DNA from: Blattabacterium cuenoti
GTDB lineage: Bacteria > Bacteroidota > Bacteroidia > Flavobacteriales > Blattabacteriaceae
Direction of reading: 5' to 3'
NCBI RefSeq assembly: GCF_014251555.1
Contig: NZ_CP059190.1
Span: forward strand, 11,673 to 75,672
DNA length: 64,000 nucleotides
Part shown: positions 1 through 64,000 of the stretch, piece after piece
How the letters are laid out: every line of letters begins with the position of its first letter
Position numbering within the stretch: the stretch's first letter is position 1
The notes under the pieces: model-generated
The model's database searches: none
The model's input: only the letters and a program-made list of their open reading frames with translations
What the model was told of the DNA's origin: nothing
Program-made: the position numbers and the translations under genes

Positions 1-518
1 AAAATAGATAATCCTTCTCTATATAAAGTTAAAAGAAAAGAAGAAAAAACTATAGAAGAACCTGGATCAGGTTGGATAAATATTAAAAAAGTAGGCAATA
101 TCAATATAATACATGTATAGAATAATACTTTTTTATTTTTAATATTATCTTGACTCATCAAATGAGCTACCATTAAAGATGTAGATATTTTAGCTAATTC
201 AGAAGGTTGAAAACTAATAGGTCCAAAAACGTACCAAGATTTTGATCCATTTACGTTTTTTCCAAAAAAAAACACTCCAACCAAAAGAAATAACGTAAAT
301 AAAAAGAAAAATGGGGTAAAATATTTATAGTGAATGGGTTTAAATAAAAAAACAAAAAATATGAAAACAAAACTTAACAAAATCCATATTAATTGTTTTT
401 CTGCTTTTTCAGAAGAAACGGAATACAAATTCATACATCCAAAAAAAATCATGAAAATATAAATTGTTATGATTCCCCAGTCTATATTTTTTAATAATAT
501 TTTATTTCTTTTTATCAA
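1..518 (-). CDS. rodA: RodA, peptidoglycan glycosyltransferase of the elongasome (partial, N-terminal part)
   Basis: About 172 N-terminal residues of a SEDS-family polytopic membrane protein; the rest lies beyond the window start. RodA polymerises glycan strands from lipid II together with PBP2. The reverse strand reads several hydrophobic helices, then WYVFGPISFQPSELAK and QPDPGSS, which match the conserved SEDS loops. It is the last visible gene of the mre operon, directly after mrdA. No in-frame ATG exists near the N-terminus. The best start I see is TTG at 518, which overlaps the mrdA 3' end by 17 bp. The family call is firm; the exact start is inferred. Confidence 0.85.
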   Translation of the reverse strand, partial: MIKRNKILLKNIDWGIITIYIFMIFFGCMNLYSVSSEKAEKQLIWILLSFVFIFFVFLFKPIHYKYFTPFFFLFTLFLLVGVFFFGKNVNGSKSWYVFGPISFQPSELAKISTSLMVAHLMSQDNIKNKKVLFYTCIILILPTFLIFIQPDPGSSIVFSSFLLTLYREGLSI

Positions 519-2412
519 AAGAACTTTTTGTATAAGAATTATTGAATTTTTTCATTTTTGCTATGGAATCGTATATTTTCTGCAATCCTGAAGTCATTAT
601 TTTTTTTTCCAAATTTTTCCTATGTACATCATTATTTATGTACTTTTCCGCAATAAGACTAGCAATAGGACCAGCCCAACGAGATCCAAAACCTCCATTT
701 TCTATTATAACAGAAATAGCAATTTTAGGATCTTCTACAGGAGCAAATAATATAAAAACAGAATGATCAGGTAAAGAAACTATTTTATGGTTATTAATTT
801 TAAGGAAATTCTGAGCAGTTCCTGTTTTTCCAGCCATTCTAATATCAGATGATTTAAAACTCTTTCCTGTTCCAATTATAAAAACTTTTTCCATTCCATT
901 AATAATTAAATCAAAATATTTACTTTTTACTTTAGTATGTTTAGCTTTAGTATAATTCGGATTAGATATAGGTTGATGATTTATGCGTTTTACAATATGT
1001 GGAGTATAGAAAAAGCCCTTATTCGCTATAGCACAAACCATATTAGCTAATTGAATAGGAGTAACATTGATTTCTCCTTGTCCTATACTATTGGAAATAA
1101 TAGTAATAGCATTCCATTTTGTAGTTCCACCATATTTTTTATTGTAATAATCTCCTGAAGGGATGACTCCTTTTTCTCCTGTTGCTAAATCATTATACAA
1201 ATAATTTCCAAAACCAAAACTTTTGATAATCTCACTCCATTCATTAACTCCTCTTGTTAAATTTTTAGGATATTTTTCAATAACACGTTTATAAACTTGT
1301 GCAAAATAATTATTGCAAGAAACAGCAACAGCTGTTTCTACTCCTATAGGTAATCCATGAATTCCAGAATGGCAATGAATTCTTTTTTTTCCATACTTAA
1401 ATCCTTTATAACATATGAATGTAGTATTGGAATCCACCACTCCCATTTGAAGACCAGCTAATTCTGTAAGTAATTTAAATGGAGAAGCTGGAGGATAACG
1501 AGCTTGTGTAGTTCTATCAAATAAAGGATTATCTATAGTATCTCTCATTAATTTTTTAAATTCTTTAGAACGATTAATTCCTACAAATAAATTAGGATTA
1601 TTAATAGGACTAGACACCAATGATAAAATTTCTCCATTTTTAGGATTAATAGCGACTATTCCTCCTTTTTTTTGATACATAAGTTGTTCCGCGTATTCTT
1701 GCAAATTCCAATCTATAGTTAAAGAAATATCATTTCCACTAACAGCTTTGATATCATTTCTTCTATTATTGTAATTCCCTATAATACAACCTTTTCTATC
1801 TCTAACCCAATATTTTATTCCCTTTTTTCCTCTCAGAATTTTTTCATAAGATTTTTCCACTCCAGCCCAACCAATAAAATCTCCCATTTGATAATAATTA
1901 GATTCTTTTTTAATATCTTTTTGAGTCACCTCTCCTATATATCCCAAAACATTGGCTGAACTTTCTACTTTGTAATCTCTAAGAGAACGTTTTGTCCAAT
2001 CAAATCCTTTATATTTATAAAGTTTTTCTTGTATGGTCGCAAATTTTTCTTTTGATATAAAAGGAAGAAAAACAGATGGTAAATATTTAGAATAAGCTTT
2101 TGCTTTTTCTAAATTTTTAGAAAAAGTTTTTTTTTCAATTCCTACAAGATTACAAAATTCTATAATATTGAAATGTTCATCTATAAAAATTGGAATAACT
2201 ATTAATTCATAAATAAATTTATTGAAAACCAATAAATTTTCATTTCTATCAAAAATAGATCCTCTTTCAGGAATAATTATTTCTTGTTTTATTGAAGTAT
2301 TAAAAGCATTCAGAATATACTTTTCCGTATATATTTGTATAAAAAATAATCTAATTATAAAAACCAAACCTATAGAACTTAATAAAATGTAAAACTTATA
2401 TAATTTTTTCAA
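502..2412 (-). CDS. mrdA: Penicillin-binding protein 2 (peptidoglycan transpeptidase)
   Basis: Class B PBP that cross-links peptidoglycan during rod elongation. One N-terminal membrane anchor (about residues 7-27) is followed by a dimerisation domain (PERGSIFDRN near 48-57) and a transpeptidase domain. All three penicillin-binding motifs are present: SPFK at 310-313 with the catalytic Ser310, SCN at 365-367, and KTGT at 529-532. At 636 residues it is normal for the family. The start codon is TTG at 2412, and an in-frame TAA two codons upstream leaves no other choice. The TTGA overlap with the mreD stop suggests translational coupling. It pairs with RodA downstream. Confidence 0.95.
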   Translation of the reverse strand: MKKLYKFYILLSSIGLVFIIRLFFIQIYTEKYILNAFNTSIKQEIIIPERGSIFDRNENLLVFNKFIYELIVIPIFIDEHFNIIEFCNLVGIEKKTFSKNLEKAKAYSKYLPSVFLPFISKEKFATIQEKLYKYKGFDWTKRSLRDYKVESSANVLGYIGEVTQKDIKKESNYYQMGDFIGWAGVEKSYEKILRGKKGIKYWVRDRKGCIIGNYNNRRNDIKAVSGNDISLTIDWNLQEYAEQLMYQKKGGIVAINPKNGEILSLVSSPINNPNLFVGINRSKEFKKLMRDTIDNPLFDRTTQARYPPASPFKLLTELAGLQMGVVDSNTTFICYKGFKYGKKRIHCHSGIHGLPIGVETAVAVSCNNYFAQVYKRVIEKYPKNLTRGVNEWSEIIKSFGFGNYLYNDLATGEKGVIPSGDYYNKKYGGTTKWNAITIISNSIGQGEINVTPIQLANMVCAIANKGFFYTPHIVKRINHQPISNPNYTKAKHTKVKSKYFDLIINGMEKVFIIGTGKSFKSSDIRMAGKTGTAQNFLKINNHKIVSLPDHSVFILFAPVEDPKIAISVIIENGGFGSRWAGPIASLIAEKYINNDVHRKNLEKKIMTSGLQKIYDSIAKMKKFNNSYTKSSFDKKK

Positions 2413-2918
2413 TGTTTAATTTTTCTGAAAAAAAAATATATAATACATAAAATAGTTGTAAAAATACTGCTGAATATTGCTCTAAATAAAATAATTCTAC
2501 TCAAAGTTGTCCCCTTCAATATTTCTAATATTAACAAAGAAAAATGATGTGTAATAACTAATGAAAAGATATAAAGAGTTTTTCTAATAAAAGGCAATTC
2601 ATAAATAGAAAAATCATTTCTGTTTATGACATTTTTTCCATCAAAAAATAGTAAAAAATTTAATCTTAAAAAAGCAGACAAAGTAGTAGAAAAAGCATGA
2701 ATTCCTCCAGAATTCATACAATGATCTATAACCCATCCAATTAAAAAAGATAAAAATAAGAATAAAAATTTATTTCTGTTGTAGGGATAGACTAATATAA
2801 AAAGTACATATATATAAGAATAGCATCCTAAAAATAATGGATTTAATATTGATATTTGAATTAAACAAAGAAGAAAAATGAAAAAAACGGAAACAATAAA
2901 ATTTCTGATAAAATTCAT
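2409..2918 (-). CDS. mreD: MreD, rod-shape-determining membrane protein
   Basis: A 169-residue, very hydrophobic protein with about five predicted membrane helices, as expected for MreD, which links MreC to the elongation complex in the inner membrane. Sequence identity of MreD is weak in general, so the call rests mainly on position between mreC and mrdA, length and helix pattern. It overlaps the mreC stop by 1 base (TAATG) and the mrdA start by 4 bases, so the operon is tightly coupled. ATG start at 2918. Confidence 0.85.
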   Translation of the reverse strand: MNFIRNFIVSVFFIFLLCLIQISILNPLFLGCYSYIYVLFILVYPYNRNKFLFLFLSFLIGWVIDHCMNSGGIHAFSTTLSAFLRLNFLLFFDGKNVINRNDFSIYELPFIRKTLYIFSLVITHHFSLLILEILKGTTLSRIILFRAIFSSIFTTILCIIYFFFRKIKH

Positions 2919-3751
2919 TATTTATTTTCAACTTTATAAAGTTGAACATCATTCCACTCTTTTTTAAATAAATTTTTTACAACATAAGCGTTTTCTATAG
3001 TAGAAAAATTAGCCATCAATTTTACTTTTATAATATAATTAGCATGTTCTTCATCAAATTTATAGGAGAAAACTTTTCCAAGTTCGATTCCTTCAGGAAA
3101 AGTAGCAGATTTTCCATCTGTTTCCACTATATCTCCTTTATGTATTGTGGAGTGTCTAGGAATATCATACAAAACTACATATTCGTGATCTAGTCCATCC
3201 CAACTTAGAGTTCCAAAATATTTATTTTTTTTCAGTCTAGCATTTACTTTAATTTTTGGATTTAAAAGAGAAATAGCGATACTAAAATGGGGAGATGTTT
3301 TTATAATAATTCCTGCAATTCCATCAGATAATATAATCCCCATATCAGGTTTAATTCCATCTATACTCCCTTTATTTATAGTTATGTAATTTTCCTGCTC
3401 ATGAATACTGTTATTTATAATTTTTACGGGAGTAAAAATATATTGTTGTAAATAGTTTACATCTTCTTCTTTGAAATCTTTAGATATTTTTTTTATTTTA
3501 TAAAATATGTAAGCATTGCGTAATTTCTTGTTTTCATTTAACAATTTTTTATTTTCAATTTCTAATAAAAAATAACTACGTAACTTGTAAATGGTTTCAT
3601 AAATCTTTCCAATCATGAAATTGGAAGAACCGTCGTAAATATATTGATGAAGTTTGGAATTTGAAAAAGAAAGAAAAATAGCTGTACATTCTAGTAGAAA
3701 AAAGAAAATAAAAAAACGCCATTTCAAAAGAAAACTAAAAAATTCACGCAT
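2918..3751 (-). CDS. mreC: MreC, periplasmic scaffold of the elongasome
   Basis: A 277-residue protein with one N-terminal membrane helix (about residues 12-30), a charged coiled-coil stretch (around 60-95, rich in E, N, K and L) and a C-terminal beta domain. GSIDGIKPDMGIILSDGIAG near 125-150 is the typical MreC core. MreC binds PBP2 and connects it to cytoplasmic MreB filaments. It lies 19 bp after mreB and overlaps mreD by one base. ATG start at 3751. Confidence 0.92.
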   Translation of the reverse strand: MREFFSFLLKWRFFIFFFLLECTAIFLSFSNSKLHQYIYDGSSNFMIGKIYETIYKLRSYFLLEIENKKLLNENKKLRNAYIFYKIKKISKDFKEEDVNYLQQYIFTPVKIINNSIHEQENYITINKGSIDGIKPDMGIILSDGIAGIIIKTSPHFSIAISLLNPKIKVNARLKKNKYFGTLSWDGLDHEYVVLYDIPRHSTIHKGDIVETDGKSATFPEGIELGKVFSYKFDEEHANYIIKVKLMANFSTIENAYVVKNLFKKEWNDVQLYKVENK

Positions 3752-3770
3752 AAGATTTATCTTATCTATC

Positions 3771-4811
3771 CTATTTCATTAAGAATGTAAATTTATCAAT
3801 ATTTTTCAATGCAACACCTGTTCCTTTAACTACAGCTCTTAAAGGATCATCTACTAAAGAGACAGAAAGTCCCGTTTTTTTAGATATTCTTTTATCCAAT
3901 CCTCTCAAAAGAGATCCCCCCCCAGCCATATAGATTCCTGTTTTATAAACATCTGCTGCAAGTTCTGGTGGCGTTCTTGAAAGAGTTTCCATCACAGCAT
4001 CCTCTATTCGTAAAATTGATTTATCAAGAGCCGGAATAGTTTCTTTATAAGAAAGATTCATTTCTTTTGGTTTTCCTGTAGGTAGATCTCTACCTTGTAT
4101 ATGAATATCATCAGGAGGCGGTTCAATTGATTCCATTGCTGCCCCTATATCTATTTTTATTTTTTCTGCAGTTCTTTCACCAATATACAAATTGTATTTG
4201 GAACGAAGAAAATAAGCGATGTCATTAGTAAAAACATCTCCAGCTGTTTTTATGGATTTTTGACAAACAATTCCTCCTAGAGCAATGACTCCACATTCTG
4301 TAGTTCCTCCACCTATATCAATAATCATATTTCCTTCTGCTTTGGTAACTGAAATTCCAGAACCTATAGCAGCGGCCATAGGCTCTTCAATAAGATAAAC
4401 TTCTTTGGCATTTAGATGTTGAGCAGAATCTTTGACTGCTCTTTTTTCTACTTCTGTGATTCCGGATGGAATACAAATTACCATTGTTAATGATGGAGTA
4501 AAAAATCTATTATTTATACCTGGTACTTTCTTTATAAATTCTCTTATCATAAGTTCAGCTACTTGATAATCCGCAATAACTCCGTCTTTTAATGGTTTAT
4601 AGATTTTAATGTTTTCATGTGTTTTTCCTTGCATTTGTTTTGCTTCCTCTCCGACAGCTAATACTTTTTTTGTTCTTACATCTATAGCTATTATTGAAGG
4701 TAAATCCACTATCACTTTATTATTATGCATAATAAGTGTATTTGCTGTTCCTAAATCTATGGCAATCTCTTGACTAAAGAGGTTTTTCATAAAATCTATT
4801 ATTAATCCCAT
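3771..4811 (-). CDS. mreB: MreB, bacterial actin that guides cell-wall elongation
   Basis: A 346-residue actin-fold ATPase forming membrane-bound filaments that position the wall-synthesis machinery. The nucleotide-binding phosphate loops are clear: AIDLGTANTL near residue 18, IDIGGGTTECGVIALGG near 165-180, and the GIYMAGGGSLLRG adenosine loop near 292-305. It is the first gene of the minus-strand cell-shape operon, and the 80-bp gap to divergent folK should hold its promoter, though I could not assign boxes with confidence. ATG start at 4811. Confidence 0.97.
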   Translation of the reverse strand: MGLIIDFMKNLFSQEIAIDLGTANTLIMHNNKVIVDLPSIIAIDVRTKKVLAVGEEAKQMQGKTHENIKIYKPLKDGVIADYQVAELMIREFIKKVPGINNRFFTPSLTMVICIPSGITEVEKRAVKDSAQHLNAKEVYLIEEPMAAAIGSGISVTKAEGNMIIDIGGGTTECGVIALGGIVCQKSIKTAGDVFTNDIAYFLRSKYNLYIGERTAEKIKIDIGAAMESIEPPPDDIHIQGRDLPTGKPKEMNLSYKETIPALDKSILRIEDAVMETLSRTPPELAADVYKTGIYMAGGGSLLRGLDKRISKKTGLSVSLVDDPLRAVVKGTGVALKNIDKFTFLMK

Positions 4812-4891
4812 TACATTAATATTTCTTCATGTAATTTAAATAAAAAATACAGTTTTTCAGTATATTAAACATTTTATATAAATTTTTTCTT

Positions 4892-5401
4892 TTGAAGGAA
4901 CATCATGTCTTTTTGTTACAAGGTAGTAATAAAAAAAATCGTAAAGAATATTTGGATCAATCTTTAATTTTGATATCTCAAAAGATTGGAAAAGTTCTTA
5001 AAAAATCTTCATATTTTGAAAGCGAAGCATGGAACATGAAAAATTCGCCTTCTTTTTATAATAGAGTTTTATATGTAAAGACTAGTCATTCTCCTATTAG
5101 TCTTTTAGAAAATATTTTGAATATAGAATTTCTAATAGGAAGAAAAAAGAATCATAATAATCATACAGGAGAATATAAAAATAGAGAAATAGATATAGAT
5201 ATTTTATTTTATGATCATATCATTATATCTAGTTCTATTTTGACTATTCCACATCCTCTATTGCATATGAGAAAATTTGTTTTAGAACCTATGTGTGAAA
5301 TTAGCCCAAATAAAAGTCATCCCATATTTAATTTGACGATTTTAGAGATATTAGGAGTGTGCACAGATAAGTTAAATGTAAAAAAAAAATTACTGAACTA
5401 A
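4892..5401 (+). CDS. folK: 6-hydroxymethyl-7,8-dihydropterin pyrophosphokinase
   Basis: A 169-residue HPPK that transfers pyrophosphate from ATP to hydroxymethyl-dihydropterin in folate synthesis. The N-terminal LLQGSNKKNR matches the substrate loop, ESEAW follows the variable region, and REIDIDILFYD plus IPHPLLHMRKFVLEP are the conserved metal/ATP-binding signatures. The start is TTG at 4892, as no in-frame ATG precedes the conserved N-terminus. It stands alone on the plus strand, divergent from mreB; no other folate gene is in the window. Confidence 0.93.
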   Translation: MKEHHVFLLQGSNKKNRKEYLDQSLILISQKIGKVLKKSSYFESEAWNMKNSPSFYNRVLYVKTSHSPISLLENILNIEFLIGRKKNHNNHTGEYKNREIDIDILFYDHIIISSSILTIPHPLLHMRKFVLEPMCEISPNKSHPIFNLTILEILGVCTDKLNVKKKLLN

Positions 5402-5465
5402 ATTATTTCACCATGGATGTATGTATGTTCTGGCTATAATTTTCACATAATAAAACAAAAATAAT

Positions 5466-7709
5466 TTGTTTCATAAAAAGACTCAGTTTTCTATTTTCAT
5501 TATCATGTTATTCGTTTCTATTTTTTCGTTTTTTGTTTATGCAAATGAAAAAAATGAAAAAATAGAAAATAACGATTATCAAGAAAATAATTTTTTTAAA
5601 GACTTTGAAAACATTATAAAATATAAATCAGATAGACAAGAACATAATATAAAAGAAGGGAAATCCTATCTAAAAGGAAAAGCTTCTATAGAATATGATG
5701 ATATAAAAATTCAAGCAGATTGGATTGAATTTAATTGGAAAAATGGAGATTTGCACGCAATTCAAAAAGAAAAATTTGTCCTTTTCCAACAAGGAAATCA
5801 TCAATCCACTTTCAGTAATTTTCACTTCAATTTGAAGAGCAAAAAAATAGAAGCAAAAGATTTTTATATGAAAAGTAAAAATCACATGATTACAGCAAGC
5901 AGCATTGAAAAAAATGATCAAAATATAAGTTTAATGAAAAAAATTACATATATATCAGATCCTTTTTTTCTAAAAAAGAAAGACAGCGATCCTGACTTTT
6001 ATTTGAAAACAAATTTTTTAAAATATTCTCATTTTAAGAAATATATTTTTTCTGGTCCAGTTTTTTTTTATTGGTATAAAGTTCCGATGCCCATATTTTT
6101 TCCTTTTTTATATGTTCCTGTAAAAGAGTTTAATCAGGAACATATAAAAAAGGATTCTTATGGAATGAAATATCCAAAAATTGGAATTCAAAATAAAAGG
6201 ATTTATGTGGAAGATATAGAATTATTTTTTCAAATTTACAATTTATTTAATTTTCAAATATTAAGTTCTATATATAACACAGATAAATGGAAATTTAAAA
6301 CAAGAATGGAATATAAATTGAAATATTCCTATGATGGTTTTTTTGATTTCAATTATCAATCTATCTCAAATAAACAACATGATTATCAATTTCAATGGAA
6401 ACATAATCAAGATTCAAAATCAGATTCTGATACAAATTTTAATGCAGACATTCATTATAATAAAAATATACTATCCGACAAAAATGACAACGAAACTCTT
6501 TCATATTTAAGTATAAGAAAAAAATTTTCTAATTATTTATTGTTTATGGATGCTTATATGGTACAACAAAAAATAAACAATAATAAGGTGGGAATAAAAT
6601 TTATAATTCCAGAATTGATTTTTCATATGAAAAATATGCTCTTCAATAATCAAAAAAACTTATTTTTGCGTCATACAAGCATAGAAAATAAAATATTGAT
6701 TCATAATTTTGTGGATTGTTGTCATAAAACAGCATCCTTTCATACTGGATTCAATCACAAAATGAATCTTTCTACTTATTTTTCTTTTTTCGATTCTTAT
6801 TTGAAAATTTCACCTAAAATTTTTTATGAGGAATTTTATGTATGGAAATTTCCTTACTCCTGCGTTTCAAATTTGCAAAAAATAGATTTTTTAGCAGACC
6901 TGATATCTATCCCATTCAATAAGACTTTAGAAATCAAAAAAAATGTTTTTTTATTGAAACATCAAATAGAACCTGCGTTTTCTTTCTATGTTAGGTACTT
7001 TCCTCCTGTTTTTCATAATGAAAAAAATCATTTTGAAAAAAAAATAAACTTTATATTAAATAATGATTTGGATCTTCAAATAAAAAACACATTTAATGAA
7101 TATAAAAAAATAAAAATGCTTAAAAATTTGAGTTCATCATTTATTGTCGATCAAAATTCTATCAAATGGGACAATTTACATATTGTCGGTCATGCTGATT
7201 TGACAGAAAATTTAGGGATAAAATATAAAGGGGGCATAAATTTTGTTGAAAAAAAGAAGAAAATGAAGTATTTTGATTTTTCTTTTTTTTGGAATTATGA
7301 AACTAATTTTTTCTCTGCAAAAAATGAATATAAAAAAAAAGGAAAAAATCGTTATGATTACTTTCTTTTTGATAAAAAAAATTATGCAAAGTATTCAATT
7401 CCATTGTCTTTTAAAATTGACTTTCATTCTAATTATGAAAACTATATCAATCAAAAAAAATTGTTTAACACTTTTTTAAGCATAAATGGATCTATAAATA
7501 TTACAAAATATTGGAAAATTGATATTCATACAGATTATGATCTATTTAAAAAAAAGGTAATGTTTGCTAATATTATTTTTTATAGAGATTTAAGAAGTTT
7601 TAAGATGAGTTTTAATTGGATTCCTATGGAAAATCCTTCTTGGCATTTTTTTATTGGGATTAAAGATCCAAATTTGAGTAATATTATACAGTATAATGAA
7701 AAAAACTAA
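5466..7709 (+). CDS. lptD: LptD-like outer-membrane LPS assembly protein
   Basis: A 747-residue secreted protein with a signal peptide (about residues 1-26: HKK followed by a hydrophobic stretch ending FVYANE) and a TTG start at 5466. An N-terminal OstA/LptA-like beta domain (SIEYDDIKIQADWIEFNWKN near 75-94) precedes a long barrel region containing PMPIFFPFLYVP, the Bacteroidota LptD hallmark. LptD with LptE inserts lipopolysaccharide into the outer leaflet. It is shorter than the roughly 850-930 residues I associate with free-living flavobacterial homologues (from memory, not measured), suggesting trimmed barrel loops. An OstA-like gene and lptB lie nearby, supporting an LPS export role. Confidence 0.82.
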   Translation: MFHKKTQFSIFIIMLFVSIFSFFVYANEKNEKIENNDYQENNFFKDFENIIKYKSDRQEHNIKEGKSYLKGKASIEYDDIKIQADWIEFNWKNGDLHAIQKEKFVLFQQGNHQSTFSNFHFNLKSKKIEAKDFYMKSKNHMITASSIEKNDQNISLMKKITYISDPFFLKKKDSDPDFYLKTNFLKYSHFKKYIFSGPVFFYWYKVPMPIFFPFLYVPVKEFNQEHIKKDSYGMKYPKIGIQNKRIYVEDIELFFQIYNLFNFQILSSIYNTDKWKFKTRMEYKLKYSYDGFFDFNYQSISNKQHDYQFQWKHNQDSKSDSDTNFNADIHYNKNILSDKNDNETLSYLSIRKKFSNYLLFMDAYMVQQKINNNKVGIKFIIPELIFHMKNMLFNNQKNLFLRHTSIENKILIHNFVDCCHKTASFHTGFNHKMNLSTYFSFFDSYLKISPKIFYEEFYVWKFPYSCVSNLQKIDFLADLISIPFNKTLEIKKNVFLLKHQIEPAFSFYVRYFPPVFHNEKNHFEKKINFILNNDLDLQIKNTFNEYKKIKMLKNLSSSFIVDQNSIKWDNLHIVGHADLTENLGIKYKGGINFVEKKKKMKYFDFSFFWNYETNFFSAKNEYKKKGKNRYDYFLFDKKNYAKYSIPLSFKIDFHSNYENYINQKKLFNTFLSINGSINITKYWKIDIHTDYDLFKKKVMFANIIFYRDLRSFKMSFNWIPMENPSWHFFIGIKDPNLSNIIQYNEKN

Positions 7710-7721
7710 AATAAATTAAAT

Positions 7722-8105
7722 ATGATCTCAAAAAAATTTTCAATAGAAAAAATTCCATCTTATGGACCATATAGCACATGTGTTCTTGTGGGTTTTTTTT
7801 TATTTGTTTCTGGACAAATAGCTGTGGATCCAAAAACTGGAAAATTAATTTCCGATTCTATAGAAATGGAAACAAGGAAAATAATGGAAAATCTGAAAAT
7901 TATTCTTTCAGAAAATGGAATAGGGTTTCAAAATGTTATTAAGACTTCTATTTTTGTAAAAAATATGAATCATCTTTCTAAAATAAATGATGTATATTCC
8001 GACTTTTTTCATGAAGGAAATTACCCAGCTAGAGAAACTATTCAAGTTTCTGGATTACCAAAAAATGCTAATATAGAAATATCTTTGATTGCATGCAAAA
8101 ATTAG
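7722..8105 (+). CDS. ridA: RidA/YjgF family enamine/imine deaminase
   Basis: A 127-residue protein of normal RidA length. RidA hydrolyses reactive 2-aminoacrylate and related enamines released by PLP enzymes. Conserved features are the SGQIAVDPKTGKL segment and PARETIQVSGLP with the substrate-carboxylate-binding Arg, followed by ANIEISLIA. It sits 12 bp after lptD, and its last 17 bases overlap the longest reading of the next gene. ATG start at 7722. The neighbouring genes do not share its pathway. Confidence 0.93.
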   Translation: MISKKFSIEKIPSYGPYSTCVLVGFFLFVSGQIAVDPKTGKLISDSIEMETRKIMENLKIILSENGIGFQNVIKTSIFVKNMNHLSKINDVYSDFFHEGNYPARETIQVSGLPKNANIEISLIACKN

Positions 8106-9774
8106 ATATTTTATTGTCAAATTAATTGTGAAATATTGCTTTTTATTCTTTTTTTTTATTTTATTCCTAAATCAAGCACATTCTGATAATATACAGCTTT
8201 TTCATGCTGATTTAATACAAAAAAATGATCATAATGATTTTATTTTTTTAATAGGAAATGTTCATTTTAAATATAAAAAATATCATCTTTTTTGTGATCA
8301 GGCTATTTATCATAAAAAAAACAATAGATTGTATGGTTCTGGAAATGTCCAATTACAATCAGAAAAAAATAAAATAATTTCTAAAAAAATATATATAGAA
8401 GATAATTTCTCTCATTTCAAACTATCAGGTGGAGTAATTTTATCTATAGAAAGGATCAAATTAATAGCTGATACAATCAACTATGATTTAAGAAAAAAAT
8501 TACTTAAAGCTGTTAATAATGTAGTTTTTCTTTTTAAGAAGTTAAAGCTAACCACAAATATGTTAGAATATGATTTAAACCGAAATAAAATTTTTTATAA
8601 AAAAAATAGTATCATTTACTATGATGATTATACTATACATAGTAAAGAAGGTTTTTTTTCTCCTAATGAAGAAAAGGCAGAATTAAAAGATGGAATTAAA
8701 TTGGTTAGTAAAAACTATACTGTACATGCTGAGGTGTTGGAATATTTTTTTAAACAAAATAAAATAAATTTTAATCGTTCTGCTGTTATCAGACAAAATG
8801 ATAAGTCAGATAACTTTATCTATGTTAAAAAAGCATTGTTTCTTATTCAAAAAAAAATATTTCTATTAGAAAAATATATTAGTATTCATTATAACGAAAA
8901 AATTATAAAAGGAAAATATTTGTTTTTTGATCAAAAAAAAAAATATGGATTTATTAGAAATTTTTTACTAGAAGATTTAAAGAAAAAATATTTTTTGATG
9001 GGTGGATATGGAAAGTTTGATTTTAATAATGATTCTTTGATTTTAAAAGAAAATCCAAAAATCGTAAGAATATCAAAAAAAAATTCTTTTCTTATTTATT
9101 CAGACATTTTAAAGATAAATTTAAAAAAAAATTCTGCATATTCAATTCAAGCTTTTTCTGTTAAAAGTTTTTTTTTGAATGAGTCTATTCAAGGAAGATG
9201 CAGTGTTTTGAATTATGAATCTTCAAATGATTACATTCAATTTGATGGAGATCCTATTTTTTGGTTTCAAAACTACCAAATAACCGGTAAATCCATCCAT
9301 ATTTTTTTTCTAGAAAAAAATGAATATTTTTTGAAATCCATAAATATAAAAAATGCTTCTTATATAGAAAAAATAAATTCGAAAGAATTTAATCAAGTAG
9401 AAGGAGATATCATGATTGGTTTTTTTAATGAAAAAAATATTTTAGAAAAAATTTTCGTTCAAGGAAATATTAATAGCATTATTTTTCTTTATCCTAAGAA
9501 GTTAATAAATAAATCTTCTTGTGGTATCCTCTCATTATATTTAGATAGAGAAAAAAAAATAAGGGATATTTCTTGTGTAGAACAGGCTTATTCAGAATTA
9601 ATTCCTATATCTGAAAAAACTCCCAATAAATTTCTTTTTCTTCCCAAATTTTCTTGGAAAGAAAAAGAAAAACCCAATGGATATAAAAACATTTTTGTGT
9701 ACAAAGAAATAAAAAAATACAGAAAAGAAAATCATTTAGAACAAGAAGAAATAAAAAAAATAATAAAAAAATAG
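8089..9774 (+). CDS. OstA-like (LptA/LptC-related) periplasmic LPS transport protein
   Basis: A 561-residue exported protein with repeated OstA/LptA-type beta-jellyroll units (for example LIGNVHFKYKKYHLFCDQAIYHKK and GSGNVQLQSEKNKIISKK near the N-terminus). Such proteins form or extend the periplasmic bridge that carries LPS between membranes. The longest frame starts at TTG 8089 within ridA; GTG 8128 would give a tidier signal peptide (KYCFLFFFFILFLNQAHS). The C-terminal half is low-complexity, Lys/Phe/Ile-rich and diverged. With lptD just upstream and lptB at 14764 an LPS role is likely, but the exact Lpt homologue is not certain. Confidence 0.75.
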   Translation: MHAKIRYFIVKLIVKYCFLFFFFILFLNQAHSDNIQLFHADLIQKNDHNDFIFLIGNVHFKYKKYHLFCDQAIYHKKNNRLYGSGNVQLQSEKNKIISKKIYIEDNFSHFKLSGGVILSIERIKLIADTINYDLRKKLLKAVNNVVFLFKKLKLTTNMLEYDLNRNKIFYKKNSIIYYDDYTIHSKEGFFSPNEEKAELKDGIKLVSKNYTVHAEVLEYFFKQNKINFNRSAVIRQNDKSDNFIYVKKALFLIQKKIFLLEKYISIHYNEKIIKGKYLFFDQKKKYGFIRNFLLEDLKKKYFLMGGYGKFDFNNDSLILKENPKIVRISKKNSFLIYSDILKINLKKNSAYSIQAFSVKSFFLNESIQGRCSVLNYESSNDYIQFDGDPIFWFQNYQITGKSIHIFFLEKNEYFLKSINIKNASYIEKINSKEFNQVEGDIMIGFFNEKNILEKIFVQGNINSIIFLYPKKLINKSSCGILSLYLDREKKIRDISCVEQAYSELIPISEKTPNKFLFLPKFSWKEKEKPNGYKNIFVYKEIKKYRKENHLEQEEIKKIIKK

Positions 9775-9786
9775 AACTAAATTCTT

Positions 9787-10983
9787 ATGAAAGAACTAGA
9801 AAAGGATTTTTTTCAATATCAAACTCAAGTGAACCCTTTTCCAATGAAAATTATGGTAGATTATGCTGATGGGAACTATATTTATGGAAAGAATGGAAAA
9901 AAATATCTGGATTTTGTGGCAGGTGTTTCTGTCAATGTTTTAGGACATGGAAATAAAATAATAAAAGATGCTATAAAAAAACAAGTAGACAAGTATTTAC
10001 ATACTATGGTCTATGGAGAATTTATACAAAACCCTTGTGTAATACTTTGCAAAGAAATAGCAAAAAATACTCCAAATCCACTTACTACTACTTATTTAGT
10101 TAATTCTGGGACAGAAGCAGTAGAAGGGTCTTTAAAATTAGCTAAATGTTATACTGGAAGAGAAGAAATTATTTCCTGCAAATGGGCTTACCATGGAAGC
10201 ACTCACGGATCTATGAGCATTATGGGAAATGAAAAAAATAAAAGACCTTTTAGACCATTACTTCCTTTAGTTAAATTTATAACATTTAATCATATAGAAG
10301 AACTGATTGATTCTATATCAGAAAAAACAGCTTGTGTTATTTTAGAAACCATTCAGTGTTCCAATGGAATTGTATTGCCTGATGATTCTTTTTTAAAAAA
10401 AGTAAGAGAAGAGTGTAGTAAAAAGAAAGCTTTAATGATTCTTGATGAAGTACAAACTGGATTTGGAAGAACAGGAAAGCTTTTTGCTTTTGAACATTAT
10501 GGAATAGTTCCTGATATTTTAATAATGGGAAAAGGAATGGGAGGAGGGATGCCTATTAGTGGTTTTCTTTCATCTGATAAAATTATGAAGACTTTTTGTG
10601 ACTCTTATGCCTTAGGACATTTAACTACTTTTGGAGGAAATGCTGTAGCTGCTTCTTCTTCTTTAGCTACTTTAGATCAATTAATAAATTCTAATATAAT
10701 GGAACAAGTGCCTATGAAAGAAGAGTGGGTTAGAAAATATTTAATTCATGATGAAATAGAAAGTATTAATGGAAAAGGACTTCTTTTGTCTTTTGAATTA
10801 AGAGATAAAAATTCAGTGGAAAAATTATTGGAAAATTGCATCAATAAAGGATTAATTTTATTTCGTTTTTTATTTAACAGTCATTCTTTACGTATATCGC
10901 CTCCATTGACTATCACAGAAGAAGAAATCAAAAAAGGATGTTCTATTATTATTGAAAGTTTAAATCAACTTAAAAAAAAATAA
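9787..10983 (+). CDS. Class III (acetylornithine/ornithine-type) PLP aminotransferase
   Basis: A 398-residue fold-type I aminotransferase. Visible signatures are GVSVNVLGHG, VNSGTEAVEGSLKLA (phosphate-binding region), WAYHGSTHGSMS, ILDEVQTGFGRTGK (Asp contacts the PLP ring nitrogen) and IMGKGMGGGMP, where the Lys forms the Schiff base. The family includes acetylornithine aminotransferase (ArgD), ornithine aminotransferase and others. No arg gene is adjacent, so I do not fix the substrate; an ArgD-like role in arginine or lysine synthesis is plausible in a nutritional symbiont. It begins 12 bp after the OstA-like gene. ATG start at 9787. Confidence 0.85.
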   Translation: MKELEKDFFQYQTQVNPFPMKIMVDYADGNYIYGKNGKKYLDFVAGVSVNVLGHGNKIIKDAIKKQVDKYLHTMVYGEFIQNPCVILCKEIAKNTPNPLTTTYLVNSGTEAVEGSLKLAKCYTGREEIISCKWAYHGSTHGSMSIMGNEKNKRPFRPLLPLVKFITFNHIEELIDSISEKTACVILETIQCSNGIVLPDDSFLKKVREECSKKKALMILDEVQTGFGRTGKLFAFEHYGIVPDILIMGKGMGGGMPISGFLSSDKIMKTFCDSYALGHLTTFGGNAVAASSSLATLDQLINSNIMEQVPMKEEWVRKYLIHDEIESINGKGLLLSFELRDKNSVEKLLENCINKGLILFRFLFNSHSLRISPPLTITEEEIKKGCSIIIESLNQLKKK

Positions 10984-10988
10984 TGTAA

Positions 10989-11732
10989 TTGAGATTCTTC
11001 ATTGAATTAGCTTATAATGGTAAATATTTTTATGGATGGCAAGTCCAAAAAAAAGTAAGCACAGTAGAGGGAAATTTAGAATATTGTTTATCTAAATTAT
11101 TAAAAAAGTCTATCAATGTTATAGGTGCTGGAAGAACGGATAAAGGAGTACATGCTAAGCAAATGTTTGCGCATTTTGATTATGAAGGAATAATCAGTAA
11201 TAACTTAATAGAAAAATTAAATATTTTTCTACCCAAGTCTATTAAAGTATTAAATATTTTTCCAGTAAAAAAAAATATTCATGCAAGATTTAATGCTATA
11301 AAACGAACGTATAAATATTATTTAATACGTCAAAAAAACCCATTTTTACAAGATTTTTCTTGGTATTGTTTTTATCCATTAAATATTCATCTAATGAATA
11401 GAGCTTCTAAGGAATTAATGCAATATAAAGATTTTAGTTCTTTTTGCAAAAAAAGAACTAATGAAGAAGGAAATAATGTATGTCAAGTCAGTCATATTTA
11501 TTGGTCTGTGAATAATGATATTTTCTGTTTTACTATTGAAGCTAATAGATTTCTAAGATCTATGGTTAGATCCATTATTGGAACACTTATTGAGGTTGGA
11601 AGAAACAAAATTAGCGTGAGTGAATTTGTTAAAATTATAGAATCTAAAAATTCTAATTTTTGTAGACCAATAGTTCCTGCATGCGGACTATTTCTTACCA
11701 GAATTCTTTATCCAGAAGACATTTTTTTATGA
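10989..11732 (+). CDS. truA: tRNA pseudouridine(38-40) synthase TruA
   Basis: A 247-residue enzyme that isomerises uridines 38-40 in the anticodon arm. The catalytic motif GAGRTDKGVHA (Asp51 as nucleophile) is intact, as are HARFNAIKRTYKYYL and the C-terminal FLRSMVRSIIGTLIEVG. The start is TTG at 10989 and follows an in-frame TAA immediately, so no earlier start is possible. The end overlaps the next gene by 4 bases (ATGA). Confidence 0.94.
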   Translation: MRFFIELAYNGKYFYGWQVQKKVSTVEGNLEYCLSKLLKKSINVIGAGRTDKGVHAKQMFAHFDYEGIISNNLIEKLNIFLPKSIKVLNIFPVKKNIHARFNAIKRTYKYYLIRQKNPFLQDFSWYCFYPLNIHLMNRASKELMQYKDFSSFCKKRTNEEGNNVCQVSHIYWSVNNDIFCFTIEANRFLRSMVRSIIGTLIEVGRNKISVSEFVKIIESKNSNFCRPIVPACGLFLTRILYPEDIFL

Positions 11733-13480
11733 AAGAAAATTTGAAAAGAAAAAAATCTTCCTTAAAACAGCTTATTAAAATTAGTTTAGATTATAAATTA
11801 ATACTGATAGCAACAATTGTTACTTCTGTATTAATATCTTTTATTTCTGCTTATCGTCCTAAGTTAATCCAAAAAGCTATAGATATTCATATCCTTTATA
11901 AAGATTTCTTTGGACTGAAAAATATATTGATGTTGATTATTCTACTTCTTTTCTTAGAAAGTATATTTCATTTTATTTTATTATATCTGTCTAATGTATT
12001 AGCTCAAAATGTCATTGAAAGAATTAGAATTCTTTTATTTGAAAAATTATTGCATTTCAAAAATTCTTTTTTTAATAAAACTCCAATAGGAAAACTAGTA
12101 TCTTATGCCGTATCAGATATAGAAACTATAACTGTTATATTTAATGATGGGATATTACTTGTTTCTGGAGACGTTTTAAGAATTGTTATGATTATAATAA
12201 TGATGTTTACAGTACATAAAAAATTATCTTTTATTGTTTTTTTTACTATTCCTTTTATGTATATCATCACTCGATTTTTTCAAAAAACACTAAAGAAAAC
12301 TTTTCATGAAGAACGAGTACAAACTTCACGTTTGAATAGTTTTTTGCAAGAAAATATTATAGGGATGTCTGTTATTCAACTTTTTCATAAAGAAAAAGAA
12401 GAATACTTAAAATTCAAGTCTATTAATTGTAAATTGATGAATGCTCATTTTAAAACTATTTTTTATTTTTCTATTTTCTTTCCTATCGTAGAACTTGTTT
12501 CTGCAGTGATAATAAGCATTGTTATATTTTATGGAGGATTTCATGCAATCGAAAAAGGAAATATTAAACCAGGGCAAATTATTGCTTTCATTTTTTTTAT
12601 CTATCTTCTTTTTCGTCCTATGCGACAAATAGCAGATAGATTTAATATTATACAAAGAGGAATAACTGGTATAGAAAGAATATTTTCTATATTAAATTCT
12701 GATGAAATCATTATTAATAAGGGAAACTTGCGTTTAAAGAATCTAAAAGGACATATTGTATTTAATAATGTTCATTTTTCATATATTGAAAATGAAATGG
12801 TTTTAAATGGGATTTCTTTTGAAATTCAACCTGGAGAAAAGGTAGCCATAGTAGGATCTACAGGTTCCGGAAAATCTACGATTACTCATTTAATTTCCAG
12901 ATTATATGAAATTAATAAAGGGAATATTTGGATTGATGGACATCCTATTCAAGATATTGAATTAAAAAATTTAAGATATCATATAAGAGTTGTCACACAA
13001 GACACATTTTTATTTAATGATTCGATTATAAATAATATTACACTAGGAGATCCTTCAATTAGCATTGATCAAATAGAAAATATGGCAAAGAAGATAGGAA
13101 TTCATAATTTTATTACATCATTACCTGATGGTTATCAATATATCGTAAAAGAAAGGGGAGGATTGCTATCACTTGGAGAAAAACAATTAATTTCTTTTTT
13201 AAGAGTTCAAATGCATCCTTATTCTATCCTAATCTTAGATGAAGCTACAGCTTCTTTAAATAAGGAGTTAGAAAAAATGATTTATCATGCTACAGATTTT
13301 CTAACCAAACATAAAACTTCGATCATTATTACTCACCGTCTTTCTACATTAGAAAATGCTGATAAAATATTAGCTATCAATAAGGGATCTATTGTAGAAA
13401 AAGGAACTCATCAAGAATTAATTCAACTTAATGGATATTATGCTGGATTATATCAAGAATCTTTTAACAATAGAAATTAA
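11729..13480 (+). CDS. MsbA-like ABC exporter (fused membrane and ATPase domains)
   Basis: A 583-residue half-transporter with about six membrane helices (roughly residues 20-305) and a C-terminal nucleotide-binding domain. Walker A is GSTGSGKS (376-383), Walker B is ILILDEATASL, and a His-loop follows (IITHRLSTL). The signature is LSLGEKQL instead of the canonical LSGGQ. The architecture fits lipid or drug exporters such as MsbA; in this LPS-rich neighbourhood lipid A flipping is a reasonable guess. The ATG at 11729 overlapping the truA stop is preferred over an ATG 48 bases upstream inside truA. The 3' end overlaps the opposite-strand SurA-like gene by 4 bases. Confidence 0.88.
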   Translation: MKENLKRKKSSLKQLIKISLDYKLILIATIVTSVLISFISAYRPKLIQKAIDIHILYKDFFGLKNILMLIILLLFLESIFHFILLYLSNVLAQNVIERIRILLFEKLLHFKNSFFNKTPIGKLVSYAVSDIETITVIFNDGILLVSGDVLRIVMIIIMMFTVHKKLSFIVFFTIPFMYIITRFFQKTLKKTFHEERVQTSRLNSFLQENIIGMSVIQLFHKEKEEYLKFKSINCKLMNAHFKTIFYFSIFFPIVELVSAVIISIVIFYGGFHAIEKGNIKPGQIIAFIFFIYLLFRPMRQIADRFNIIQRGITGIERIFSILNSDEIIINKGNLRLKNLKGHIVFNNVHFSYIENEMVLNGISFEIQPGEKVAIVGSTGSGKSTITHLISRLYEINKGNIWIDGHPIQDIELKNLRYHIRVVTQDTFLFNDSIINNITLGDPSISIDQIENMAKKIGIHNFITSLPDGYQYIVKERGGLLSLGEKQLISFLRVQMHPYSILILDEATASLNKELEKMIYHATDFLTKHKTSIIITHRLSTLENADKILAINKGSIVEKGTHQELIQLNGYYAGLYQESFNNRN

Positions 13481-14709
13481 GGACAATGAATGTAAGTTCT
13501 TTTTAATGTTTTTTTGACCCAGTTTCTTATTATATCTTTTTTTTTAATGTCTTTTACAAGATTTTTTAATCTTGTATAATCTGTTTCAAAAGAAATAGGA
13601 TGAGAAGGAATGCTATCTAATAATTTGACTATAAAAAATGCTTCTTTTCCATTTACAATTTCTTGGTAAGGGTTAGAAACTTTTCCTTTTTTTAAAAGAT
13701 TTAATGTTTTTTTCATGCTTTTTGACAGTTGATTTTCTTCAACCCAAATTTTATTCCATATTGAGTAATTTACAATTTGATTGTCTTTTTCTTTGTCCAT
13801 CAAATTTTCAAAATTTAGATTGTAAATTTGTTTTTTAATTGAATCTGCAAATGATTTTGTTTTTATCAATTCATGTTTTGTATATTTAGGTTTAATTAAA
13901 ATATGTCTTATATCAACTTCATCCTTTCTTTTTTTTTCTAATTTGATCAGATGAAATCCTAAGTCTGTTTCAAAAGGTTCAGAAATTTCCTCTTCTGATA
14001 AAGAGAGAACTACATTTTTAAATTCTTTTGAAAGACGATTTATTTTAATTCCTTGAATTAAACCGCCATTCCATGCTGAATAGTTCTCTTCAGAGAACAA
14101 AATAGCTTGTATAGAAAAATCAATATCAGAATGGATCTCTTTTTTGATTTTTTTTAAAAAATCGATAATTTTTTTTCTATTAATTTGACTTAATTTTGGA
14201 TAAAAAACTATATAAGAAATACACATTCGTTTGGGAACAAAAGGAATTTGATTTTTGTTTTTAGTAAAAAAATATTTCACTTCTTTAGGTGATATCTCTA
14301 CATTATCCGTTATTTTTTGATAAAATTTTTCTATATACTGATGATTTTTGACTGTTTCGGTTAATTTTTGAATAAATTCTTTTTTTCTAAACTGTATTAA
14401 AAATTCTTCTTGATTTGCATATTTTTTACTCATTTCTGAAAATAATGCTTGGGTTTTCAATTTTAATTCTTGATCACTGATTTGTATACTTTCATCTTTT
14501 TTTGCATGATAAAGCATTAGTTTTTCAATCAAAAGATCGTCTAAACAGTTTTTTTGGTTTTTAGTTTTTATTTCTGAATCTAAAATAATCTCATTTCCTA
14601 CTATAGCATGAATTCCTCCTAATTTTTCAAAAGAATAAGAAAAATGATTTCTATATATTATGAATAAAAATAAGAAAAAAAAAGAATATTTTTTGAGATT
14701 GTCTTTCAT
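13477..14709 (-). CDS. SurA-like periplasmic peptidyl-prolyl isomerase/chaperone
   Basis: About 410 residues with an N-terminal hydrophobic signal or anchor (KKYSFFFLFLFIIYRNHFSYS), a SurA-N-like helical region, and two parvulin segments: one around AILFSEENYSAWNGGLIQG and a second with DIRHILIKPKYT. The phrase EPFETDLGFHLIKLEKKR is typical of parvulin domains. SurA-type chaperones carry outer-membrane barrel proteins across the periplasm, which fits retention of LptD and TamB here. The ATG at 14709 is chosen over a TTG one codon upstream. Convergent overlap of 4 bases with the ABC exporter. Confidence 0.83.
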   Translation of the reverse strand: MKDNLKKYSFFFLFLFIIYRNHFSYSFEKLGGIHAIVGNEIILDSEIKTKNQKNCLDDLLIEKLMLYHAKKDESIQISDQELKLKTQALFSEMSKKYANQEEFLIQFRKKEFIQKLTETVKNHQYIEKFYQKITDNVEISPKEVKYFFTKNKNQIPFVPKRMCISYIVFYPKLSQINRKKIIDFLKKIKKEIHSDIDFSIQAILFSEENYSAWNGGLIQGIKINRLSKEFKNVVLSLSEEEISEPFETDLGFHLIKLEKKRKDEVDIRHILIKPKYTKHELIKTKSFADSIKKQIYNLNFENLMDKEKDNQIVNYSIWNKIWVEENQLSKSMKKTLNLLKKGKVSNPYQEIVNGKEAFFIVKLLDSIPSHPISFETDYTRLKNLVKDIKKKDIIRNWVKKTLKRTYIHCP

Positions 14710-14763
14710 CAAAATATGAATTTTTTATTCCAATAACTAATAATACAGAAAAATTATAATATT

Positions 14764-15480
14764 ATGACTTTAATGGCCAAAAATTTATATAAAAAATATA
14801 AAAAAAAATATGTAGTTAAAAATGTTTCTTTTAAGTTAAATCAAGGGGAAATAGTGGGATTAATTGGGCCTAATGGAGCAGGAAAAACAACCTCTTTTTA
14901 TATGGTTGTAGGACTTCTTAAACCGGATCAAGGAAAAATTTTTCTTCATGAAGAAAATATTACAGAAAAACCAATGTATCAACGTTCTAAAAAAGGAATC
15001 GGATATTTGTCGCAAGAACCATCTATATTTAGAAAGTTGTCTGTAGAAGACAATATTTTGTGCATATTAGAAATGCAAAAAAAATTTTATAAAGAAAGAA
15101 TAAAAATAACAGAGAAACTAATTAAAGAACTAGGATTACAACATATACGAACTCATCGTGGGGATCTTCTTTCTGGAGGGGAAAGAAGACGTACAGAAAT
15201 TGCCAGATGTCTGGCTATAAATCCTCAGTTTATTCTTTTGGATGAACCTTTTTCTGGAATTGATCCAATAGCTATAGAAGAATTGCAAAAAATTATTCTG
15301 TCTCTGAAGAAAAAGAATATAGGGATATTAATTACAGATCATAATGTAAAAGAAATTTTTACGATAACAGATAGGATTTATTTAATGTTTGAAGGAGAGA
15401 TTTTAAAACATGGATCAACTATGGAAATTATGCAAGATTCTTTGGTAAAAAAAGTTTATTTAGGAAATCGTTTTATATAA
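14764..15480 (+). CDS. lptB: LptB, cytoplasmic ATPase of the LPS export ABC transporter
   Basis: A 238-residue ABC ATPase. Walker A is GPNGAGKT (35-42), the signature is LSGGERRRTEIARCLA, Walker B is FILLDEPFSGIDP, and a switch His follows in ITDHNVKEIF. SGGERRR with FSGIDPIAIEE is characteristic of LptB rather than other ABC subfamilies. It powers LPS extraction with LptF/LptG, which are not in this window. ATG start at 14764, with a second ATG three codons on. It is divergent from the SurA-like gene and 12 bp ahead of thiN. Confidence 0.93.
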   Translation: MTLMAKNLYKKYKKKYVVKNVSFKLNQGEIVGLIGPNGAGKTTSFYMVVGLLKPDQGKIFLHEENITEKPMYQRSKKGIGYLSQEPSIFRKLSVEDNILCILEMQKKFYKERIKITEKLIKELGLQHIRTHRGDLLSGGERRRTEIARCLAINPQFILLDEPFSGIDPIAIEELQKIILSLKKKNIGILITDHNVKEIFTITDRIYLMFEGEILKHGSTMEIMQDSLVKKVYLGNRFI

Positions 15481-15492
15481 AAAATAAAGAAA

Positions 15493-16119
15493 ATGAATCA
15501 TCGTTTTAAAGGGGCAGAAGTGGGGGTCTTTCTGAATGGAGAGCCTCCTCCTTTTTTATGGAAAAAATTTTCTTTTTATGAAAAAATATTTGCCGTTGAT
15601 GGAGCTTTTTATTACTTAAATAAATCAGGAATTTCAGTGGATTATATCATTGGAGATTTTGACTCTATATTAAAAAAAAACATTCCTTTGGGTCACAATT
15701 TTTTGGCTGCTTATGATCAAAAATACACTGATTTTGAAAAAGCTCTAAATATAATTTATCAGAAAGGATTTTTGAATATCAATGTTTGGGGAGCAAGTGG
15801 AAAAGAGCAAGATCATTTTTTGGGAAATTTATCTACAGCTTTAAAATATAAAAAAAAATTGTCTATTATATTTCATGATAGATATCATTCTTATTTTTTT
15901 TCTGATAAAAAAACTTTTTTTTATCAGAAAAAAAATAAGAAGGTATCTTTGTTCCCATTTCCTGAAGTAGAAGGTTTACATACTCATGGTCTTAAGTATC
16001 CTATCAACAAAGGTTTTTTAAAAATAGGTAAAAATATAGGCATCAGAAACGAATCTGATGGAGAAAAAATAGAAATAAATTACAAAAAAGGAGAATTGCT
16101 AATATTTATAGAAAAATAA
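15493..16119 (+). CDS. thiN: Thiamine pyrophosphokinase
   Basis: A 208-residue kinase converting thiamine to thiamine diphosphate using ATP. The catalytic motif YIIGDFDSI and downstream QKYTDFEKAL (both with metal-binding Asp residues), VDGAFYYLNKSG near the N-terminus, and WGASGKEQDHFLGNL are typical. The C-terminal half, the thiamine-binding beta domain, is more diverged. The cofactor is needed by SucA in this window. It is converging on mdh with a 26-bp gap. Confidence 0.88.
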   Translation: MNHRFKGAEVGVFLNGEPPPFLWKKFSFYEKIFAVDGAFYYLNKSGISVDYIIGDFDSILKKNIPLGHNFLAAYDQKYTDFEKALNIIYQKGFLNINVWGASGKEQDHFLGNLSTALKYKKKLSIIFHDRYHSYFFSDKKTFFYQKKNKKVSLFPFPEVEGLHTHGLKYPINKGFLKIGKNIGIRNESDGEKIEINYKKGELLIFIEK

Positions 16120-16145
16120 AAATTTTTTCTATATCTAAAAATCTA

Positions 16146-17066
16146 TCAATTTATCTTATCTATCATTCTTTTTATATGATTAGCAGACTGAGTTAAAAGA
16201 TATTTTTCTTTTTCATTTAATTGCAATTCTATAATTTTTTCTATTCCAGATTTTCCTAAAATGACTGGGACTCCCAAATATATATTTCTCAAATCATACT
16301 CTCCTTTCAAAAAAGATGAGCATGAAAAAATGCGTTTAGAATCTTTTAAAATAGCTTCTACCATTTGAACAACAGAAGCTCCAGGAGCCATCCAGGCAGA
16401 TGTGCCTAATAAATTAACTACTTCTTCTCCTCCTTTTTTTGTTTTTTCAATAATAACATTATTTTCTTCTTCTGATATAAATTCTTGTATGGGAATTCCA
16501 GATATAGAAGTGTATCTATATAAAGGGACCATTGTATCGCCATGTCCTCCTAATAATAATGATTGTATATCGTAAGGTGATAATTTTAATTTCTTCGATA
16601 AAAAATAACGATATCTTGTAGAATCTAATATTCCTGCCATTCCAATTACACGAGTAGAATCCACTTTAGCAGTTATATAACTGACGTATGCCATGACATC
16701 TAATGGATTTGATACAATAATAAATTTAGCTTTTGGAGAAAAAAAAATAGATTCTTTAGTGACAGAACGAATGATTTCTGCATTAATCTGAACAAGATCA
16801 TCGCGACTCATTCCAGGTTTTCTAGGAATCCCACAAGTGATAACAACTATTTCAGAATTTTTTGATTTTGAATAATCATTAGTAATTCCAATTACTTGAG
16901 TATTTGATCTTACAAGAGGTAGCATCTGAGAAATATCCAAACTTTTTCCTTCAGAAAATTTTTCTCTAACATCTAATAAAATAATTTTTCTGACTATATC
17001 TTTTTGAGCTAACAGACTAGCACAAGAAGATCCTACGTTTCCCGCTCCAATAATAGTAACTTTCAT
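16146..17066 (-). CDS. mdh: Malate dehydrogenase
   Basis: A 306-residue NAD-dependent enzyme oxidising malate to oxaloacetate in the TCA cycle. It shows GAGNVG (7-12) with Asp32 at the end of beta-2 for NAD, GIPRKPGMSRDD with Arg82 and Arg88 binding the dicarboxylate (malate rather than lactate specificity), and the catalytic pair in LDSTR (about 147-151) and LLGGHGD (His175). A longer frame begins at 17135, but its extra 23 residues are not family-like, so the ATG at 17066 is used. Divergent from gcvP. Confidence 0.95.
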   Translation of the reverse strand: MKVTIIGAGNVGSSCASLLAQKDIVRKIILLDVREKFSEGKSLDISQMLPLVRSNTQVIGITNDYSKSKNSEIVVITCGIPRKPGMSRDDLVQINAEIIRSVTKESIFFSPKAKFIIVSNPLDVMAYVSYITAKVDSTRVIGMAGILDSTRYRYFLSKKLKLSPYDIQSLLLGGHGDTMVPLYRYTSISGIPIQEFISEEENNVIIEKTKKGGEEVVNLLGTSAWMAPGASVVQMVEAILKDSKRIFSCSSFLKGEYDLRNIYLGVPVILGKSGIEKIIELQLNEKEKYLLTQSANHIKRMIDKIN

Positions 17067-17105
17067 GTTCTTTATGTTAATTTTAGGGAAGCTTAAATAT
17101 TTGCC

Positions 17106-17113
17106 TAAATTTG
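17106..17113 (+). promoter_or_regulatory. Candidate -7 box upstream of gcvP
   Basis: TAAATTTG matches the Bacteroidota primary sigma -7 consensus TAnnTTTG exactly and lies 27 bp before the gcvP ATG. No good TTTG -33 element sits at the expected distance, so this is a moderate call from the motif and position only. Confidence 0.4.
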
Positions 17114-17140
17114 TAATCTTTAAAGATAAACACAATTTCT

Positions 17141-20014
17141 ATGAAAGAGGATAACATTAGAAGAAAAAAATTCTATTATAGACATATAGGACCGTCTTGT
17201 AATGAAATTAACAATATGTTGAAAGAATTGCAATGTTCCTCTATTAAGGATTTTATCAAAAAAACCATACCTAAAGAAATACGTTTAAAAAAAAAATTAA
17301 ATCTACCCAATTCTATTTCTGAATATCAATATTTAAACCACATTTATAAAATCAGTAAAAAAAATAAAATTTACCGTTCCTATATAGGATTAGGATATCG
17401 GAATACCATTACTCCAAGCGTTATTCAAAGAAATATTTTAGAAAATCCAAGTTGGTATACTCCTTACACTCCTTATCAATCAGAAATATCTCAAGGACGT
17501 TTAGAAGCTTTGATCAATTTTCAAACTATGATTTCAGATCTGACTGGAATGAAAATAAGTAATGCATCCATGTTAGATGAATCGACAGCTGCTGCAGATG
17601 CAATGTTTATGATTTATCAAGAAAAAATAAAAAAAAAACAGATCAATAATAACTATTCCTTTTTTGTTTCAGACGAAATACTTCCACAAACTTTTGCAGT
17701 TTTAAAAACAAGATGTTTTGGTTTAGGAATACACATTATAAGAGATACTCATAATAATTTGCTGCAAAAAAAGTATAAAGAAAAAAAAATATTTGGATTG
17801 ATCATTTCTTATCCTTCCTGTTTAGGAGAAATATATGATTACAGTGAAACAATTGAATATGCAAAAAAAAATAATATATCAGTAATTGTTTCTGCAGATA
17901 TTTTGTCTTTATCCTTGTTAAAACCTCCTGGAGAATGGGGAGCTGATGTTGTTGTAGGATCTAGCCAATCTTTTGGGGTTCCTATGGGATATGGGGGGCC
18001 TCACGCTGCTTTTTTTTCTACTCATGAAAGATATAAACGTTTTATTCCTGGTAGAATAATTGGAATATCTGTAGATAGGAAAAACAGAAAAGCATTTCGC
18101 ATGGCTTTACAAACTAGAGAACAACATATCAAAAGAGAAAGAGCGACCTCAAATATTTGTACATCACAAGTTTTGCCAGCTATCATGGCTTCTATGTATG
18201 CTTTATATCATGGAAAAGAAGGATTAATAGAAATAGCTAAAAGTATTCATAAATATGCTAAAAAATTAGAACTCTTATTAGTTAATAGTATAAACAATCT
18301 TTATCAAGTGAACACATTTTATTTTGATACTATTAGAATCAAAACTGATTATATAGACAAACTAAAAAAAGTTTCAGAGCGAAAAAAAACTAATTTCAGA
18401 TATGTAGATAAAAATCATCTAACTATTACTTTAGATGAAACCACATGTAAAGAAGATATAGATCATATTTTATCTATATTTCATGAGGTTTATAAAAAAA
18501 GAAAAAAATATGATGATTTGAAAAAAATTCATGAAGAATATAAAATTCCTAATTCTTTAAAAAGAACTTCTGATTTTTTGAAACATGAAGTTTTTCATAA
18601 ATTTTATTCAGAAAATGAATTGATGCGTTATATAAAACGACTAGAAAAAAAAGATCTTTCTTTAAATCATTCTATGATTCCGCTTGGTTCATGCACTATG
18701 AAACTGAATGCTTCTACGGAATTATTTTCTTTAAGCCAATATGAATGGAGGAATGTTCATCCTTTTGTTCCTGATCAACAATCAATGGGATATCACTTTG
18801 TCATTCATAATTTAAAAAAATATTTAAAAGAAATAACTGGATTTTATGGTATATCTTTACAACCTAATTCAGGAGCTCAGGGAGAATATGCTGGACTGAT
18901 GGTTATAAAATCTTATCATCATTCATTACAAGAGTCCAAAAGAAATATAGCATTAATTCCTTCTTCTTCTCATGGAACTAATCCTGCTTCAGCAAACATG
19001 GCAGGAATGAAAGTCATTTTAATTGCTACAAAAAATGATGGATCTATTGATAGAAATGATTTATTCAAAAAAGTAAAAGAATATAAAGATTTTTTATCTG
19101 TCTTTATGATTACTTATCCTTCTACTCACGGTGTATATGAAAGACATATTCAGGAAATCATAGATATGATTCATGAGAATGGAGGTCAAGTATACATGGA
19201 TGGAGCAAATATGAATGCTCAAGTTGGTTTAATCAAACCAGCACATTTGGGAGTTGATGTTTGTCATTTAAATCTTCATAAAACTTTTGCTATTCCTCAT
19301 GGAGGGGGTGGGCCTGGAATGGGTCCTATTTGTGTCGCTTCACATTTGAAACCTTTTCTTCCTGGTCATCCCTTTTTTGAAAAGGGAGAAAAAGATAAAT
19401 TGACGATATCCTCTTCTCCATATGGATCCTCTTTGATTCTTACTATTTCCTATGCTTATATTCGTTTATTAGGGCCAGATGGACTTAGAAAGTGTACAGA
19501 GATATCTATACTGAATGCAAATTATATAAAAGAAAAATTAAAAAAATTTTATAACATATTATATGTAGGGGAAAACAATGCAGTCGCACACGAATTAATT
19601 ATAGATTGTAGGGTGTTCAAATCTCTAGACATAGAGGTTGTAGACATAGCAAAAAGAATGATGGATTATGGATATCATGCTCCGACTATATCTTTTCCTG
19701 TAGAAGGATGTATGATGATAGAACCTACGGAAAGTGAATCTAAAGAAGAATTAGATCGTTTTATTGAAACACTTATCAATATACGTAAAGAAATTCAAGA
19801 AATTGAAGATGGTAAATTTTCTAAAAAAGAAAATGTCCTCAAAAACGCTCCGCACAGTATAGAATTGCTAACTAATAATGATTGGAAATATTCTTATAGT
19901 AGAGAAAAAGCTGCATATCCATTATATTGGGTTAGAAAAAGAAAATTCTGGCCATCAATCAGTCGTGTTGATGATGGATACGGGGATAGAAATTTGATAT
20001 GTACATGTACTTAG
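17141..20014 (+). CDS. gcvP: Glycine dehydrogenase (decarboxylating), P-protein of the glycine cleavage system
   Basis: A 957-residue full-length single-chain P-protein, the length expected for the fused form (about 950). It decarboxylates glycine and passes aminomethyl to lipoyl GcvH. The N-terminal half has YRHIGPS and ESTAAADAMFMIYQ. The C-terminal half has GSCTMKLN and NLHKTFAIPHGGGGPGMG, where the Lys binds PLP. An A10 run near 17630 is kept in frame. GcvT and GcvH are not in the window. In a nitrogen-recycling symbiont the system can supply one-carbon units and ammonia (inference). Confidence 0.96.
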   Translation: MKEDNIRRKKFYYRHIGPSCNEINNMLKELQCSSIKDFIKKTIPKEIRLKKKLNLPNSISEYQYLNHIYKISKKNKIYRSYIGLGYRNTITPSVIQRNILENPSWYTPYTPYQSEISQGRLEALINFQTMISDLTGMKISNASMLDESTAAADAMFMIYQEKIKKKQINNNYSFFVSDEILPQTFAVLKTRCFGLGIHIIRDTHNNLLQKKYKEKKIFGLIISYPSCLGEIYDYSETIEYAKKNNISVIVSADILSLSLLKPPGEWGADVVVGSSQSFGVPMGYGGPHAAFFSTHERYKRFIPGRIIGISVDRKNRKAFRMALQTREQHIKRERATSNICTSQVLPAIMASMYALYHGKEGLIEIAKSIHKYAKKLELLLVNSINNLYQVNTFYFDTIRIKTDYIDKLKKVSERKKTNFRYVDKNHLTITLDETTCKEDIDHILSIFHEVYKKRKKYDDLKKIHEEYKIPNSLKRTSDFLKHEVFHKFYSENELMRYIKRLEKKDLSLNHSMIPLGSCTMKLNASTELFSLSQYEWRNVHPFVPDQQSMGYHFVIHNLKKYLKEITGFYGISLQPNSGAQGEYAGLMVIKSYHHSLQESKRNIALIPSSSHGTNPASANMAGMKVILIATKNDGSIDRNDLFKKVKEYKDFLSVFMITYPSTHGVYERHIQEIIDMIHENGGQVYMDGANMNAQVGLIKPAHLGVDVCHLNLHKTFAIPHGGGGPGMGPICVASHLKPFLPGHPFFEKGEKDKLTISSSPYGSSLILTISYAYIRLLGPDGLRKCTEISILNANYIKEKLKKFYNILYVGENNAVAHELIIDCRVFKSLDIEVVDIAKRMMDYGYHAPTISFPVEGCMMIEPTESESKEELDRFIETLINIRKEIQEIEDGKFSKKENVLKNAPHSIELLTNNDWKYSYSREKAAYPLYWVRKRKFWPSISRVDDGYGDRNLICTCT

Positions 20015-20024
20015 TATAGTTTTT

Positions 20025-21056
20025 TTAAAATGTTTTAAATTTAGAATATGGAGAAACATGAATAGAATCAAATAAATTTTTTTCATATTTCAATAATCCT
20101 GTAATGGCTATCATCGCTCCGTTGTCCGTGGTATATTTTTTCTTTGGAATAAAGATTTCCCATTTTTTGTTTTCTTTTGCAAAAGATATAAACATTCGTC
20201 TAATTTCACAATTTGCGGATACTCCACCTGCTAAAGCTACTCTATAAATTCCAGTTTTTAGAGTAGCTTTTTGTACTTTTTCTAAAAGAATTTCTGCTAT
20301 TATTCTCTGGATAGAAGCACAAATATCAGATAAGTTTTGTTTTATGAAAAATGAATTTTTTTTTAATTCTTTTCTGACAAATTGCAAAACATGACTTTTA
20401 AATCCACTAAAACTGAAATTTAGCCCATTTACTGATGGTTTTGAAAAAACAAATTTATTACAATTTCCATTTTTAGAAAAAAGTTCTATCATAGGTCCTC
20501 CAGGATAATGAAAACCCAATATTCTAGCTACTTTATCCAAAGTATCCCCTATAGAATCATCTAAAGTCGATCCCAATATTTCCATTTGAAAAAAATCATT
20601 CACTTTCACGATTTGAGTATGTCCCCCACTTATGACTAAACCTAAAAATGGAAATTTAGGATAAGAATTGTTTATGTTAGCATTTTTTATAAAATGAACA
20701 AGTATATGGGCTTGTACATGATTGACAGTTAATAAAGGAATCTCTAATCCCATTGAAAAAGATTTTGCAAAAGAAGCCCCGACTAATAAAGATCCTATCA
20801 ATCCTGGTCCTAAAGTAAAGGATACAGCATCAATTTGATTTTTTTTAATTTTTGCTGAATCAATAGCTTGATTGACAGCTGTTATAATATTTCTATCATG
20901 TAGTCTTGAAGCTAATTCTGGAACTACTCCTCCATATTTTTTATGGATATATTGATGAATAATAATATTAGATAATACATCTCTATTTTTAATAATAGAA
21001 ACAGCCGTTTCGTCACATGATGATTCTATACCGAGAATAATAGGTTTTTTTTTCAT
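20025..21056 (-). CDS. tsaD: tRNA N6-adenosine threonylcarbamoyltransferase TsaD
   Basis: A 343-residue ASKHA-fold protein that transfers threonylcarbamoyl to A37 of ANN-decoding tRNAs. It has LGIESSCDETAVSI at the N-terminus, the metal-binding NHVQAH motif, GLVISGGHTQIV, GDTLDKVARILG, SFSGFKSHV and a C-terminal DNGAMIAITG. The longer frame from 21092 adds 12 non-family residues, so the ATG at 21056 is preferred. It is divergent from tamB with only 28 bp between the starts, and its 3' end faces gcvP 10 bp away. Confidence 0.96.
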   Translation of the reverse strand: MKKKPIILGIESSCDETAVSIIKNRDVLSNIIIHQYIHKKYGGVVPELASRLHDRNIITAVNQAIDSAKIKKNQIDAVSFTLGPGLIGSLLVGASFAKSFSMGLEIPLLTVNHVQAHILVHFIKNANINNSYPKFPFLGLVISGGHTQIVKVNDFFQMEILGSTLDDSIGDTLDKVARILGFHYPGGPMIELFSKNGNCNKFVFSKPSVNGLNFSFSGFKSHVLQFVRKELKKNSFFIKQNLSDICASIQRIIAEILLEKVQKATLKTGIYRVALAGGVSANCEIRRMFISFAKENKKWEIFIPKKKYTTDNGAMIAITGLLKYEKNLFDSIHVSPYSKFKTF

Positions 21057-21084
21057 AATAAAATAACAAACAATATCTTTGAAA

Positions 21085-24000
21085 ATGAACAATGTTTTTT
21101 TGCATAAATTTTTTACCAGAAAAAAAATAATTCTTCTTTTGTTTTTTTTCTTATTGGGATTATTGATTGTAAATATTTATGATCAAAAGAAAGTCCAAAA
21201 AAAAGTATCAACCTTTTTTTTGAAAAAAATAAGAAAACAATTAGGTAATAAAATTTCTATAAAACATATTTCATTTAATTTTTTCAAAAAAGAACTTATT
21301 TTTTATGATGTAAAAATTAGAGATCATCATCATTTTTCTTTTATTCATTTATCTCAATGTAAAATATCCATTAATAATTTATTTTTCCTGATTTTCATAA
21401 ACTCTAGACATTTAAATATAAAAAGTATAATCGTTGAAAATTCTTCTTTTTTTATAAGAAAATATTTCAAAGAAAAAGAAAATAATATCCTTTTTTTTAT
21501 CAAAAATGTCTTGATGAATCAAGAATCAAATAAAATGAACAGAATTACTTGTTCTAAGCTAAGGATAAACAAATCTCATTTGATCTATATAGATTCCAAA
21601 AAAAAATTCAATCATTTTTTTTCTAGTTATATAAAAAATATTCAAATCAAAAATAGAAAAATAAAAGCTTCTATTTTTTCTTTTCAATCTCAAGAATTTA
21701 TAAATAAAACAAATTTTTGCATCAAAAATTTGTTTTGTAATTTAACATATGATTATCCTGCCAAATTAGAAATTCATGATTTTTTTATAAAAACATCCAA
21801 TAGTTTTCTAAGAGGATCCATTTCTATTTTCAATGGCGATAAATATGAAAAAAATGAAAATTTTTTTTACAGAAAAAACATACGATGTGAAATTTTTAAA
21901 GGATCAAAATTAGGACCCGATTTAGGGATATTTTTTTCCAAAAAATGGTCTTCTAATCTTAGATTATTTGTTCAAGGAAATATCAACGGAAAATTTAATG
22001 GTCGGAATAAAAAATTTTTTCTATCTAATATTTTTATAAAGGATTTACAAGAAAATAGGTTGTTTGCAAAGGCAATTTATATTCATTTAAATCGAGAATG
22101 GAAAGAAATTAAATTTTTTAAAGCTTTTATTCGATTTTATCCTCATAAAATAAGTCGTATAATTCCATACAACTTCCATTCAAAATTCAATTTTCTAAAA
22201 AAAGTTAATTTGAATTTTAAACAATGGATATACAAAGGAAATTTAATTTTTATAGAAAAAATTGGAGAAAAAAAAAGAAGTTTAAAAGTAGAAGGAACTA
22301 TTCAAAATCATTTTTTGATAGCTAAAGTATCAACTTTTATTAATTTTTTGAATCATAATCATGATGTTAAACATGTAAGTAAAATTTCAATTGAAAAAAA
22401 ATATCTTCTTTTTTTGTTCAAAGTTTTATTCAAAGACAAGAAAAAAAGTTTTTTTTTAATTCCATCAAGAATTTCACTTTTTATAAGTAGATATTCATTA
22501 TCTGATTTGTGTATTTTTATGAATTTCAAAGGAAATTTATCAAAATTTTTTGTAACTCTGTTTTTCTCTCATTCAGGATATCAAATTAGTTTAAAAGGAA
22601 AAATTCATTCACACTTTCAGAAAATCTATCTAAGAATAGATGACGATCAAAATCAAGTTCACAAAGGAATCAAAGTAATGTTAATCAATGATCAAAAATT
22701 TAAAAAAATTAGTATCAATGTATATGATATGATCATTGGTCAGATTTATGGACATTTTAAATGGGAACATTTATTAACTATTCTACAAAAAGAAATTTTT
22801 GATTTAAAAAATTCCTATAAAAAAGAAATAGAATACGTGAATTTTAACTTTCTGATAAAGAAATCCTTTTTTTGTTTGATGAAACAGAAAAAAGACAGAA
22901 ATCCTTTTTCTGATATTCGAATTTCCGGAAAAAAAGAGGAGAACTCATTTAAAACAATTTTTTTTACAGAATCAGTCCAATGGAATGAAATTTTTTTTGA
23001 TAAATTATTTATAACTTTTTTCAGAAAAGGGATACAAATTGATACAGAGAAAATTACTTACAAAAATTTTTTATCAAAGAAAATAAATGTGTCTATTTTG
23101 AGTCGGGAAAATTTTTGGATGATTAATTCTAAATTTTTATTAAAATTAAAAAAACAAGAGTACAAAGAACAAATCTTGAATTTTCTTTGTCAAAAGAAAA
23201 AAAATTTCCTCATTTTTTTTCCTTTACTTTCTAAATTAAATATCAATGGATATGATTGGAAGATTGATAATAATTTGGGAATAATAAAAATAGACCTCAT
23301 TAAAAGAAGATATACCATAAATAATATTATTTTATCTTCAGAAAAACAAGAGATTATTGTAGACGCGGATTTTATTGAAAAAAAAGAAAAAACATTTCAA
23401 TTTTATTTAAAAAATGTGCAGTTAAAAAAAATCATATTTAAAAAAAATCTAGATGGTTTTGTAAACGGTTTTTTTTCATATAAAAGTAACCATAATCAAA
23501 TTGAACCTAATATACATGTAAAAATCACAGATTTTTCAATTGAAAAAACAATTTTAGGAAACTTTTATGTTAATTCCTTTCATAAGGATAAAAATTATAA
23601 AATTAATGGAGTTCTTAAAAAAAATTATCATGACATCTTAAAAATAGATGGAAATATTAACAACGAATCAAAAAATCAATCAAAACTCGATTTCAATATC
23701 AATGTTAAAAATTTAAAAATGGATAATTTTTCCTTTTTTTGGAAAAAAATGAATAGTGAAGCAAGAGGTTTTTTGACAGGAAAAATAAAAATATTTGGAA
23801 ATATAGACAATCCTCATTATTTTGGAAAATTAGAACTTAAAAAGTTTGGGCTCAAAATAAATTCTATAAATACAGATTATGAAATCACAAGTCGAGCTTA
23901 TGTCAATATTGTTTCTGATTCCTGCATATCATTATCTTATTCTTCTTTTAAGGATACTAAATATAATACTCAAGGGTATATAAACGGGTGTTTTTTGCAC

Positions 24001-25035
24001 AAAAATTTTCTTAAATGGAATTTTGAATTATCCATAAACACAAAAAATTTGCTTGTTTTAGATACAAATGAAGAACGAAATCGTTTTTTATTTGGAAAAA
24101 TATTGACTCATGGAAAAATTCAAATAACGAAAAAAGAAAATAAAGTTCACGTTTCTATGAACAATGGAAAAATTTTAAATTCTTCTCATTTATACATTAA
24201 TCCAAAATTTCAAAATAAAAAAAAGCCAAACAGAAATTACAAAGAAAATAATGATTTTTTATTAATAGATATTAAAACAAATGTGAAAAAAAACACAAAA
24301 GTATCAATATTTTTAGACAAAAATTTAGAAAATTTTATTGAGTTAAAAGGAGAAGGTTATCTTTTTTTAAGAAAAACATATAAAAAAAATGTTGAAACCA
24401 GTGGAAAATATTTTGTAATAGATGGATTCTATCATTTTTCTAACCAAGAAAAAATACCAATTCTAAAATTGGAAAAAGAATTTAAAATAAAACCAGGAGG
24501 ATTTATTACTTGGAAAAAGAATTTTGATCAATCTAATATCAATTTAATTGCTTATGAGACCAAGTCTGTCTCAAAAATTACTGAGTACATAAATTTTACA
24601 GAATCTGAAAAACTTCATAAAGGAATGATATTTACAGAATTAAGAATTAATATTTATGGTAAAATACAAAAGCCTAATATTAATATGGAAATTTTATTTC
24701 CTAAAAGTGATGAAGAAACTCAACAAAAATTATTTAGTAAATTAAACTCTTTTGAGGAAAAGACAATACAATTTTTATCCATTCTAATATTAGGTAAATT
24801 TTTTCTAAAAAATGAGACCATAAAAAATTTTTTATACTTTTCTGTTTTCGAAATTTTTTTGAAAAAACTAAAGAAAATATTATTAGATTCAGATATCAAT
24901 CAATCTTTACATTTTGATTTTTTTCAAAAAAAAGAAACGTCCAATTATTTTCTTTCTTTAAATAACAAAAATCTCTCAAATGAGAAGAATCATTGTCTCC
25001 TTCCCTTCTTTTGTTTAAAAATTAATTATAGTTAG
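21085..25035 (+). CDS. tamB: TamB-like translocation and assembly module protein (C-terminus probably lost)
   Basis: A 1316-residue protein with one N-terminal membrane anchor (KKIILLLFFFLLGLLIV) and a very long Lys/Asn/Phe/Ile-rich beta-rich region, as in AsmA/TamB-type bridge proteins for lipid or barrel-protein traffic. The DUF490-like end is recognisable: LRINIYGKIQKPNINMEI, then SKLNSFEEKTIQFLSILILGKFF. It stops at TAG 25033, only about 80 residues after that block, and a plausible out-of-frame tail follows (see 25036-25138). The ATG at 21085 is preferred over a TTG two codons upstream. TATCTTTG at 21074-21081 is a perfect -7 box just 3 bases before the ATG, so the message may be leaderless (speculative). 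Confidence 0.8.
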   Translation: MNNVFLHKFFTRKKIILLLFFFLLGLLIVNIYDQKKVQKKVSTFFLKKIRKQLGNKISIKHISFNFFKKELIFYDVKIRDHHHFSFIHLSQCKISINNLFFLIFINSRHLNIKSIIVENSSFFIRKYFKEKENNILFFIKNVLMNQESNKMNRITCSKLRINKSHLIYIDSKKKFNHFFSSYIKNIQIKNRKIKASIFSFQSQEFINKTNFCIKNLFCNLTYDYPAKLEIHDFFIKTSNSFLRGSISIFNGDKYEKNENFFYRKNIRCEIFKGSKLGPDLGIFFSKKWSSNLRLFVQGNINGKFNGRNKKFFLSNIFIKDLQENRLFAKAIYIHLNREWKEIKFFKAFIRFYPHKISRIIPYNFHSKFNFLKKVNLNFKQWIYKGNLIFIEKIGEKKRSLKVEGTIQNHFLIAKVSTFINFLNHNHDVKHVSKISIEKKYLLFLFKVLFKDKKKSFFLIPSRISLFISRYSLSDLCIFMNFKGNLSKFFVTLFFSHSGYQISLKGKIHSHFQKIYLRIDDDQNQVHKGIKVMLINDQKFKKISINVYDMIIGQIYGHFKWEHLLTILQKEIFDLKNSYKKEIEYVNFNFLIKKSFFCLMKQKKDRNPFSDIRISGKKEENSFKTIFFTESVQWNEIFFDKLFITFFRKGIQIDTEKITYKNFLSKKINVSILSRENFWMINSKFLLKLKKQEYKEQILNFLCQKKKNFLIFFPLLSKLNINGYDWKIDNNLGIIKIDLIKRRYTINNIILSSEKQEIIVDADFIEKKEKTFQFYLKNVQLKKIIFKKNLDGFVNGFFSYKSNHNQIEPNIHVKITDFSIEKTILGNFYVNSFHKDKNYKINGVLKKNYHDILKIDGNINNESKNQSKLDFNINVKNLKMDNFSFFWKKMNSEARGFLTGKIKIFGNIDNPHYFGKLELKKFGLKINSINTDYEITSRAYVNIVSDSCISLSYSSFKDTKYNTQGYINGCFLHKNFLKWNFELSINTKNLLVLDTNEERNRFLFGKILTHGKIQITKKENKVHVSMNNGKILNSSHLYINPKFQNKKKPNRNYKENNDFLLIDIKTNVKKNTKVSIFLDKNLENFIELKGEGYLFLRKTYKKNVETSGKYFVIDGFYHFSNQEKIPILKLEKEFKIKPGGFITWKKNFDQSNINLIAYETKSVSKITEYINFTESEKLHKGMIFTELRINIYGKIQKPNINMEILFPKSDEETQQKLFSKLNSFEEKTIQFLSILILGKFFLKNETIKNFLYFSVFEIFLKKLKKILLDSDINQSLHFDFFQKKETSNYFLSLNNKNLSNEKNHCLLPFFCLKINYS

Positions 25036-25138
25036 TTTATTGACAAAAAAAAAAATCAAAATCTATATCGACAGATTACTTATTGAAAAACAAGAACCTA
25101 TTTCTTCAAAAGAAAGTTTTGTATCTTGGTATTTTTAA
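25036..25138 (+). pseudogene. Out-of-frame remnant of the TamB C-terminal tail
   Basis: Downstream of the tamB TAG, the +1 frame from 25040 reads KKKIKIYIDR, then ISSKESFVSWYF and a stop. From memory, flavobacterial TamB proteins end with a stretch like GKIRFKVFNR, then a short aromatic-rich finish; the spacing and residue types look similar. An 11-A tract (25045-25055) lies at the frame change; 10 As would connect Asp-Lys-Lys-Lys to this frame. This suggests the end of tamB was lost through a nonsense codon plus an A-tract length change. Alternatively it is a chance 32-codon TTG-started ORF. Confidence 0.4.
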
Positions 25139-25165
25139 TACCTTTATTCAAAAAAAAATAAAACA

Positions 25166-25684
25166 ATGATTCTTAGATATAATACAGATGAAATAGACAA
25201 TACTATTGTCAGAAAATTAAATATAAACGCTAGAACTCCATATACTGAGATCAGTAAACAGATTAGCAAAGAAATCAAACCACTGTCCGTTGGAACTGTT
25301 CATGTTAGAGTAAAAAAATTAGAAGATGCAGGTATTATAAAGGGAAGTACTTTGATTATTGGATATGAATCTTTGGGTTTTCATTTAATAGCTTTTGTAG
25401 GAATTTTATCAGATTCCCGCGAATCTAAATTAGTAAAAGAAGAATTAAGAAAAATTCCTAATGTAGTCCAATTATATATTACTTCAGGAAAATATAATCT
25501 TTTTTGCAGAATTATTGCTAGAGATCCTTCAGATGCTAGAGATGTTATTTCTAAAATTGGAGAGATAAAAGGAGTTCTTAGAACGGAATCTACTATTTGT
25601 TTGGAAGAAAGCATTAATGATGAAAATAGATTATTATCCAATATTTTACAAAAACATCAATCATCTTATAAAAAAAAAACATAA
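25166..25684 (+). CDS. Lrp/AsnC family transcriptional regulator
   Basis: A 172-residue protein with an N-terminal winged HTH (DEIDNTIVRKLNINARTPYTEISK, then VGTVHVRVKKLEDAGIIKG) and a C-terminal RAM/AsnC ligand domain (ITSGKYNLFCRIIARDPSDARDVI). Family members sense amino acids and form octameric complexes on DNA. Retention of a dedicated amino-acid-type regulator is notable in a genome with few visible regulators; it is the only clear transcription factor in the window. Its targets cannot be read from the sequence. Confidence 0.9.
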   Translation: MILRYNTDEIDNTIVRKLNINARTPYTEISKQISKEIKPLSVGTVHVRVKKLEDAGIIKGSTLIIGYESLGFHLIAFVGILSDSRESKLVKEELRKIPNVVQLYITSGKYNLFCRIIARDPSDARDVISKIGEIKGVLRTESTICLEESINDENRLLSNILQKHQSSYKKKT

Positions 25685-25752
25685 TGATATTATCATATTG
25701 ATAATTATTATAATTATTTAATACTTCTTCTTGAAATCAGAATTTCATCCTT

Positions 25753-25784
25753 CCGAAAAAATTGCATCCCGAAAAAATTGCATC
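25753..25784. repeat. Perfect tandem duplication, 2 x 16 bp
   Basis: CCGAAAAAATTGCATC occurs twice back to back in the 118-bp gap before the 7TM-HD gene, ending 18 bp before its ATG. It is not part of any ORF. It looks like a recent slippage duplication in a leader or promoter region. Confidence 0.95.
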
Positions 25785-25802
25785 GTTTCAATTTTTTAGG
25801 CA

Positions 25803-27821
25803 ATGGCTAACTTCTTAAAGTTTTATACATATAAAAATATTGTAGATAAGATTTTAGTTCCAATTATAGCAGTCTTATCATTGACGTTTTTTTTCCCAAA
25901 AAAAGAAATTTTTCAATATGAATTTTCAAAGGGAAAAAATTGGACTTACAGAGATTTGTTTTCTCCGTTTGGCTTTATTGTTCAAAAAAATAGTCAAGAT
26001 CTAGATTTAGAAATAAAAAAATTGAAAAAAGATCAGAAAATATTTTTTATTCAAAACGAAAAGATAGTTAAGAATATAAAAAAAAAGCTAAAAAAAATTA
26101 AATATCTAAAAAAAAACAAGTATTATTCCAGAATTGTTTATAAAACAGTAAATACTGTATATAAATATGGATATATAGATTTTTTTCCTGAAAAAAATAA
26201 AATTTCTATAATTTTTCTTCAAAAAAACAAAAAATGGATTCCCTTTTTATACAAAAAAATTTGTACTCACAAAAAGGTAAATAATATTATTAAGAAAAAT
26301 TTTTTGAAAAATAATAGTCATCGTGCAAAAATTTTAAAAAGAATTTTAAAAAAAATTATCGTTCCAAACTTTTTTTATAACCAAAGTTATACTGAATTTT
26401 TTTCTCATGAAAAAATTAAATCTATCAGTAAAATAAAATATTCTTTTGCAAAAGGAGATAAAATCATCAGAAATAATGAAATGATAGATGAAAATAAATT
26501 TCAAGTCTTATCTTCTTTCAAAAAAGAATATGAGAATAAAGTATGGAATAAAAAAAAAGATTATTGTCTTATTATAGGATATTTTTTCATAATTAGTATA
26601 ATATTCACTCTATTTATATTATATCTTTTTTATTTTCAAAATAAAATATTTCACAATAATAGAGAAATGAATTTTTTAATTATTAATATATTACTCATAT
26701 CATTGATTACTATTATAATTTTAAAATATCATTCAAAAATATTATATATAATTCCTTTTTGTATACTTCCTATAAGCATTCGCGCTTTTTTCAATTTTCA
26801 CTTAAGCATCATTATTCACTTAACAACTATTTTATTATTGTCTTTAATTACACCAAATAGTTTTGAATTTTTTTTTATTCAAGTCACTACAGGATTTTTA
26901 GTCATGTTAACAAACAAAAATATTTATAAAATGGCTAACCTTTTTATTGCTGTGGGAAAAATAACTATTACTTATATAATTATTTTTAGTTCACTCACTT
27001 TGATTCGTGAAGGTTCTTTAGAAAAAATTTCTTGGCATACTTTTTCATTATTCTTTTTTAGTGGAATTTTAACTTTATTTGTTCATCCATTAATATTTCT
27101 TTTTGAAAAATTATTAAATCTTACTTCTGATATTTCATTATTAGAATTATCGGATACTAACACTCCTATATTAAGATTATTATCTCAAAAAGCTCCAGGA
27201 ACTTTACAACATGTTTTAACAGTAGCAAACCTTGCAGAAGAAGCAGCTGTTTCTATTGGGGCTCATTCATTATTAGTAAGGATAGGAGCTATTTATCATG
27301 ATATAGGAAAAATCAAAAATTCATCATTTTTTACTGAAAATCAGTATAATATAATAAATCCACATGAAAAATTAAGTCCAAAAGAAAGTGCAAAAATTAT
27401 TTTAGAACATGTTCCAATTGGAATTGAGATAGCAAAAAAATATTATTTACCTGATTCTGTTACTGATTTTATACGCACTCATCATGGAAATAGTATTATT
27501 CATTATTTTTACGAAAAACAAAAAGAAAAATGTCCAAAAGTGGATAAAAAACAATTCCAATATTCTGGTCCTAAGCCTTTTTCCAAAGAAACGGCTATTG
27601 TTATGATAGCTGACTCTGTAGAAGCAGCTTCGAAAAGTATTAAAAATCCATCTTCTAAAGATTTGGAAGACTTGGTAGAAAATGTTATTAATAAACAAAA
27701 AAAAGAAAACCAGTTTTCTAATGCGGACATTACTTTAAAAGAAATAGAAAAAGTCAAAAAAGTTCTTAAAAAGAAATTAAGAAATATTTATCATACTAGA
27801 ATAGAATATCCTAAAGCTTAA
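25803..27821 (+). CDS. 7TM-HD membrane phosphohydrolase (PgpH-type, candidate c-di-AMP phosphodiesterase)
   Basis: A 672-residue protein with an N-terminal signal-anchor, a Lys-rich extracytoplasmic domain (about 25-255), a block of about seven membrane helices (roughly 257-440) and a C-terminal HD domain. The catalytic His-Asp is His499-Asp500 in IYHDIGKIKN, with upstream TLQHVLTVANLAEEAA and downstream HHGNSIIHYFYEKQ. This is the 7TMR-HDED/7TM-HD arrangement; characterised members such as PgpH hydrolyse c-di-AMP. The extracytoplasmic part is strongly diverged. The neighbours (Lrp/AsnC regulator, tRNAs) give no functional hint. ATG start at 25803. Confidence 0.88.
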   Translation: MANFLKFYTYKNIVDKILVPIIAVLSLTFFFPKKEIFQYEFSKGKNWTYRDLFSPFGFIVQKNSQDLDLEIKKLKKDQKIFFIQNEKIVKNIKKKLKKIKYLKKNKYYSRIVYKTVNTVYKYGYIDFFPEKNKISIIFLQKNKKWIPFLYKKICTHKKVNNIIKKNFLKNNSHRAKILKRILKKIIVPNFFYNQSYTEFFSHEKIKSISKIKYSFAKGDKIIRNNEMIDENKFQVLSSFKKEYENKVWNKKKDYCLIIGYFFIISIIFTLFILYLFYFQNKIFHNNREMNFLIINILLISLITIIILKYHSKILYIIPFCILPISIRAFFNFHLSIIIHLTTILLLSLITPNSFEFFFIQVTTGFLVMLTNKNIYKMANLFIAVGKITITYIIIFSSLTLIREGSLEKISWHTFSLFFFSGILTLFVHPLIFLFEKLLNLTSDISLLELSDTNTPILRLLSQKAPGTLQHVLTVANLAEEAAVSIGAHSLLVRIGAIYHDIGKIKNSSFFTENQYNIINPHEKLSPKESAKIILEHVPIGIEIAKKYYLPDSVTDFIRTHHGNSIIHYFYEKQKEKCPKVDKKQFQYSGPKPFSKETAIVMIADSVEAASKSIKNPSSKDLEDLVENVINKQKKENQFSNADITLKEIEKVKKVLKKKLRNIYHTRIEYPKA

Positions 27822-27824
27822 TTA

Positions 27825-27856
27825 TTTGTTTATTTAATAGATCTACTTTAGATTTG
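27825..27856 (+). promoter_or_regulatory. Bacteroidota-type promoter of the tRNA cluster
   Basis: TTTG (27825-27828), 20 bp, then TAGATTTG (27849-27856) matches the Bacteroidota consensus TTTG-N19-21-TAnnTTTG, and the mature tRNA-Ser starts 10 bp downstream. It is the clearest promoter in the window and supports the phylum assignment. Confidence 0.75.
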
Positions 27857-27865
27857 TATTCTTTC

Positions 27866-27950
27866 GGAGAGTTGCCGGAGTGGTTAACGGAACAGTTTGC
27901 TAAACTGTCGGTATTAAAATACCGCGTGGGTTCGAATCCCACATTCTCCG
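27866..27950 (+). tRNA. tRNA-Ser (anticodon GCT)
   Basis: An 85-nt class II tRNA. The acceptor stem GGAGAGT pairs with ATTCTCC (27943-27949), discriminator G. The anticodon stem ACAGT/ACTGT encloses loop TTGCTAA, giving GCT, which reads AGC/AGT. A long variable arm (CGGTATT...AATACCG) is as expected for serine, and the T arm has GGGTTCGAATCCC. CCA is not encoded. Confidence 0.97.
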
Positions 27951-27956
27951 CAACAA

Positions 27957-28031
27957 CGGGGTATAGCGTAGTTTGGTTATCGCGCCTGGTTTGGGACCAG
28001 GAGATCGTAGGTTCAAATCCTGCTACCCCGA
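27957..28031 (+). tRNA. tRNA-Pro (anticodon TGG)
   Basis: A 75-nt tRNA. The acceptor stem CGGGGTA pairs with TACCCCG (28024-28030), discriminator A. The anticodon stem CCTGG/CCAGG holds loop TTTGGGA, anticodon TGG. The C1-G72 pair is usual for bacterial tRNA-Pro. It starts 6 bp after tRNA-Ser and is probably co-transcribed. CCA is not encoded. Confidence 0.97.
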
Positions 28032-28041
28032 TATGCAATTA

Positions 28042-28115
28042 GATCACGTAGCTCAAATGGATAGAGCAACTGCCTTCTAAGCAGTAGGTTACAGGTTCGA
28101 GTCCTGTTGTGATCA
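28042..28115 (+). tRNA. tRNA-Arg (anticodon TCT)
   Basis: A 74-nt tRNA. The acceptor stem GATCACG pairs with TGTGATC (28108-28114, including a G-T pair), discriminator A. The anticodon stem ACTGC/GCAGT encloses CTTCTAA, giving TCT, which reads AGA/AGG; AGA is a favoured Arg codon here. CCA is not encoded. The last three bases are, on the other strand, the TGA stop of clpP. Confidence 0.97.
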
Positions 28116-28832
28116 TTTTTTTCCTTTTTTTCCTTCTAGAACTTCATCTATCATTCCGTATTCTTTAGCTTCTTTAGAAGTCATCCAATAATCTCTATCT
28201 GAGTCATTTTCTATTTTTTCAATAGAAACTCCAGAATGTTTCGATATAATTTCGTAAAGTTCCTTTTTCAACTTTAAAATTTCACGAACTGTGATTTCAA
28301 TATCTGAAGCTTGTCCTTGTGTTCCCCCTATAGGTTGATGGATCATTATTCTTGAATGTTTTAATGCAGATCTTTTATTTTTGACTCCTGCACAAAGTAA
28401 AACAGCGGCCATAGATGCCGCCATTCCAGTACAAATGGTAGCTACATCTGGTTCTATTATTTGCATGGTGTCATATATGCCTAATCCTGCATAAACATCT
28501 CCTCCTGGAGAATTAACATAGATTTGAATGTCTTTCACAGAATCTGAAGACTGTAAAAACAGTAATTGAGCTTGCACTATATTAGCTACTTGGTCTTCTA
28601 TAGGAGTTCCTAAAAAAATAACTCGATCCATCATTAAACGAGAAAAAACATCCATTTGAGCCACATTGAGTTTTCTTTCTTCAACAATATAAGGAGTCAT
28701 TGATTGAATAATATATTCATCTATCGTTAAACTATTGATTTTTTTATGCTTAGTTGCATACAGCATAAATTCTTTTGAATTTTTTTTATAATCCATTTTA
28801 TTATGTTGAAAAATTTGATCAAAGTTACTCAT
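28113..28832 (-). CDS. clpP: ATP-dependent Clp protease proteolytic subunit
   Basis: A 239-residue serine protease forming the barrel that degrades substrates fed by Clp ATPases. The triad is visible: Ser in GMAASMAAVLL, His in RIMIHQPIGG and Asp in SDRDYWMTSKEA. IYVNSPGGDVYAGLGIYD is also conserved. About 35 extra N-terminal residues precede the usual start, probably a propeptide-like extension. A ClpP partner ATPase with an IGF loop (clpC) is at 51851. The stop codon lies inside the antisense of tRNA-Arg. ATG start at 28832. Confidence 0.96.
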   Translation of the reverse strand: MSNFDQIFQHNKMDYKKNSKEFMLYATKHKKINSLTIDEYIIQSMTPYIVEERKLNVAQMDVFSRLMMDRVIFLGTPIEDQVANIVQAQLLFLQSSDSVKDIQIYVNSPGGDVYAGLGIYDTMQIIEPDVATICTGMAASMAAVLLCAGVKNKRSALKHSRIMIHQPIGGTQGQASDIEITVREILKLKKELYEIISKHSGVSIEKIENDSDRDYWMTSKEAKEYGMIDEVLEGKKGKK

Positions 28833-28926
28833 AATTCATCTCTATTTCTATGCAATATTTTGTAAAAAAAATTTATACATACATAAAAAAATACAGAAAT
28901 TAGGAACTTTTAATTTAAAAAAAGCA

Positions 28927-30393
28927 TTGAATTTGTACAAAAAATTAGCGAAACAAACAATTATCTATTCTATCGGATCAATTTTACCAAAAATTATTAA
29001 TTATGCTTTTTTAAAATTTTTTACTATTTCTTTAAAAAGAGAAGAATTTTCTCTTTATACAGATATGTATGCTTTATCTTTTCTGGTTATAGGATTTCTT
29101 TCTTTCGGATTAGAAAATACTTATTTTAGATTTTTATATAAAAAAAATTATAACCAAGAAACTATTTTTTCAACAGGTGTTATAATACAATTATTCATTA
29201 CCTCTTTTTTTTTAATTATTTCTGTGAACTCGATCAAATATTTAATTTCTATCGCTGGATATCAGGATCATCCAGAATATTTTTTTATGTTCTTCTTAAT
29301 CATATTTTTTGACACGATTTGTATTCTTCCTATGGCTTGGCTTCGTGCAAATGAAAAACCATTCAAACACACTGTTATAAATATAATAAATATACTCATC
29401 CAATCATTTTTAATAATATATATGTTTTTTAGTCCTAACAATCTTTACATCAAAGGAACTTTTTTATTTTTTATTTTTGAATGGATAAATTCTTTCACAG
29501 ACAGAACTGGTTATATATTTTTTGCAAACATGATATCGTCCTTAAGCAATTTATTTTTAGTGCTTCCTATTCTTTTAAAAAAAGTAATTCTAAAAAAATT
29601 TAACAAAATTATTGCCAAAGAAATGTTAAATTATGGAATTCCTATTATGTTAGGAACTATAGCTTTTTCTATTAATGAAAATCTTGATAAAATCTTGATC
29701 AAAAGATGGGGGTCCGATGAAATTAACGGATCTTATTCTGCTTGTTATAAAATAGCAGCTTTTATGAGTTTGTATATCAGAGTTTTTAGATTGGGAATTG
29801 AACCTTTTTTTTTTAAAAAATACGGGGATTCTGATGCAAAATATTATTATGAAGAAATTAATTATATGTTTATTCTTTTCGGATTAATTTTTTATGTATT
29901 AATATGTGGAAATATCCCCATGTTTATAGAATTTTTTATTGATCAAAAATATCACTTTGCAATGTCCATTATTCCTATAATAATGATGGGAAATTTATTT
30001 TTAGGAATTTATACAAATTTATCCATATTTTATAAAGTGATAGATAAACCTATTATAGGAACTTATATTTCCTTAATAGGGGTATTAATCACTTTTTTAT
30101 TTAATATTATTTTTATTTTAATTCCTAATAGTAGTTTTATGATCCCTGCTTGGGGAACTTTAGCATCGTATGGATGCATGTTAATCATTTTATATATTTG
30201 GGGGAAGGAAAAATTTTTTAAATTTTTTAGAAAAATAAGAAATATCATAATTCATTTTTTATTTGCAATTTTTTTAGTTTTTATGATCAATAACAAGAAA
30301 GAAATAATGTTTAGCTTTTTTTTTCAATTCCTGTATTTGATAATTGTTTTCTTTATTGAAAAAAAAAGATTGATTAATTTAATCAAATATTAA
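28927..30393 (+). CDS. Wzx/MATE-like polysaccharide or lipid-linked oligosaccharide flippase
   Basis: A 488-residue integral membrane protein with about 12-14 hydrophobic helices and few long loops, starting AKQTIIYSIGSILPKIINYA as in flavobacterial oligosaccharide flippases of the MOP superfamily. The likely substrate is a lipid-linked sugar for the cell surface, or lipid II; the sequence does not decide. TTG start at 28927; the next in-frame ATG is about 40 residues in and would remove the first helix. A sugar nucleotidyltransferase lies just downstream beyond dut. Confidence 0.8.
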   Translation: MNLYKKLAKQTIIYSIGSILPKIINYAFLKFFTISLKREEFSLYTDMYALSFLVIGFLSFGLENTYFRFLYKKNYNQETIFSTGVIIQLFITSFFLIISVNSIKYLISIAGYQDHPEYFFMFFLIIFFDTICILPMAWLRANEKPFKHTVINIINILIQSFLIIYMFFSPNNLYIKGTFLFFIFEWINSFTDRTGYIFFANMISSLSNLFLVLPILLKKVILKKFNKIIAKEMLNYGIPIMLGTIAFSINENLDKILIKRWGSDEINGSYSACYKIAAFMSLYIRVFRLGIEPFFFKKYGDSDAKYYYEEINYMFILFGLIFYVLICGNIPMFIEFFIDQKYHFAMSIIPIIMMGNLFLGIYTNLSIFYKVIDKPIIGTYISLIGVLITFLFNIIFILIPNSSFMIPAWGTLASYGCMLIILYIWGKEKFFKFFRKIRNIIIHFLFAIFLVFMINNKKEIMFSFFFQFLYLIIVFFIEKKRLINLIKY

Positions 30394-30407
30394 AAGTAGA
30401 TTATAGT

Positions 30408-30788
30408 GTGATAAAGAATGGATACCAATTAACTTTAATTGCCAATATAGAGAAATCTATTTCCATTAATTTTATGGAAAGAAAATTGATATCAACAGGC
30501 ATTTTTATTCAATTTTCCAAAAAAATTAAGTATCATTTTTTTTTGAAAAAAAAATTAATTGAAGCTGTTTGCGTCATTCATATCACAAAAAATAAAGAAA
30601 ATACGGTTTTATGTCAAGAAATTAAAATGATCATAACAAACGTTTTGTTTGAAACTATGACAATTCAATCCAATGAAAAACTAGCTATACTAAACATATT
30701 TCAAGGGCCCCAAATAAAATGGGATAAATGTTCTATTTTAAATACAAGTATGAGAGGATGCAATAGTTTTGGAAGTACTGGTATATAA
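30408..30788 (+). CDS. dut: Degenerate dUTPase-like protein (probably catalytically inactive)
   Basis: A 126-residue open frame that aligns with trimeric dUTPase (normally about 140-150 residues). The C-terminal motif V is recognisable (RGCNSFGSTGI, 116-126), as is motif IV (NEKLAILNIF, about 89-98, for GERIAQLI). Motif II (PRSGLA) reads KKKLIEA. Motif III (SPGTIDxDYRGE) reads TKNKENTVLCQE, with the catalytic Asp replaced by Asn and the second Asp by Val. Motif I is mostly lost because the first usable start is GTG at 30408. It is intact as a reading frame but lacks the dUTP-hydrolysing residues. It may be a decaying gene or have only a structural role. Confidence 0.65.
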   Translation: MIKNGYQLTLIANIEKSISINFMERKLISTGIFIQFSKKIKYHFFLKKKLIEAVCVIHITKNKENTVLCQEIKMIITNVLFETMTIQSNEKLAILNIFQGPQIKWDKCSILNTSMRGCNSFGSTGI

Positions 30789-30806
30789 CATAACAAATGA
30801 TGTGAT

Positions 30807-31826
30807 ATGAAAATTATAATTCCTATGGCTGGAAAAGGATTGCGTTTGTATCCGCACACTTTAAACACACCCAAACCATTAATCCATATAGCAGGAAAAA
30901 CAATTTTGAGAAGATTGGTGGAAAGTTTATCCGAAGTCATAAAAATTTTTTCTGTCCAAGAAATTGTTTTCATAATAGGAAATAACGGAGAAAACATTGA
31001 AAAAAAATTAATCAAATTAGCTAATGATATAGGAGTTCATCCTATTATTTATTATCAAATTACTCCGCTTGGAACGGCAGATGCTTTGTTAAAAGCTAAA
31101 GATTCATTGAATGGAGGACCGATAATCATTGTTTTTTCCGATACTTTATTTTATAACACTTCTTTGGAAAAGGAAATTACTAACAAAGTAGACAACATTA
31201 TATGGACAAAAAAAGTTAAAAATCCTCATTTATTTGGAGTGGTCAAATGTGATTCTTCGGGAGTTATTACTCATTTTATAGAAAAACCAAATAATTATGT
31301 ATCTAATCTAGCAATCATCGGTCTTTATTATTTTAGAAATAGTCTTTGTTTAAGAAAAGAACTTCAATCTTTAGATAATAACAAAATTAAAAATGAAGAA
31401 GAATATCAATTAACATCTGTTTTAGAAAACATGAGAAAAAAAGGAGAAAAATTTATTAGCAAACAAGTTCAAGAATGGATGGATTTTGGAAATAAAAAAA
31501 GAACTATTTCTTCTAATTCAAAAATATTGTCTATAGAACACAATCATTCGCAATTGATTCATGAAAAAGCAATCATAAGAGATAGTTTAATTCTAAAACC
31601 TTGTTCGATCGGAGAAAATACAAGCATTGAGAATAGCATCATAGGTCCTTATGTTTCAATAGGTAAAAATACAAAAATAAAAAATAGTAATATAAAAAGA
31701 TCTTTGATTCAGGACTATACAAAAATCCAATATGCAAATTGGCATAATTCTATGATAGGAAATCACATCTTTTATATCGGAAAAGCAAAAGAAATTAGTT
31801 TAGGCGATTATTCTGTTTATAATTGA
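30807..31826 (+). CDS. Sugar-1-phosphate nucleotidyltransferase with left-handed beta-helix tail
   Basis: A 339-residue protein. An N-terminal nucleotidyltransferase domain ([28 protein letters not shown], with the GXGXRL-type nucleotide loop and the PKP substrate Lys; [14 protein letters not shown]) is followed by hexapeptide repeats from about residue 265 ([20 protein letters not shown]). Such enzymes make NDP-sugars such as dTDP-glucose, UDP-GlcNAc or GDP-mannose. Specificity is not readable here. It follows dut by 18 bp. ATG start at 30807. Confidence 0.88.
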
Positions 31827-31853
31827 TCAGATCCAAATTCATAATTTTTTTTT

Positions 31854-31861
31854 TATATTTG
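31854..31861 (+). promoter_or_regulatory. Candidate -7 box of tatA
   Basis: TATATTTG is a perfect TAnnTTTG and ends 17 bp before the tatA ATG. No clear -33 element at 19-21 bp was found, so confidence is moderate. Confidence 0.4.
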
Positions 31862-31878
31862 ATAAAAAATCCCGTCGA

Positions 31879-32070
31879 ATGGATTTCATTTCTATTTTTT
31901 TAATACTACTTGGAACTTTTGGTACCACAGAAATTGTGGTGATTGTCATTCTTGCACTTTTACTTTTCGGTGGTAAAAAAATACCGGAATTAATGAAAGG
32001 ATTAGGGACAGGATTGAAAGAATTCAAAAAGGCTTCTGAAGGAAAAGATTCAGAATCTGAAAAAGAATAA
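31879..32070 (+). CDS. tatA: TatA/E family twin-arginine translocase subunit
   Basis: A 63-residue protein with a short N-terminal membrane helix ([15 protein letters not shown]), the conserved [22 protein letters not shown] amphipathic helix and an acidic/charged tail, as in TatA. TatA forms the pore for folded proteins carrying an RR signal. ActB at 60412 in this window has such a motif (SRRDFFK) and is a likely client. TatC is not in the window. An antisense ORF here is a shadow. Confidence 0.93.
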
Positions 32071-32092
32071 AAAAATTTCTTTCATTTTGCGT

Positions 32093-32184
32093 TTGTTCGT
32101 TAGTACTTTTTTTCTACAATTTGAGATAATGGCAACGATTGTTCGTTAGTACTTTTTTTCTACAATTTGAGATAATGGCAACGA
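32093..32184. repeat. Perfect tandem duplication, 2 x 46 bp, covering promoter-like sequence and start codon
   Basis: Positions 32093-32138 and 32139-32184 are identical. Each unit carries TTG, 19 bp, TACAATTTG (promoter-like, with one extra base in the -7 box) and, 5 bp on, an ATG followed by GCAACGAT. The second ATG (32175) opens the transglycosylase gene. The first (32129) opens only MATIVR and then TAG. The copies are identical, so the event is probably recent. Confidence 0.96.
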
Positions 32185-33245
32185 TAAAGATAAGAAATAT
32201 TATGTTTTTTATGCTCATATTAAAAAGTTTGATTGTTCAATCTGCATCAAAGCCCTTTTTGGAACAAAAAAATGTAATCAACTTTCATAAAGATGTTTTC
32301 GATCAAAAATTAGATTTAAATAATATTTATATAGAGAAATTATGGAAAAAAATGCTTGGAGGGAAGAAAAAATCTTTATCTGGTAAAAAATTATCTCATA
32401 AAAAAAATATTGTTCTTACTAATACTAATATAGATTCTGAAGAACTTCAATTAAGATTAAATTTTTTAAATCAAAGATCTCAAACTAAAATACTTAAATA
32501 CAACAGCATAGTGCATGCTTCCGTAGAAAGTTATCTTCGTATGGGAAAATATATAGGAAGAATTATTTCATTGTCAGAATTTTATTTTCCTATGTTTGAA
32601 GAAAAACTTGAAAACTACCGTCTTCCAAAAGAATTAAAATATTTAGCTATTATAGAATCAAATTTAAATCCTGTTGTAACCTCCAAGGCAGGAGCTCAAG
32701 GAATTTGGCAATTCATGCCTGAAACTGGTAAAATATATGATCTCAACATTAATAATATTTATGATGAAAGAAATGATCCTGTCAAATCAACAGAAGCAGC
32801 TTGCCGTTATTTAAAATTTTTATATAAAAAAATAGGAAATTGGGAATTAGTCTTAGCTGCTTATAATGCTGGTCCAGGCACTGTAGATAAAATATTGCAA
32901 CATCATCAAAACAGAAAAGATTTCTGGGGGTTATGGGAATTTTTTCCAAAAGAAACTCAAAATTATGTTCCAAAATTTATTGCCATTAATTATGTCATGA
33001 ATTACTATAAAGAACATAATATTTACACATATCGCTCCTCTCCCTACAAATATAAATATAAAGAAACAGCCCTAATCCCTATCAAAGAAAAAATTTCTTT
33101 GAAATTTTTTGCCTATAGTTTAAATATGCCTTATCAAGATTTAATTCTTCTAAATCCACAATATCTTGTGGATCTTATTCCTCCTGGAAATAAGTTTTTT
33201 TTGAGATTACCAAAAAACAAAGTTTTCTTTTTAAAAAAAAAATAG
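32175..33245 (+). CDS. MltD-like lytic transglycosylase with C-terminal LysM-like domain
   Basis: About 356 residues. The signal peptide (MATIKIRNIMFFMLILKSLIVQSAS) is followed by an SLT domain whose catalytic Glu161 lies in AIIESNLNP, then GAQGIWQFMPETG and AAYNAGPGTVDKI. A degenerate LysM-like module follows (KEKISLKFFAYSLNMPYQDLILLNP). It cleaves peptidoglycan glycan strands to anhydro ends and would balance the elongasome genes. The frame extends upstream to a TTG at 32139 inside the duplicated unit, but the ATG at 32175 gives a clean signal peptide. Confidence 0.88.
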   Translation: MATIKIRNIMFFMLILKSLIVQSASKPFLEQKNVINFHKDVFDQKLDLNNIYIEKLWKKMLGGKKKSLSGKKLSHKKNIVLTNTNIDSEELQLRLNFLNQRSQTKILKYNSIVHASVESYLRMGKYIGRIISLSEFYFPMFEEKLENYRLPKELKYLAIIESNLNPVVTSKAGAQGIWQFMPETGKIYDLNINNIYDERNDPVKSTEAACRYLKFLYKKIGNWELVLAAYNAGPGTVDKILQHHQNRKDFWGLWEFFPKETQNYVPKFIAINYVMNYYKEHNIYTYRSSPYKYKYKETALIPIKEKISLKFFAYSLNMPYQDLILLNPQYLVDLIPPGNKFFLRLPKNKVFFLKKK

Positions 33246-33299
33246 TGAAGCATATATTATATATGTGATAACTAAAGTTTCCTTAACATTTTCAAAATT

Positions 33300-34295
33300 A
33301 TGAACGAAAAAATTGAACAAAAAAGAAAATCCTTAGAACTTGTTCTAGAAAAAATGGATAAAATATATGGGAAAGGAACTGTTATGCGAATGGGAGATTC
33401 TCATATAGAAAATTTAGAAATTATTTCTTCTGGATCTTTAAGCTTAGATATAGCTTTGGGAATAAAAGGATTTCCAAAAGGTCGCATTATTGAAATATTT
33501 GGACCAGAATCTTCAGGAAAAACTACTTTAGCTTTACATGCAATAACTCAATCTCAAAAAAAAGGAGGTTTCGCTGGTTTTATTGATGCGGAACATGCTT
33601 TTGACTGTATTTATGCTCAAAAAATAGGAGTTAACATCAAAGAGTTAATAATATCTCAACCAGATAATGGGGAACAAGCGCTTGAAATAGTAGATAATTT
33701 AATTAGATCTGGTGTTATTGATATGATCGTGGTTGATTCTGTGGCAGCTTTAACTCCTAAAAGTGAAATAGAAGGAGAAATGGGTGATTCTAAAATAGGA
33801 TTACAAGCTAGATTAATGTCTCAAGCTTTGAGAAAGCTAACTTCTAGTATAGGTAAATCAAAAAGCATACTCATATTTATTAATCAATTAAGAGAAAAGA
33901 TCGGGGTGTATGGAAATCCGGAAGTGACAACAGGCGGAAATGCTTTGAAATTTTATTCATCAATTCGATTAGACATTCGAAAAGGAAATCAAATCAAGAA
34001 TGGAGAAAAAATATTAGGAAATAGGACAAAGGTAAAAGTAGTGAAAAATAAACTTTCTCCTCCTTTTAAAATTGCTGAATTTGATATTATGTACGGGGAA
34101 GGAATTTCAAAAATAGGGGAAATCCTGGATTTAGGAGTTGATTTAGGAATTATTAAAAAAAATGCATCTTGGTTTAGTTATGGAGATATGAAATTAGGTC
34201 AAGGAAGAGATTCTGTAAAAGAATTTTTAAAAGAAAAGAAAAACATTATAAATGAAATACAAAAAAATATAATAAATCAATATATTCAAAAATAG
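33300..34295 (+). CDS. recA: RecA recombinase
   Basis: A 331-residue protein close to normal RecA length with a shortened acidic tail. Walker A is GPESSGKT (68-75), FIDAEHAFD and Walker B-like [19 protein letters not shown] follow, and the DNA-binding loops ([42 protein letters not shown]) are intact. It drives homologous strand exchange. Conservation of recA contrasts with the decayed dnaX and dut in the same window. ATG at 33300, 54 bp after the transglycosylase. Confidence 0.98.
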
Positions 34296-34303
34296 AAAGT
34301 GAT

Positions 34304-35077
34304 ATGAAAATTACTTTTTTAGGAACTGGAACTTCTCTAGGTGTTCCTATTATTGGATCTAAACATCCAGTGTGTTTATCTAAAAATCCAAAAGATAAAA
34401 GACTTAGAAGTTCGGTTTTAATTGAGAAAGATAAAAAATGTTTTTTAATCGATTGTGGTCCAGATTTTCGTTATCAAATGTTGCGAAACAATCATGAAAA
34501 ATTGGATGCTATTTTTCTGACACATGAACATCATGATCATATAGGAGGATTTGATGATATAAGACCGTTTTATTTTAATATGAATAAAACCATACCTGTT
34601 TATGGATTACGTAGAGTTTTAGAGAATTTAAAAAAAAGATTTTTTTATTTTTTTTCAAAAAATCATAAATCGAATACATCAAAAATATCCATACATGAGT
34701 TAGATAGTTATAAAGATTTCTTTTTTGTAGAATATTTTAAAATTTTTCCTTTATCCATATGGCATGGAGATCTTCCTATTTTAGGTTTTCGTATAGAAAA
34801 TTTTGCGTACATTACAGACGCAAGCAGCATTCCTCTTCAAACAATTCAACAGTTAAAAGGATTAGAGATTTTAGTTTTAAATGTTTTAAGAAAAGCACCT
34901 AAACATTCTTCTCAGTTTACGCTTTCCAAATCTCTGAATGCAATTCAAAAAATTCGTCCTAAAAAAACTTATCTTACTCACATTAGTCATATGCTTGGTT
35001 TTCACGAAGAAATCGATACACAATTACCAAAAAATGTTTACCTAGCTTATGATGGATTAATCATATATGAAACATAA
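34304..35077 (+). CDS. Metallo-beta-lactamase-fold hydrolase, PhnP-like
   Basis: A 257-residue MBL-fold protein with FLGTGTSLGVPIIG at the N-terminus, the metal motif THEHHDHIGGFDDIRPF, a later YITDASS Asp and a C-terminal THISHMLGFHEE His region. This resembles PhnP/YycJ-type phosphodiesterases acting on nucleotides or cyclic phosphates. The sequence does not fix the substrate. It follows recA by 8 bp and may be co-transcribed. ATG at 34304. Confidence 0.85.
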   Translation: MKITFLGTGTSLGVPIIGSKHPVCLSKNPKDKRLRSSVLIEKDKKCFLIDCGPDFRYQMLRNNHEKLDAIFLTHEHHDHIGGFDDIRPFYFNMNKTIPVYGLRRVLENLKKRFFYFFSKNHKSNTSKISIHELDSYKDFFFVEYFKIFPLSIWHGDLPILGFRIENFAYITDASSIPLQTIQQLKGLEILVLNVLRKAPKHSSQFTLSKSLNAIQKIRPKKTYLTHISHMLGFHEEIDTQLPKNVYLAYDGLIIYET

Positions 35078-35179
35078 AATATTTTTGCATATTAAGATTT
35101 GGATCTCATTTAAATACAATTTATTTACTATTGATTTATTTCGAATAACTCGTTTTTATATTTATTAAATACAATTAAT

Positions 35180-38100
35180 ATGCAAACGTTAAAAAAAATT
35201 TTTTTTTCAACAAAAATAACTTCTTTTTTATTTTTATTGTTGGCTATATCTATGGCTATAGCTACTGTTCTGGAACAGAAATATTCTACTGATTTTGCCA
35301 AAATATTTGTTTATGAATCTACTTGGTTTGAAATTATAATGTTATTAATTACAATCAATTTGATAGGAAATATATGGAAATATAAATTATGGAATTATGA
35401 AAAATTCCCTCTTTTTATTTTTCATTTATCATTTGTATTTCTCTTTATTGGAGGAATTTTTTCTAGGTATTATAGTTTTGAAGGAATCATGTCTATAAGA
35501 GAAGGAGAAATTAATAGAAAAATCATTTCTAGAAAAAATTACATAAAATTAAGAATTAGTCAAGAAAACTATACCAGATTCTATCATGATCCTTATATTC
35601 TTTCTTCTTATCATAAGAAATATAAAAGAAAATTTTTTTTTAAGGATAATCCTTTAAAAATAAAAATTATAGATTACATTCCATGTGCTAAAGTTATTTT
35701 TTCTAAAAAAGAACCAGAAGAAAAAATTATAAAGATTATTTCAAACAATCAAAAAGGAAGAACGGAAAATTTTCTTAAAGATGGAAATATAACGAAAATC
35801 AATGGGGTAATATTTTCTTTAAATAAGAAAATACCTTTAGGGATACAAATTGTTGAAAAAAATAATAATCTGTTTTTAAATTCTTCTTTTTCAGGAGAAT
35901 ATATAAACATGATTAATAAAAAAAACCATTCTTTACTCAAAAATACTTTTGATATTTTAAAAATAAAACATTTATATCGAATAAAAACAGATCATGGAAT
36001 GATGCAGTGGGTTATTCCCGAAGGAATTATGAAAGGAAAATTAGAGTATATCAAATCATGTGAAAAAGAAGAAAATAATAATTTATTAAGTGCTATTACG
36101 GCAGAAATATCTTTTCTAAATCAATCCAAATTAGTGACCTTTTTAGGAGGAAAAAATACAACAAAAATGAGTGATCCTTTATTATTTAAGGATTATCAAA
36201 TATCCATTGGATATGGATCTATATTTTGGAATCTTCCTTTTTTATTGCGATTAAATAATTTTAAAATAGAAAATTATCCAGGGTCTGGATTCCCTTCATC
36301 TTTTATGAGTCATATCACGCTCATAGACAAAAAAAAGAAAAAAAATTATTTGATTTACATGAACAATGTTCTCAATTATAAGGGATATAGGTTTTTTCAA
36401 TCTGGATATGATCCAGATGGAAAAGGAACTCATTTTTCTGTTAATAATGATTATTTAGGAACCTATTTTTCCTATGTAGGTTATTTTTTGATGAGTATAG
36501 GGATGTTTTTTACTTTATTTTGGAAAGGAACTAGATTTAATTATTTGAAAAATAAATTGAGAAATTTATATTCTAAAAATCATTCAATGTTATTTTTCAC
36601 ATTATTTCTATTGTTAGGAAATAATTATGTTTCTTTTACTCAAACACATAATCAAGTACATGAATTTAAAAAAATTCCTTTAGAAAATGTTTCTGAAGCT
36701 ATCCATATTCCTAAAAAACATAGTGAAAATTTTGGACGTTTATTAGTACAAGATCATAAAGGAAGAATAAAACCTGTCAATACTATAGCTATTGAACTTC
36801 TTAGAAAAATACATAAAAGAAATTTTATAGAAAATATAGATGCTAATCAATGGTTTATCTCCATACTTCAAGATAATATATTTTGGACAAAAATACCTTT
36901 TATTAAAGTAGATAAAAAAGGAGGATATAAATTTTTAAATAAAGTAAAAGCAAATCCAGAATATTATGTTTCTCTGATAGATCTTTATATTTTAGATCCA
37001 AAAACATCAAAATTAAAGTTTGTCCTTCAAGAAGACTATGAAAAAGCTTTTTCTAAAAATCCTATGCAAAGAGACGAATATGATAAAGCGGTACTCAGTC
37101 TTAGTGAACGTGTAGGAATTATTCATGAGATTTTTCAAGGAAAATATATTCGAATTTTTCCTATCCCAAATGATAGGAATCATACTTGGTCTAGTTGGAT
37201 GATATCAGATTCAAACAGATTAAATCCTTCAGGTTTTTCTATGTTTAATAATTACCTAAAATCTTTATTTGATGCTCAAAATGAAAAAAATTGGCGAATT
37301 GCAGATAATGAAATCAAAAAAATACGACTCTATCAAATAAAACATGCTAAATCTATTTTGCCTTCGGAAAACAAAATATCCATAGAAATTATTTATAATA
37401 AACTCAATATATTTTATGTTTTATCTTTCTTATATGCTTTTTTGGGAATAATTATTATTCTTAATTCTTTTTTGATAATTTTTTTTCAAAAAAAATACAT
37501 GTATTTTTTTTCTAAAGTATTTTTTTTCATTTTATCTGTTCTATTTGTTTCAAATTTTTTAGGTTTAATTTTTAGATGGTATATTTCTGAACATGCTCCA
37601 TGGACTAATGGATATGAATCTGCCATTTTTATTAGTTTTTGTTTAGTTGGAATAGGTTTTTTATTTTATAAAAATCAATTGGTTTCAGGAATGACAACCT
37701 TAATAGCATCTATTTTATTAATGATTGCACATGGAAATACAATGGATCCAGAAATAACAAATTTGGTCCCAGTTTTAAAATCTCATTGGTTGATTATACA
37801 TGTAGCAACAATAACAACCAGTTATGGTTTTTTTTTAACAGGATCCTTTTTAGGATTTTTTGTGTTACTCTTATATATATTAAAAGCATATTTTCATTAT
37901 TATAGTAAAATAATTCAAATTCATATTGAAAAATTAACTATTATTAATGAAATGTGTCTTACCATAGGACTTTTTTTATTAACAATAGGAACTTTTTTAG
38001 GTTCAGTCTGGGCAAATAACAGTTGGGGACGTTATTGGAGTTGGGATCCAAAAGAAACTTGGGCTCTGATTAGTATTATGATTTATGCTTTTGTATTGCA

Positions 38101-38347
38101 TATTCGTTTGATTCCATGTATGAGAAGTATATTTGCTTTTAATTTTTACAGCATATTGTCAATAAGTTCTATTATTATGACTTATTTTGGAGTCAATTAT
38201 TACTTGTCTGGATTACATTCTTATGCTAAGGGAGATCCTGTTTCTGTTCCTTTTTGGATATATTATAGTTTATTAATTTTGTTCATTGTCACAGGTTTCG
38301 CTTATTATTCTGCAAAATATCATAACATTACAAAAATAGATAAATAA
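35180..38347 (+). CDS. ccsBA: CcsBA fused cytochrome c biogenesis protein (System II haem lyase)
   Basis: A 1055-residue membrane protein with a ResB/CcsB-type N-terminal half (helices near residues 10-100, large periplasmic domain, helix near 430) and a CcsA-type C-terminal half. The latter has the haem-handling WWD-like motif WGRYWSWDPKETWAL (about 950-965) and flanking His residues in KSHWLIIHVATIT and SGLHSYAKG. System II exports haem and ligates it to CxxCH motifs. The fused form is known in Bacteroidota and epsilonproteobacteria. It serves the multihaem ActA in this window. ATG at 35180 after a 102-bp gap. Confidence 0.93.
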   Translation: MQTLKKIFFSTKITSFLFLLLAISMAIATVLEQKYSTDFAKIFVYESTWFEIIMLLITINLIGNIWKYKLWNYEKFPLFIFHLSFVFLFIGGIFSRYYSFEGIMSIREGEINRKIISRKNYIKLRISQENYTRFYHDPYILSSYHKKYKRKFFFKDNPLKIKIIDYIPCAKVIFSKKEPEEKIIKIISNNQKGRTENFLKDGNITKINGVIFSLNKKIPLGIQIVEKNNNLFLNSSFSGEYINMINKKNHSLLKNTFDILKIKHLYRIKTDHGMMQWVIPEGIMKGKLEYIKSCEKEENNNLLSAITAEISFLNQSKLVTFLGGKNTTKMSDPLLFKDYQISIGYGSIFWNLPFLLRLNNFKIENYPGSGFPSSFMSHITLIDKKKKKNYLIYMNNVLNYKGYRFFQSGYDPDGKGTHFSVNNDYLGTYFSYVGYFLMSIGMFFTLFWKGTRFNYLKNKLRNLYSKNHSMLFFTLFLLLGNNYVSFTQTHNQVHEFKKIPLENVSEAIHIPKKHSENFGRLLVQDHKGRIKPVNTIAIELLRKIHKRNFIENIDANQWFISILQDNIFWTKIPFIKVDKKGGYKFLNKVKANPEYYVSLIDLYILDPKTSKLKFVLQEDYEKAFSKNPMQRDEYDKAVLSLSERVGIIHEIFQGKYIRIFPIPNDRNHTWSSWMISDSNRLNPSGFSMFNNYLKSLFDAQNEKNWRIADNEIKKIRLYQIKHAKSILPSENKISIEIIYNKLNIFYVLSFLYAFLGIIIILNSFLIIFFQKKYMYFFSKVFFFILSVLFVSNFLGLIFRWYISEHAPWTNGYESAIFISFCLVGIGFLFYKNQLVSGMTTLIASILLMIAHGNTMDPEITNLVPVLKSHWLIIHVATITTSYGFFLTGSFLGFFVLLLYILKAYFHYYSKIIQIHIEKLTIINEMCLTIGLFLLTIGTFLGSVWANNSWGRYWSWDPKETWALISIMIYAFVLHIRLIPCMRSIFAFNFYSILSISSIIMTYFGVNYYLSGLHSYAKGDPVSVPFWIYYSLLILFIVTGFAYYSAKYHNITKIDK

Positions 38348-38350
38348 ACA

Positions 38351-39154
38351 GTGAATTTTCATTCATCTTTTTTTAAGAAAGCAAAAAAGAAACATTTTAA
38401 AAAAAAAGAAAGCACTCTATTTAGAGATGCATTTGGAAATTTACATTTTATAAAACGTTTTTTAATTTTCACTTTTGGTTGCATTTCTTATAATCGTTAT
38501 AATGGATTTAATCAATTACAATTGAAAGGAACGGAATATCTTAAAGATCTACCTGACAAAAGAGTTTTATTTGTTTCAAATCATCAAACTTATTTTGCAG
38601 ATGTTTTTGCTATGTTTCATGTATTTTGTAGTGTAAAAAATGGATTTATAAATAGCATTAAGAATCCTATTTATCTTTTGAATCCAAAAGTGAATCTCTA
38701 CTATGTGGCGGCTAAAGAAACCATGGATCAAGGTTTTTTAACAAAATTATTTACTTATTCTGGAGGAATTACTGTGAAAAGAACATGGAAAGAAGGAGAT
38801 AAAAAAGTAAATCGTTCTGTGAATATATCTGAGATAACTCGTATGGGAATAGCTCTTAATGATGGATGGTTAATTACTTTTCCACAAGGGACAACTCAGG
38901 CTTTTGCACCTGGACGAAGAGGGATTGTTCATGTGATCAGAAAATATAATCCTATTGTTGTTCCTATTGTAATTGATGGATTTCAAAAAGCTTATGATAA
39001 AAAAGGAATTCGAATTAAGAAAAAGGGAGTATTACAGAAAATGAAATTTAAAGAACCTATTCAATTAGATTTAAAAAAAGACTCCACTGAGAATATTATG
39101 GAAAAAATAATGGATGCTATAGAACAGTCGCCTAAATATTATAAGAAAAACTAA
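38351..39154 (+). CDS. PlsC-like 1-acyl-sn-glycerol-3-phosphate acyltransferase
   Basis: A 267-residue acyltransferase. Motif I is NHQTYFAD (HX4D, catalytic His), and FPQGTTQAFAPGRRG occupies the place of the FPEGT motif with Gln for Glu. VPIVIDGF corresponds to motif IV. PlsC makes phosphatidic acid; related lipid A or ornithine-lipid acyltransferases cannot be excluded. There is no strong membrane helix in the N-terminal 40 residues, which are very Lys-rich. GTG start at 38351, 3 bp after ccsBA, so probably one operon. Confidence 0.83.
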   Translation: MNFHSSFFKKAKKKHFKKKESTLFRDAFGNLHFIKRFLIFTFGCISYNRYNGFNQLQLKGTEYLKDLPDKRVLFVSNHQTYFADVFAMFHVFCSVKNGFINSIKNPIYLLNPKVNLYYVAAKETMDQGFLTKLFTYSGGITVKRTWKEGDKKVNRSVNISEITRMGIALNDGWLITFPQGTTQAFAPGRRGIVHVIRKYNPIVVPIVIDGFQKAYDKKGIRIKKKGVLQKMKFKEPIQLDLKKDSTENIMEKIMDAIEQSPKYYKKN

Positions 39155-39174
39155 AAAAACAATAATGATGTATT

Positions 39175-41871
39175 ATGAAATACAAATTGATAAGAGATAC
39201 TTTTCTTGATTTTTTTCAAAAAAAAAAACATAAAATTATTTCTTCTTTTCCTATTCATTCAAAAAATGACCCTACTCTTTTTTTTATCAATGCGGGGATG
39301 AATCCTTTTAAAGATTATTTTTTAGGACATGTCAAACCTGATTATTCAAGAATAGTCAATATTCAAAAATGTCTTAGAGTAACTGGTAAGCACAATGATT
39401 TGAAAAATGTGGGATATGATAATTATCATCACACCATGTTTGAAATGTTAGGAAATTGGTCTTTTGGAGATTATTCCAGAAAAGAAACAATAGAATGGGC
39501 TTGGGAGTTATTAGTTGAAGTCTATAATATACCAAAAAAAAACATTTACATATCTGTTTTTATTGGAGACGAAAAAGAAGGATTATCCATAGATCATGAA
39601 ACTTTAAAGTATTGGCAAACTTTAATAAACAAAGATCATATTATTTTTTTTGGAAAAAAAGAAAATTTTTGGGAAATGGGATTGACAGGGCCTTGTGGCC
39701 CTTGTTCAGAAATTCATATAGATTTACGCAATGAAAAAGAAAAACAAACCCTGCCTGGAAAATATCTCATTAACAAGAAACATCCAAAGGTGATAGAAAT
39801 TTGGAATCTTGTTTTTATAGAGTTCTTACGTAAATCAGATGGAACATTAGAAAAACTTCCGATAAAACATGTTGACACGGGGATGGGTTTGGAGAGATTA
39901 TGTATGGTATTGCAAGGAAAATTTTCTAGCTATGAAACTGATATTTTCTTTCCAATTATTCAGAATATAAAAGAATCTTTGGGAAAAATTTATAAAGAAG
40001 ATTTTAACCAAAAAGTATCCATACATATAATAGCAGATCATTTGAGGGCCATTGTTTTCTCTATTTCAGATGGTCAATTGCCATCAAACAATGGAGCTGG
40101 TTATGTTATAAGACGAATTTTAAGAAGAGCCGTCATTTATGTTACCCGTTTTTTATATAAAAAGGAGCCTTTTATTTATCAATTTGTAGACTCTTTAGTG
40201 AAAGAAATGAAAAGTTCTTTTCCAGAATTGAAAGAGAAAATGAAATACATAAAAAATGTGATTTATGAAGAAGAATTATCTTTTTTAAAAGTTATTGACA
40301 AAGGAAGTCATAAAATTCAATATATCATAGAACAAACTAAAGAAAAAAATGAAAAAATTATTGATGGAAAAACCATTTTTCAATTATATGATACTTATGG
40401 TTTCCCTATACAGTTATCTAAAATTTTAGTTGAAAAAAATAATTTATCAATTGATGAAAATTTATTTTATAAAAAATTGTTAGAACAAAAAAATAGATCC
40501 AGAAAAGAAAATAATACAATAGAAAAAACAGATTGGATAAAAGTACATCATCATCAATTTATTCACGAAAATGTAAATTTTGTAGGATATGATATGATAG
40601 AATGTGATATTTCAATTTTGAAATACAGAAAAATAGAAAACCAATTAGAGAAAACTCATCATTATGAGTTAGTCTTTTCAAAAACTCCTTTTTATCCTGA
40701 AGGAGGAGGCCAGTTGGGAGATACTGGATTAATAAAAAGTAAAACGGATGAAATTTTTATTTTCAATACTAAAAAAGAAAATTCCATTATCATACATTCT
40801 TCTAAAAAATTGCCTTCAGATGTTTATTCTTCTTTTAGAGCTATAGTTGATAAAAATAGAAGATCAGAAATTGAAAAAAATCATACTTCTACTCATTTAT
40901 TACATTTTTCTTTAAAACAAGTTTTAGGAAATCATATTCAACAAAAAGGTTCTTATGTAGGAGATGATTATTTACGATTTGATTTTTCTCATTATCAAAA
41001 AATAACTATTGAAGAATTGCATAAAATAGAAAATCTAGTCCAAGAATTAATTTTTTTTGATCTTCTTCTAAAAGAAGAAAGATTTACTTCCTTGCAAGAA
41101 GCTAAAAAAAACACTTCTTTTTATAAGAGTGAAATATTCGAAAATAAATACAAACAAAAAGTGCGAGTAATCACTTTTGGAAAGTCGTCTGAATTATGTA
41201 TTGGGACCCATGTGAAACATACTGGATTAATTCAAATTTTTAAAATTATATCAGAATCTTCTGTATCATATGGAATACGAAGAATTAAGGCAATCACTTC
41301 AAAAAAAGCAATACAATACTTGAAATCAATTCATGATCAATATCAATCTTTAAAAAAGATGATGAAATATCCGGAATCTCCTTTGAGGAATTTTATCATT
41401 TTACAAAATGAAAATAAAGAATTAAAGAAAGAAATATCAGAAATACGTTTGCATAAAATTAAAGCACTCAAAAAAGAATATTCTTCAAAAGCTATTCAAC
41501 TATCTTCAATTAACTATATATGTGATATTGATCCATTTCAAGAAAAAGATATGAATCTTATCAAGAAAATCGTTTTGGATTTAAGACATGAAATATCTAA
41601 TTTATTCATGATTGTGGGATTTCTAAAAGAAAAAAAACCAGTTATTTTTATATCTATTTCAGATTCTGTCATTCAAAGCAAAAATATTCATGCTCATAAA
41701 ATAATATGTAAAATGGCATCTTCTATACATGGACAATATTGGGGAAAGTCTTTTTTCGCTACAGCTATAGGAACTGAAAAAAGCGGATTGAGCTTGATTT
41801 TAAAAGATACAATAGCTATAAAAAATCAAATAAACTTTGATAGATATTTAAAATGTTTAAATTTGAAGTAA
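39175..41871 (+). CDS. alaS: Alanyl-tRNA synthetase
   Basis: An 898-residue class II synthetase of normal length with all domains: catalytic core (FFINAGMNPFKDYFLG, GPCGPCSEIH, HVDTGMGLERL), editing domain with zinc residues His570/His574 (HTSTH) and Cys675/His679 (CIGTH), and the C-terminal C-Ala region. The frame crosses an 11-A run (39218-39228) near the start and stays intact. ATG at 39175. Confidence 0.98.
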   Translation: MKYKLIRDTFLDFFQKKKHKIISSFPIHSKNDPTLFFINAGMNPFKDYFLGHVKPDYSRIVNIQKCLRVTGKHNDLKNVGYDNYHHTMFEMLGNWSFGDYSRKETIEWAWELLVEVYNIPKKNIYISVFIGDEKEGLSIDHETLKYWQTLINKDHIIFFGKKENFWEMGLTGPCGPCSEIHIDLRNEKEKQTLPGKYLINKKHPKVIEIWNLVFIEFLRKSDGTLEKLPIKHVDTGMGLERLCMVLQGKFSSYETDIFFPIIQNIKESLGKIYKEDFNQKVSIHIIADHLRAIVFSISDGQLPSNNGAGYVIRRILRRAVIYVTRFLYKKEPFIYQFVDSLVKEMKSSFPELKEKMKYIKNVIYEEELSFLKVIDKGSHKIQYIIEQTKEKNEKIIDGKTIFQLYDTYGFPIQLSKILVEKNNLSIDENLFYKKLLEQKNRSRKENNTIEKTDWIKVHHHQFIHENVNFVGYDMIECDISILKYRKIENQLEKTHHYELVFSKTPFYPEGGGQLGDTGLIKSKTDEIFIFNTKKENSIIIHSSKKLPSDVYSSFRAIVDKNRRSEIEKNHTSTHLLHFSLKQVLGNHIQQKGSYVGDDYLRFDFSHYQKITIEELHKIENLVQELIFFDLLLKEERFTSLQEAKKNTSFYKSEIFENKYKQKVRVITFGKSSELCIGTHVKHTGLIQIFKIISESSVSYGIRRIKAITSKKAIQYLKSIHDQYQSLKKMMKYPESPLRNFIILQNENKELKKEISEIRLHKIKALKKEYSSKAIQLSSINYICDIDPFQEKDMNLIKKIVLDLRHEISNLFMIVGFLKEKKPVIFISISDSVIQSKNIHAHKIICKMASSIHGQYWGKSFFATAIGTEKSGLSLILKDTIAIKNQINFDRYLKCLNLK

Positions 41872-41881
41872 AAAATAGTAT

Positions 41882-44653
41882 ATGAGTGATAGATTTTCTT
41901 TTCTAAATACCATTCATTTTAAAGATTTAGAATTTCTATATAACAAGTATAAAAAAGATCCTAATTCAATAGAAAAAAGTTGGAGTGCTTTTTTTCATGG
42001 ATTTGATTTTGGAGAAGAAAACTATAAAACCGTTCGTCAATCAATCAATCAAGAAAATCAGAAAAAATTTTTCAATTTTAAGAATGATAACGGGATTGGG
42101 ATTATCCACAAGGAATTTTTAGTATTGAATTTGATTCATGCTTATAAAAAAAGAGGTCATTTTTTTACTCACACGAATCCTATACGAGAAAGAAGAAAAT
42201 ATTTTCCTTCTTTGGATTTAAAAAATTTCGGATTATCTGAAAAAGAACTTGACGTTTTTTTTGAAGCTGGAAAATTAATAGGTATTGGAAAGACTTCATT
42301 GAGAAATATAATCAATTATCTAAAAAATATTTATTGTGGTTCTATAGGAATAGAATACATGTATATTTCTGATTCCAAAAAAATTCAATGGATTGAAAAA
42401 TGGTTTCAAAAAGAAAAACTGCAATTTTCTGCAGAAGAGAAAAAGTTTTTTTTGAGAAAATTAAATGAAGCAGTTGCATTTGAAAATTTTATTCACACCA
42501 AATTTGTAGGTCAAAAAAGGTTTTCTATAGAAGGAAATGAATCAGCATTACCTGCATTAGAAGAGATCATTGAATATACATCAAGAAAATATTTAACAGA
42601 AGATTTTATAATTGGAATGTCACATAGGGGACGTTTAAATCTTCTTTCTAATTTTTTTCAAAAAAATTATTCTCAAATATTTAGTGAATTTCAAGGGAAA
42701 GAGTACAAAGAAAAAACCTTTTCTGGTGATGTAAAATATCACCTAGGATTTTCTAAAGTTAGAAAAAATCGTCAAGGACGATGCATTAAAATGAATTTGG
42801 TTCCAAATCCTTCACATTTAGAATCTGTAGATGCCATTGTAGAAGGAATTGCACGTGCAAAAATAGATATTATTTATAATCAAAATAGTAATTCCGAAAA
42901 AATTATTCCTATTTTAATTCATGGAGATGCAGCATTGTCAGGTCAGGGAATTGTATATGAAGTGATACAATTATCTAAATTAAAAGGATATAAAACTGGA
43001 GGAACAATTCATATTGTACTTAATAATCAAATAGGTTTTACCACAAATTATACTGAAGGACGTTCTAGTATTTATTGCACTGATGTAGCAAAAGTCGTAC
43101 TTTCTCCAGTATTGCATGTTAATGCAGATGATGTTGAATCTGTTATACGAGCAATTCATTTTGCTGTAGATTTTAGAATGGAATATCATGAAGATGTTTT
43201 TATAGATCTACTTGGATATAGAAAATATGGACATAATGAGGGGGATGAACCTCGATTCACTCAACCTTCTTTATACAAAGCTATTTCAAAACATACAAAT
43301 TCTTATAATCTGTATAAACAAAAATTAGAAAAAGAAGGAATCATTAATAATGATGATATAATCAATATGGAAAAAGAATATGAACAGATTCTGAATGGAG
43401 GATATAATGATGCAAGAAACATTAAATGGAATGTGTTGAATTCTTTTCTAGAAGAAGAATGGAAAAGTTTTCCTATAGTATCTAGTGATGAAGATATTTT
43501 TAAAAGAGTAGATACACAAATTCCAACGAAAAAAATTATAGATATATCCAATAAAATTTTTTCTCTTCCCAAAAAGAAAAAATTCTTTAAAAAAACGGAA
43601 TCCATTTTTCAACAAAGATTAGAAATGATTGGAAAAAAATTAGTGGATTGGAGTATGGCAGAATTACTGGCTTATGGAACACTTTTGGATGAAGGAGTTC
43701 ATATTCGTTTATCAGGTGAAGATGTGGCAAGAGGAACATTCTCTCAGCGTCATTCTATTATAAAAACAGAAGAAGAAGAAGAAATTATTCTTCTAAATCA
43801 GATACGTATGGGACAAGGAAAAATGCAGGTATATAATTCTCCTCTTTCAGAATATGGGGTATTGGGTTTTGATTATGGATATGCTATGTATTCTCCTCAT
43901 GTTTTAACTTTATGGGAAGCTCAATTTGGAGATTTTGGAAATGGAGGACAAATCATCATAGATCAATATATTTCCTCTGGAGAAAATAAATGGAAAATTA
44001 GCAATGGAATTGTATTATTACTTCCCCATGGATATGAAGGACAAGGACCGGAACATTCCTCTGCACGTGTAGAACGTTATTTGCAACTTTGTGCCAATAA
44101 CAATTTGTTTGTGGTGAATTGCACAACTCCAGCTAATTTCTATCATCTTTTAAGAAGACAAATGAAGTTAAAATATCGCAAACCTCTTATAGTTTTTACT
44201 CCTAAAAGTTTACTTAGAAATGCAAAATGCCTGTCTACAATAGAAGATCTTTCTAAAGGAAAATTTCAAGAAATTTTGGATGATACTTCAGTGATAGATA
44301 TTAATCAAATTACTAGATTAATTTTTTGTTCTGGAAAAATATATTATGAATTACTTAATAAAAAAGAAGCCCTGAAAGATGAAAAAACAGCATTGATTCG
44401 TATAGAACAAATCTATCCATTGAAAATGGAAAAAATTAAAGAATTACTTGCTAAATACAAAAATAAAAGAGAAGTTATTTGGGTACAGGAAGAACCAGAA
44501 AATATGGGATTGTGGAGTTTTATTTTAAGAAAATTAGAAAATATAATTTCATTTAATTTAATTGCTCCATCTGAGAGTTCTAGTCCATCTACAGGATCTT
44601 ATCTAGATTTTTTGAAAATTCAAAATAAAATATTAAAAAAAGCTTTTTTTTGA
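41882..44653 (+). CDS. sucA: 2-oxoglutarate dehydrogenase E1 component
   Basis: A 923-residue thiamine-diphosphate-dependent decarboxylase, full length for the family. Recognisable are [44 protein letters not shown] with the ThDP/Mg segment [27 protein letters not shown], and [20 protein letters not shown] in the transketolase-like C-terminal part. It forms succinyl-CoA together with SucB, 25 bp downstream. ThiN in this window can supply the cofactor. ATG at 41882. Confidence 0.97.
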
Positions 44654-44678
44654 TTTTGTAATATTTAAAATTTTAATT

Positions 44679-45872
44679 ATGATAACAAAGGTCAAAGTCC
44701 CTTCGCCAGGAGAATCAATAACGGAAGTAGAGATTTCAACATGGTTTGTTAAAGATGGTGATTATGTTTCTAAAGGTCAAACAATAGCAGAAATAGATTC
44801 AGATAAGGCTACTTTAGAAATTTCTGCAGAAGAGAATGGGGTGATAAACTTAATGGTAAAAAAAGGAGAAAAAATACAAGTTGGAGATGTTTTATGCCTT
44901 ATCGATACTTCTAAAGAATGCAAAAAAGAATTTCATCAAAATAAAAATGATGAAAAAGAGTTTCATTCCGTAAATGCGAAAATTCTTTCTCCAGCTTCAA
45001 AAAAAATTTTAAAAGAAAAGAATATTCCTATAGAATCTGTTCAAGGGACAGGTAAAGATGGAAGAATTACAAAAGCAGATTGTGTTTTTATTGAAAATCA
45101 AACTTTTTCATCGTCTGTAGAGAGATCTATTACAATATATAGATCAAAAACAAGAACACTTCTTTCTTCTCTAAGAAGAAAGCTTGCTGAAAGATTAGTA
45201 TCTATAAAAAATGAAACGGCTTCACTAACTACATTCAATGAAGTTGATATGCAAGAAGTTTTTCTTATAAGAAAAAAATATAAAGAAATTTTTCAAGAAA
45301 GACATGGAGTACATTTAGGTTTCATGTCTTTTTTTACTCTTTCTTGTGTTAGAGCATTGAAAATGTATCCAGATGTTAATGCTATGATTAGTGGAGAAGA
45401 AAAAATAAATTTTGAATATTGTGACATTAGTATCGCTATATCTGGCCCTAAAGGGTTAATGGTTCCTGTCATACGAAATGCGGAACATTTATCATTTCGT
45501 GGAATAGAACAGGAAATCAATAAATTATCAACACGCATTCAAAATGGAACAATATCCATAGATGAAATGACAGGAGGAACTTTTACCATTACTAATGGCG
45601 GAGTTTTTGGATCCATGTTATCTACTCCAATTATAAATCCACCACAAAGTGCCATATTGGGAATGCATAAAATTATGGAAAGACCTGTAGCGATTAATGG
45701 ATCTGTTGAAATACGTCCTATTATGTATTTAGCTTTATCTTACGATCATAGAATAATCGATGGACGGGAATCTGTTGGATTTTTAAAAGCTGTCAAAGAA
45801 TCTATAGAAAATCCAATAAAATTTTTAATGAGAGGAAGTGAAAAAAACATTCATAAAATATTAGAATTATAA
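44679..45872 (+). CDS. sucB: Dihydrolipoyllysine succinyltransferase, E2 of 2-oxoglutarate dehydrogenase
   Basis: A 397-residue E2. A lipoyl domain with lipoylated Lys43 in [10 protein letters not shown], a peripheral subunit-binding domain ([32 protein letters not shown], near 105-135) and the catalytic acyltransferase domain ending [11 protein letters not shown] with His357. The order and linkers are normal. It follows sucA and likely shares its transcript. ATG at 44679. Confidence 0.97.
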
Positions 45873-45888
45873 AAAAAAATCAAATGGT

Positions 45889-46997
45889 ATGAAAAATATT
45901 TTTCTTGTTTTTTTTTCTCTTGTTATTTTGTTTTTTTCAGAAGGAATCAATAATCCGGTTATCACAAAAAAAAAAGAAGATCAAACATATAACTCTACAG
46001 CTTCCATTCATATAATTTTTATGTTGCCTTTGTTTTTTAATTTCGTCAAAGAAGAAAAAATAAATCAAGAAAGTAAAAGATTGAGTGTTAATGCTTTATA
46101 TTTTTATCTTGGAGCTAAAAGTGCTATTGATTTTCTTTTATTTAAAAAAAAAAAATAACTTTTCAAGTTTTTGATACAAAAAATGAAAAAAAGAGGATAA
46201 CAAATTTTATCCATTCATATAATTTATCCAATACTCATGCTATTATAGGTCCTTTTTTTCGTTCTTCTTTAGAAGAAATTGCTAAAAATAACAAAAATAC
46301 GCCTATTATTTCTCCACTGACTGCTTCTGATTCTTTAAATGTTTATCCAAATGTTATTCAAGCCGAAACGAAAGATGTTTATCTTGTAGAGCCTATTTTA
46401 GAAGAAATAAAATTTATTTATCAAAAAAATAAAATAAAAACTTTGTATTTGCTAGGTGAGAATCCATCTAAAAAAATGATAAGTTTTATAAGAAAAAAGC
46501 TATTGCAATGGAATATTCATTTTCAAATTTATTATTTTAGAAATAATTTTGTTCATATCAGTCAACATCTTCCTTTTTTTGCTATTTTCTTAGGAGGAAA
46601 TTCTTTCCTAGGAAAAGAGTTTATTGATTTTATTAATAAAAATGAAAAAATAATCCCTTTTGGAGTAGGTTATCATAATATTTATTATAAAAATATTTCC
46701 TTATTCAGAAAATATAAATTTCTATTCACAACAAAATATCATTTAAATAAAAACGATGAAAATAAAAGGGAAATGTTTTCTTTTATGAAAAGTAAATTTG
46801 TAAATCACTTAAATAAATACCAATTATTGGGATTTGATTTAACTTATGACATATTAGAAAAACTTTTTGAAAACAAAAATTTATTTAAAACAATAGACCA
46901 AAAATCTTTTTCAGGATTAGTCAGAAAATATAAATATCATAAAATATCTGATAAAGGAGGATATATAAATAAGGGTTTGTGGGTTATACGTTTTTAA
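45889..46997 (+). pseudogene. Frameshifted periplasmic-binding-fold (type 1) protein, split at a 12-A tract
   Basis: Two frames make one protein. The first (45889-46158) encodes a signal peptide (KNIFLVFFSLVILFFSEG) and IHIIFMLPLFFNF...SVNALYFYLGAKSAIDF, and ends KKKK-TAA within an A tract (46144-46155). The second, in the -1 frame, continues ITFQVFDTKNEKKR, then HAIIGPFFRSSLEEIAKNN, TPIISPLTASDS and LGFDLTYDILEKL to GGYINKGLWVIRF. These are features of Bacteroidota LysM/Peripla_BP proteins; the N-terminal LysM domains of that family are absent here. One more A (or two fewer) restores a single frame of about 369 residues. It is either a pseudogene or a gene rescued by slippage on the A tract. 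The 3' end overlaps the next gene by 4 bases. Confidence 0.75.
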
Positions 46998-47542
46998 TTT
47001 CTAATGTAAGGATTTTGTCTGTTTCCAATATTCATTTTTTTCATTTGCATTTTTATAATTTGAATTTGATCATGTAACAATCCAGAAATATCCGTTTTTT
47101 TTGCTTCCAAGAGTAAAAGATCAGCTCTCTTTTTATCTCCTTTTGATAAAGAGGCTATTGCAAGGTTTAATTTTGCAATGGCTATGTTTTGTTTAAATTT
47201 AAGTCCAAAATCTAAAGCCTTCTGCATATAATTTTCTGATTGAAGTATATTCTTTTCTGAATACAAAATTCCATTTAAGAAATAATAATAAGCTATTTGA
47301 TTTTTAGTAAGTTGTAATTCAGGGTTTTTGACATATTCTAAATACTTTTTTAATCCCTTCATATCTTTTTTACGTATTTTTAAAAAAGCCAATAATAAAA
47401 ATTCATTTCTAAAAATAAAAAAAATAGGAATCAAACTTAATAAAATTAGAATACTTCCATAAAAATAATTCTCCTTAAAAAGGAGAAAAATAGATCCCAA
47501 AAAAATTAATAAAAATAATATTACTTTCGAATATTTACTCAT
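46994..47542 (-). CDS. Small membrane-anchored TPR-like protein
   Basis: A 182-residue protein with two N-terminal membrane helices (about 7-24 and 28-48) and a helical-repeat domain: YYYFLNGILYSEKNILQSENYMQKALDFGLK and IAIAKLNLAIASLSKGDKKRADLLLLEAKK read as TPR units. Function unknown; similar small proteins occur in Flavobacteriales. It ends in a 4-base convergent overlap with the frameshifted gene and begins 11 bp after the esterase on the same strand. ATG at 47542. Confidence 0.75.
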   Translation of the reverse strand: MSKYSKVILFLLIFLGSIFLLFKENYFYGSILILLSLIPIFFIFRNEFLLLAFLKIRKKDMKGLKKYLEYVKNPELQLTKNQIAYYYFLNGILYSEKNILQSENYMQKALDFGLKFKQNIAIAKLNLAIASLSKGDKKRADLLLLEAKKTDISGLLHDQIQIIKMQMKKMNIGNRQNPYIRN

Positions 47543-47553
47543 GATTTAATTTT

Positions 47554-48225
47554 TTATTCAGAATAAATATGTTTTTCTTTAATCCAATTCATAAGATCTT
47601 GGTAATTTAAACTATTTAAAGTATGTCCAGATTCATATTCTTTGTAATGTAAAGAAAGTATTTTCTTTTTCTTAAGAAATTTTAATCCTCTTTTTGTCCA
47701 ATTCAAAGGAATTACTGTATCATATTTTCCATGAGATATAAAAAATTCTAAATCAGTATAAAGATTTGTATTCATTTTTTCCGGCAAAAGACTTTTTTCC
47801 AAATATCCACTTAAAGCAATTACTTTTTTTATCTTATTAGGTTTTTTTAAGGCTAAAACATAACTCAAAATAGCACCTTGACTAAAACCACATAACCAAA
47901 CTTGATTTTCTTTTAATTGATACTCTTGAATAGCTTCATCTATAAAAAAAGATATTTTTTCAATAGTTTTTTGAGCTTGCAAAATATTAATAAATTTTTT
48001 TTCATTAGAAAAATCAATATCATACCAAGAATATTTATCTATTCCAATGGAATAAATTCCTTGAATACTAATTATGAAAAAATTTTCAGGAAGATCTTTT
48101 TTGAGAAAAAAAAGATCTCTTTCATTGCTTCCATATCCGTGAATCATCAAAAAAAGAGCAGTTTCTTTTTCATTGTTCGGTTTTTTTATAATATGTTTAA
48201 TAGAAAGTTGATTTTTTAAAAGCAT
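47554..48225 (-). CDS. Alpha/beta hydrolase, phospholipase/carboxylesterase family
   Basis: A 223-residue enzyme: MIHGYGSNERDLF (oxyanion region), the nucleophile elbow LCGFSQGAIL (Ser), Asp in SHGKYDTVIPL and the catalytic His in YESGHTLN. This matches the acyl-protein thioesterase/carboxylesterase family. The physiological substrate is unknown. It lies 8 bp downstream of lolD in the same orientation. ATG at 48225. Confidence 0.88.
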   Translation of the reverse strand: MLLKNQLSIKHIIKKPNNEKETALFLMIHGYGSNERDLFFLKKDLPENFFIISIQGIYSIGIDKYSWYDIDFSNEKKFINILQAQKTIEKISFFIDEAIQEYQLKENQVWLCGFSQGAILSYVLALKKPNKIKKVIALSGYLEKSLLPEKMNTNLYTDLEFFISHGKYDTVIPLNWTKRGLKFLKKKKILSLHYKEYESGHTLNSLNYQDLMNWIKEKHIYSE

Positions 48226-48233
48226 AAAATATT

Positions 48234-48911
48234 TTATTTTTTATTCATTTGATATACTATTCCATTTTCTATTTTTAGTTTTTCATCAGCCATATCTGCT
48301 AATTGCATATTGTGAGTGACAATTAAAAAAGTTTGTTTTAGTTTCTTTCTAAAGAAAAAAAAATTATGTAATTTTTCCGCATTTTTTTTATCTAAATTTC
48401 CAGAAGGTTCATCTGCAAAAATGATTTTAGGATTGTTAATTAAAGCTCTTGCTACAGCTAGTCTTTGTTTTTGTCCTCCAGATAGTTCTTCTGGTTTTGA
48501 ATCTTCATATTTAGAAAGATTTAATTGATTTAATAAATTTTTAGCCTTTTTTTTCACATCGTTTTTATTTTTCCTGTTTATAAAACCCGGCAAACAAATG
48601 TTTTCTAATGCAGTAAATTCAGGAAGAAGTTGAGGTGTTTGAAAAATAAAACCTATTGTTTGATTTCTTAAAATAGAAAGTTCTTTGTCTGAAAGAGATA
48701 AGACTTCTTTTCCATTGATTTTTAGGACAGTTTTTATTTTTTTCTTTGGAGTAGGTTTTTCCAAAGTTCCTAATATATGTAAAAGTGTACTTTTTCCTGC
48801 GCCAGATTCCCCCAGAATACACACCATCTTCCCTTCTTTCACAAAAAGATTCACTCCTTTGATCACTTCGTCTTTTCCAAAAGACTTGTAAATATTTTCA
48901 GCCTGAATCAT
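48234..48911 (-). CDS. lolD: LolD-type ABC ATPase for lipoprotein release
   Basis: A 225-residue ATPase of the MacB/LolD subfamily: Walker A GESGAGKS (34-41), GFIFQTPQLLPEFTALEN (Q-loop region), signature ELSGGQKQRLAVARAL, Walker B IIFADEPSGNLD and THNMQLADMAD. It would power LolCE in moving lipoproteins off the inner membrane; the permease is not in the window, so MacB/FtsE-like roles are not excluded. The ATG at 48911 is chosen; the longer frame upstream only reads through the duplicated leader. Confidence 0.87.
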   Translation of the reverse strand: MIQAENIYKSFGKDEVIKGVNLFVKEGKMVCILGESGAGKSTLLHILGTLEKPTPKKKIKTVLKINGKEVLSLSDKELSILRNQTIGFIFQTPQLLPEFTALENICLPGFINRKNKNDVKKKAKNLLNQLNLSKYEDSKPEELSGGQKQRLAVARALINNPKIIFADEPSGNLDKKNAEKLHNFFFFRKKLKQTFLIVTHNMQLADMADEKLKIENGIVYQMNKK

Positions 48912-48918
48912 CTTTCCG

Positions 48919-48960
48919 TTTTCCGTAAATTTAAAACTCTTTTCCGTAAATTTAAAACTC
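48919..48960. repeat. Perfect tandem duplication, 2 x 21 bp, in the lolD leader
   Basis: Positions 48919-48939 and 48940-48960 are identical. On the minus strand each copy contains TAAATTTA, one base from the Bacteroidota -7 box, 14 and 35 bp upstream of the lolD ATG. The duplication may double a promoter element. The unit is a multiple of three and leaves the long upstream frame open. Confidence 0.93.
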
Positions 48961-49047
48961 TTAATAAACCAAATCAACAAGTTAAAGGAACATTTCAAAA
49001 ATAAACGAATTTTAGTTTAAATTTACTTGTAAATAAAATTATTTTCA

Positions 49048-50247
49048 ATGAATTTACATGAATACCAAGGTCGAGAAATATTGAATTCTTTTTCAATTCA
49101 AGTTCCATATGGAATACTTGCTTCTTCTTCAGAAGAAGCTGTGGAAGCAGCAAAAATTATTTTTAAAAGAACTGGAAGAAAATCTTTGGTGATTAAAGCT
49201 CAAATCCATGCAGGTGGACGTGGAAAAGCTGGTGGTATTCAAATAGCGAAAACTTTAGATGAAGTTTATGAAAAATCGAAAAATATATTAGGAAAATTTT
49301 TAGTCACTCCACAAACTTCTAAAAAAGGAAAATTAGTTAGAAAAATATTATTATCTGAAGATATTTATTCTTACGAGTTTAATCCTCCTAGAGAATATTA
49401 TCTATCTATATTACTTAATCGTGACATAGAAAAAAATATGATAATCTATTCCAAAGAAGGAGGAGTCAATATAGAAGATCTTTCAAAAAAAAAACCAGAT
49501 AAAATATATACAGAAGAAATAGATCCAATATTTGGATTACAATTATTTCAAACTAGAAAAATAGCTTTTAATCTGGGGATGAATAATGATTCCTTAAAAA
49601 ATTTTAGTTCTTTTTTGATTTCTCTTTATGAAGCTTATAAAACTTGCGATGCTTTACTATTAGAAATCAACCCTTTAATAAAAACATTTGATAACAAAAT
49701 TATTCCTGTAGATATAAAAATTGTATTAGATGATAATGCTTTGTTTCGTCATAAGAAATATGCCATGATGTATGATCAAGAAGATCTTGATCTCATTGAA
49801 AAAGAAGCGAATGAAGCTAAGTTAAATTTTTTGAAATTGGAAGGAAACGTAGGATGTATGGTCAACGGAGCTGGATTAGCTATGGCAACTATGGATATGA
49901 TTAAATTTTGTGGTGGAGAACCTGCTAACTTTTTAGATATAGGAGGTTCTGCGGATAAAGAACGTGTAGAAAAAGCTTTTTATCTTATATTGAAAGATCA
50001 ATCTGTTAAAACAATATTAATCAATATATTTGGTGGAATAGTCCGTTGTGATACAGTAGCAAAAGGAATAATTAATTCATATTCTAAAATTAATCATGAT
50101 ATTAAAATTCCGGTGGTTGTTCGTTTACAAGGTACAAATGAGGAAATTGCAAAAAAAATCCTTCAAAAGAGTTTATTGCCCATTTATTCGACAGATACAT
50201 TGAAAGATGCTGCTGATAAAATTCAAGAAATTTTGCAGATAAGATAG
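49048..50247 (+). CDS. sucC: Succinyl-CoA synthetase beta subunit (ADP-forming)
   Basis: A 399-residue protein starting MNLHEYQGREIL, with an ATP-grasp domain (KAQIHAGGRGKAGGI; LLLEINPL) and a C-terminal CoA-ligase region (FLDIGGSADKERVEKAF; INIFGGIVRCDTVAKG). It makes succinate and ATP from succinyl-CoA, following SucAB. sucD is not adjacent. The stop is immediately followed by the dnaX ATG. ATG at 49048. Confidence 0.97.
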   Translation: MNLHEYQGREILNSFSIQVPYGILASSSEEAVEAAKIIFKRTGRKSLVIKAQIHAGGRGKAGGIQIAKTLDEVYEKSKNILGKFLVTPQTSKKGKLVRKILLSEDIYSYEFNPPREYYLSILLNRDIEKNMIIYSKEGGVNIEDLSKKKPDKIYTEEIDPIFGLQLFQTRKIAFNLGMNNDSLKNFSSFLISLYEAYKTCDALLLEINPLIKTFDNKIIPVDIKIVLDDNALFRHKKYAMMYDQEDLDLIEKEANEAKLNFLKLEGNVGCMVNGAGLAMATMDMIKFCGGEPANFLDIGGSADKERVEKAFYLILKDQSVKTILINIFGGIVRCDTVAKGIINSYSKINHDIKIPVVVRLQGTNEEIAKKILQKSLLPIYSTDTLKDAADKIQEILQIR

Positions 50248-51747
50248 ATGCTTATGAATAAAGTTTTTTCTAATAAAATTGTATTAACCGATAAATATAA
50301 ACCATTAAAATGGAATGATTTAGTGGGACAAGATAATATTTCTAGAACTTTAAAAAAGGCAATACAAGAAAATCGTTTATCTAAAGTTTTATTTTTTTTT
50401 GGACCAAAAGGAGTAGGAAAAAATGCATGTGCACATATTTTAGCGAATGAATTGAATTCTTTTTCAGAATTCAAAGATTTTTCTTTAAATACATTTGAGA
50501 TTAATGGTTTTTTTCACAATTCCTTGGAGGATATTTATAAAATTATTCATAAATCTCGCTCTTTCCCTAAAAAAGGGAAGTACAATATTCTTATTATTAA
50601 GGAAATACATAAATTTTCTAAAGATTTTTTTGATTTTTTCTTAAAATTTATAGAAGAAAAAAATACGCATATATTATTCATTTTTTTCGGAATAGAAGAA
50701 AAAATAGTTCCGGAATTTATTCTGTCACGTTGTCAAATTTTTGAATTTAAAAGTCTTTCTGTAAAAGACATTTTTTTTCATTTAAAAATGATTGCGGAAA
50801 AAGAAAATATAGAAGTAGAAAATGAAGCTTTATTGATTATTTCTAAGCATGTAGAAGGATCTCTTAGCAAAGCGATTCATTTATTTGATAGATTCATATC
50901 CAATGGAATAAAAATATCCAAATGTTATATAATGAATAAATTGGGAATAATTGATGTCAAGTTTTATTTTGAAATAGTAGATTCTCTTTTAGATAAAAAT
51001 GTTTATAAAACATTAACTCTGTTAAATCAAATTTTACAAAAAAAAATTGACTCTCATAATTTGGTAGTTGGATTAACCAAACATTTCAGAAATTTATTTT
51101 TTTCTAAAAATAATGAAACAATTTCCATTTTGAAATTTAAAAAGGAAATCATACAATCTTATATCGAACAATCAAAAAAAATATCTTTCTTTTTTTTAAT
51201 TCATGCTTTGAGCATTTTTCATCGTTTGGAAAAAGAATACAGATTAAACAATCAAAATTTCAGATTGTCAATAGAAATACATTTAATTCAATTAGCACAT
51301 TTTTTTTTCATTCATAAAAAAAATCATGAAAACTTTCTAAAAAAGAGTAAAGAATTTTCCTCTTATAAAGAGAATGAAAAAATTAATTTCTTACAAAAAA
51401 ATTGGATCAAATTTGTACAAAAATTTTCAGAAAAGATAAATCCTATTTATTTAGATTTTTTGAAAAATGAAATACAATTTAAAATTATAAAAAATAAAAT
51501 ATTTTTTATGATTCCTTGTAAATTGGAAAATAGAGATTTTTTATTCATTCAAACCAATTTTGAAAAATATTTCAAGAAAAAATTAAATAATCCACATTTG
51601 GAATTTAAAGTAATAAAAAAAGAATCAAAAGAATATCCAATAGAAAAGTACAATTTCTTGTCTCAAAAAAATAAATTAGTAAAAACATTAATAGAACGAT
51701 TAAATTTAAGAATATCTTCTTCACAAGAAGAAAAAAATCTTTTATAA
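50248..51747 (+). CDS. dnaX: DnaX-like clamp-loader subunit with degenerate ATPase motifs
   Basis: A 499-residue homologue of DNA polymerase III gamma/tau: KYKPLKWNDLVGQDNI is the canonical N-terminus, the SRC motif is kept (160-162), and the C-terminus ends like flavobacterial tau. Key ATPase residues differ. Walker A is GPKGVGKN (52-59), with Asn for the Mg-binding Thr. The Walker B box is KEIH (118-121) for DEVH. The zinc-binding Cys cluster after Walker A is missing. A function as an ATP-independent scaffold, like a delta-prime subunit, is possible. It begins directly after the sucC stop. ATG at 50248. Confidence 0.82.
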   Translation: MLMNKVFSNKIVLTDKYKPLKWNDLVGQDNISRTLKKAIQENRLSKVLFFFGPKGVGKNACAHILANELNSFSEFKDFSLNTFEINGFFHNSLEDIYKIIHKSRSFPKKGKYNILIIKEIHKFSKDFFDFFLKFIEEKNTHILFIFFGIEEKIVPEFILSRCQIFEFKSLSVKDIFFHLKMIAEKENIEVENEALLIISKHVEGSLSKAIHLFDRFISNGIKISKCYIMNKLGIIDVKFYFEIVDSLLDKNVYKTLTLLNQILQKKIDSHNLVVGLTKHFRNLFFSKNNETISILKFKKEIIQSYIEQSKKISFFFLIHALSIFHRLEKEYRLNNQNFRLSIEIHLIQLAHFFFIHKKNHENFLKKSKEFSSYKENEKINFLQKNWIKFVQKFSEKINPIYLDFLKNEIQFKIIKNKIFFMIPCKLENRDFLFIQTNFEKYFKKKLNNPHLEFKVIKKESKEYPIEKYNFLSQKNKLVKTLIERLNLRISSSQEEKNLL

Positions 51748-51850
51748 TTAATTAACAAACTTTATGTTAAAATTTTTAGAAAAAAATTTCTATTCATTTT
51801 CTAAGAAAATCGATAATATGAATACTAAACACTTTTAATGATTTTAATTT

Positions 51851-53968
51851 ATGATTCATCATTACTCGTCAAACAGTAGAAAAAAAATTTTTTTATCTTC
51901 TGCTTATTCAGATGAAGACATTGAAAATGATAGTTCTACTTCATCTCCTTACGGATCTGGAGGAAGTGGAACAGGTTCCGGTTATTATGGAGGAGCTTCA
52001 ATCAGAAGCAAAACTCCTGTTTTGGATAATTTTGGGAGAGATTTGAATGCTATAGCAATAAAAGGAAAATTAGATCCTGTAGTAGGGAGAGACAAAGAAG
52101 TAGAACGAGTTTCTCAAATATTGAGTAGAAGGAAAAAAAATAATCCTTTACTCATAGGAGAACCTGGAGTAGGAAAGTCTGCCATAGCTGAAGGATTATC
52201 ATTACGTATTGTGCAAAAAAAAGTTTCTAGAGTCCTATACAATAAAAGAGTAGTTGTTTTGGATTTAGCCAGCTTAGTTGCTGGAACTAAATATAGAGGT
52301 CAATTTGAAGAAAGAATTAAGGCAATTATAAATGAATCAGAAAAAAATGCAGATTTAATCCTTTTTATAGATGAAATTCACACTATAATTGGTGCAGGAG
52401 GAACCACTGGATCATTAGATGCGTCTAACATATTTAAACCTGCTTTAGCAAGAGGAGATATTCAATGTATTGGTGCTACTACGTTAAACGAATATAGACA
52501 ATATATAGAAAAAGATGGAGCTTTAGAGCGAAGATTTCAAAAAATTATAGTGCAACCTTCTTCTGAAGAAGAGACTATAGAAATTTTAAAAAAAATAAAA
52601 GGAAAATATGAAAGTCATCACAATGTACTTTATACAGAAGAAGCTATAAAAGCTTGCGTAAATCTTACTGTACGATACATAGTCGATCGTTATTTGCCAG
52701 ACAAAGCAATTGATGCTTTAGATGAAGCAGGATCTCGCGTTTATATCAAAAATATAAAAGTGCCACAAGAAATAGTTTTTCTAGAAAAAGAATTGGAAAA
52801 TATTCGTGAAGAAAAATCCAAAGTAGTCAAAAGCCAAAAATACGAAGAAGCTGCACGTTTGCGTGATACGGAAAAACGTATAGAAAAACAATTAATAAAA
52901 GCTCAAAAAGAGTGGGAAGAATCTTCTAAGGAAAATAAAGAAATCGTATCCGAAGAAAATGTTGAAGAAGTGGTATCTATGATGAGTGGAGTTCCAGTCA
53001 ACAGAATAGCTCAAGCTGAAATGAATAAGTTAAATAAAATGATAGATATATTAAAAGAAAAAATAGTAGGGCAAGATGAAGCAGTAGAAAAAATAGTGAA
53101 ATCAGTTCAAAGAAACCGAACTGGATTAAAAGATCCTAATTCACCAATAGGTTCTTTTATGTTTTTAGGACAAACAGGTGTTGGAAAAACTTATTTAGCA
53201 AAAATTTTTACAAGAGAACTATTTGATTCAGAAGAATCATTAATACGTCTAGACATGAGTGAATATATGGAAAAATTCTCTATTTCTAGGTTAATAGGAG
53301 CTCCTCCAGGTTATGTTGGTTATGAAGAGGGAGGACAATTAACAGAAATTATACGTCGTAGACCTTATTCTGTCATATTATTAGATGAAATAGAAAAAGC
53401 ACATCATGAAGTCTTTAATATTTTGTTGCAAATCTTAGATTACGGATGTGTAACAGATAGTATTGGAAGAAAAATTAATTTTAAAAATACCGTAATTATT
53501 TTTACGTCAAATACAGGGACACAACAATTAAAAGAATTTGGTCAAGGAATAGGATTCCATACTCAAGCAAGACAATCAAATAATTATATTAAAAATGTGT
53601 TAGAAAAAGCTTTAAAAAGAACTTTTTCTCCAGAATTTTTAAATAGAATAGATGATGTTATCATCTTTAATTCTCTAACACAAAAAGATATATCAAAAAT
53701 CACTCATATAGAATTAGAAAAAATAATACTTCATGTATCTAATCTAGGGTATAAATTAATTTTTCTTCCTGAAGTAGAAGATTTTATTAAAAATAAAGGA
53801 TTTGATCATGAATATGGAGCTCGTCCTTTAAAAAGAGTAATAGAAAAATTTATTAAAAATCCTATATCAGAATGTATAATTAGTGAAAAGTTAAAAAAAG
53901 GAAATCAAATCTTATTAAAGATGAATGAAAAAAACAACGATGTGAAAGTTTCTATTCAAAGAATATGA
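51851..53968 (+). CDS. clpC: ClpC-type Clp ATPase lacking the N-terminal domain
   Basis: A 705-residue AAA+ unfoldase (typical ClpC is about 810-850). D1 has Walker A GEPGVGKS (103-110) and IDEIH (173-177). A UVR-like coiled segment (KSQKYEEAARLRDTEKRIEK, about 327-346) follows. D2 has Walker A GQTGVGKT (440-447) and the ClpP-binding IGF loop at 565-567. The double Clp-N repeat domain is absent. Residues 1-50 are a Ser/Gly-rich linker (SPYGSGGSGTGSGYYGGAS), and the 103 bp upstream contain no domain remnant I can read. It should still load ClpP. ATG at 51851; its end overlaps nth by 4 bases. Confidence 0.93.
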   Translation: MIHHYSSNSRKKIFLSSAYSDEDIENDSSTSSPYGSGGSGTGSGYYGGASIRSKTPVLDNFGRDLNAIAIKGKLDPVVGRDKEVERVSQILSRRKKNNPLLIGEPGVGKSAIAEGLSLRIVQKKVSRVLYNKRVVVLDLASLVAGTKYRGQFEERIKAIINESEKNADLILFIDEIHTIIGAGGTTGSLDASNIFKPALARGDIQCIGATTLNEYRQYIEKDGALERRFQKIIVQPSSEEETIEILKKIKGKYESHHNVLYTEEAIKACVNLTVRYIVDRYLPDKAIDALDEAGSRVYIKNIKVPQEIVFLEKELENIREEKSKVVKSQKYEEAARLRDTEKRIEKQLIKAQKEWEESSKENKEIVSEENVEEVVSMMSGVPVNRIAQAEMNKLNKMIDILKEKIVGQDEAVEKIVKSVQRNRTGLKDPNSPIGSFMFLGQTGVGKTYLAKIFTRELFDSEESLIRLDMSEYMEKFSISRLIGAPPGYVGYEEGGQLTEIIRRRPYSVILLDEIEKAHHEVFNILLQILDYGCVTDSIGRKINFKNTVIIFTSNTGTQQLKEFGQGIGFHTQARQSNNYIKNVLEKALKRTFSPEFLNRIDDVIIFNSLTQKDISKITHIELEKIILHVSNLGYKLIFLPEVEDFIKNKGFDHEYGARPLKRVIEKFIKNPISECIISEKLKKGNQILLKMNEKNNDVKVSIQRI

Positions 53969-54600
53969 ATTTTATGATTAAAAAAATAAAAATAATTGAA
54001 AAAATATTGGATTTTTTATATCCAAATCCAATTAGCACTTTATATTATATCAATGAATATACTCTCCTCATTGCTGTTATTCTTACTGCAAAAAGTAAGG
54101 AAAAAAAAGTAAATGAAGTAACAAAATATTTATTTAAAAAGATTCAAAATCCTAAAGATGTGATTCATCTTTCTATTGGAAAAATAAAAAACTATATAAA
54201 AAATATAGGACTTTATAATAAGAAATCTAAGAATATTTATGATTTATCTACTATTTTGATAAATAAATACAATAGTATTATTCCTAAAAACATTTCAGAA
54301 TTAAAGTCTTTACCAGGAGTAGGACATAAAACAGCATCTGTTTTTTTATCTCATGTATCAGACATTCCTGTATTTCCTGTAGACACTCATATCCACAGAA
54401 TGATGTATCGTTGGAAATTAAGTGATGGAAAAAGTGTTAAAAAAACGGAAAAAGATGCTAGACATATTTTCAATAAAATAAATTGGAGAAAGTTACATCT
54501 TCAAATTATTTCTTATGCCAAAGAATATTCACCTTCCCAAAAGTGGAATGTCAAGAAGGACATAATTTATCAAGAATTATTAAGAAACAATTTGTTATAA
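53965..54600 (+). CDS. nth: Endonuclease III-like DNA glycosylase without iron-sulphur cluster
   Basis: A 211-residue HhH-GPD protein that removes oxidised pyrimidines. It has the helix-hairpin-helix LPGVGHKTA with catalytic Lys122 and the active-site Asp140 in VDTHIHRM. The C-terminus (YAKEYSPSQKWNVKKDI) replaces the usual Cys-X6-Cys-X2-Cys-X5-Cys cluster; no Cys is present there. This may be a lineage feature of Flavobacteriales rather than a loss in this genome. ATG start at 53965 in a 4-base overlap with clpC; convergent with the DUF3127 gene, 7 bp apart. Confidence 0.9.
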   Translation: MNFMIKKIKIIEKILDFLYPNPISTLYYINEYTLLIAVILTAKSKEKKVNEVTKYLFKKIQNPKDVIHLSIGKIKNYIKNIGLYNKKSKNIYDLSTILINKYNSIIPKNISELKSLPGVGHKTASVFLSHVSDIPVFPVDTHIHRMMYRWKLSDGKSVKKTEKDARHIFNKINWRKLHLQIISYAKEYSPSQKWNVKKDIIYQELLRNNLL

Positions 54601-54607
54601 TTTTAGA

Positions 54608-54958
54608 TCAGAAAGGTAAATCATCAAAATCATCAGAGGATAAAGATGGAGATATAGCAGCAGAAGTTTTTTTTGAATAACCTGTAGAGGAATCTTCTAT
54701 TTTCCATCCTTGGATAGAATTAAAATATTTAATCACTCCTTCAGGATTAGTCCATTCTCTTCCACGAATATTGATAAAAACTTTTATTTTATTTTTTGGT
54801 CTTACATTTTCTAATAAATCTACTTTATCTTGAATAAATTCAATTAATATATTTTGAGGATATGCCTCTTCAGTAGTGATAACAATTTCTCTTTTTCTAA
54901 ATCCACTGTCAAATTTCTGAGTTTCAAACATCTTTTTAACTTTTCCTATAATTTCCAT
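54608..54958 (-). CDS. DUF3127 protein with SSB-like acidic tip
   Basis: A 116-residue protein typical of Bacteroidota DUF3127: GKVKKMFETQKFDSGFRKREIVITTEE, then NILIEFIQDKVDLLENVRPKNKIKVFINIRGREW, reading like an OB-fold. The end is SSDDFDDLPF, close in form to the DDDIPF tip of single-strand DNA-binding protein SSB that recruits partner proteins. No experimental function is known to me. It is the last gene of the five-gene minus-strand operon, 6 bp after the SPFH gene. ATG at 54958. Confidence 0.85.
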   Translation of the reverse strand: MEIIGKVKKMFETQKFDSGFRKREIVITTEEAYPQNILIEFIQDKVDLLENVRPKNKIKVFINIRGREWTNPEGVIKYFNSIQGWKIEDSSTGYSKKTSAAISPSLSSDDFDDLPF

Positions 54959-54964
54959 GAAATT

Positions 54965-55906
54965 TTATGATTTATTTTTTTTGCTATTGATTTTCTTTTT
55001 AAGTGTTTCTCCAATTTGATTAGAAATATTAAATGAAGTAATCATATTATTTAACATTTCACTAGCTGCTCCTGGTGAATTAGGCAATAAAATTAAATTG
55101 GTATTACTTCCTTCTCCCATAGACTGAAGAGTATCATAATGTTGTGTGACCACAATCAAAGCAGATGCTTCTTGTGAATTGATTCCTGCATTATTCAATA
55201 CTTCAACGGACTCCAATATCCCTCTAGCTATCTCTCTACGTTGATCGGCTGTTCCTTTTCCCTGTAATTTTTTGCTTTCAGCTTCTGCCTTAGCTTTAGC
55301 AACAATTTTAATTCTTTCAGCTTCTGCTTTATACTCAGCCGCTACTTTTTCTCTTTCTGCTGTATTGATACGATTCATAGCTTGTTTCACTTGTTCATCT
55401 GGGTCAAGATCTGTAACTAACGCTTTAATGATGGAATATCCATAATCTAACATGGATCCTTCTAATTCTCCTTTTACTGCAAGAGCAATGTTATCTTTTC
55501 TCTCAAAAACATCATCCAAACGCATTTTTGGTACCTCTGCTCTAACAACATCAAAAATGTAAGAAGTAATTTGAGCATGAGAATTATCTAATTTATAAAA
55601 AGCTTCGTATACTTTTTCTTTAATCACTTTAAATTGAACTGATATTTTGACTTTTACAAAAACATTATCTTTAGTTTTTGTGTCTACTAAAATATCTAGT
55701 TGTTGAATTTTTAAAGTGAGTTTTCCTACTATATGATCCAAAATAGGAATTTTAAAATTTAATCCAGCATAACGGACACTATGAAATTTTCCCATTCTTT
55801 CAATAATGGATGCCGTTTCTTGATTAACAATGAAGATGAAACTGGAAAAAAGAGATAGAATTAAAAGAGTTAATATTCCATAAAATAGTAAACTAAAAAT
55901 ACTCAT
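54965..55906 (-). CDS. SPFH/Band 7 membrane scaffold protein (QmcA/stomatin-like)
   Basis: A 313-residue protein with one N-terminal membrane helix (about 5-27), the SPFH domain (ETASIIERMGKFHSVRYAGLNFKIP, then DVVRAEVPKMRLDDVFERKD) and a long Ala/Glu/Lys-rich coiled coil (AEREKVAAEYKAEAERIKIVAKAKAEAE, about 190-220). These proteins form ring-like scaffolds on the membrane and often modulate proteases. It lies 14 bp after the MIP18-like gene. ATG at 55906. Confidence 0.92.
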   Translation of the reverse strand: MSIFSLLFYGILTLLILSLFSSFIFIVNQETASIIERMGKFHSVRYAGLNFKIPILDHIVGKLTLKIQQLDILVDTKTKDNVFVKVKISVQFKVIKEKVYEAFYKLDNSHAQITSYIFDVVRAEVPKMRLDDVFERKDNIALAVKGELEGSMLDYGYSIIKALVTDLDPDEQVKQAMNRINTAEREKVAAEYKAEAERIKIVAKAKAEAESKKLQGKGTADQRREIARGILESVEVLNNAGINSQEASALIVVTQHYDTLQSMGEGSNTNLILLPNSPGAASEMLNNMITSFNISNQIGETLKKKINSKKNKS

Positions 55907-55920
55907 AATTAAAAAATTTT

Positions 55921-56235
55921 TTATAATAAACCTAGTTCTAAACGAGCTTCCTCACTCATAAATTCTCTACTCCAAGGAGGATCAAATGTTAAAACTACAT
56001 CTACATTTTTTATTTCTTTTAAAGACTCTATTTTGTTTTTTACTTCTATAGGTAAACTCTCTGCTACTGGACAATTTGGCGAAGTTAAAGTCATTACAAT
56101 TTTAACCTCTTTTTCATCATTAACTTGAATGTCATAAATAAGACCTAGTTCATAAATATCTACTGAAATTTCCGGATCATATATACTTTTCAACACGAAA
56201 ACAATACGATCTTCCAAAGAATGATCTTTACTCAT
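55921..56235 (-). CDS. MIP18/DUF59 family protein (SufT/PaaD-like Fe-S assembly factor)
   Basis: A 104-residue protein with IYDPEISVDIYELGLIYDI and the reactive-Cys segment MTLTSPNCPVAESLP, then TFDPPWSREFMSEEARLELG. Family members assist Fe-S cluster maturation. The window encodes Fe-S-rich ActB, a possible beneficiary. Its ATG overlaps the M16 stop by 4 bases (ATGA). Confidence 0.9.
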   Translation of the reverse strand: MSKDHSLEDRIVFVLKSIYDPEISVDIYELGLIYDIQVNDEKEVKIVMTLTSPNCPVAESLPIEVKNKIESLKEIKNVDVVLTFDPPWSREFMSEEARLELGLL

Positions 56236-57686
56236 TTTTCATTTTTTTTTAATAAAGATCCAAATTGATCAAAATAACGAATAGGATAACCTAACTTCTT
56301 TAGACTGGGTAAAATATCATTAGCATTTCCAACAATTATAATTCTACTATTCTTAATAGGAAAGAATTTTTTACATGATTGATGGATATCATCTGTAGTA
56401 ACTGATTGTATTTTTTTTAAGTAATTTCTATAAAATCCACTTGGAAGATTATTTATTAATTCGCAGATAAAAAGATCACTAATTCTGTTTGGATCTTCTA
56501 AATCAAGAATAAATTGGCCATTTATTTCTTTTTTCTTAATATTTAATTCTTCATAAGGAACTTTATACTTTTTTATTTTTACAATTTCTTTTAAAATATC
56601 TTTGATTGCTTCTTCTGTCACTTCATTTCTCACCTGAGTATAAACTGAAAAATAACCTATACTTCTATCAGATTTTAAAACAGAATATGCTCCATATGTA
56701 TAAGCTTTTTTCTCTCTAAGATTTAAAAACAAACGACTTTGAGCTCCTCCACCTAAAATTCCGTTTGCTAATACAGAAGAAAAATATAAAGGATCATTTT
56801 TCTTAAAACAAACAGGTGCACCAAAACAAATAGTAGATTGTGTGAGAGTTGGAAGATCCACTATATCAATTTCAGTTTCAGAAGGAACTGAATATTTTTC
56901 TTTAGAGAATTCATCCAAATATGATTTTTTCTTCCATTTGGAAAAATAAAGATTACATAATTTTTCTGCTTCTTTTTTTGAAATATCTCCTATAAAAGAA
57001 AGATAAGATATATTTGGAATATAATATTTTTCGTATAATTTTTTTAAATCATCAAGAGTTATATTTTTAATGGTGTCATAAGTTTCATACTCTCCATAAG
57101 GATGATCTTTTCCAAAGTATAAAACATTTTTAACACGTTGTAAAATAGAATTAGGATCTTTTTCTGAAAGATGAAGATCTATAATTCTTTGTTTTATTAT
57201 TTTTTCTAATTCTTTGGAATTATCAAATTTACTATTCATTAAAATATCATTCACGATAAAAACGGATTTATTCAAATACTTTTTTAAAGTAGAAATAGAT
57301 ATTTCAAAAAAAGAAGTGTATAAATTAGAACCCATATAATCAATCATTTCATCTAATTCTTCCTTGGAATAATTCTTTGTCCCAGAACGAAGCATTTGAC
57401 CAAAAACTTTTTTTATTCCAGCTTTATCTTTTTCCAAAAAAGGTTTACAGTCAAATTCTAAACCAACTCTAACCAAAGGAAGTTTATGATTTTCTACAAC
57501 CAAAACTTTCAATCCATTTTCCATTTGGAAAAATTCAGGTTGTTCAATATTGATAGTAGTTTTTCTTTTTAAAGATTTAGGGGGAATATTACGATTAACA
57601 GTATGAGCAAACATAATTGTTGTATAAAAAAAAATTGTTGCAATAAGAATAATTTTTTTTAAAAATTTATTTGTTATCTGGAACAT
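56232..57686 (-). CDS. M16 family peptidase-like subunit lacking the zinc motif
   Basis: A 484-residue secreted M16 protein: signal peptide (KKIILIATIFFYTTIMFA), ENGLKVLVVENHKLPLVRVGLEF, and the insulinase C-terminal repeat (NGILGGGAQSRLFLNLREKKAYTYGAYS). The HxxEH zinc-binding motif that should follow the first strand is replaced by KKVFGQMLRSGT, so this is probably the inactive partner, as in M16B heterodimers. It overlaps the upstream M16 gene by 20 bp and the next gene by 4 bp. ATG at 57686. Confidence 0.9.
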   Translation of the reverse strand: MFQITNKFLKKIILIATIFFYTTIMFAHTVNRNIPPKSLKRKTTINIEQPEFFQMENGLKVLVVENHKLPLVRVGLEFDCKPFLEKDKAGIKKVFGQMLRSGTKNYSKEELDEMIDYMGSNLYTSFFEISISTLKKYLNKSVFIVNDILMNSKFDNSKELEKIIKQRIIDLHLSEKDPNSILQRVKNVLYFGKDHPYGEYETYDTIKNITLDDLKKLYEKYYIPNISYLSFIGDISKKEAEKLCNLYFSKWKKKSYLDEFSKEKYSVPSETEIDIVDLPTLTQSTICFGAPVCFKKNDPLYFSSVLANGILGGGAQSRLFLNLREKKAYTYGAYSVLKSDRSIGYFSVYTQVRNEVTEEAIKDILKEIVKIKKYKVPYEELNIKKKEINGQFILDLEDPNRISDLFICELINNLPSGFYRNYLKKIQSVTTDDIHQSCKKFFPIKNSRIIIVGNANDILPSLKKLGYPIRYFDQFGSLLKKNEK

Positions 57687-59004
57687 TGTATAAACGAACT
57701 CTATTGTTTTTATTTAAATATTTGTTAGCTACTTTTTTTATATCTTCTACAGTTATTTTACGGTATTTATCTATATCGGTATTAATTAAATTCGCATTGT
57801 GATAATATAAATAATAATGAGATAAATTTGCAGCGATCCCGCACATAGAATAATTATCGTATAAAAATTTTTTTTCAAAAAAATTTATCTGTTTTTTTAA
57901 TTCATGTTCCGTGATTCCTTTTTCTTTTAGTAGATCAACTTCTTCATCTATGATTTTCGTTAATTGATCTAAATTAATTCCAGGATTAATAAGTCCATAA
58001 ATAATAAAAATTCCATAATCTTCCATTGTGTCTAAAAAAGAACCTGCATAAGAAGCCATTTGTTTCGAATTGACAATATTTTTAATGATACGTGAACTTT
58101 CTCCATAAGATAATATGTGATCTATCATTTTTAACACATAAGAGTCTTCATTTGTTATTTTTGGAACTCTATACGATAAAAACACTCCGGGTACTTTAGT
58201 ATTTTTATCCACATATCTATAAAATATTTCTTCCTTAATAGGTTCTTCTTCTATTTTTTTCATTCTGAAATCTATTTTTCCTTTTGGAATGGTAGAAAAA
58301 TATTTTTTGATTAGTTTCCTTGCTTCATTCATATCAAAATCACCCGCTACAACTAGAACAGCATTATTTGGAACATAATATGTTTTATAAAATTTCTTAT
58401 AATCATTTTCTGTAGCTGCATCCAAATCTTTTTCAAATCCAATAATGGGATATCTATATGGGTGTTTTTTAAACAATAAAGAAGGAATCACTTCCGAAAC
58501 AGCTGTTACATATGCCTGATTTTCCACACGCATCTTTTTTTCTTCTTTTACTACTTCTCTTTGTATATTAATGCTTTCTTCATCTACTTTAGCATGAAGC
58601 ATTCTCTCCGATTCTAACCATAAAGCCAATGGTAGACGATCAGATGGTAAAACTTCATAGTAACAAGTTTCATCATGATTTGTATAAGCATTATTTTTTC
58701 CACCATTGGATGCTATATACTTAAAAAATTCTCCTTTTTTAATATTTTTGGATCCTTCGAACATAAGGTGTTCGAAAAAATGAGCAAAACCAGATTTCCC
58801 GGGAGTTTCATTTTTGCTTCCTACATGATATAAAACAGAAATAGAAACTAAAGGATTTGTATTGTCTTGATGCAAGATAACATGCAATCCATTCGACAAT
58901 TTCTCTTCTAAAAATTTGATCTTATACAATTCCTTGTACTCTTTGGAGTTTAAATGATTAAACATCGTTGCTAACATTAAGAAAAAAAAATAAATCCTAT
59001 ACAT
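57667..59004 (-). CDS. M16 family zinc peptidase, catalytic subunit
   Basis: About 445 residues with a signal peptide (RIYFFFLMLATMFNHLNS) and the zinc motif HFFEH in GFAHFFEHLMFEGS, plus the distal Glu in the LALWLESERM region. The C-terminal half has the paired M16 fold (HILSYGESSRIIKNIV). It likely degrades peptides in the periplasm together with the HxxEH-less partner. The ATG at 59004 is preferred: the TTG at 59016 would overlap the -7 box. First gene of the five-gene operon. Confidence 0.92.
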   Translation of the reverse strand: MYRIYFFFLMLATMFNHLNSKEYKELYKIKFLEEKLSNGLHVILHQDNTNPLVSISVLYHVGSKNETPGKSGFAHFFEHLMFEGSKNIKKGEFFKYIASNGGKNNAYTNHDETCYYEVLPSDRLPLALWLESERMLHAKVDEESINIQREVVKEEKKMRVENQAYVTAVSEVIPSLLFKKHPYRYPIIGFEKDLDAATENDYKKFYKTYYVPNNAVLVVAGDFDMNEARKLIKKYFSTIPKGKIDFRMKKIEEEPIKEEIFYRYVDKNTKVPGVFLSYRVPKITNEDSYVLKMIDHILSYGESSRIIKNIVNSKQMASYAGSFLDTMEDYGIFIIYGLINPGINLDQLTKIIDEEVDLLKEKGITEHELKKQINFFEKKFLYDNYSMCGIAANLSHYYLYYHNANLINTDIDKYRKITVEDIKKVANKYLNKNNRVRLYNVPDNK

Positions 59005-59013
59005 GAAAAAAAA

Positions 59014-59046
59014 CAAAGTTAAAGATTAACAAAAGAAATTTACGAA
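59014..59046 (-). promoter_or_regulatory. Candidate promoter of the M16-SPFH operon
   Basis: On the minus strand TTCG, 21 bp, then TAACTTTG (59014-59021 read in reverse) fits TTTG-N19-21-TAnnTTTG with one mismatch in the -33 box. It would start transcription just before the ATG at 59004, giving a very short leader. Confidence 0.5.
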
Positions 59047-59078
59047 TTTTTTTTTCAAAAAATGGGATTTTTTTCTTT

Positions 59079-59086
59079 TATTTTTG
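59079..59086 (+). promoter_or_regulatory. Candidate -7 box of the act operon
   Basis: TATTTTTG matches TAnnTTTG and lies 15 bp before the ATG at 59102. It overlaps the TTG (59084) of the longest frame, which argues against that start. The -33 element is weak. Confidence 0.4.
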
Positions 59087-59101
59087 TTGAATGAAACAAT
59101 T

Positions 59102-60403
59102 ATGAATTTGTTTATTTATATGAAAAAAATTTTATTCTCTATTTTCATTTTGTCTTTTTCTTTATTAAGAGCTGAAAATATACAAGGAAATGCTGAAGAA
59201 GGGGTAGAACTTTTTAAGAAAAATTGCACAGCATGTCATTCTATGGATTTGAAAAAAAAGATGATAGGTCCAGCTCTAGCTAACGTAACCGAAAAGAGAA
59301 GCCGTGAATGGTTACATAAATGGATTATAAATAATAAATCTCTGAGAGAAAGTGGAGATAAAGATGCTATAGCTATTTACAAAGAATATGGAAACTTAGA
59401 GATGAATTTATTTACTCAATTATCTGAAAAACAAGTAGATGATATTTTATCTTTTATTCAAAATCCAATAAAAAAAAAAGAGAAAATAGAAAGTCATGAA
59501 ATAAACCGTGAAAGTGAAATAGGAGAAAAACAATTTTTAACTAAACTGATTGTTTTCTGTTTTAGCATTCTATCTCTAATATTACTTTGGATTTTATACA
59601 GAATTCAACTTCTAACTAAATTATTAAGTGAAACAAAAGATCCCATTTTTGATAGGAAAGATTTTCTAATAAATATTTTATACAAGAAAATTTTGGGTAA
59701 AAAAAAGATAAGATGGAGATTTCTATCTTGTTTTGTAGGTTTTTTATTTTTGTTAGGAATATATGAAACTTGGAATTTTTTAATGAAAATAGATGTTAAC
59801 AAAGGGTACAAACCTGAACAACCGATCTACTTTTCTCATAAAATTCACTCTGAAATTAATGGAATTGATTGTCAGTATTGTCATTCTTCCGCAAAATATG
59901 GAAAAGTGGCAGGTATACCTTCATCAAATGTCTGCATGAATTGTCATATCACTATTGATGAATATGAAGGAGATTATTTAGAAAAAGGAAAAAATAGAGA
60001 TGAATACAATCAGGAAATACAAAAAATATATCATTCTGTAGGATGGAATCCGGAAACTAGGGAATATTCTAAAAAAACTTATCCGATTCAATGGATTCGC
60101 ATACATAATATGCCAGATTTTGTTTATTTTGATCATTCTCAACATGTTATAAATGGAGAAAAGATGATTAAAAAATTTAAGAAAGTCAATTTAGTTTGTA
60201 ATGCTTGTCATGGAGATGTCCAAAAAATGGATCAAGTAGAAATGTCTAATGATTTTACTATGGAATGGTGTATTTCTTGTCATAGAAATATAGAAATAGA
60301 TATCAACAATCAATATTATAAAAAGTATTTTTCGAATAAAAAAGAAAGAAAAATAACTGTAGATATGGTTGGTGGAACAGAATGTGCTAAATGTCATTAT
60401 TAA
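59102..60403 (+). CDS. actA: ActA, multihaem cytochrome c of alternative complex III, with fused N-terminal cytochrome c domain
   Basis: About 433 residues with a signal peptide (MKKILFSIFILSFSLLRA) and six CxxCH haem motifs: CTACH, CQYCH, CMNCH, CNACH, CISCH and CAKCH. The first lies in a mono-haem cytochrome c domain, followed by two membrane helices (about 150-170 and 210-230), then the five-haem ActA domain. Alternative complex III oxidises menaquinol and replaces the bc1 complex. The haems would be attached by CcsBA (35180). Starts possible at ATG 59102 or 59120; the -7 box allows both. Confidence 0.93.
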   Translation: MNLFIYMKKILFSIFILSFSLLRAENIQGNAEEGVELFKKNCTACHSMDLKKKMIGPALANVTEKRSREWLHKWIINNKSLRESGDKDAIAIYKEYGNLEMNLFTQLSEKQVDDILSFIQNPIKKKEKIESHEINRESEIGEKQFLTKLIVFCFSILSLILLWILYRIQLLTKLLSETKDPIFDRKDFLINILYKKILGKKKIRWRFLSCFVGFLFLLGIYETWNFLMKIDVNKGYKPEQPIYFSHKIHSEINGIDCQYCHSSAKYGKVAGIPSSNVCMNCHITIDEYEGDYLEKGKNRDEYNQEIQKIYHSVGWNPETREYSKKTYPIQWIRIHNMPDFVYFDHSQHVINGEKMIKKFKKVNLVCNACHGDVQKMDQVEMSNDFTMEWCISCHRNIEIDINNQYYKKYFSNKKERKITVDMVGGTECAKCHY

Positions 60404-60411
60404 TTAATATT

Positions 60412-63375
60412 ATGAAATTAAAAAATAAAAAAGTAGTTGAAAATTATAATCCAATTAAAGATCTTTTTAAAGAAAAAACTTCTAGACGTGATTTTTTTAA
60501 ATGGATAGGTTTTAGCACAGCTTCAGTTACTTTAGCTGCTTGCAAAGGACCAGTCATTCAATCTATACCTTATGTTGTTAAGCCAGATTCTATAACTCCT
60601 GGAATTCCCAATTATTACGCTTCCACTATGATTGATTCTTTTGATATAGGAAGTGTTTTGGTGAAAACAAGAGAAGGTCGTCCTATAAAAATAGAACCTA
60701 ATTCAACTTCAAAATACTTCAATACTACTTCAGCTAGAATCCAGTCTTCTTTATTGTCTCTTTATGATGAAGAAAGATTAAAACATCCTTTTTTAAAAGG
60801 AAAAAAAAGTTCTTGGGTTAAAATAGATAATTATATTATTCAACATTTGGAAAATATATCTAAAACAAAAAAAGATATAGTCTTTCTTTCTTCTTCTTTT
60901 CCAAGTTTTTCCACAAAAAAATTAATTCGAAACTTTAAAAAAATCTATCCTAATACTAAGTGGATTATTTATGATGCTATTTCGTATTCCAAAGTATTAG
61001 ATGCATCAGAAGAAATATTTGGAGTTCGTGCTTTCCCCTTTTTTGATTTAGAAAAATCTGAATTGATCGTTTCGTTTGATGCTGATTTATTAGGAGATTG
61101 GAGTCCAGAAAATATGGGGCCATCTTATGTTTCAAATAGGATCCCTAGAAAATCAATGATGCAGCATATTCAAATAGAAAGTAACATGACTCTTTCTGGA
61201 GCGAATGCAGACATTAGAATAGAAAAAAAACCTTCTGACATCAAAAATATGTTATTTGAAATTTATCAAAAAGTTTTTTTTGAAAAAGAACCTAAAAATC
61301 AACAGGCAAAAGAAATAGCAATTTTAATTGAACAAGCAGGGTCCAGAAGTGTAATTCTTGCAGATGGAGATCATGAATCTTATGAACTTTCTTTTTTAAT
61401 TAATAAAAAAATTAAGAGTAATGCATTGCAAAATGATCAATATATCTTATCAAAAGAAAGCAATGATCAAGAATTAAATAAGTTTATAGAAAATTTAGAA
61501 AAGGGAAACATTGGATGTTTATTTATTCACAATACTAATCCTATTTATAGTTTTCCATTGTCTATTTCCAAAAAAATAAAAAAATTCATAAGAAAAATTC
61601 CCTTAACTGTATCATTTTCTATGAATCAAGATGATACTAATGAAATCATGGATATATTAGCTCCTACACCTCATTGGCTTGAATCTTGGGGTGATATGAA
61701 TCCTGTTACTAATATTTTCACGCTAATTCAACCTACTATTCAACATATTTTTGATACAAGACAATTACAAGATTCCTTAATTATTTGGGGGAAAATGAGA
61801 TATAAAAATTATTATGATTTTTTGAAAAAAACTTGGGAAGAAAATATTATTCCTGAATCTAATGTTTCATCTTTTAATGAAGCATTGTTTCATGGAGTTG
61901 TGAAAAAGAAAAATAAAAAATCTATTAAAAGTTTTGTAGTAAATGAAAAAAAAATACAAAAATATGGTCAAAAATTAATTAATTATGAAAAAGAAATAAA
62001 AGAACATTTTGAGTTAAGATTATATACAAAAACAAGTATGGGAGATGGATATCAATATAATAATCCTTGGCTACAAGAATTTCCGGATCCCATCACACGT
62101 ACTACTTGGGATAACTATTTAACCATGTCATATTTTGATGCAAACAGAATGAAATTAAAAAATTGGAATGTAGGAGATGGATCTTTAAATGGAAATTGTG
62201 TAGACTTAATTAAAAATAATGAAATATTCATTCAGGATGTTCCTGTTTTGATTCAACCTGGACAAGCTATAGGATCCATAGGTCTAGCTTTTGGTTATGG
62301 TCAAAAAAATGGGAAATTATCCAAGTTATGCAATGGGAAAAACGCTTACAGGATTTATGAAAATTTTTCTATTATACAAGAAAATATACAAATAAAAAAA
62401 GCAGATAAAATACATAAATTTGCTTGTGTTCAATTGCAAAATACAACAGTAGGTAGAAATTTAGTGAAAGAAACAGATTTAGAGACCTTTTTAAGATATC
62501 CTAAAGAAATTTGGAATGAAGAAGAAAAAATTTCTACTCATAAAGGTTTACTTTCTCCAAAAGAAATTTCTATTTGGAATCAAAATAAAAATAGAGAAGA
62601 AAATAAAAAAAATGGACATCATTTTAATTTATCTGTGGATTTAAATGCTTGTATTGGATGCGGAGCATGCATTATTGCATGTCATTCAGAAAATAATGTT
62701 CCTGTTGTTGGAAAAGAAGAAATAAGAAAATCTAGAGATATGCATTGGGTTCGTGTGGATAGATACTATTTCAATAAGAAAGAAAATCATGATCAGGAAT
62801 CATTAAATAATCCAAAAGTTTCTTTTCAGCCTATCATGTGTCAACACTGTGACTATGCTCCTTGTGAAACGGTTTGTCCTGTGGGAGCAACTGTTCACGG
62901 AAAACAAGGGCAAAATATGATGGCTTATAATCGTTGTGTAGGAACTCGTTATTGTGCAAATAACTGTCCTTACAAAGTAAGGCGTTTTAATTGGTTTAAT
63001 TACGCTAACAATCAAAAATTTGATTTTAATATGAATAACACTTTAGGAAAAATGGTTTTAAATCCGGATGTAGTCGTTAGAACTAGAGGTGTTATGGAAA
63101 AATGTTCTTTGTGTATACAAAGAACACAATATGTTATAGGAATGGCAAAAAAAGAAAAGAGAAAAATAAAAGACAAAGAATTTGAAACAGCTTGCAGTAT
63201 TTCTTGTCCTACAAAAGCCATTACTTTTGGAGATATTAATGATCAAAATAGTCTCATTTCCAAAAAAATAAAAAATCCAAGATCTTATAAACTTCTTGAT
63301 TTTATAGGAATACGACCTAATGTATCTTATCAAGTGAAAATAAGAAATGATAAAAAAACAGTAAAAATGAAATAG
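60412..63375 (+). CDS. actB: ActB, iron-sulphur subunit of alternative complex III
   Basis: A 987-residue protein. The N-terminus has a twin-arginine motif SRRDFFKWIGF and a lipobox-like TLAAC, pointing to Tat export and lipid anchoring. A molybdopterin-oxidoreductase-like domain, which in ActB carries no molybdenum, spans about 60-700. The C-terminal ferredoxin part has CIGCGACIIACH, CQHCDYAPCETVCP, CVGTRYCANNCP and CSLC...CSISCP clusters. Electrons pass between ActA haems and these clusters. The ATG at 60412 is preferred over the longer frame that overlaps actA. TatA is encoded in this window. Confidence 0.95.
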   Translation: MKLKNKKVVENYNPIKDLFKEKTSRRDFFKWIGFSTASVTLAACKGPVIQSIPYVVKPDSITPGIPNYYASTMIDSFDIGSVLVKTREGRPIKIEPNSTSKYFNTTSARIQSSLLSLYDEERLKHPFLKGKKSSWVKIDNYIIQHLENISKTKKDIVFLSSSFPSFSTKKLIRNFKKIYPNTKWIIYDAISYSKVLDASEEIFGVRAFPFFDLEKSELIVSFDADLLGDWSPENMGPSYVSNRIPRKSMMQHIQIESNMTLSGANADIRIEKKPSDIKNMLFEIYQKVFFEKEPKNQQAKEIAILIEQAGSRSVILADGDHESYELSFLINKKIKSNALQNDQYILSKESNDQELNKFIENLEKGNIGCLFIHNTNPIYSFPLSISKKIKKFIRKIPLTVSFSMNQDDTNEIMDILAPTPHWLESWGDMNPVTNIFTLIQPTIQHIFDTRQLQDSLIIWGKMRYKNYYDFLKKTWEENIIPESNVSSFNEALFHGVVKKKNKKSIKSFVVNEKKIQKYGQKLINYEKEIKEHFELRLYTKTSMGDGYQYNNPWLQEFPDPITRTTWDNYLTMSYFDANRMKLKNWNVGDGSLNGNCVDLIKNNEIFIQDVPVLIQPGQAIGSIGLAFGYGQKNGKLSKLCNGKNAYRIYENFSIIQENIQIKKADKIHKFACVQLQNTTVGRNLVKETDLETFLRYPKEIWNEEEKISTHKGLLSPKEISIWNQNKNREENKKNGHHFNLSVDLNACIGCGACIIACHSENNVPVVGKEEIRKSRDMHWVRVDRYYFNKKENHDQESLNNPKVSFQPIMCQHCDYAPCETVCPVGATVHGKQGQNMMAYNRCVGTRYCANNCPYKVRRFNWFNYANNQKFDFNMNNTLGKMVLNPDVVVRTRGVMEKCSLCIQRTQYVIGMAKKEKRKIKDKEFETACSISCPTKAITFGDINDQNSLISKKIKNPRSYKLLDFIGIRPNVSYQVKIRNDKKTVKMK

Positions 63376-63382
63376 AAAAATT

Positions 63383-64000
63383 ATGTCAAATCACTATGAA
63401 TCTCCTGTTAGAAAACCGTTAATTTTAGGAAGAAAAACATTCAAAAATATTACTGATGACATATTAAAACCTATAGAAAACAAAGCTGGAAATCTATGGT
63501 GGATTGCTTTATTAATTTCTATTTTAGCTTTTTTATGGGGATTAGCATGTATTTTTTACACAATAGGAACGGGAATTGGAGTATGGGGCTTAAATAGAAC
63601 AATAAATTGGGCTTGGGATATTACTAATTTTGTATGGTGGGTTGGAATTGGTCATGCTGGAACTTTAATTTCTGCTGTTTTGTTATTATTTCGTCAAAAA
63701 TGGCGTTTATCTATCAATCGTTCAGCGGAAGCAATGACTATTTTTGCAGTTATTCAAGCTGGCTTATTTCCCATTATTCACATGGGAAGACCATGGAATG
63801 CTCATTGGGTTTTGCCAATTCCTAATCAATTTGGAACTTTGTGGCCTAACTTTAATTCCCCTTTATTGTGGGATGTATTTGCAATTAGTACTTATTTTTC
63901 TGTTTCTGCTGTCTTTTGGTTTATGGGATTAATACCTGATTTTGCTATGATACGAGATAGGGTTTCAGATCCTTTTCAAAAAAAGATTTATAGCATTCTT
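63383..64000 (+). CDS. actC: ActC, NrfD-like quinol-binding membrane subunit (partial)
   Basis: The first 206 residues of a polytopic NrfD/PsrC-family protein; the gene runs off the window. It shows NLWWIALLISILAFLWGLAC, the helix with WWVGIGHAGTLISA, MGRPWNAHW and further helices. ActC binds quinol and may couple the complex to proton movement. It starts 7 bp after actB in the same operon. ATG at 63383. Confidence 0.94.
   Translation, partial: MSNHYESPVRKPLILGRKTFKNITDDILKPIENKAGNLWWIALLISILAFLWGLACIFYTIGTGIGVWGLNRTINWAWDITNFVWWVGIGHAGTLISAVLLLFRQKWRLSINRSAEAMTIFAVIQAGLFPIIHMGRPWNAHWVLPIPNQFGTLWPNFNSPLLWDVFAISTYFSVSAVFWFMGLIPDFAMIRDRVSDPFQKKIYSIL

What the first reader, a model, noticed from the sequence alone, without database searches (positions are those of the whole stretch)
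45889..46997. One gene in two frames across a 12-A tract: pseudogene or slippage-rescued
Signal peptide and N-terminal part end at KKKK-TAA inside A12 (46144-46155); the rest of the binding-fold protein continues in the -1 frame with no other disabling change for about 280 codons. A long open downstream frame suggests the break is very recent or that transcriptional slippage on the A tract makes some correct message, as reported for AT-rich insect endosymbionts. Other A10-A11 runs in this window (gcvP, alaS) are in frame.
Basis: partly seen in the sequence, partly recalled or inferred. Interest (0 to 1): 0.7.

Follow-up and report, generated by a model that had tools for sequence, protein, structure and literature searches.

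The report
Poly-A frameshift gene in cockroach symbiont
In Blattabacterium, the bacterial partner of cockroaches, a gene for a probable binding protein is split into two reading frames at a run of 12 A's, and because housekeeping genes of the same genus carry the same kind of split in dozens of species without decaying, the cell most likely reads through such splits when it copies DNA into RNA.

Summary
At 46144-46155 an A12 tract ends an 89-codon signal-peptide frame at TAA (46156-46158), and the same protein continues for about 280 codons in the -1 frame with no other lesion. The genome is a Blattabacterium. Of 49 same-genus genomes, 12 have the gene as one intact frame (368-386 aa), 31 have lost it, 4 have eroded remnants, and a second, non-sister lineage (G002) has the identical A12+TAA break with both halves open. 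The protein is a type I periplasmic-binding-fold protein that lost the LysM repeats of its free-living homologues. The informative result lies outside the coordinates: nadD is out of frame at a conserved A10-A11 in 37/48 genomes, a ComEB-type dCMP deaminase at A10-A11 in 33/49, and topA in 13/46. The nadD downstream frames carry no stops (about 54 expected if neutral) and omega is about 0.36. So this genus tolerates poly-A frameshifts, and the known explanation (transcriptional slippage, shown in Buchnera and Blochmannia) fits, including the bias toward tracts one A short. For the window gene itself, partial rescue is favoured (no faster than intact sisters), but a young pseudogene is not excluded because the gene is dispensable. 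No transcript or protein data were available.

The parts
45889..46158 (+). Upstream frame: signal peptide plus first strand/helix of the binding domain, ends KKKK-TAA (89 aa)
   Evidence: aligned with 12 intact orthologues
45966..45975 (+). A10 tract in frame (ITKKKED)
46144..46155 (+). A12 tract, one A short of the frame kept by intact orthologues (G070 has A13 in frame)
46156..46158 (+). TAA stop that ends the upstream frame
46155..46997 (+). Downstream frame (-1), rest of the type I periplasmic-binding domain, 280 codons after the tract plus stop
44679..45872 (+). sucB, upstream neighbour, used with sucA for synteny and species tree
46994..47542 (-). Tetratricopeptide-like gene (182 aa; assignment from its look, no family hit), downstream convergent neighbour, conserved in all 49 genomes

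Best explanation
The A12 tract is a real DNA-level frameshift in a dispensable gene for an exported type I periplasmic-binding-fold protein (the LysM-less descendant of the flavobacterial LysM + PBP1 protein). RNA polymerase slips on the run, so a minority of transcripts carry one extra A and encode the full-length protein, while the rest give a useless 89-aa stub holding only the first strand and helix of the fold. The genus tolerates this state, and tract length drifts in and out of frame at A>=10 runs in nadD, the dCMP deaminase gene and topA. Shown: the break, intact orthologues, the second independent break, the genus-wide pattern and purifying selection on broken nadD. Inferred: slippage as the mechanism (known from Buchnera and Blochmannia), its direction, and that this gene's protein is still made and useful.
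For: Both halves intact with no other lesion. Same A12+TAA state, both halves open, in G002, which lies in a different well-supported clade. On the window genome's branch the downstream part shows 9 synonymous and 14 non-synonymous changes (35 expected if neutral) and no stop (3.6 expected); distances to G069 equal those of intact sisters. nadD: 37/48 out of frame, all at A>=10 (37 of 37) against 4 of 11 in-frame copies, P=4e-6; no stop in any downstream frame of 142-155 codons; nine independent broken pairs give omega about 0.36 with 54 stops expected and none seen. dCMP deaminase: 31/49 one A short, 2 others out. topA: 13/46 out. Most out-of-frame copies are one A short (29:8, 31:2, 11:2, 2:0), as expected if insertions dominate transcriptional slippage: in Buchnera 151 of 157 insertions but only 16 deletions fell in homopolymers (PMC5574713). 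12-50% of transcripts corrected at such runs in other endosymbionts (PMC5009743).
Against: No RNA or protein data. The gene is deleted in 31 and eroded in 4 of 49 genomes, so inactivation would be tolerated. Codon ML gives omega 0.42 on the G000 branch against 0.21 elsewhere and does not reject omega=1 (2dlnL about 3.3). The eroded copy G026 has a similar S/N ratio in its open part, so the selection test has little power here. [quoted passage not shown]
Confidence: 0.6

Rival explanations
1. Young pseudogene: replication slippage at the longest A run was the first inactivating event in a dispensable gene; any corrected transcripts are incidental and the gene will erode and be deleted as in most relatives.
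For: 31 deletions and 4 eroded copies among 49 genomes; A12 is the gene's likely mutational hotspot, which also explains why G002 broke at the same place; omega on the branch not distinguishable from 1.
Against: No second lesion and no rate acceleration relative to intact sisters; two lineages caught in this state; housekeeping genes in the same genome carry the same kind of break.
Confidence: 0.25
2. Assembly or sequencing error in homopolymer length, or a within-host mixture of tract lengths of which the assembly reports one.
For: This assembly has N gaps, one straight after an A run of over 100 bases in a gene resembling miaA, and a 90-bp local duplication between A runs in dnaN; in G069 (length equal to strain Bge) all four genes are in frame; for the dCMP deaminase gene two-contig assemblies are more often in frame (P=0.04).
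Against: The same assembly calls A12, A13 and A14 tracts in frame in other genes; nadD and topA frame states follow the tree (P 0.0005-0.02 for three states, 0.001-0.01 for in/out); half of the nadD breaks are at A10; the same genes are hit over and over.
Confidence: 0.12
3. -1 ribosomal frameshifting on the A run (A AAA AAA/AAG type slippery heptamer) rather than transcriptional slippage makes the full-length protein.
For: Most out-of-frame copies need a -1 shift; in the dCMP deaminase gene the zero frame ends A-AAA-AAG-TAG, a dnaX-like slippery heptamer followed by a stop.
Against: No Shine-Dalgarno-like stimulator upstream and no strong downstream fold (window z -1.75, deaminase z +0.2); the other out-of-frame phase also persists (nadD in 8, topA in 2, deaminase in 2 genomes), which a -1 ribosomal shift cannot rescue.
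Confidence: 0.15

Closest known systems
Poly(A) frameshifts rescued by transcriptional slippage in Buchnera and Blochmannia (Tamas et al. 2008; Wernegreen et al. 2010; Blochmannia vafer, PMC3017870)
   Same: AT-rich insect endosymbiont, single indel in a long A run, rest of gene open, same break in independent lineages, interrupted tracts in in-frame relatives, housekeeping genes involved
   Different: Different phylum (Bacteroidota, Blattabacterium); breaks retained in far more lineages (nadD 37/48, dCMP deaminase 33/49); no cDNA evidence here; the window gene is dispensable
Type I periplasmic binding proteins (LivJ/LivK; LpoA C-terminal domain)
   Same: Predicted fold: Z 20.6 to a branched-chain amino-acid binding protein, Z 17.5 at rmsd 4.0 to LpoA; PF13458 hit in the free-living homologue
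   Different: No Pfam hit in the Blattabacterium protein itself; LysM repeats of the flavobacterial homologues are gone; ligand unknown
Ordinary endosymbiont pseudogene
   Same: Frameshift at a mutational hotspot in a gene lost by most relatives
   Different: No further disabling change, no rate increase over intact sisters

Membership tests
Slippage-rescued poly-A frameshift gene | One indel in a homopolymer of 9 or more A/T, no other disabling change | tested here: met
   A12, both halves open and colinear with intact orthologues
Slippage-rescued poly-A frameshift gene | Coding constraint continues after the break | tested here: inconclusive
   Window gene: no stops (P=0.027 for break at base of branch), dN/dS like intact sisters, but omega=1 not rejected. 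Clearly met for nadD of the same genus
Slippage-rescued poly-A frameshift gene | Break retained across or recurring in lineages | tested here: met
   Same state in G002, a non-sister
Slippage-rescued poly-A frameshift gene | Transcripts heterogeneous in A length | not testable with these tools
   No RNA data
Slippage-rescued poly-A frameshift gene | Full-length protein made | not testable with these tools
   No proteomic data
Programmed -1 ribosomal frameshift | Slippery heptamer in the zero frame | tested here: met
   A AAA AAA TAA
Programmed -1 ribosomal frameshift | Stimulatory upstream SD-like site or downstream structure | tested here: inconclusive
   No SD-like site; weak fold, z -1.75
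Established pseudogene | Multiple disabling mutations | tested here: not met
   None besides the tract; contrast G026 and G012
Type I periplasmic binding fold | Two-lobe alternating alpha/beta fold | tested here: met
   AlphaFold model of the intact orthologue (pLDDT 67, pTM 0.64), 282-305 residues aligned at Z 17-21
Type I periplasmic binding fold | Pfam profile match | tested here: not met
   No hit for the Blattabacterium orthologue; PF13458 and LysM in the free-living homologue

The most novel reading that the evidence does not exclude
Some of the genus-wide out-of-frame tracts, above all the near-invariant TGT-A11-GTAG in the dCMP deaminase gene (30 of 49 genomes at A11, across the whole tree), are not tolerated accidents but a kept, programmed frameshift that sets a low, constant level of the enzyme in Blattabacterium; the window gene would then be a recent entrant to a genus that decodes A runs probabilistically as a rule.
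Probability: 0.15. Interest if true: 0.75.

Novelty: new member of a known kind. Interest (0 to 1): 0.55.

Why it matters
Automated annotation would call this gene, and nadD, topA and the dCMP deaminase gene, pseudogenes in many Blattabacterium genomes and so mis-state the symbiont's metabolism. The same site seen in 49 genomes gives a natural experiment on how far frame errors at homopolymers are invisible to selection, how the in-frame state is lost and regained, and whether insertion-biased slippage shapes which errors persist. Within the papers searched no such report exists for this genus, and it makes the question of how endosymbionts survive homopolymer decay directly testable by cDNA sequencing.

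Tried and rejected
Pfam and NCBIfam give no name to the protein; a PDB sequence search gave only chance matches. The genome-contig scan with the downstream half found nothing; the nadD scan found four named Blattabacterium cuenoti strains. Branch-specific codon models were too weak, and G002's own branch cannot be isolated because no intact relative exists in its clade. The dnaN break in this genome lies in a 90-bp near-perfect duplication, is not shared with its sisters and may be an assembly artefact, so it is not used as evidence. G027 topA appears compensated by a nearby indel and is counted in frame. Tamas 2008 and Wernegreen 2010 (MBE) are not held and are cited through papers that cite them.

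Full report
WHAT IS THERE. The window is 64 kb of a 638,736-base, 26% GC genome. Downstream of sucA-sucB lies an ATG frame 45889-46158 with a signal-peptide-like start; it runs into A12 (46144-46155) and stops at TAA 46156-46158. The -1 frame is open for 283 codons to 46997. No other lesion is present.

RELATIVES. All 49 same-genus genomes keep sucB and the convergent downstream gene. Between them, 12 have one intact gene (longest open frames 374-388 codons, 368-386 aa from the first ATG), 31 have nothing, 4 have remnants, and two (the window genome and G002) have the A12+TAA break with both halves open. In the intact genes the A run is mostly interrupted (A9GA4, A6CA6 and similar) or, in G070, an uninterrupted A13 in frame. 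On a sucA+sucB tree the window genome is sister to the intact G011+G062, inside a clade of 24 (SH-aLRT 98), while G002 is in another clade of 14 (100): two independent breaks by parsimony.

WHAT IT ENCODES. No Pfam or NCBIfam family matches the Blattabacterium protein, but a homologue in a free-living relative of the same order is a 644-aa protein with three LysM stretches and PF13458, periplasmic binding protein. A model of the intact orthologue (pLDDT 67, pTM 0.64) matches type I periplasmic binding proteins (Z 20.6; LpoA C-terminal domain Z 17.5, rmsd 4.0) over residues 42-371. So Blattabacterium kept the signal peptide and the binding domain and lost the LysM repeats. The 89-aa stub holds only the first strand and helix and should not fold.

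IS THE GENE STILL UNDER SELECTION? Downstream of the tract, dN/dS between the window genome and intact G011 is 0.44, between intact G011 and G062 0.42, and distances to G069 are alike. On the window branch I count 9 synonymous and 14 non-synonymous changes; neutrality predicts 35 non-synonymous changes and 3.6 stops, none seen (P=0.027 if the break is as old as the branch). A codon model gives omega 0.42 against 0.21 background, but omega=1 is not rejected. So an old, unrescued break is unlikely; a young one is not excluded. The open part of the eroded copy G026 has a similar S/N ratio to G002, so the test has limited power.

THE SAME THING IN CONSERVED GENES. A survey of 47 A/T>=11 runs in this genome shows most coding runs in frame, including A12-A14, and several genes broken in the same way: nadD (A11), a ComEB-type dCMP deaminase (A11), topA (A12), dnaN (A13, with a 90-bp duplication). 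Identities were checked for the first three (the deaminase scores below the ComEB cut-off, so its exact name is a best guess). Across the genus nadD is out of frame at the same A10-A11 in 37 of 48 genomes (29 one A short, 8 in the other phase), all with A>=10, against 4 of 11 in-frame copies (P=4e-6). No downstream frame has a stop. In nine independent pairs sharing a broken state there are 118 synonymous and 181 non-synonymous differences (507 expected if neutral, omega about 0.36), and 54 stops are expected, none seen. The dCMP deaminase gene is one A short in 31 of 49 genomes (30 of them at A11, mostly TGT-A11-GTAG), otherwise out of frame in 2, in frame with A12 in 9 and with short or interrupted runs in 7. 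topA is out of frame in 13 of 46. nadD and topA states follow the tree better than shuffled labels (P 0.0005-0.02 for three states), as inherited characters do; the deaminase states do not (P about 0.2). At least 26 in/out changes are needed over the three genes.

MECHANISM. A gene that stays constrained while out of frame must be read through. Transcriptional slippage on A runs is documented in insect endosymbionts, with 12-50% corrected transcripts (PMC5009743), and frameshifts in A runs occur in several genes of every Blochmannia compared (PMC3017870; PMC4389277). In Buchnera, homopolymer slippage by RNA polymerase is strongly insertion-biased and rises exponentially with run length (PMC5574713). 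That predicts an excess of tracts one A short, as seen (29:8, 31:2, 11:2 and 2:0, counted per genome, not per event); a deletion bias in replication would predict the same. Ribosomal -1 shifting also fits this excess, but not the 12 copies in the other phase, and no stimulator was found. No held paper reports this for Blattabacterium; the Bge paper lists one pseudogene, the RNase P protein gene, and a 2018 paper lists pseudogenes such as metG, gltX, atpG and dnaN without discussing frame rescue.

ERROR AS AN EXPLANATION. This assembly has N gaps beside an A run of over 100, G069 is in frame at all four genes, and for the deaminase two-contig assemblies are more often in frame (P=0.04). Against error: A12-A14 tracts called in frame elsewhere, repeated hits to the same genes, inherited states, and breaks at A10. 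I rate it at about 0.12 for this site.

VERDICT. A real poly-A frameshift in a dispensable gene, most likely partly rescued by slippage, in a genus where such frameshifts are common and long-lived in conserved genes.

Noticed in passing
G000:C1:330847 (L157); 48 genomes, L201-L248: nadD is out of frame at a conserved A10-A11 in 37 of 48 same-genus genomes yet stays constrained.
   Followed up: yes
G000:C1:143456 (L097, L270); L270-L318: ComEB-type dCMP deaminase gene carries TGT-A11-GTAG, one A short, in 31 of 49 genomes (30 at A11); zero frame reads A-AAA-AAG-TAG.
   Followed up: partly
G000:C1:363287 (L151); L171-L200, L250-L265: topA is out of frame at A10-A12 near codon 60 in 13 of 46 genomes.
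   Followed up: yes
G000:C1:607847-607950 (L169): dnaN of this genome is broken by a 90-bp near-perfect tandem duplication between A11 and A13 runs; sisters are intact, so perhaps an assembly artefact. G064 and G002 dnaN also look broken.
   Followed up: partly
G000:C1:463241 (L155:1542-1660): A run of over 100 A's followed by a stretch of N inside a gene that resembles miaA: a scaffold gap artefact.
   Followed up: no
G071, L307: The deaminase gene there has TTAGT in place of TTGT just before an A10 run, giving two stops; local indel or sequencing error.
   Followed up: no

Follow-up and report, generated by a model that had tools for sequence, protein, structure and literature searches.

The window, a stretch of 64,000 nucleotides of Blattabacterium cuenoti DNA, is part of a genome assembled as a single contig of 638,736 bases. 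It carries dnaX, the gene of the DNA polymerase III gamma/tau subunit, between sucC and clpC, and the features of the locus are the following:

49048-50247, + strand: sucC, upstream neighbour of dnaX and synteny marker
50248-51747, + strand: dnaX, DNA polymerase III gamma/tau of 499 amino acids, an AAA+ protein without hydrolysis residues and with a tau-like tail
50293-50331, + strand: KYKP...GQ box, N-terminal nucleotide-pocket motif (residues 16-28; K16, Y17, P19, G27 and Q28 invariant)
50401-50424, + strand: Walker A GPKGVGKN (residues 52-59; E. coli Thr52 replaced by Asn59, codon 50422-50424)
50581-50610, + strand: Walker B YNILIIKEIH (residues 112-121; E. coli Asp126 replaced by Lys118 at 50599-50601)
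50680-50697, + strand: sensor-1 region IFFGIE (residues 145-150), from which the Thr is gone
50725-50733, + strand: SRC arginine-finger motif (residues 160-162, S160-R161-C162), intact in the window
50857-50874, + strand: sensor-2 motif GSLSKA in place of GSLRDA (residues 204-209; Arg replaced by Ser207)
50938-51303, + strand: domain III, the collar (residues 231-352; Y305, Q308 and E343 invariant)
51304-51396, + strand: short variable linker (residues 353-383), where the long tau domain IV would be
51397-51744, + strand: tau-like C-terminal domain (residues 384-499)
51851-53968, + strand: clpC, downstream neighbour of dnaX and synteny marker

Homology of the window DnaX to gamma/tau models spans domains I-III (NF011531, E=2e-88), and its score against TIGR02397 is 219.5 bits, under the 250-bit cut-off of that model. 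The AlphaFold model of the protein has a pLDDT of 82 and superposes on E. coli gamma/tau, which also provides the top Foldseek matches, so the fold is retained, as a first-pass annotation of this DNA had proposed. The tau-like tail named in that annotation is likewise recovered, since residues 497-613 of NF011531, the Bacteroidetes gamma/tau model, align with it (E=0.002), as does the tail of DnaX from the relative G053 (E=1e-6). It is modelled with a pLDDT of 81, and its nearest E. coli tau domain V match in Foldseek is 5fku_E at a weak E=0.33, which is not a confident match. E. coli tau contacts alpha through domain V and DnaB through domain IV (PMC11470591, PMC11869525). A helicase-binding domain IV is not recognisable in the window DnaX, and the short linker of the Blattabacterium protein makes a helicase contact doubtful. 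In relatives the linker between collar and tail is enlarged by in-frame tandem repeats (L074, L075, L015, L022, L017), such as IQKKDSEKFP, which is present in about six tandem copies in G045.

Hydrolysis residues and nucleotide pocket of DnaX

Positions 50401-50427 translate as GPKGVGKNA, where the Walker A Lys is retained and Asn takes the Thr/Ser position of GxxxxGK[T/S]. The Walker B motif is IIKEIH, with Lys-Glu at 50599-50604, and departs from the hhhhDE pattern. In E. coli numbering, Thr52 is changed to Asn, Asp126 to Lys and Arg215 to Ser, the sensor-1 Thr is lost, and Glu127 and Arg169 are retained. The loss of key Walker A and Walker B residues that the first-pass annotation reported from GPKGVGKN and KEIH is verified and is common to the genus; KEIH was correctly placed near 50599, and the Asn codon, given there as 50425-50427, lies one codon upstream at 50422-50424.

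The residues were surveyed in the 46 dnaX genes, from a total of 49 Blattabacterium genomes, whose ATPase domain can be read, and compared with five same-family symbionts (G049, G050, G053, G065 and G067) and with E. coli DnaX. The position of Walker A Thr52 is Asn in 41 genes, Ser in four and His in one, so a Thr or Ser identical to the canonical GK[T/S] pattern is missing in 42. Walker B Asp126 is replaced by Asn, Lys, Arg, Gln or His in 45/46, and the single DnaX that retains it has Asp instead of Glu at the next residue; Glu127 is retained in 7/46, and the Asp-Glu pair is intact in none of the 46. The sensor-2 Arg215 is lost in all 46. The SRC motif, correctly described in the first-pass annotation for the window DnaX, keeps its arginine finger (Arg169) in only 27 of the 46. 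Walker A, Walker B, the sensor-2 Arg and the SRC Arg are all canonical in E. coli and in 5/5 of the same-family relatives compared. Loss of the hydrolysis residues is a genus-wide change in Blattabacterium DnaX, and a change common to all Blattabacterium is therefore not an error in one genome; the base-error alternative raised in the annotation is ruled out by the 46 genomes. The zinc Cys cluster is absent from the window DnaX, as had been claimed, but same-family symbionts whose ATPase motifs are canonical lack it as well; its loss is therefore rejected as a part of the hydrolysis-loss event. DnaX is predicted to have no ATPase activity and not to load clamps.

The nucleotide pocket follows a different course. 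No change is reconstructed on the tree at K16, Y17, P19, G27, Q28, G52, G55, G57 and K58 of the pocket or at Y305, Q308 and E343 of the collar, and the P-loop residues G52, G55, G57 and K58 are unchanged in 46/46 Blattabacterium. With a mean entropy of 0.85, the P-loop block (residues 41-60) varies less than any other 20-residue block of DnaX. Against a median of 10 changes per site over residues 1-359, the hydrolysis residues have 10 and 14 changes (Walker B), 19 (sensor 1), 17 (arginine finger) and 9 (sensor 2). Pocket residues are unchanged while hydrolysis residues vary; nucleotide binding therefore remains under selection, and hydrolysis does not.

Partner subunits, polymerase and sliding clamp

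A second dnaX is not found in the 638,736-base genome, where the other weak matches are short P-loop similarities in other proteins, including the neighbouring ClpC. The status of dnaX as the only clamp-loader motor gene, noted at first for the window, thus extends to the whole genome, and loading by a second DnaX is ruled out. No holA or holB is found in 49/49 Blattabacterium genomes, in which TIGR01128 and PF13177 match only DnaX or other proteins, and profiles built from the HolB and HolA of relatives match only DnaX, or nothing. The leave-one-out control of these profiles recovers every relative at about 1e-57 or better, so subunits hidden by divergence are rejected, and loading by another subunit, a further proposal of the first-pass annotation, is ruled out at the level of sequence. 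E. coli SSB and DnaQ, used as queries in a simple search of all six frames, gave no match.

Four same-family symbionts (G049, G050, G065 and G067) have a gamma-only DnaX of 341-357 amino acids, in which the tail is absent and the ATPase motifs are canonical, and they also have the clamp motif together with holA and holB, except holA in G065. In Blattabacterium and in these four symbionts, the coupling and loading functions of DnaX seem to have parted in opposite directions. In G049 and G050, holA is broken into two frames (L085, L038, L039 and L087 are the gamma-only DnaX loci).

DnaE is intact in 49/49 Blattabacterium genomes. Its aligned clamp-binding motif is missing in 39/39 of those examined, with a possible remnant in a few, such as TSLL in G026. 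Eight same-family symbionts, of which five have a canonical dnaX, do carry the motif (QASLFG in G053, QSLFS in G049); DnaE of the same-family G051 and G056, like that of Blattabacterium, is without it (L205, L211). The C-terminal domain of DnaE, which is the tau-binding region in E. coli (PMC11869525), is kept in Blattabacterium, also in genomes without dnaX, so this domain need not be there for DnaX. Clamp-binding pentapeptides in the proteome are not above chance (22 seen, 28 expected).

Family and profile searches do not recover the sliding clamp gene dnaN in eight Blattabacterium genomes, none of which retains a trace of it. The genes that flank it elsewhere, pdxH and pheT, are no more than about 300 bases apart in those dnaN-less genomes in which both are clear, and a hidden dnaN is rejected because profile and synteny are both negative. 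The eight genomes form one clade in the tree of dnaE, sucC and clpC, and dnaX frames of 459-492 amino acids persist in five of them (G010, G011, G015, G023 and G039). G025 is the reverse case, with dnaX deleted and dnaN intact. In genomes that retain dnaN its omega is mostly 0.16-0.45. The DnaN pocket is mostly intact despite a fixed change at E. coli Pro363, which is Ser in the 32/32 Blattabacterium DnaN with a readable C-terminus, and the pocket is therefore not decisive. The dnaN of the window's own genome, which lies outside the window (L246:14579-15831; genome about 607,578-608,830), is broken by a tandem duplication, out of frame and offset by 92 bases, which leaves frames of 156 and 261 amino acids. 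The gene is also interrupted in G016 and G032, and in the Periplaneta japonica symbiont dnaN has been listed as a pseudogene (PMC6039017).

Selection on dnaX and the proposed role of the retained protein

The dnaX frame is uninterrupted in 42/49 Blattabacterium genomes. In G025 the gene is cleanly deleted, with 205 bases left between sucC and clpC; it is not found in G030, and in G038 it is reduced to residues 224-492, which comprise domain III plus tail. In G004, G009, G022 and G048 it is frameshifted directly before the tail, whose frame is still open (117-156 amino acids). The frameshifts in G004, G022 and G048 sit at runs of 11 A (loci L072, L032, L069 and L077, G009 included), and transcriptional slippage could possibly rescue these genes, as was proposed for Blochmannia dnaX (PMC3017870). 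Omega was calculated pairwise by NG86, and AT bias makes the ratios approximate. Most dnaX pairs give 0.2-0.5: the clade to which the window belongs has 0.22-0.31, and outside it values of 0.3-0.5 predominate, with 0.7 for the basal pair G006-G014. In the dnaN-less clade dnaX omega reaches 0.57-0.94, and some confidence intervals there include 1. The corresponding ranges are 0.13-0.37 for dnaE, 0.14-0.45 for sucC and 0.05-0.31 for clpC, and dnaX evolves at about 1.5-3 times the omega of dnaE or sucC. In a neutral simulation at dnaX composition, only 0.25% of runs (P=0.0025) keep the frame open once 0.05 substitutions per site have accumulated. These values point to a constraint on dnaX that is relaxed, yet real in most lineages.

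We favour, with a probability of about 0.6, a reading in which the ancestor of Blattabacterium lost its working clamp and clamp-loader system and DnaX survives as a tau-like polymerase hub that holds nucleotide without hydrolysing it. The losses seen in sequence, namely of delta and delta-prime, of the beta-docking motif of DnaE and of the hydrolysis residues of DnaX, would date to this ancestor. DnaX would then bind nucleotide without turnover, pocket and collar would hold the AAA+ oligomer together, and the tau-like tail would tie the Pol III alpha subunits together. Where such a hub is dispensable dnaX would be in the course of loss, as in three lineages. Most genomes retain the beta clamp with no recognisable loader, and one clade has lost it. 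G038, which retains only domain III plus tail, is part of the evidence for the hub; against it stands the dnaX omega of the dnaN-less clade, which nears 0.6-0.9. Since dnaX is absent from G025 and G030, the hub is not essential everywhere. A more far-reaching proposal, which we hold only tentatively and with the odds somewhat against it, is that a clamp-free, loader-free replicase copies these chromosomes of 0.5-0.64 Mb, DnaX having been converted to a nucleotide-locked polymerase-coupling hub that gives processivity or coordination in place of the clamp.

The strongest competitor, unlikely in our judgement, takes DnaX for a slowly dying, functionless relic that drifts after the loss of holA and holB and is removed lineage by lineage. 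The deletion in G025, the absence in G030, the half gene of G038, the four frameshifted genes and the elevated omega, above all in the dnaN-less clade, are what this would produce. Drift, however, would hardly leave eleven or more pocket and collar sites unchanged over 46 species, nor 42/49 frames uninterrupted when a neutral frame stays open with P<0.01 after only 0.05 substitutions per site, nor an omega of 0.22-0.31 in the window's own clade. Weak remaining hydrolysis, with Asn or Ser standing in for Thr52 and, in some genomes, a neighbouring acidic residue for the Walker B Asp, has the least to recommend it: the window DnaX retains Glu119 and Arg161, Walker A has Ser in four genomes, and G023 combines GKS in Walker A with Asp-Asp in Walker B, but rates of change at Walker B, sensor 1, sensor 2 and the arginine finger are close to or higher than the DnaX average, which is unexpected if hydrolysis is selected.

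Hardly more probable is that a homo-oligomer of DnaX, with neither delta nor delta-prime, loads clamps by binding ATP and nothing more. The intact P-loop and KYxP...GQ box agree with it, as does a dnaN that is intact and under selection in most genomes, but delta, the ring-opening subunit in E. coli, is missing, DnaE has no clamp motif and the proteome shows no excess of clamp-binding pentapeptides. Five dnaX frames exist without any clamp gene and G025 keeps dnaN without dnaX; clamp loading is therefore probably not what DnaX is retained for. The first-pass annotation was thus right about the lost hydrolysis residues and less so in assuming that clamps are still loaded; loading without ATP hydrolysis, which it had offered as one possibility, is unlikely as the retained function, and abandonment of loading fits better. 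With the hydrolysis residues, the partner subunits, the DnaE docking motif and, in one clade, the clamp itself gone, Blattabacterium seems to copy its chromosomes without loading clamps.

Relation to known systems and significance

Delta-prime (HolB) and RFC subunit E are AAA+ clamp-loader subunits that work without hydrolysis. In Blattabacterium, by contrast, the motor subunit itself has lost the hydrolysis residues, and no active subunit remains. Compared with E. coli DnaX gamma/tau (PDB 8GIY, 3GLF, 1JR3), the same gene, domains I-III, P-loop, collar and C-terminal tail are present, but the Walker B Asp, the sensor-1 Thr, the sensor-2 Arg, the zinc cluster, the delta and delta-prime partners and the long domain IV linker are not. 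Other reduced insect symbionts have also lost clamp-loader genes, among them Sulcia and Uzinura, for which dnaX loss is published (PMC3971599), and Carsonella, which has lost dnaX, dnaN, holA and holB (PMC2175510); absence of dnaN is published for Sulcia and Carsonella (PMC3971599, PMC2175510). Unlike these, Blattabacterium has genomes of 0.5-0.64 Mb, most of which keep an altered, selected dnaX plus dnaN. Five Bacteroidetes DnaE1 without a beta-clamp motif were described by Timinskas et al. 2013 (PMC3919608), who left their processivity as an open question; in Blattabacterium the motif loss is tied, genus-wide, to the loss of delta and delta-prime and of the DnaX hydrolysis residues, and some of those five sequences may themselves be from Blattabacterium. 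A literature search, mostly outside subscription journals, found no paper on the altered Blattabacterium DnaX, and an earlier mention of dnaX or dnaN loss is possible.

Sliding clamps with ATP-driven loaders are regarded as common to all bacteria, and DnaX and HolA are listed as present in every one of them (PMC3290774). The about 49 species of Blattabacterium represent graded stages in the dismantling of the system, which include dnaX deleted with dnaN kept and dnaN deleted with dnaX kept, and these natural deletions separate the clamp-loading role of DnaX from its polymerase-coupling role. The question asked in 2013, what makes some Bacteroidetes polymerases processive when they have no clamp motif, becomes testable in Blattabacterium.
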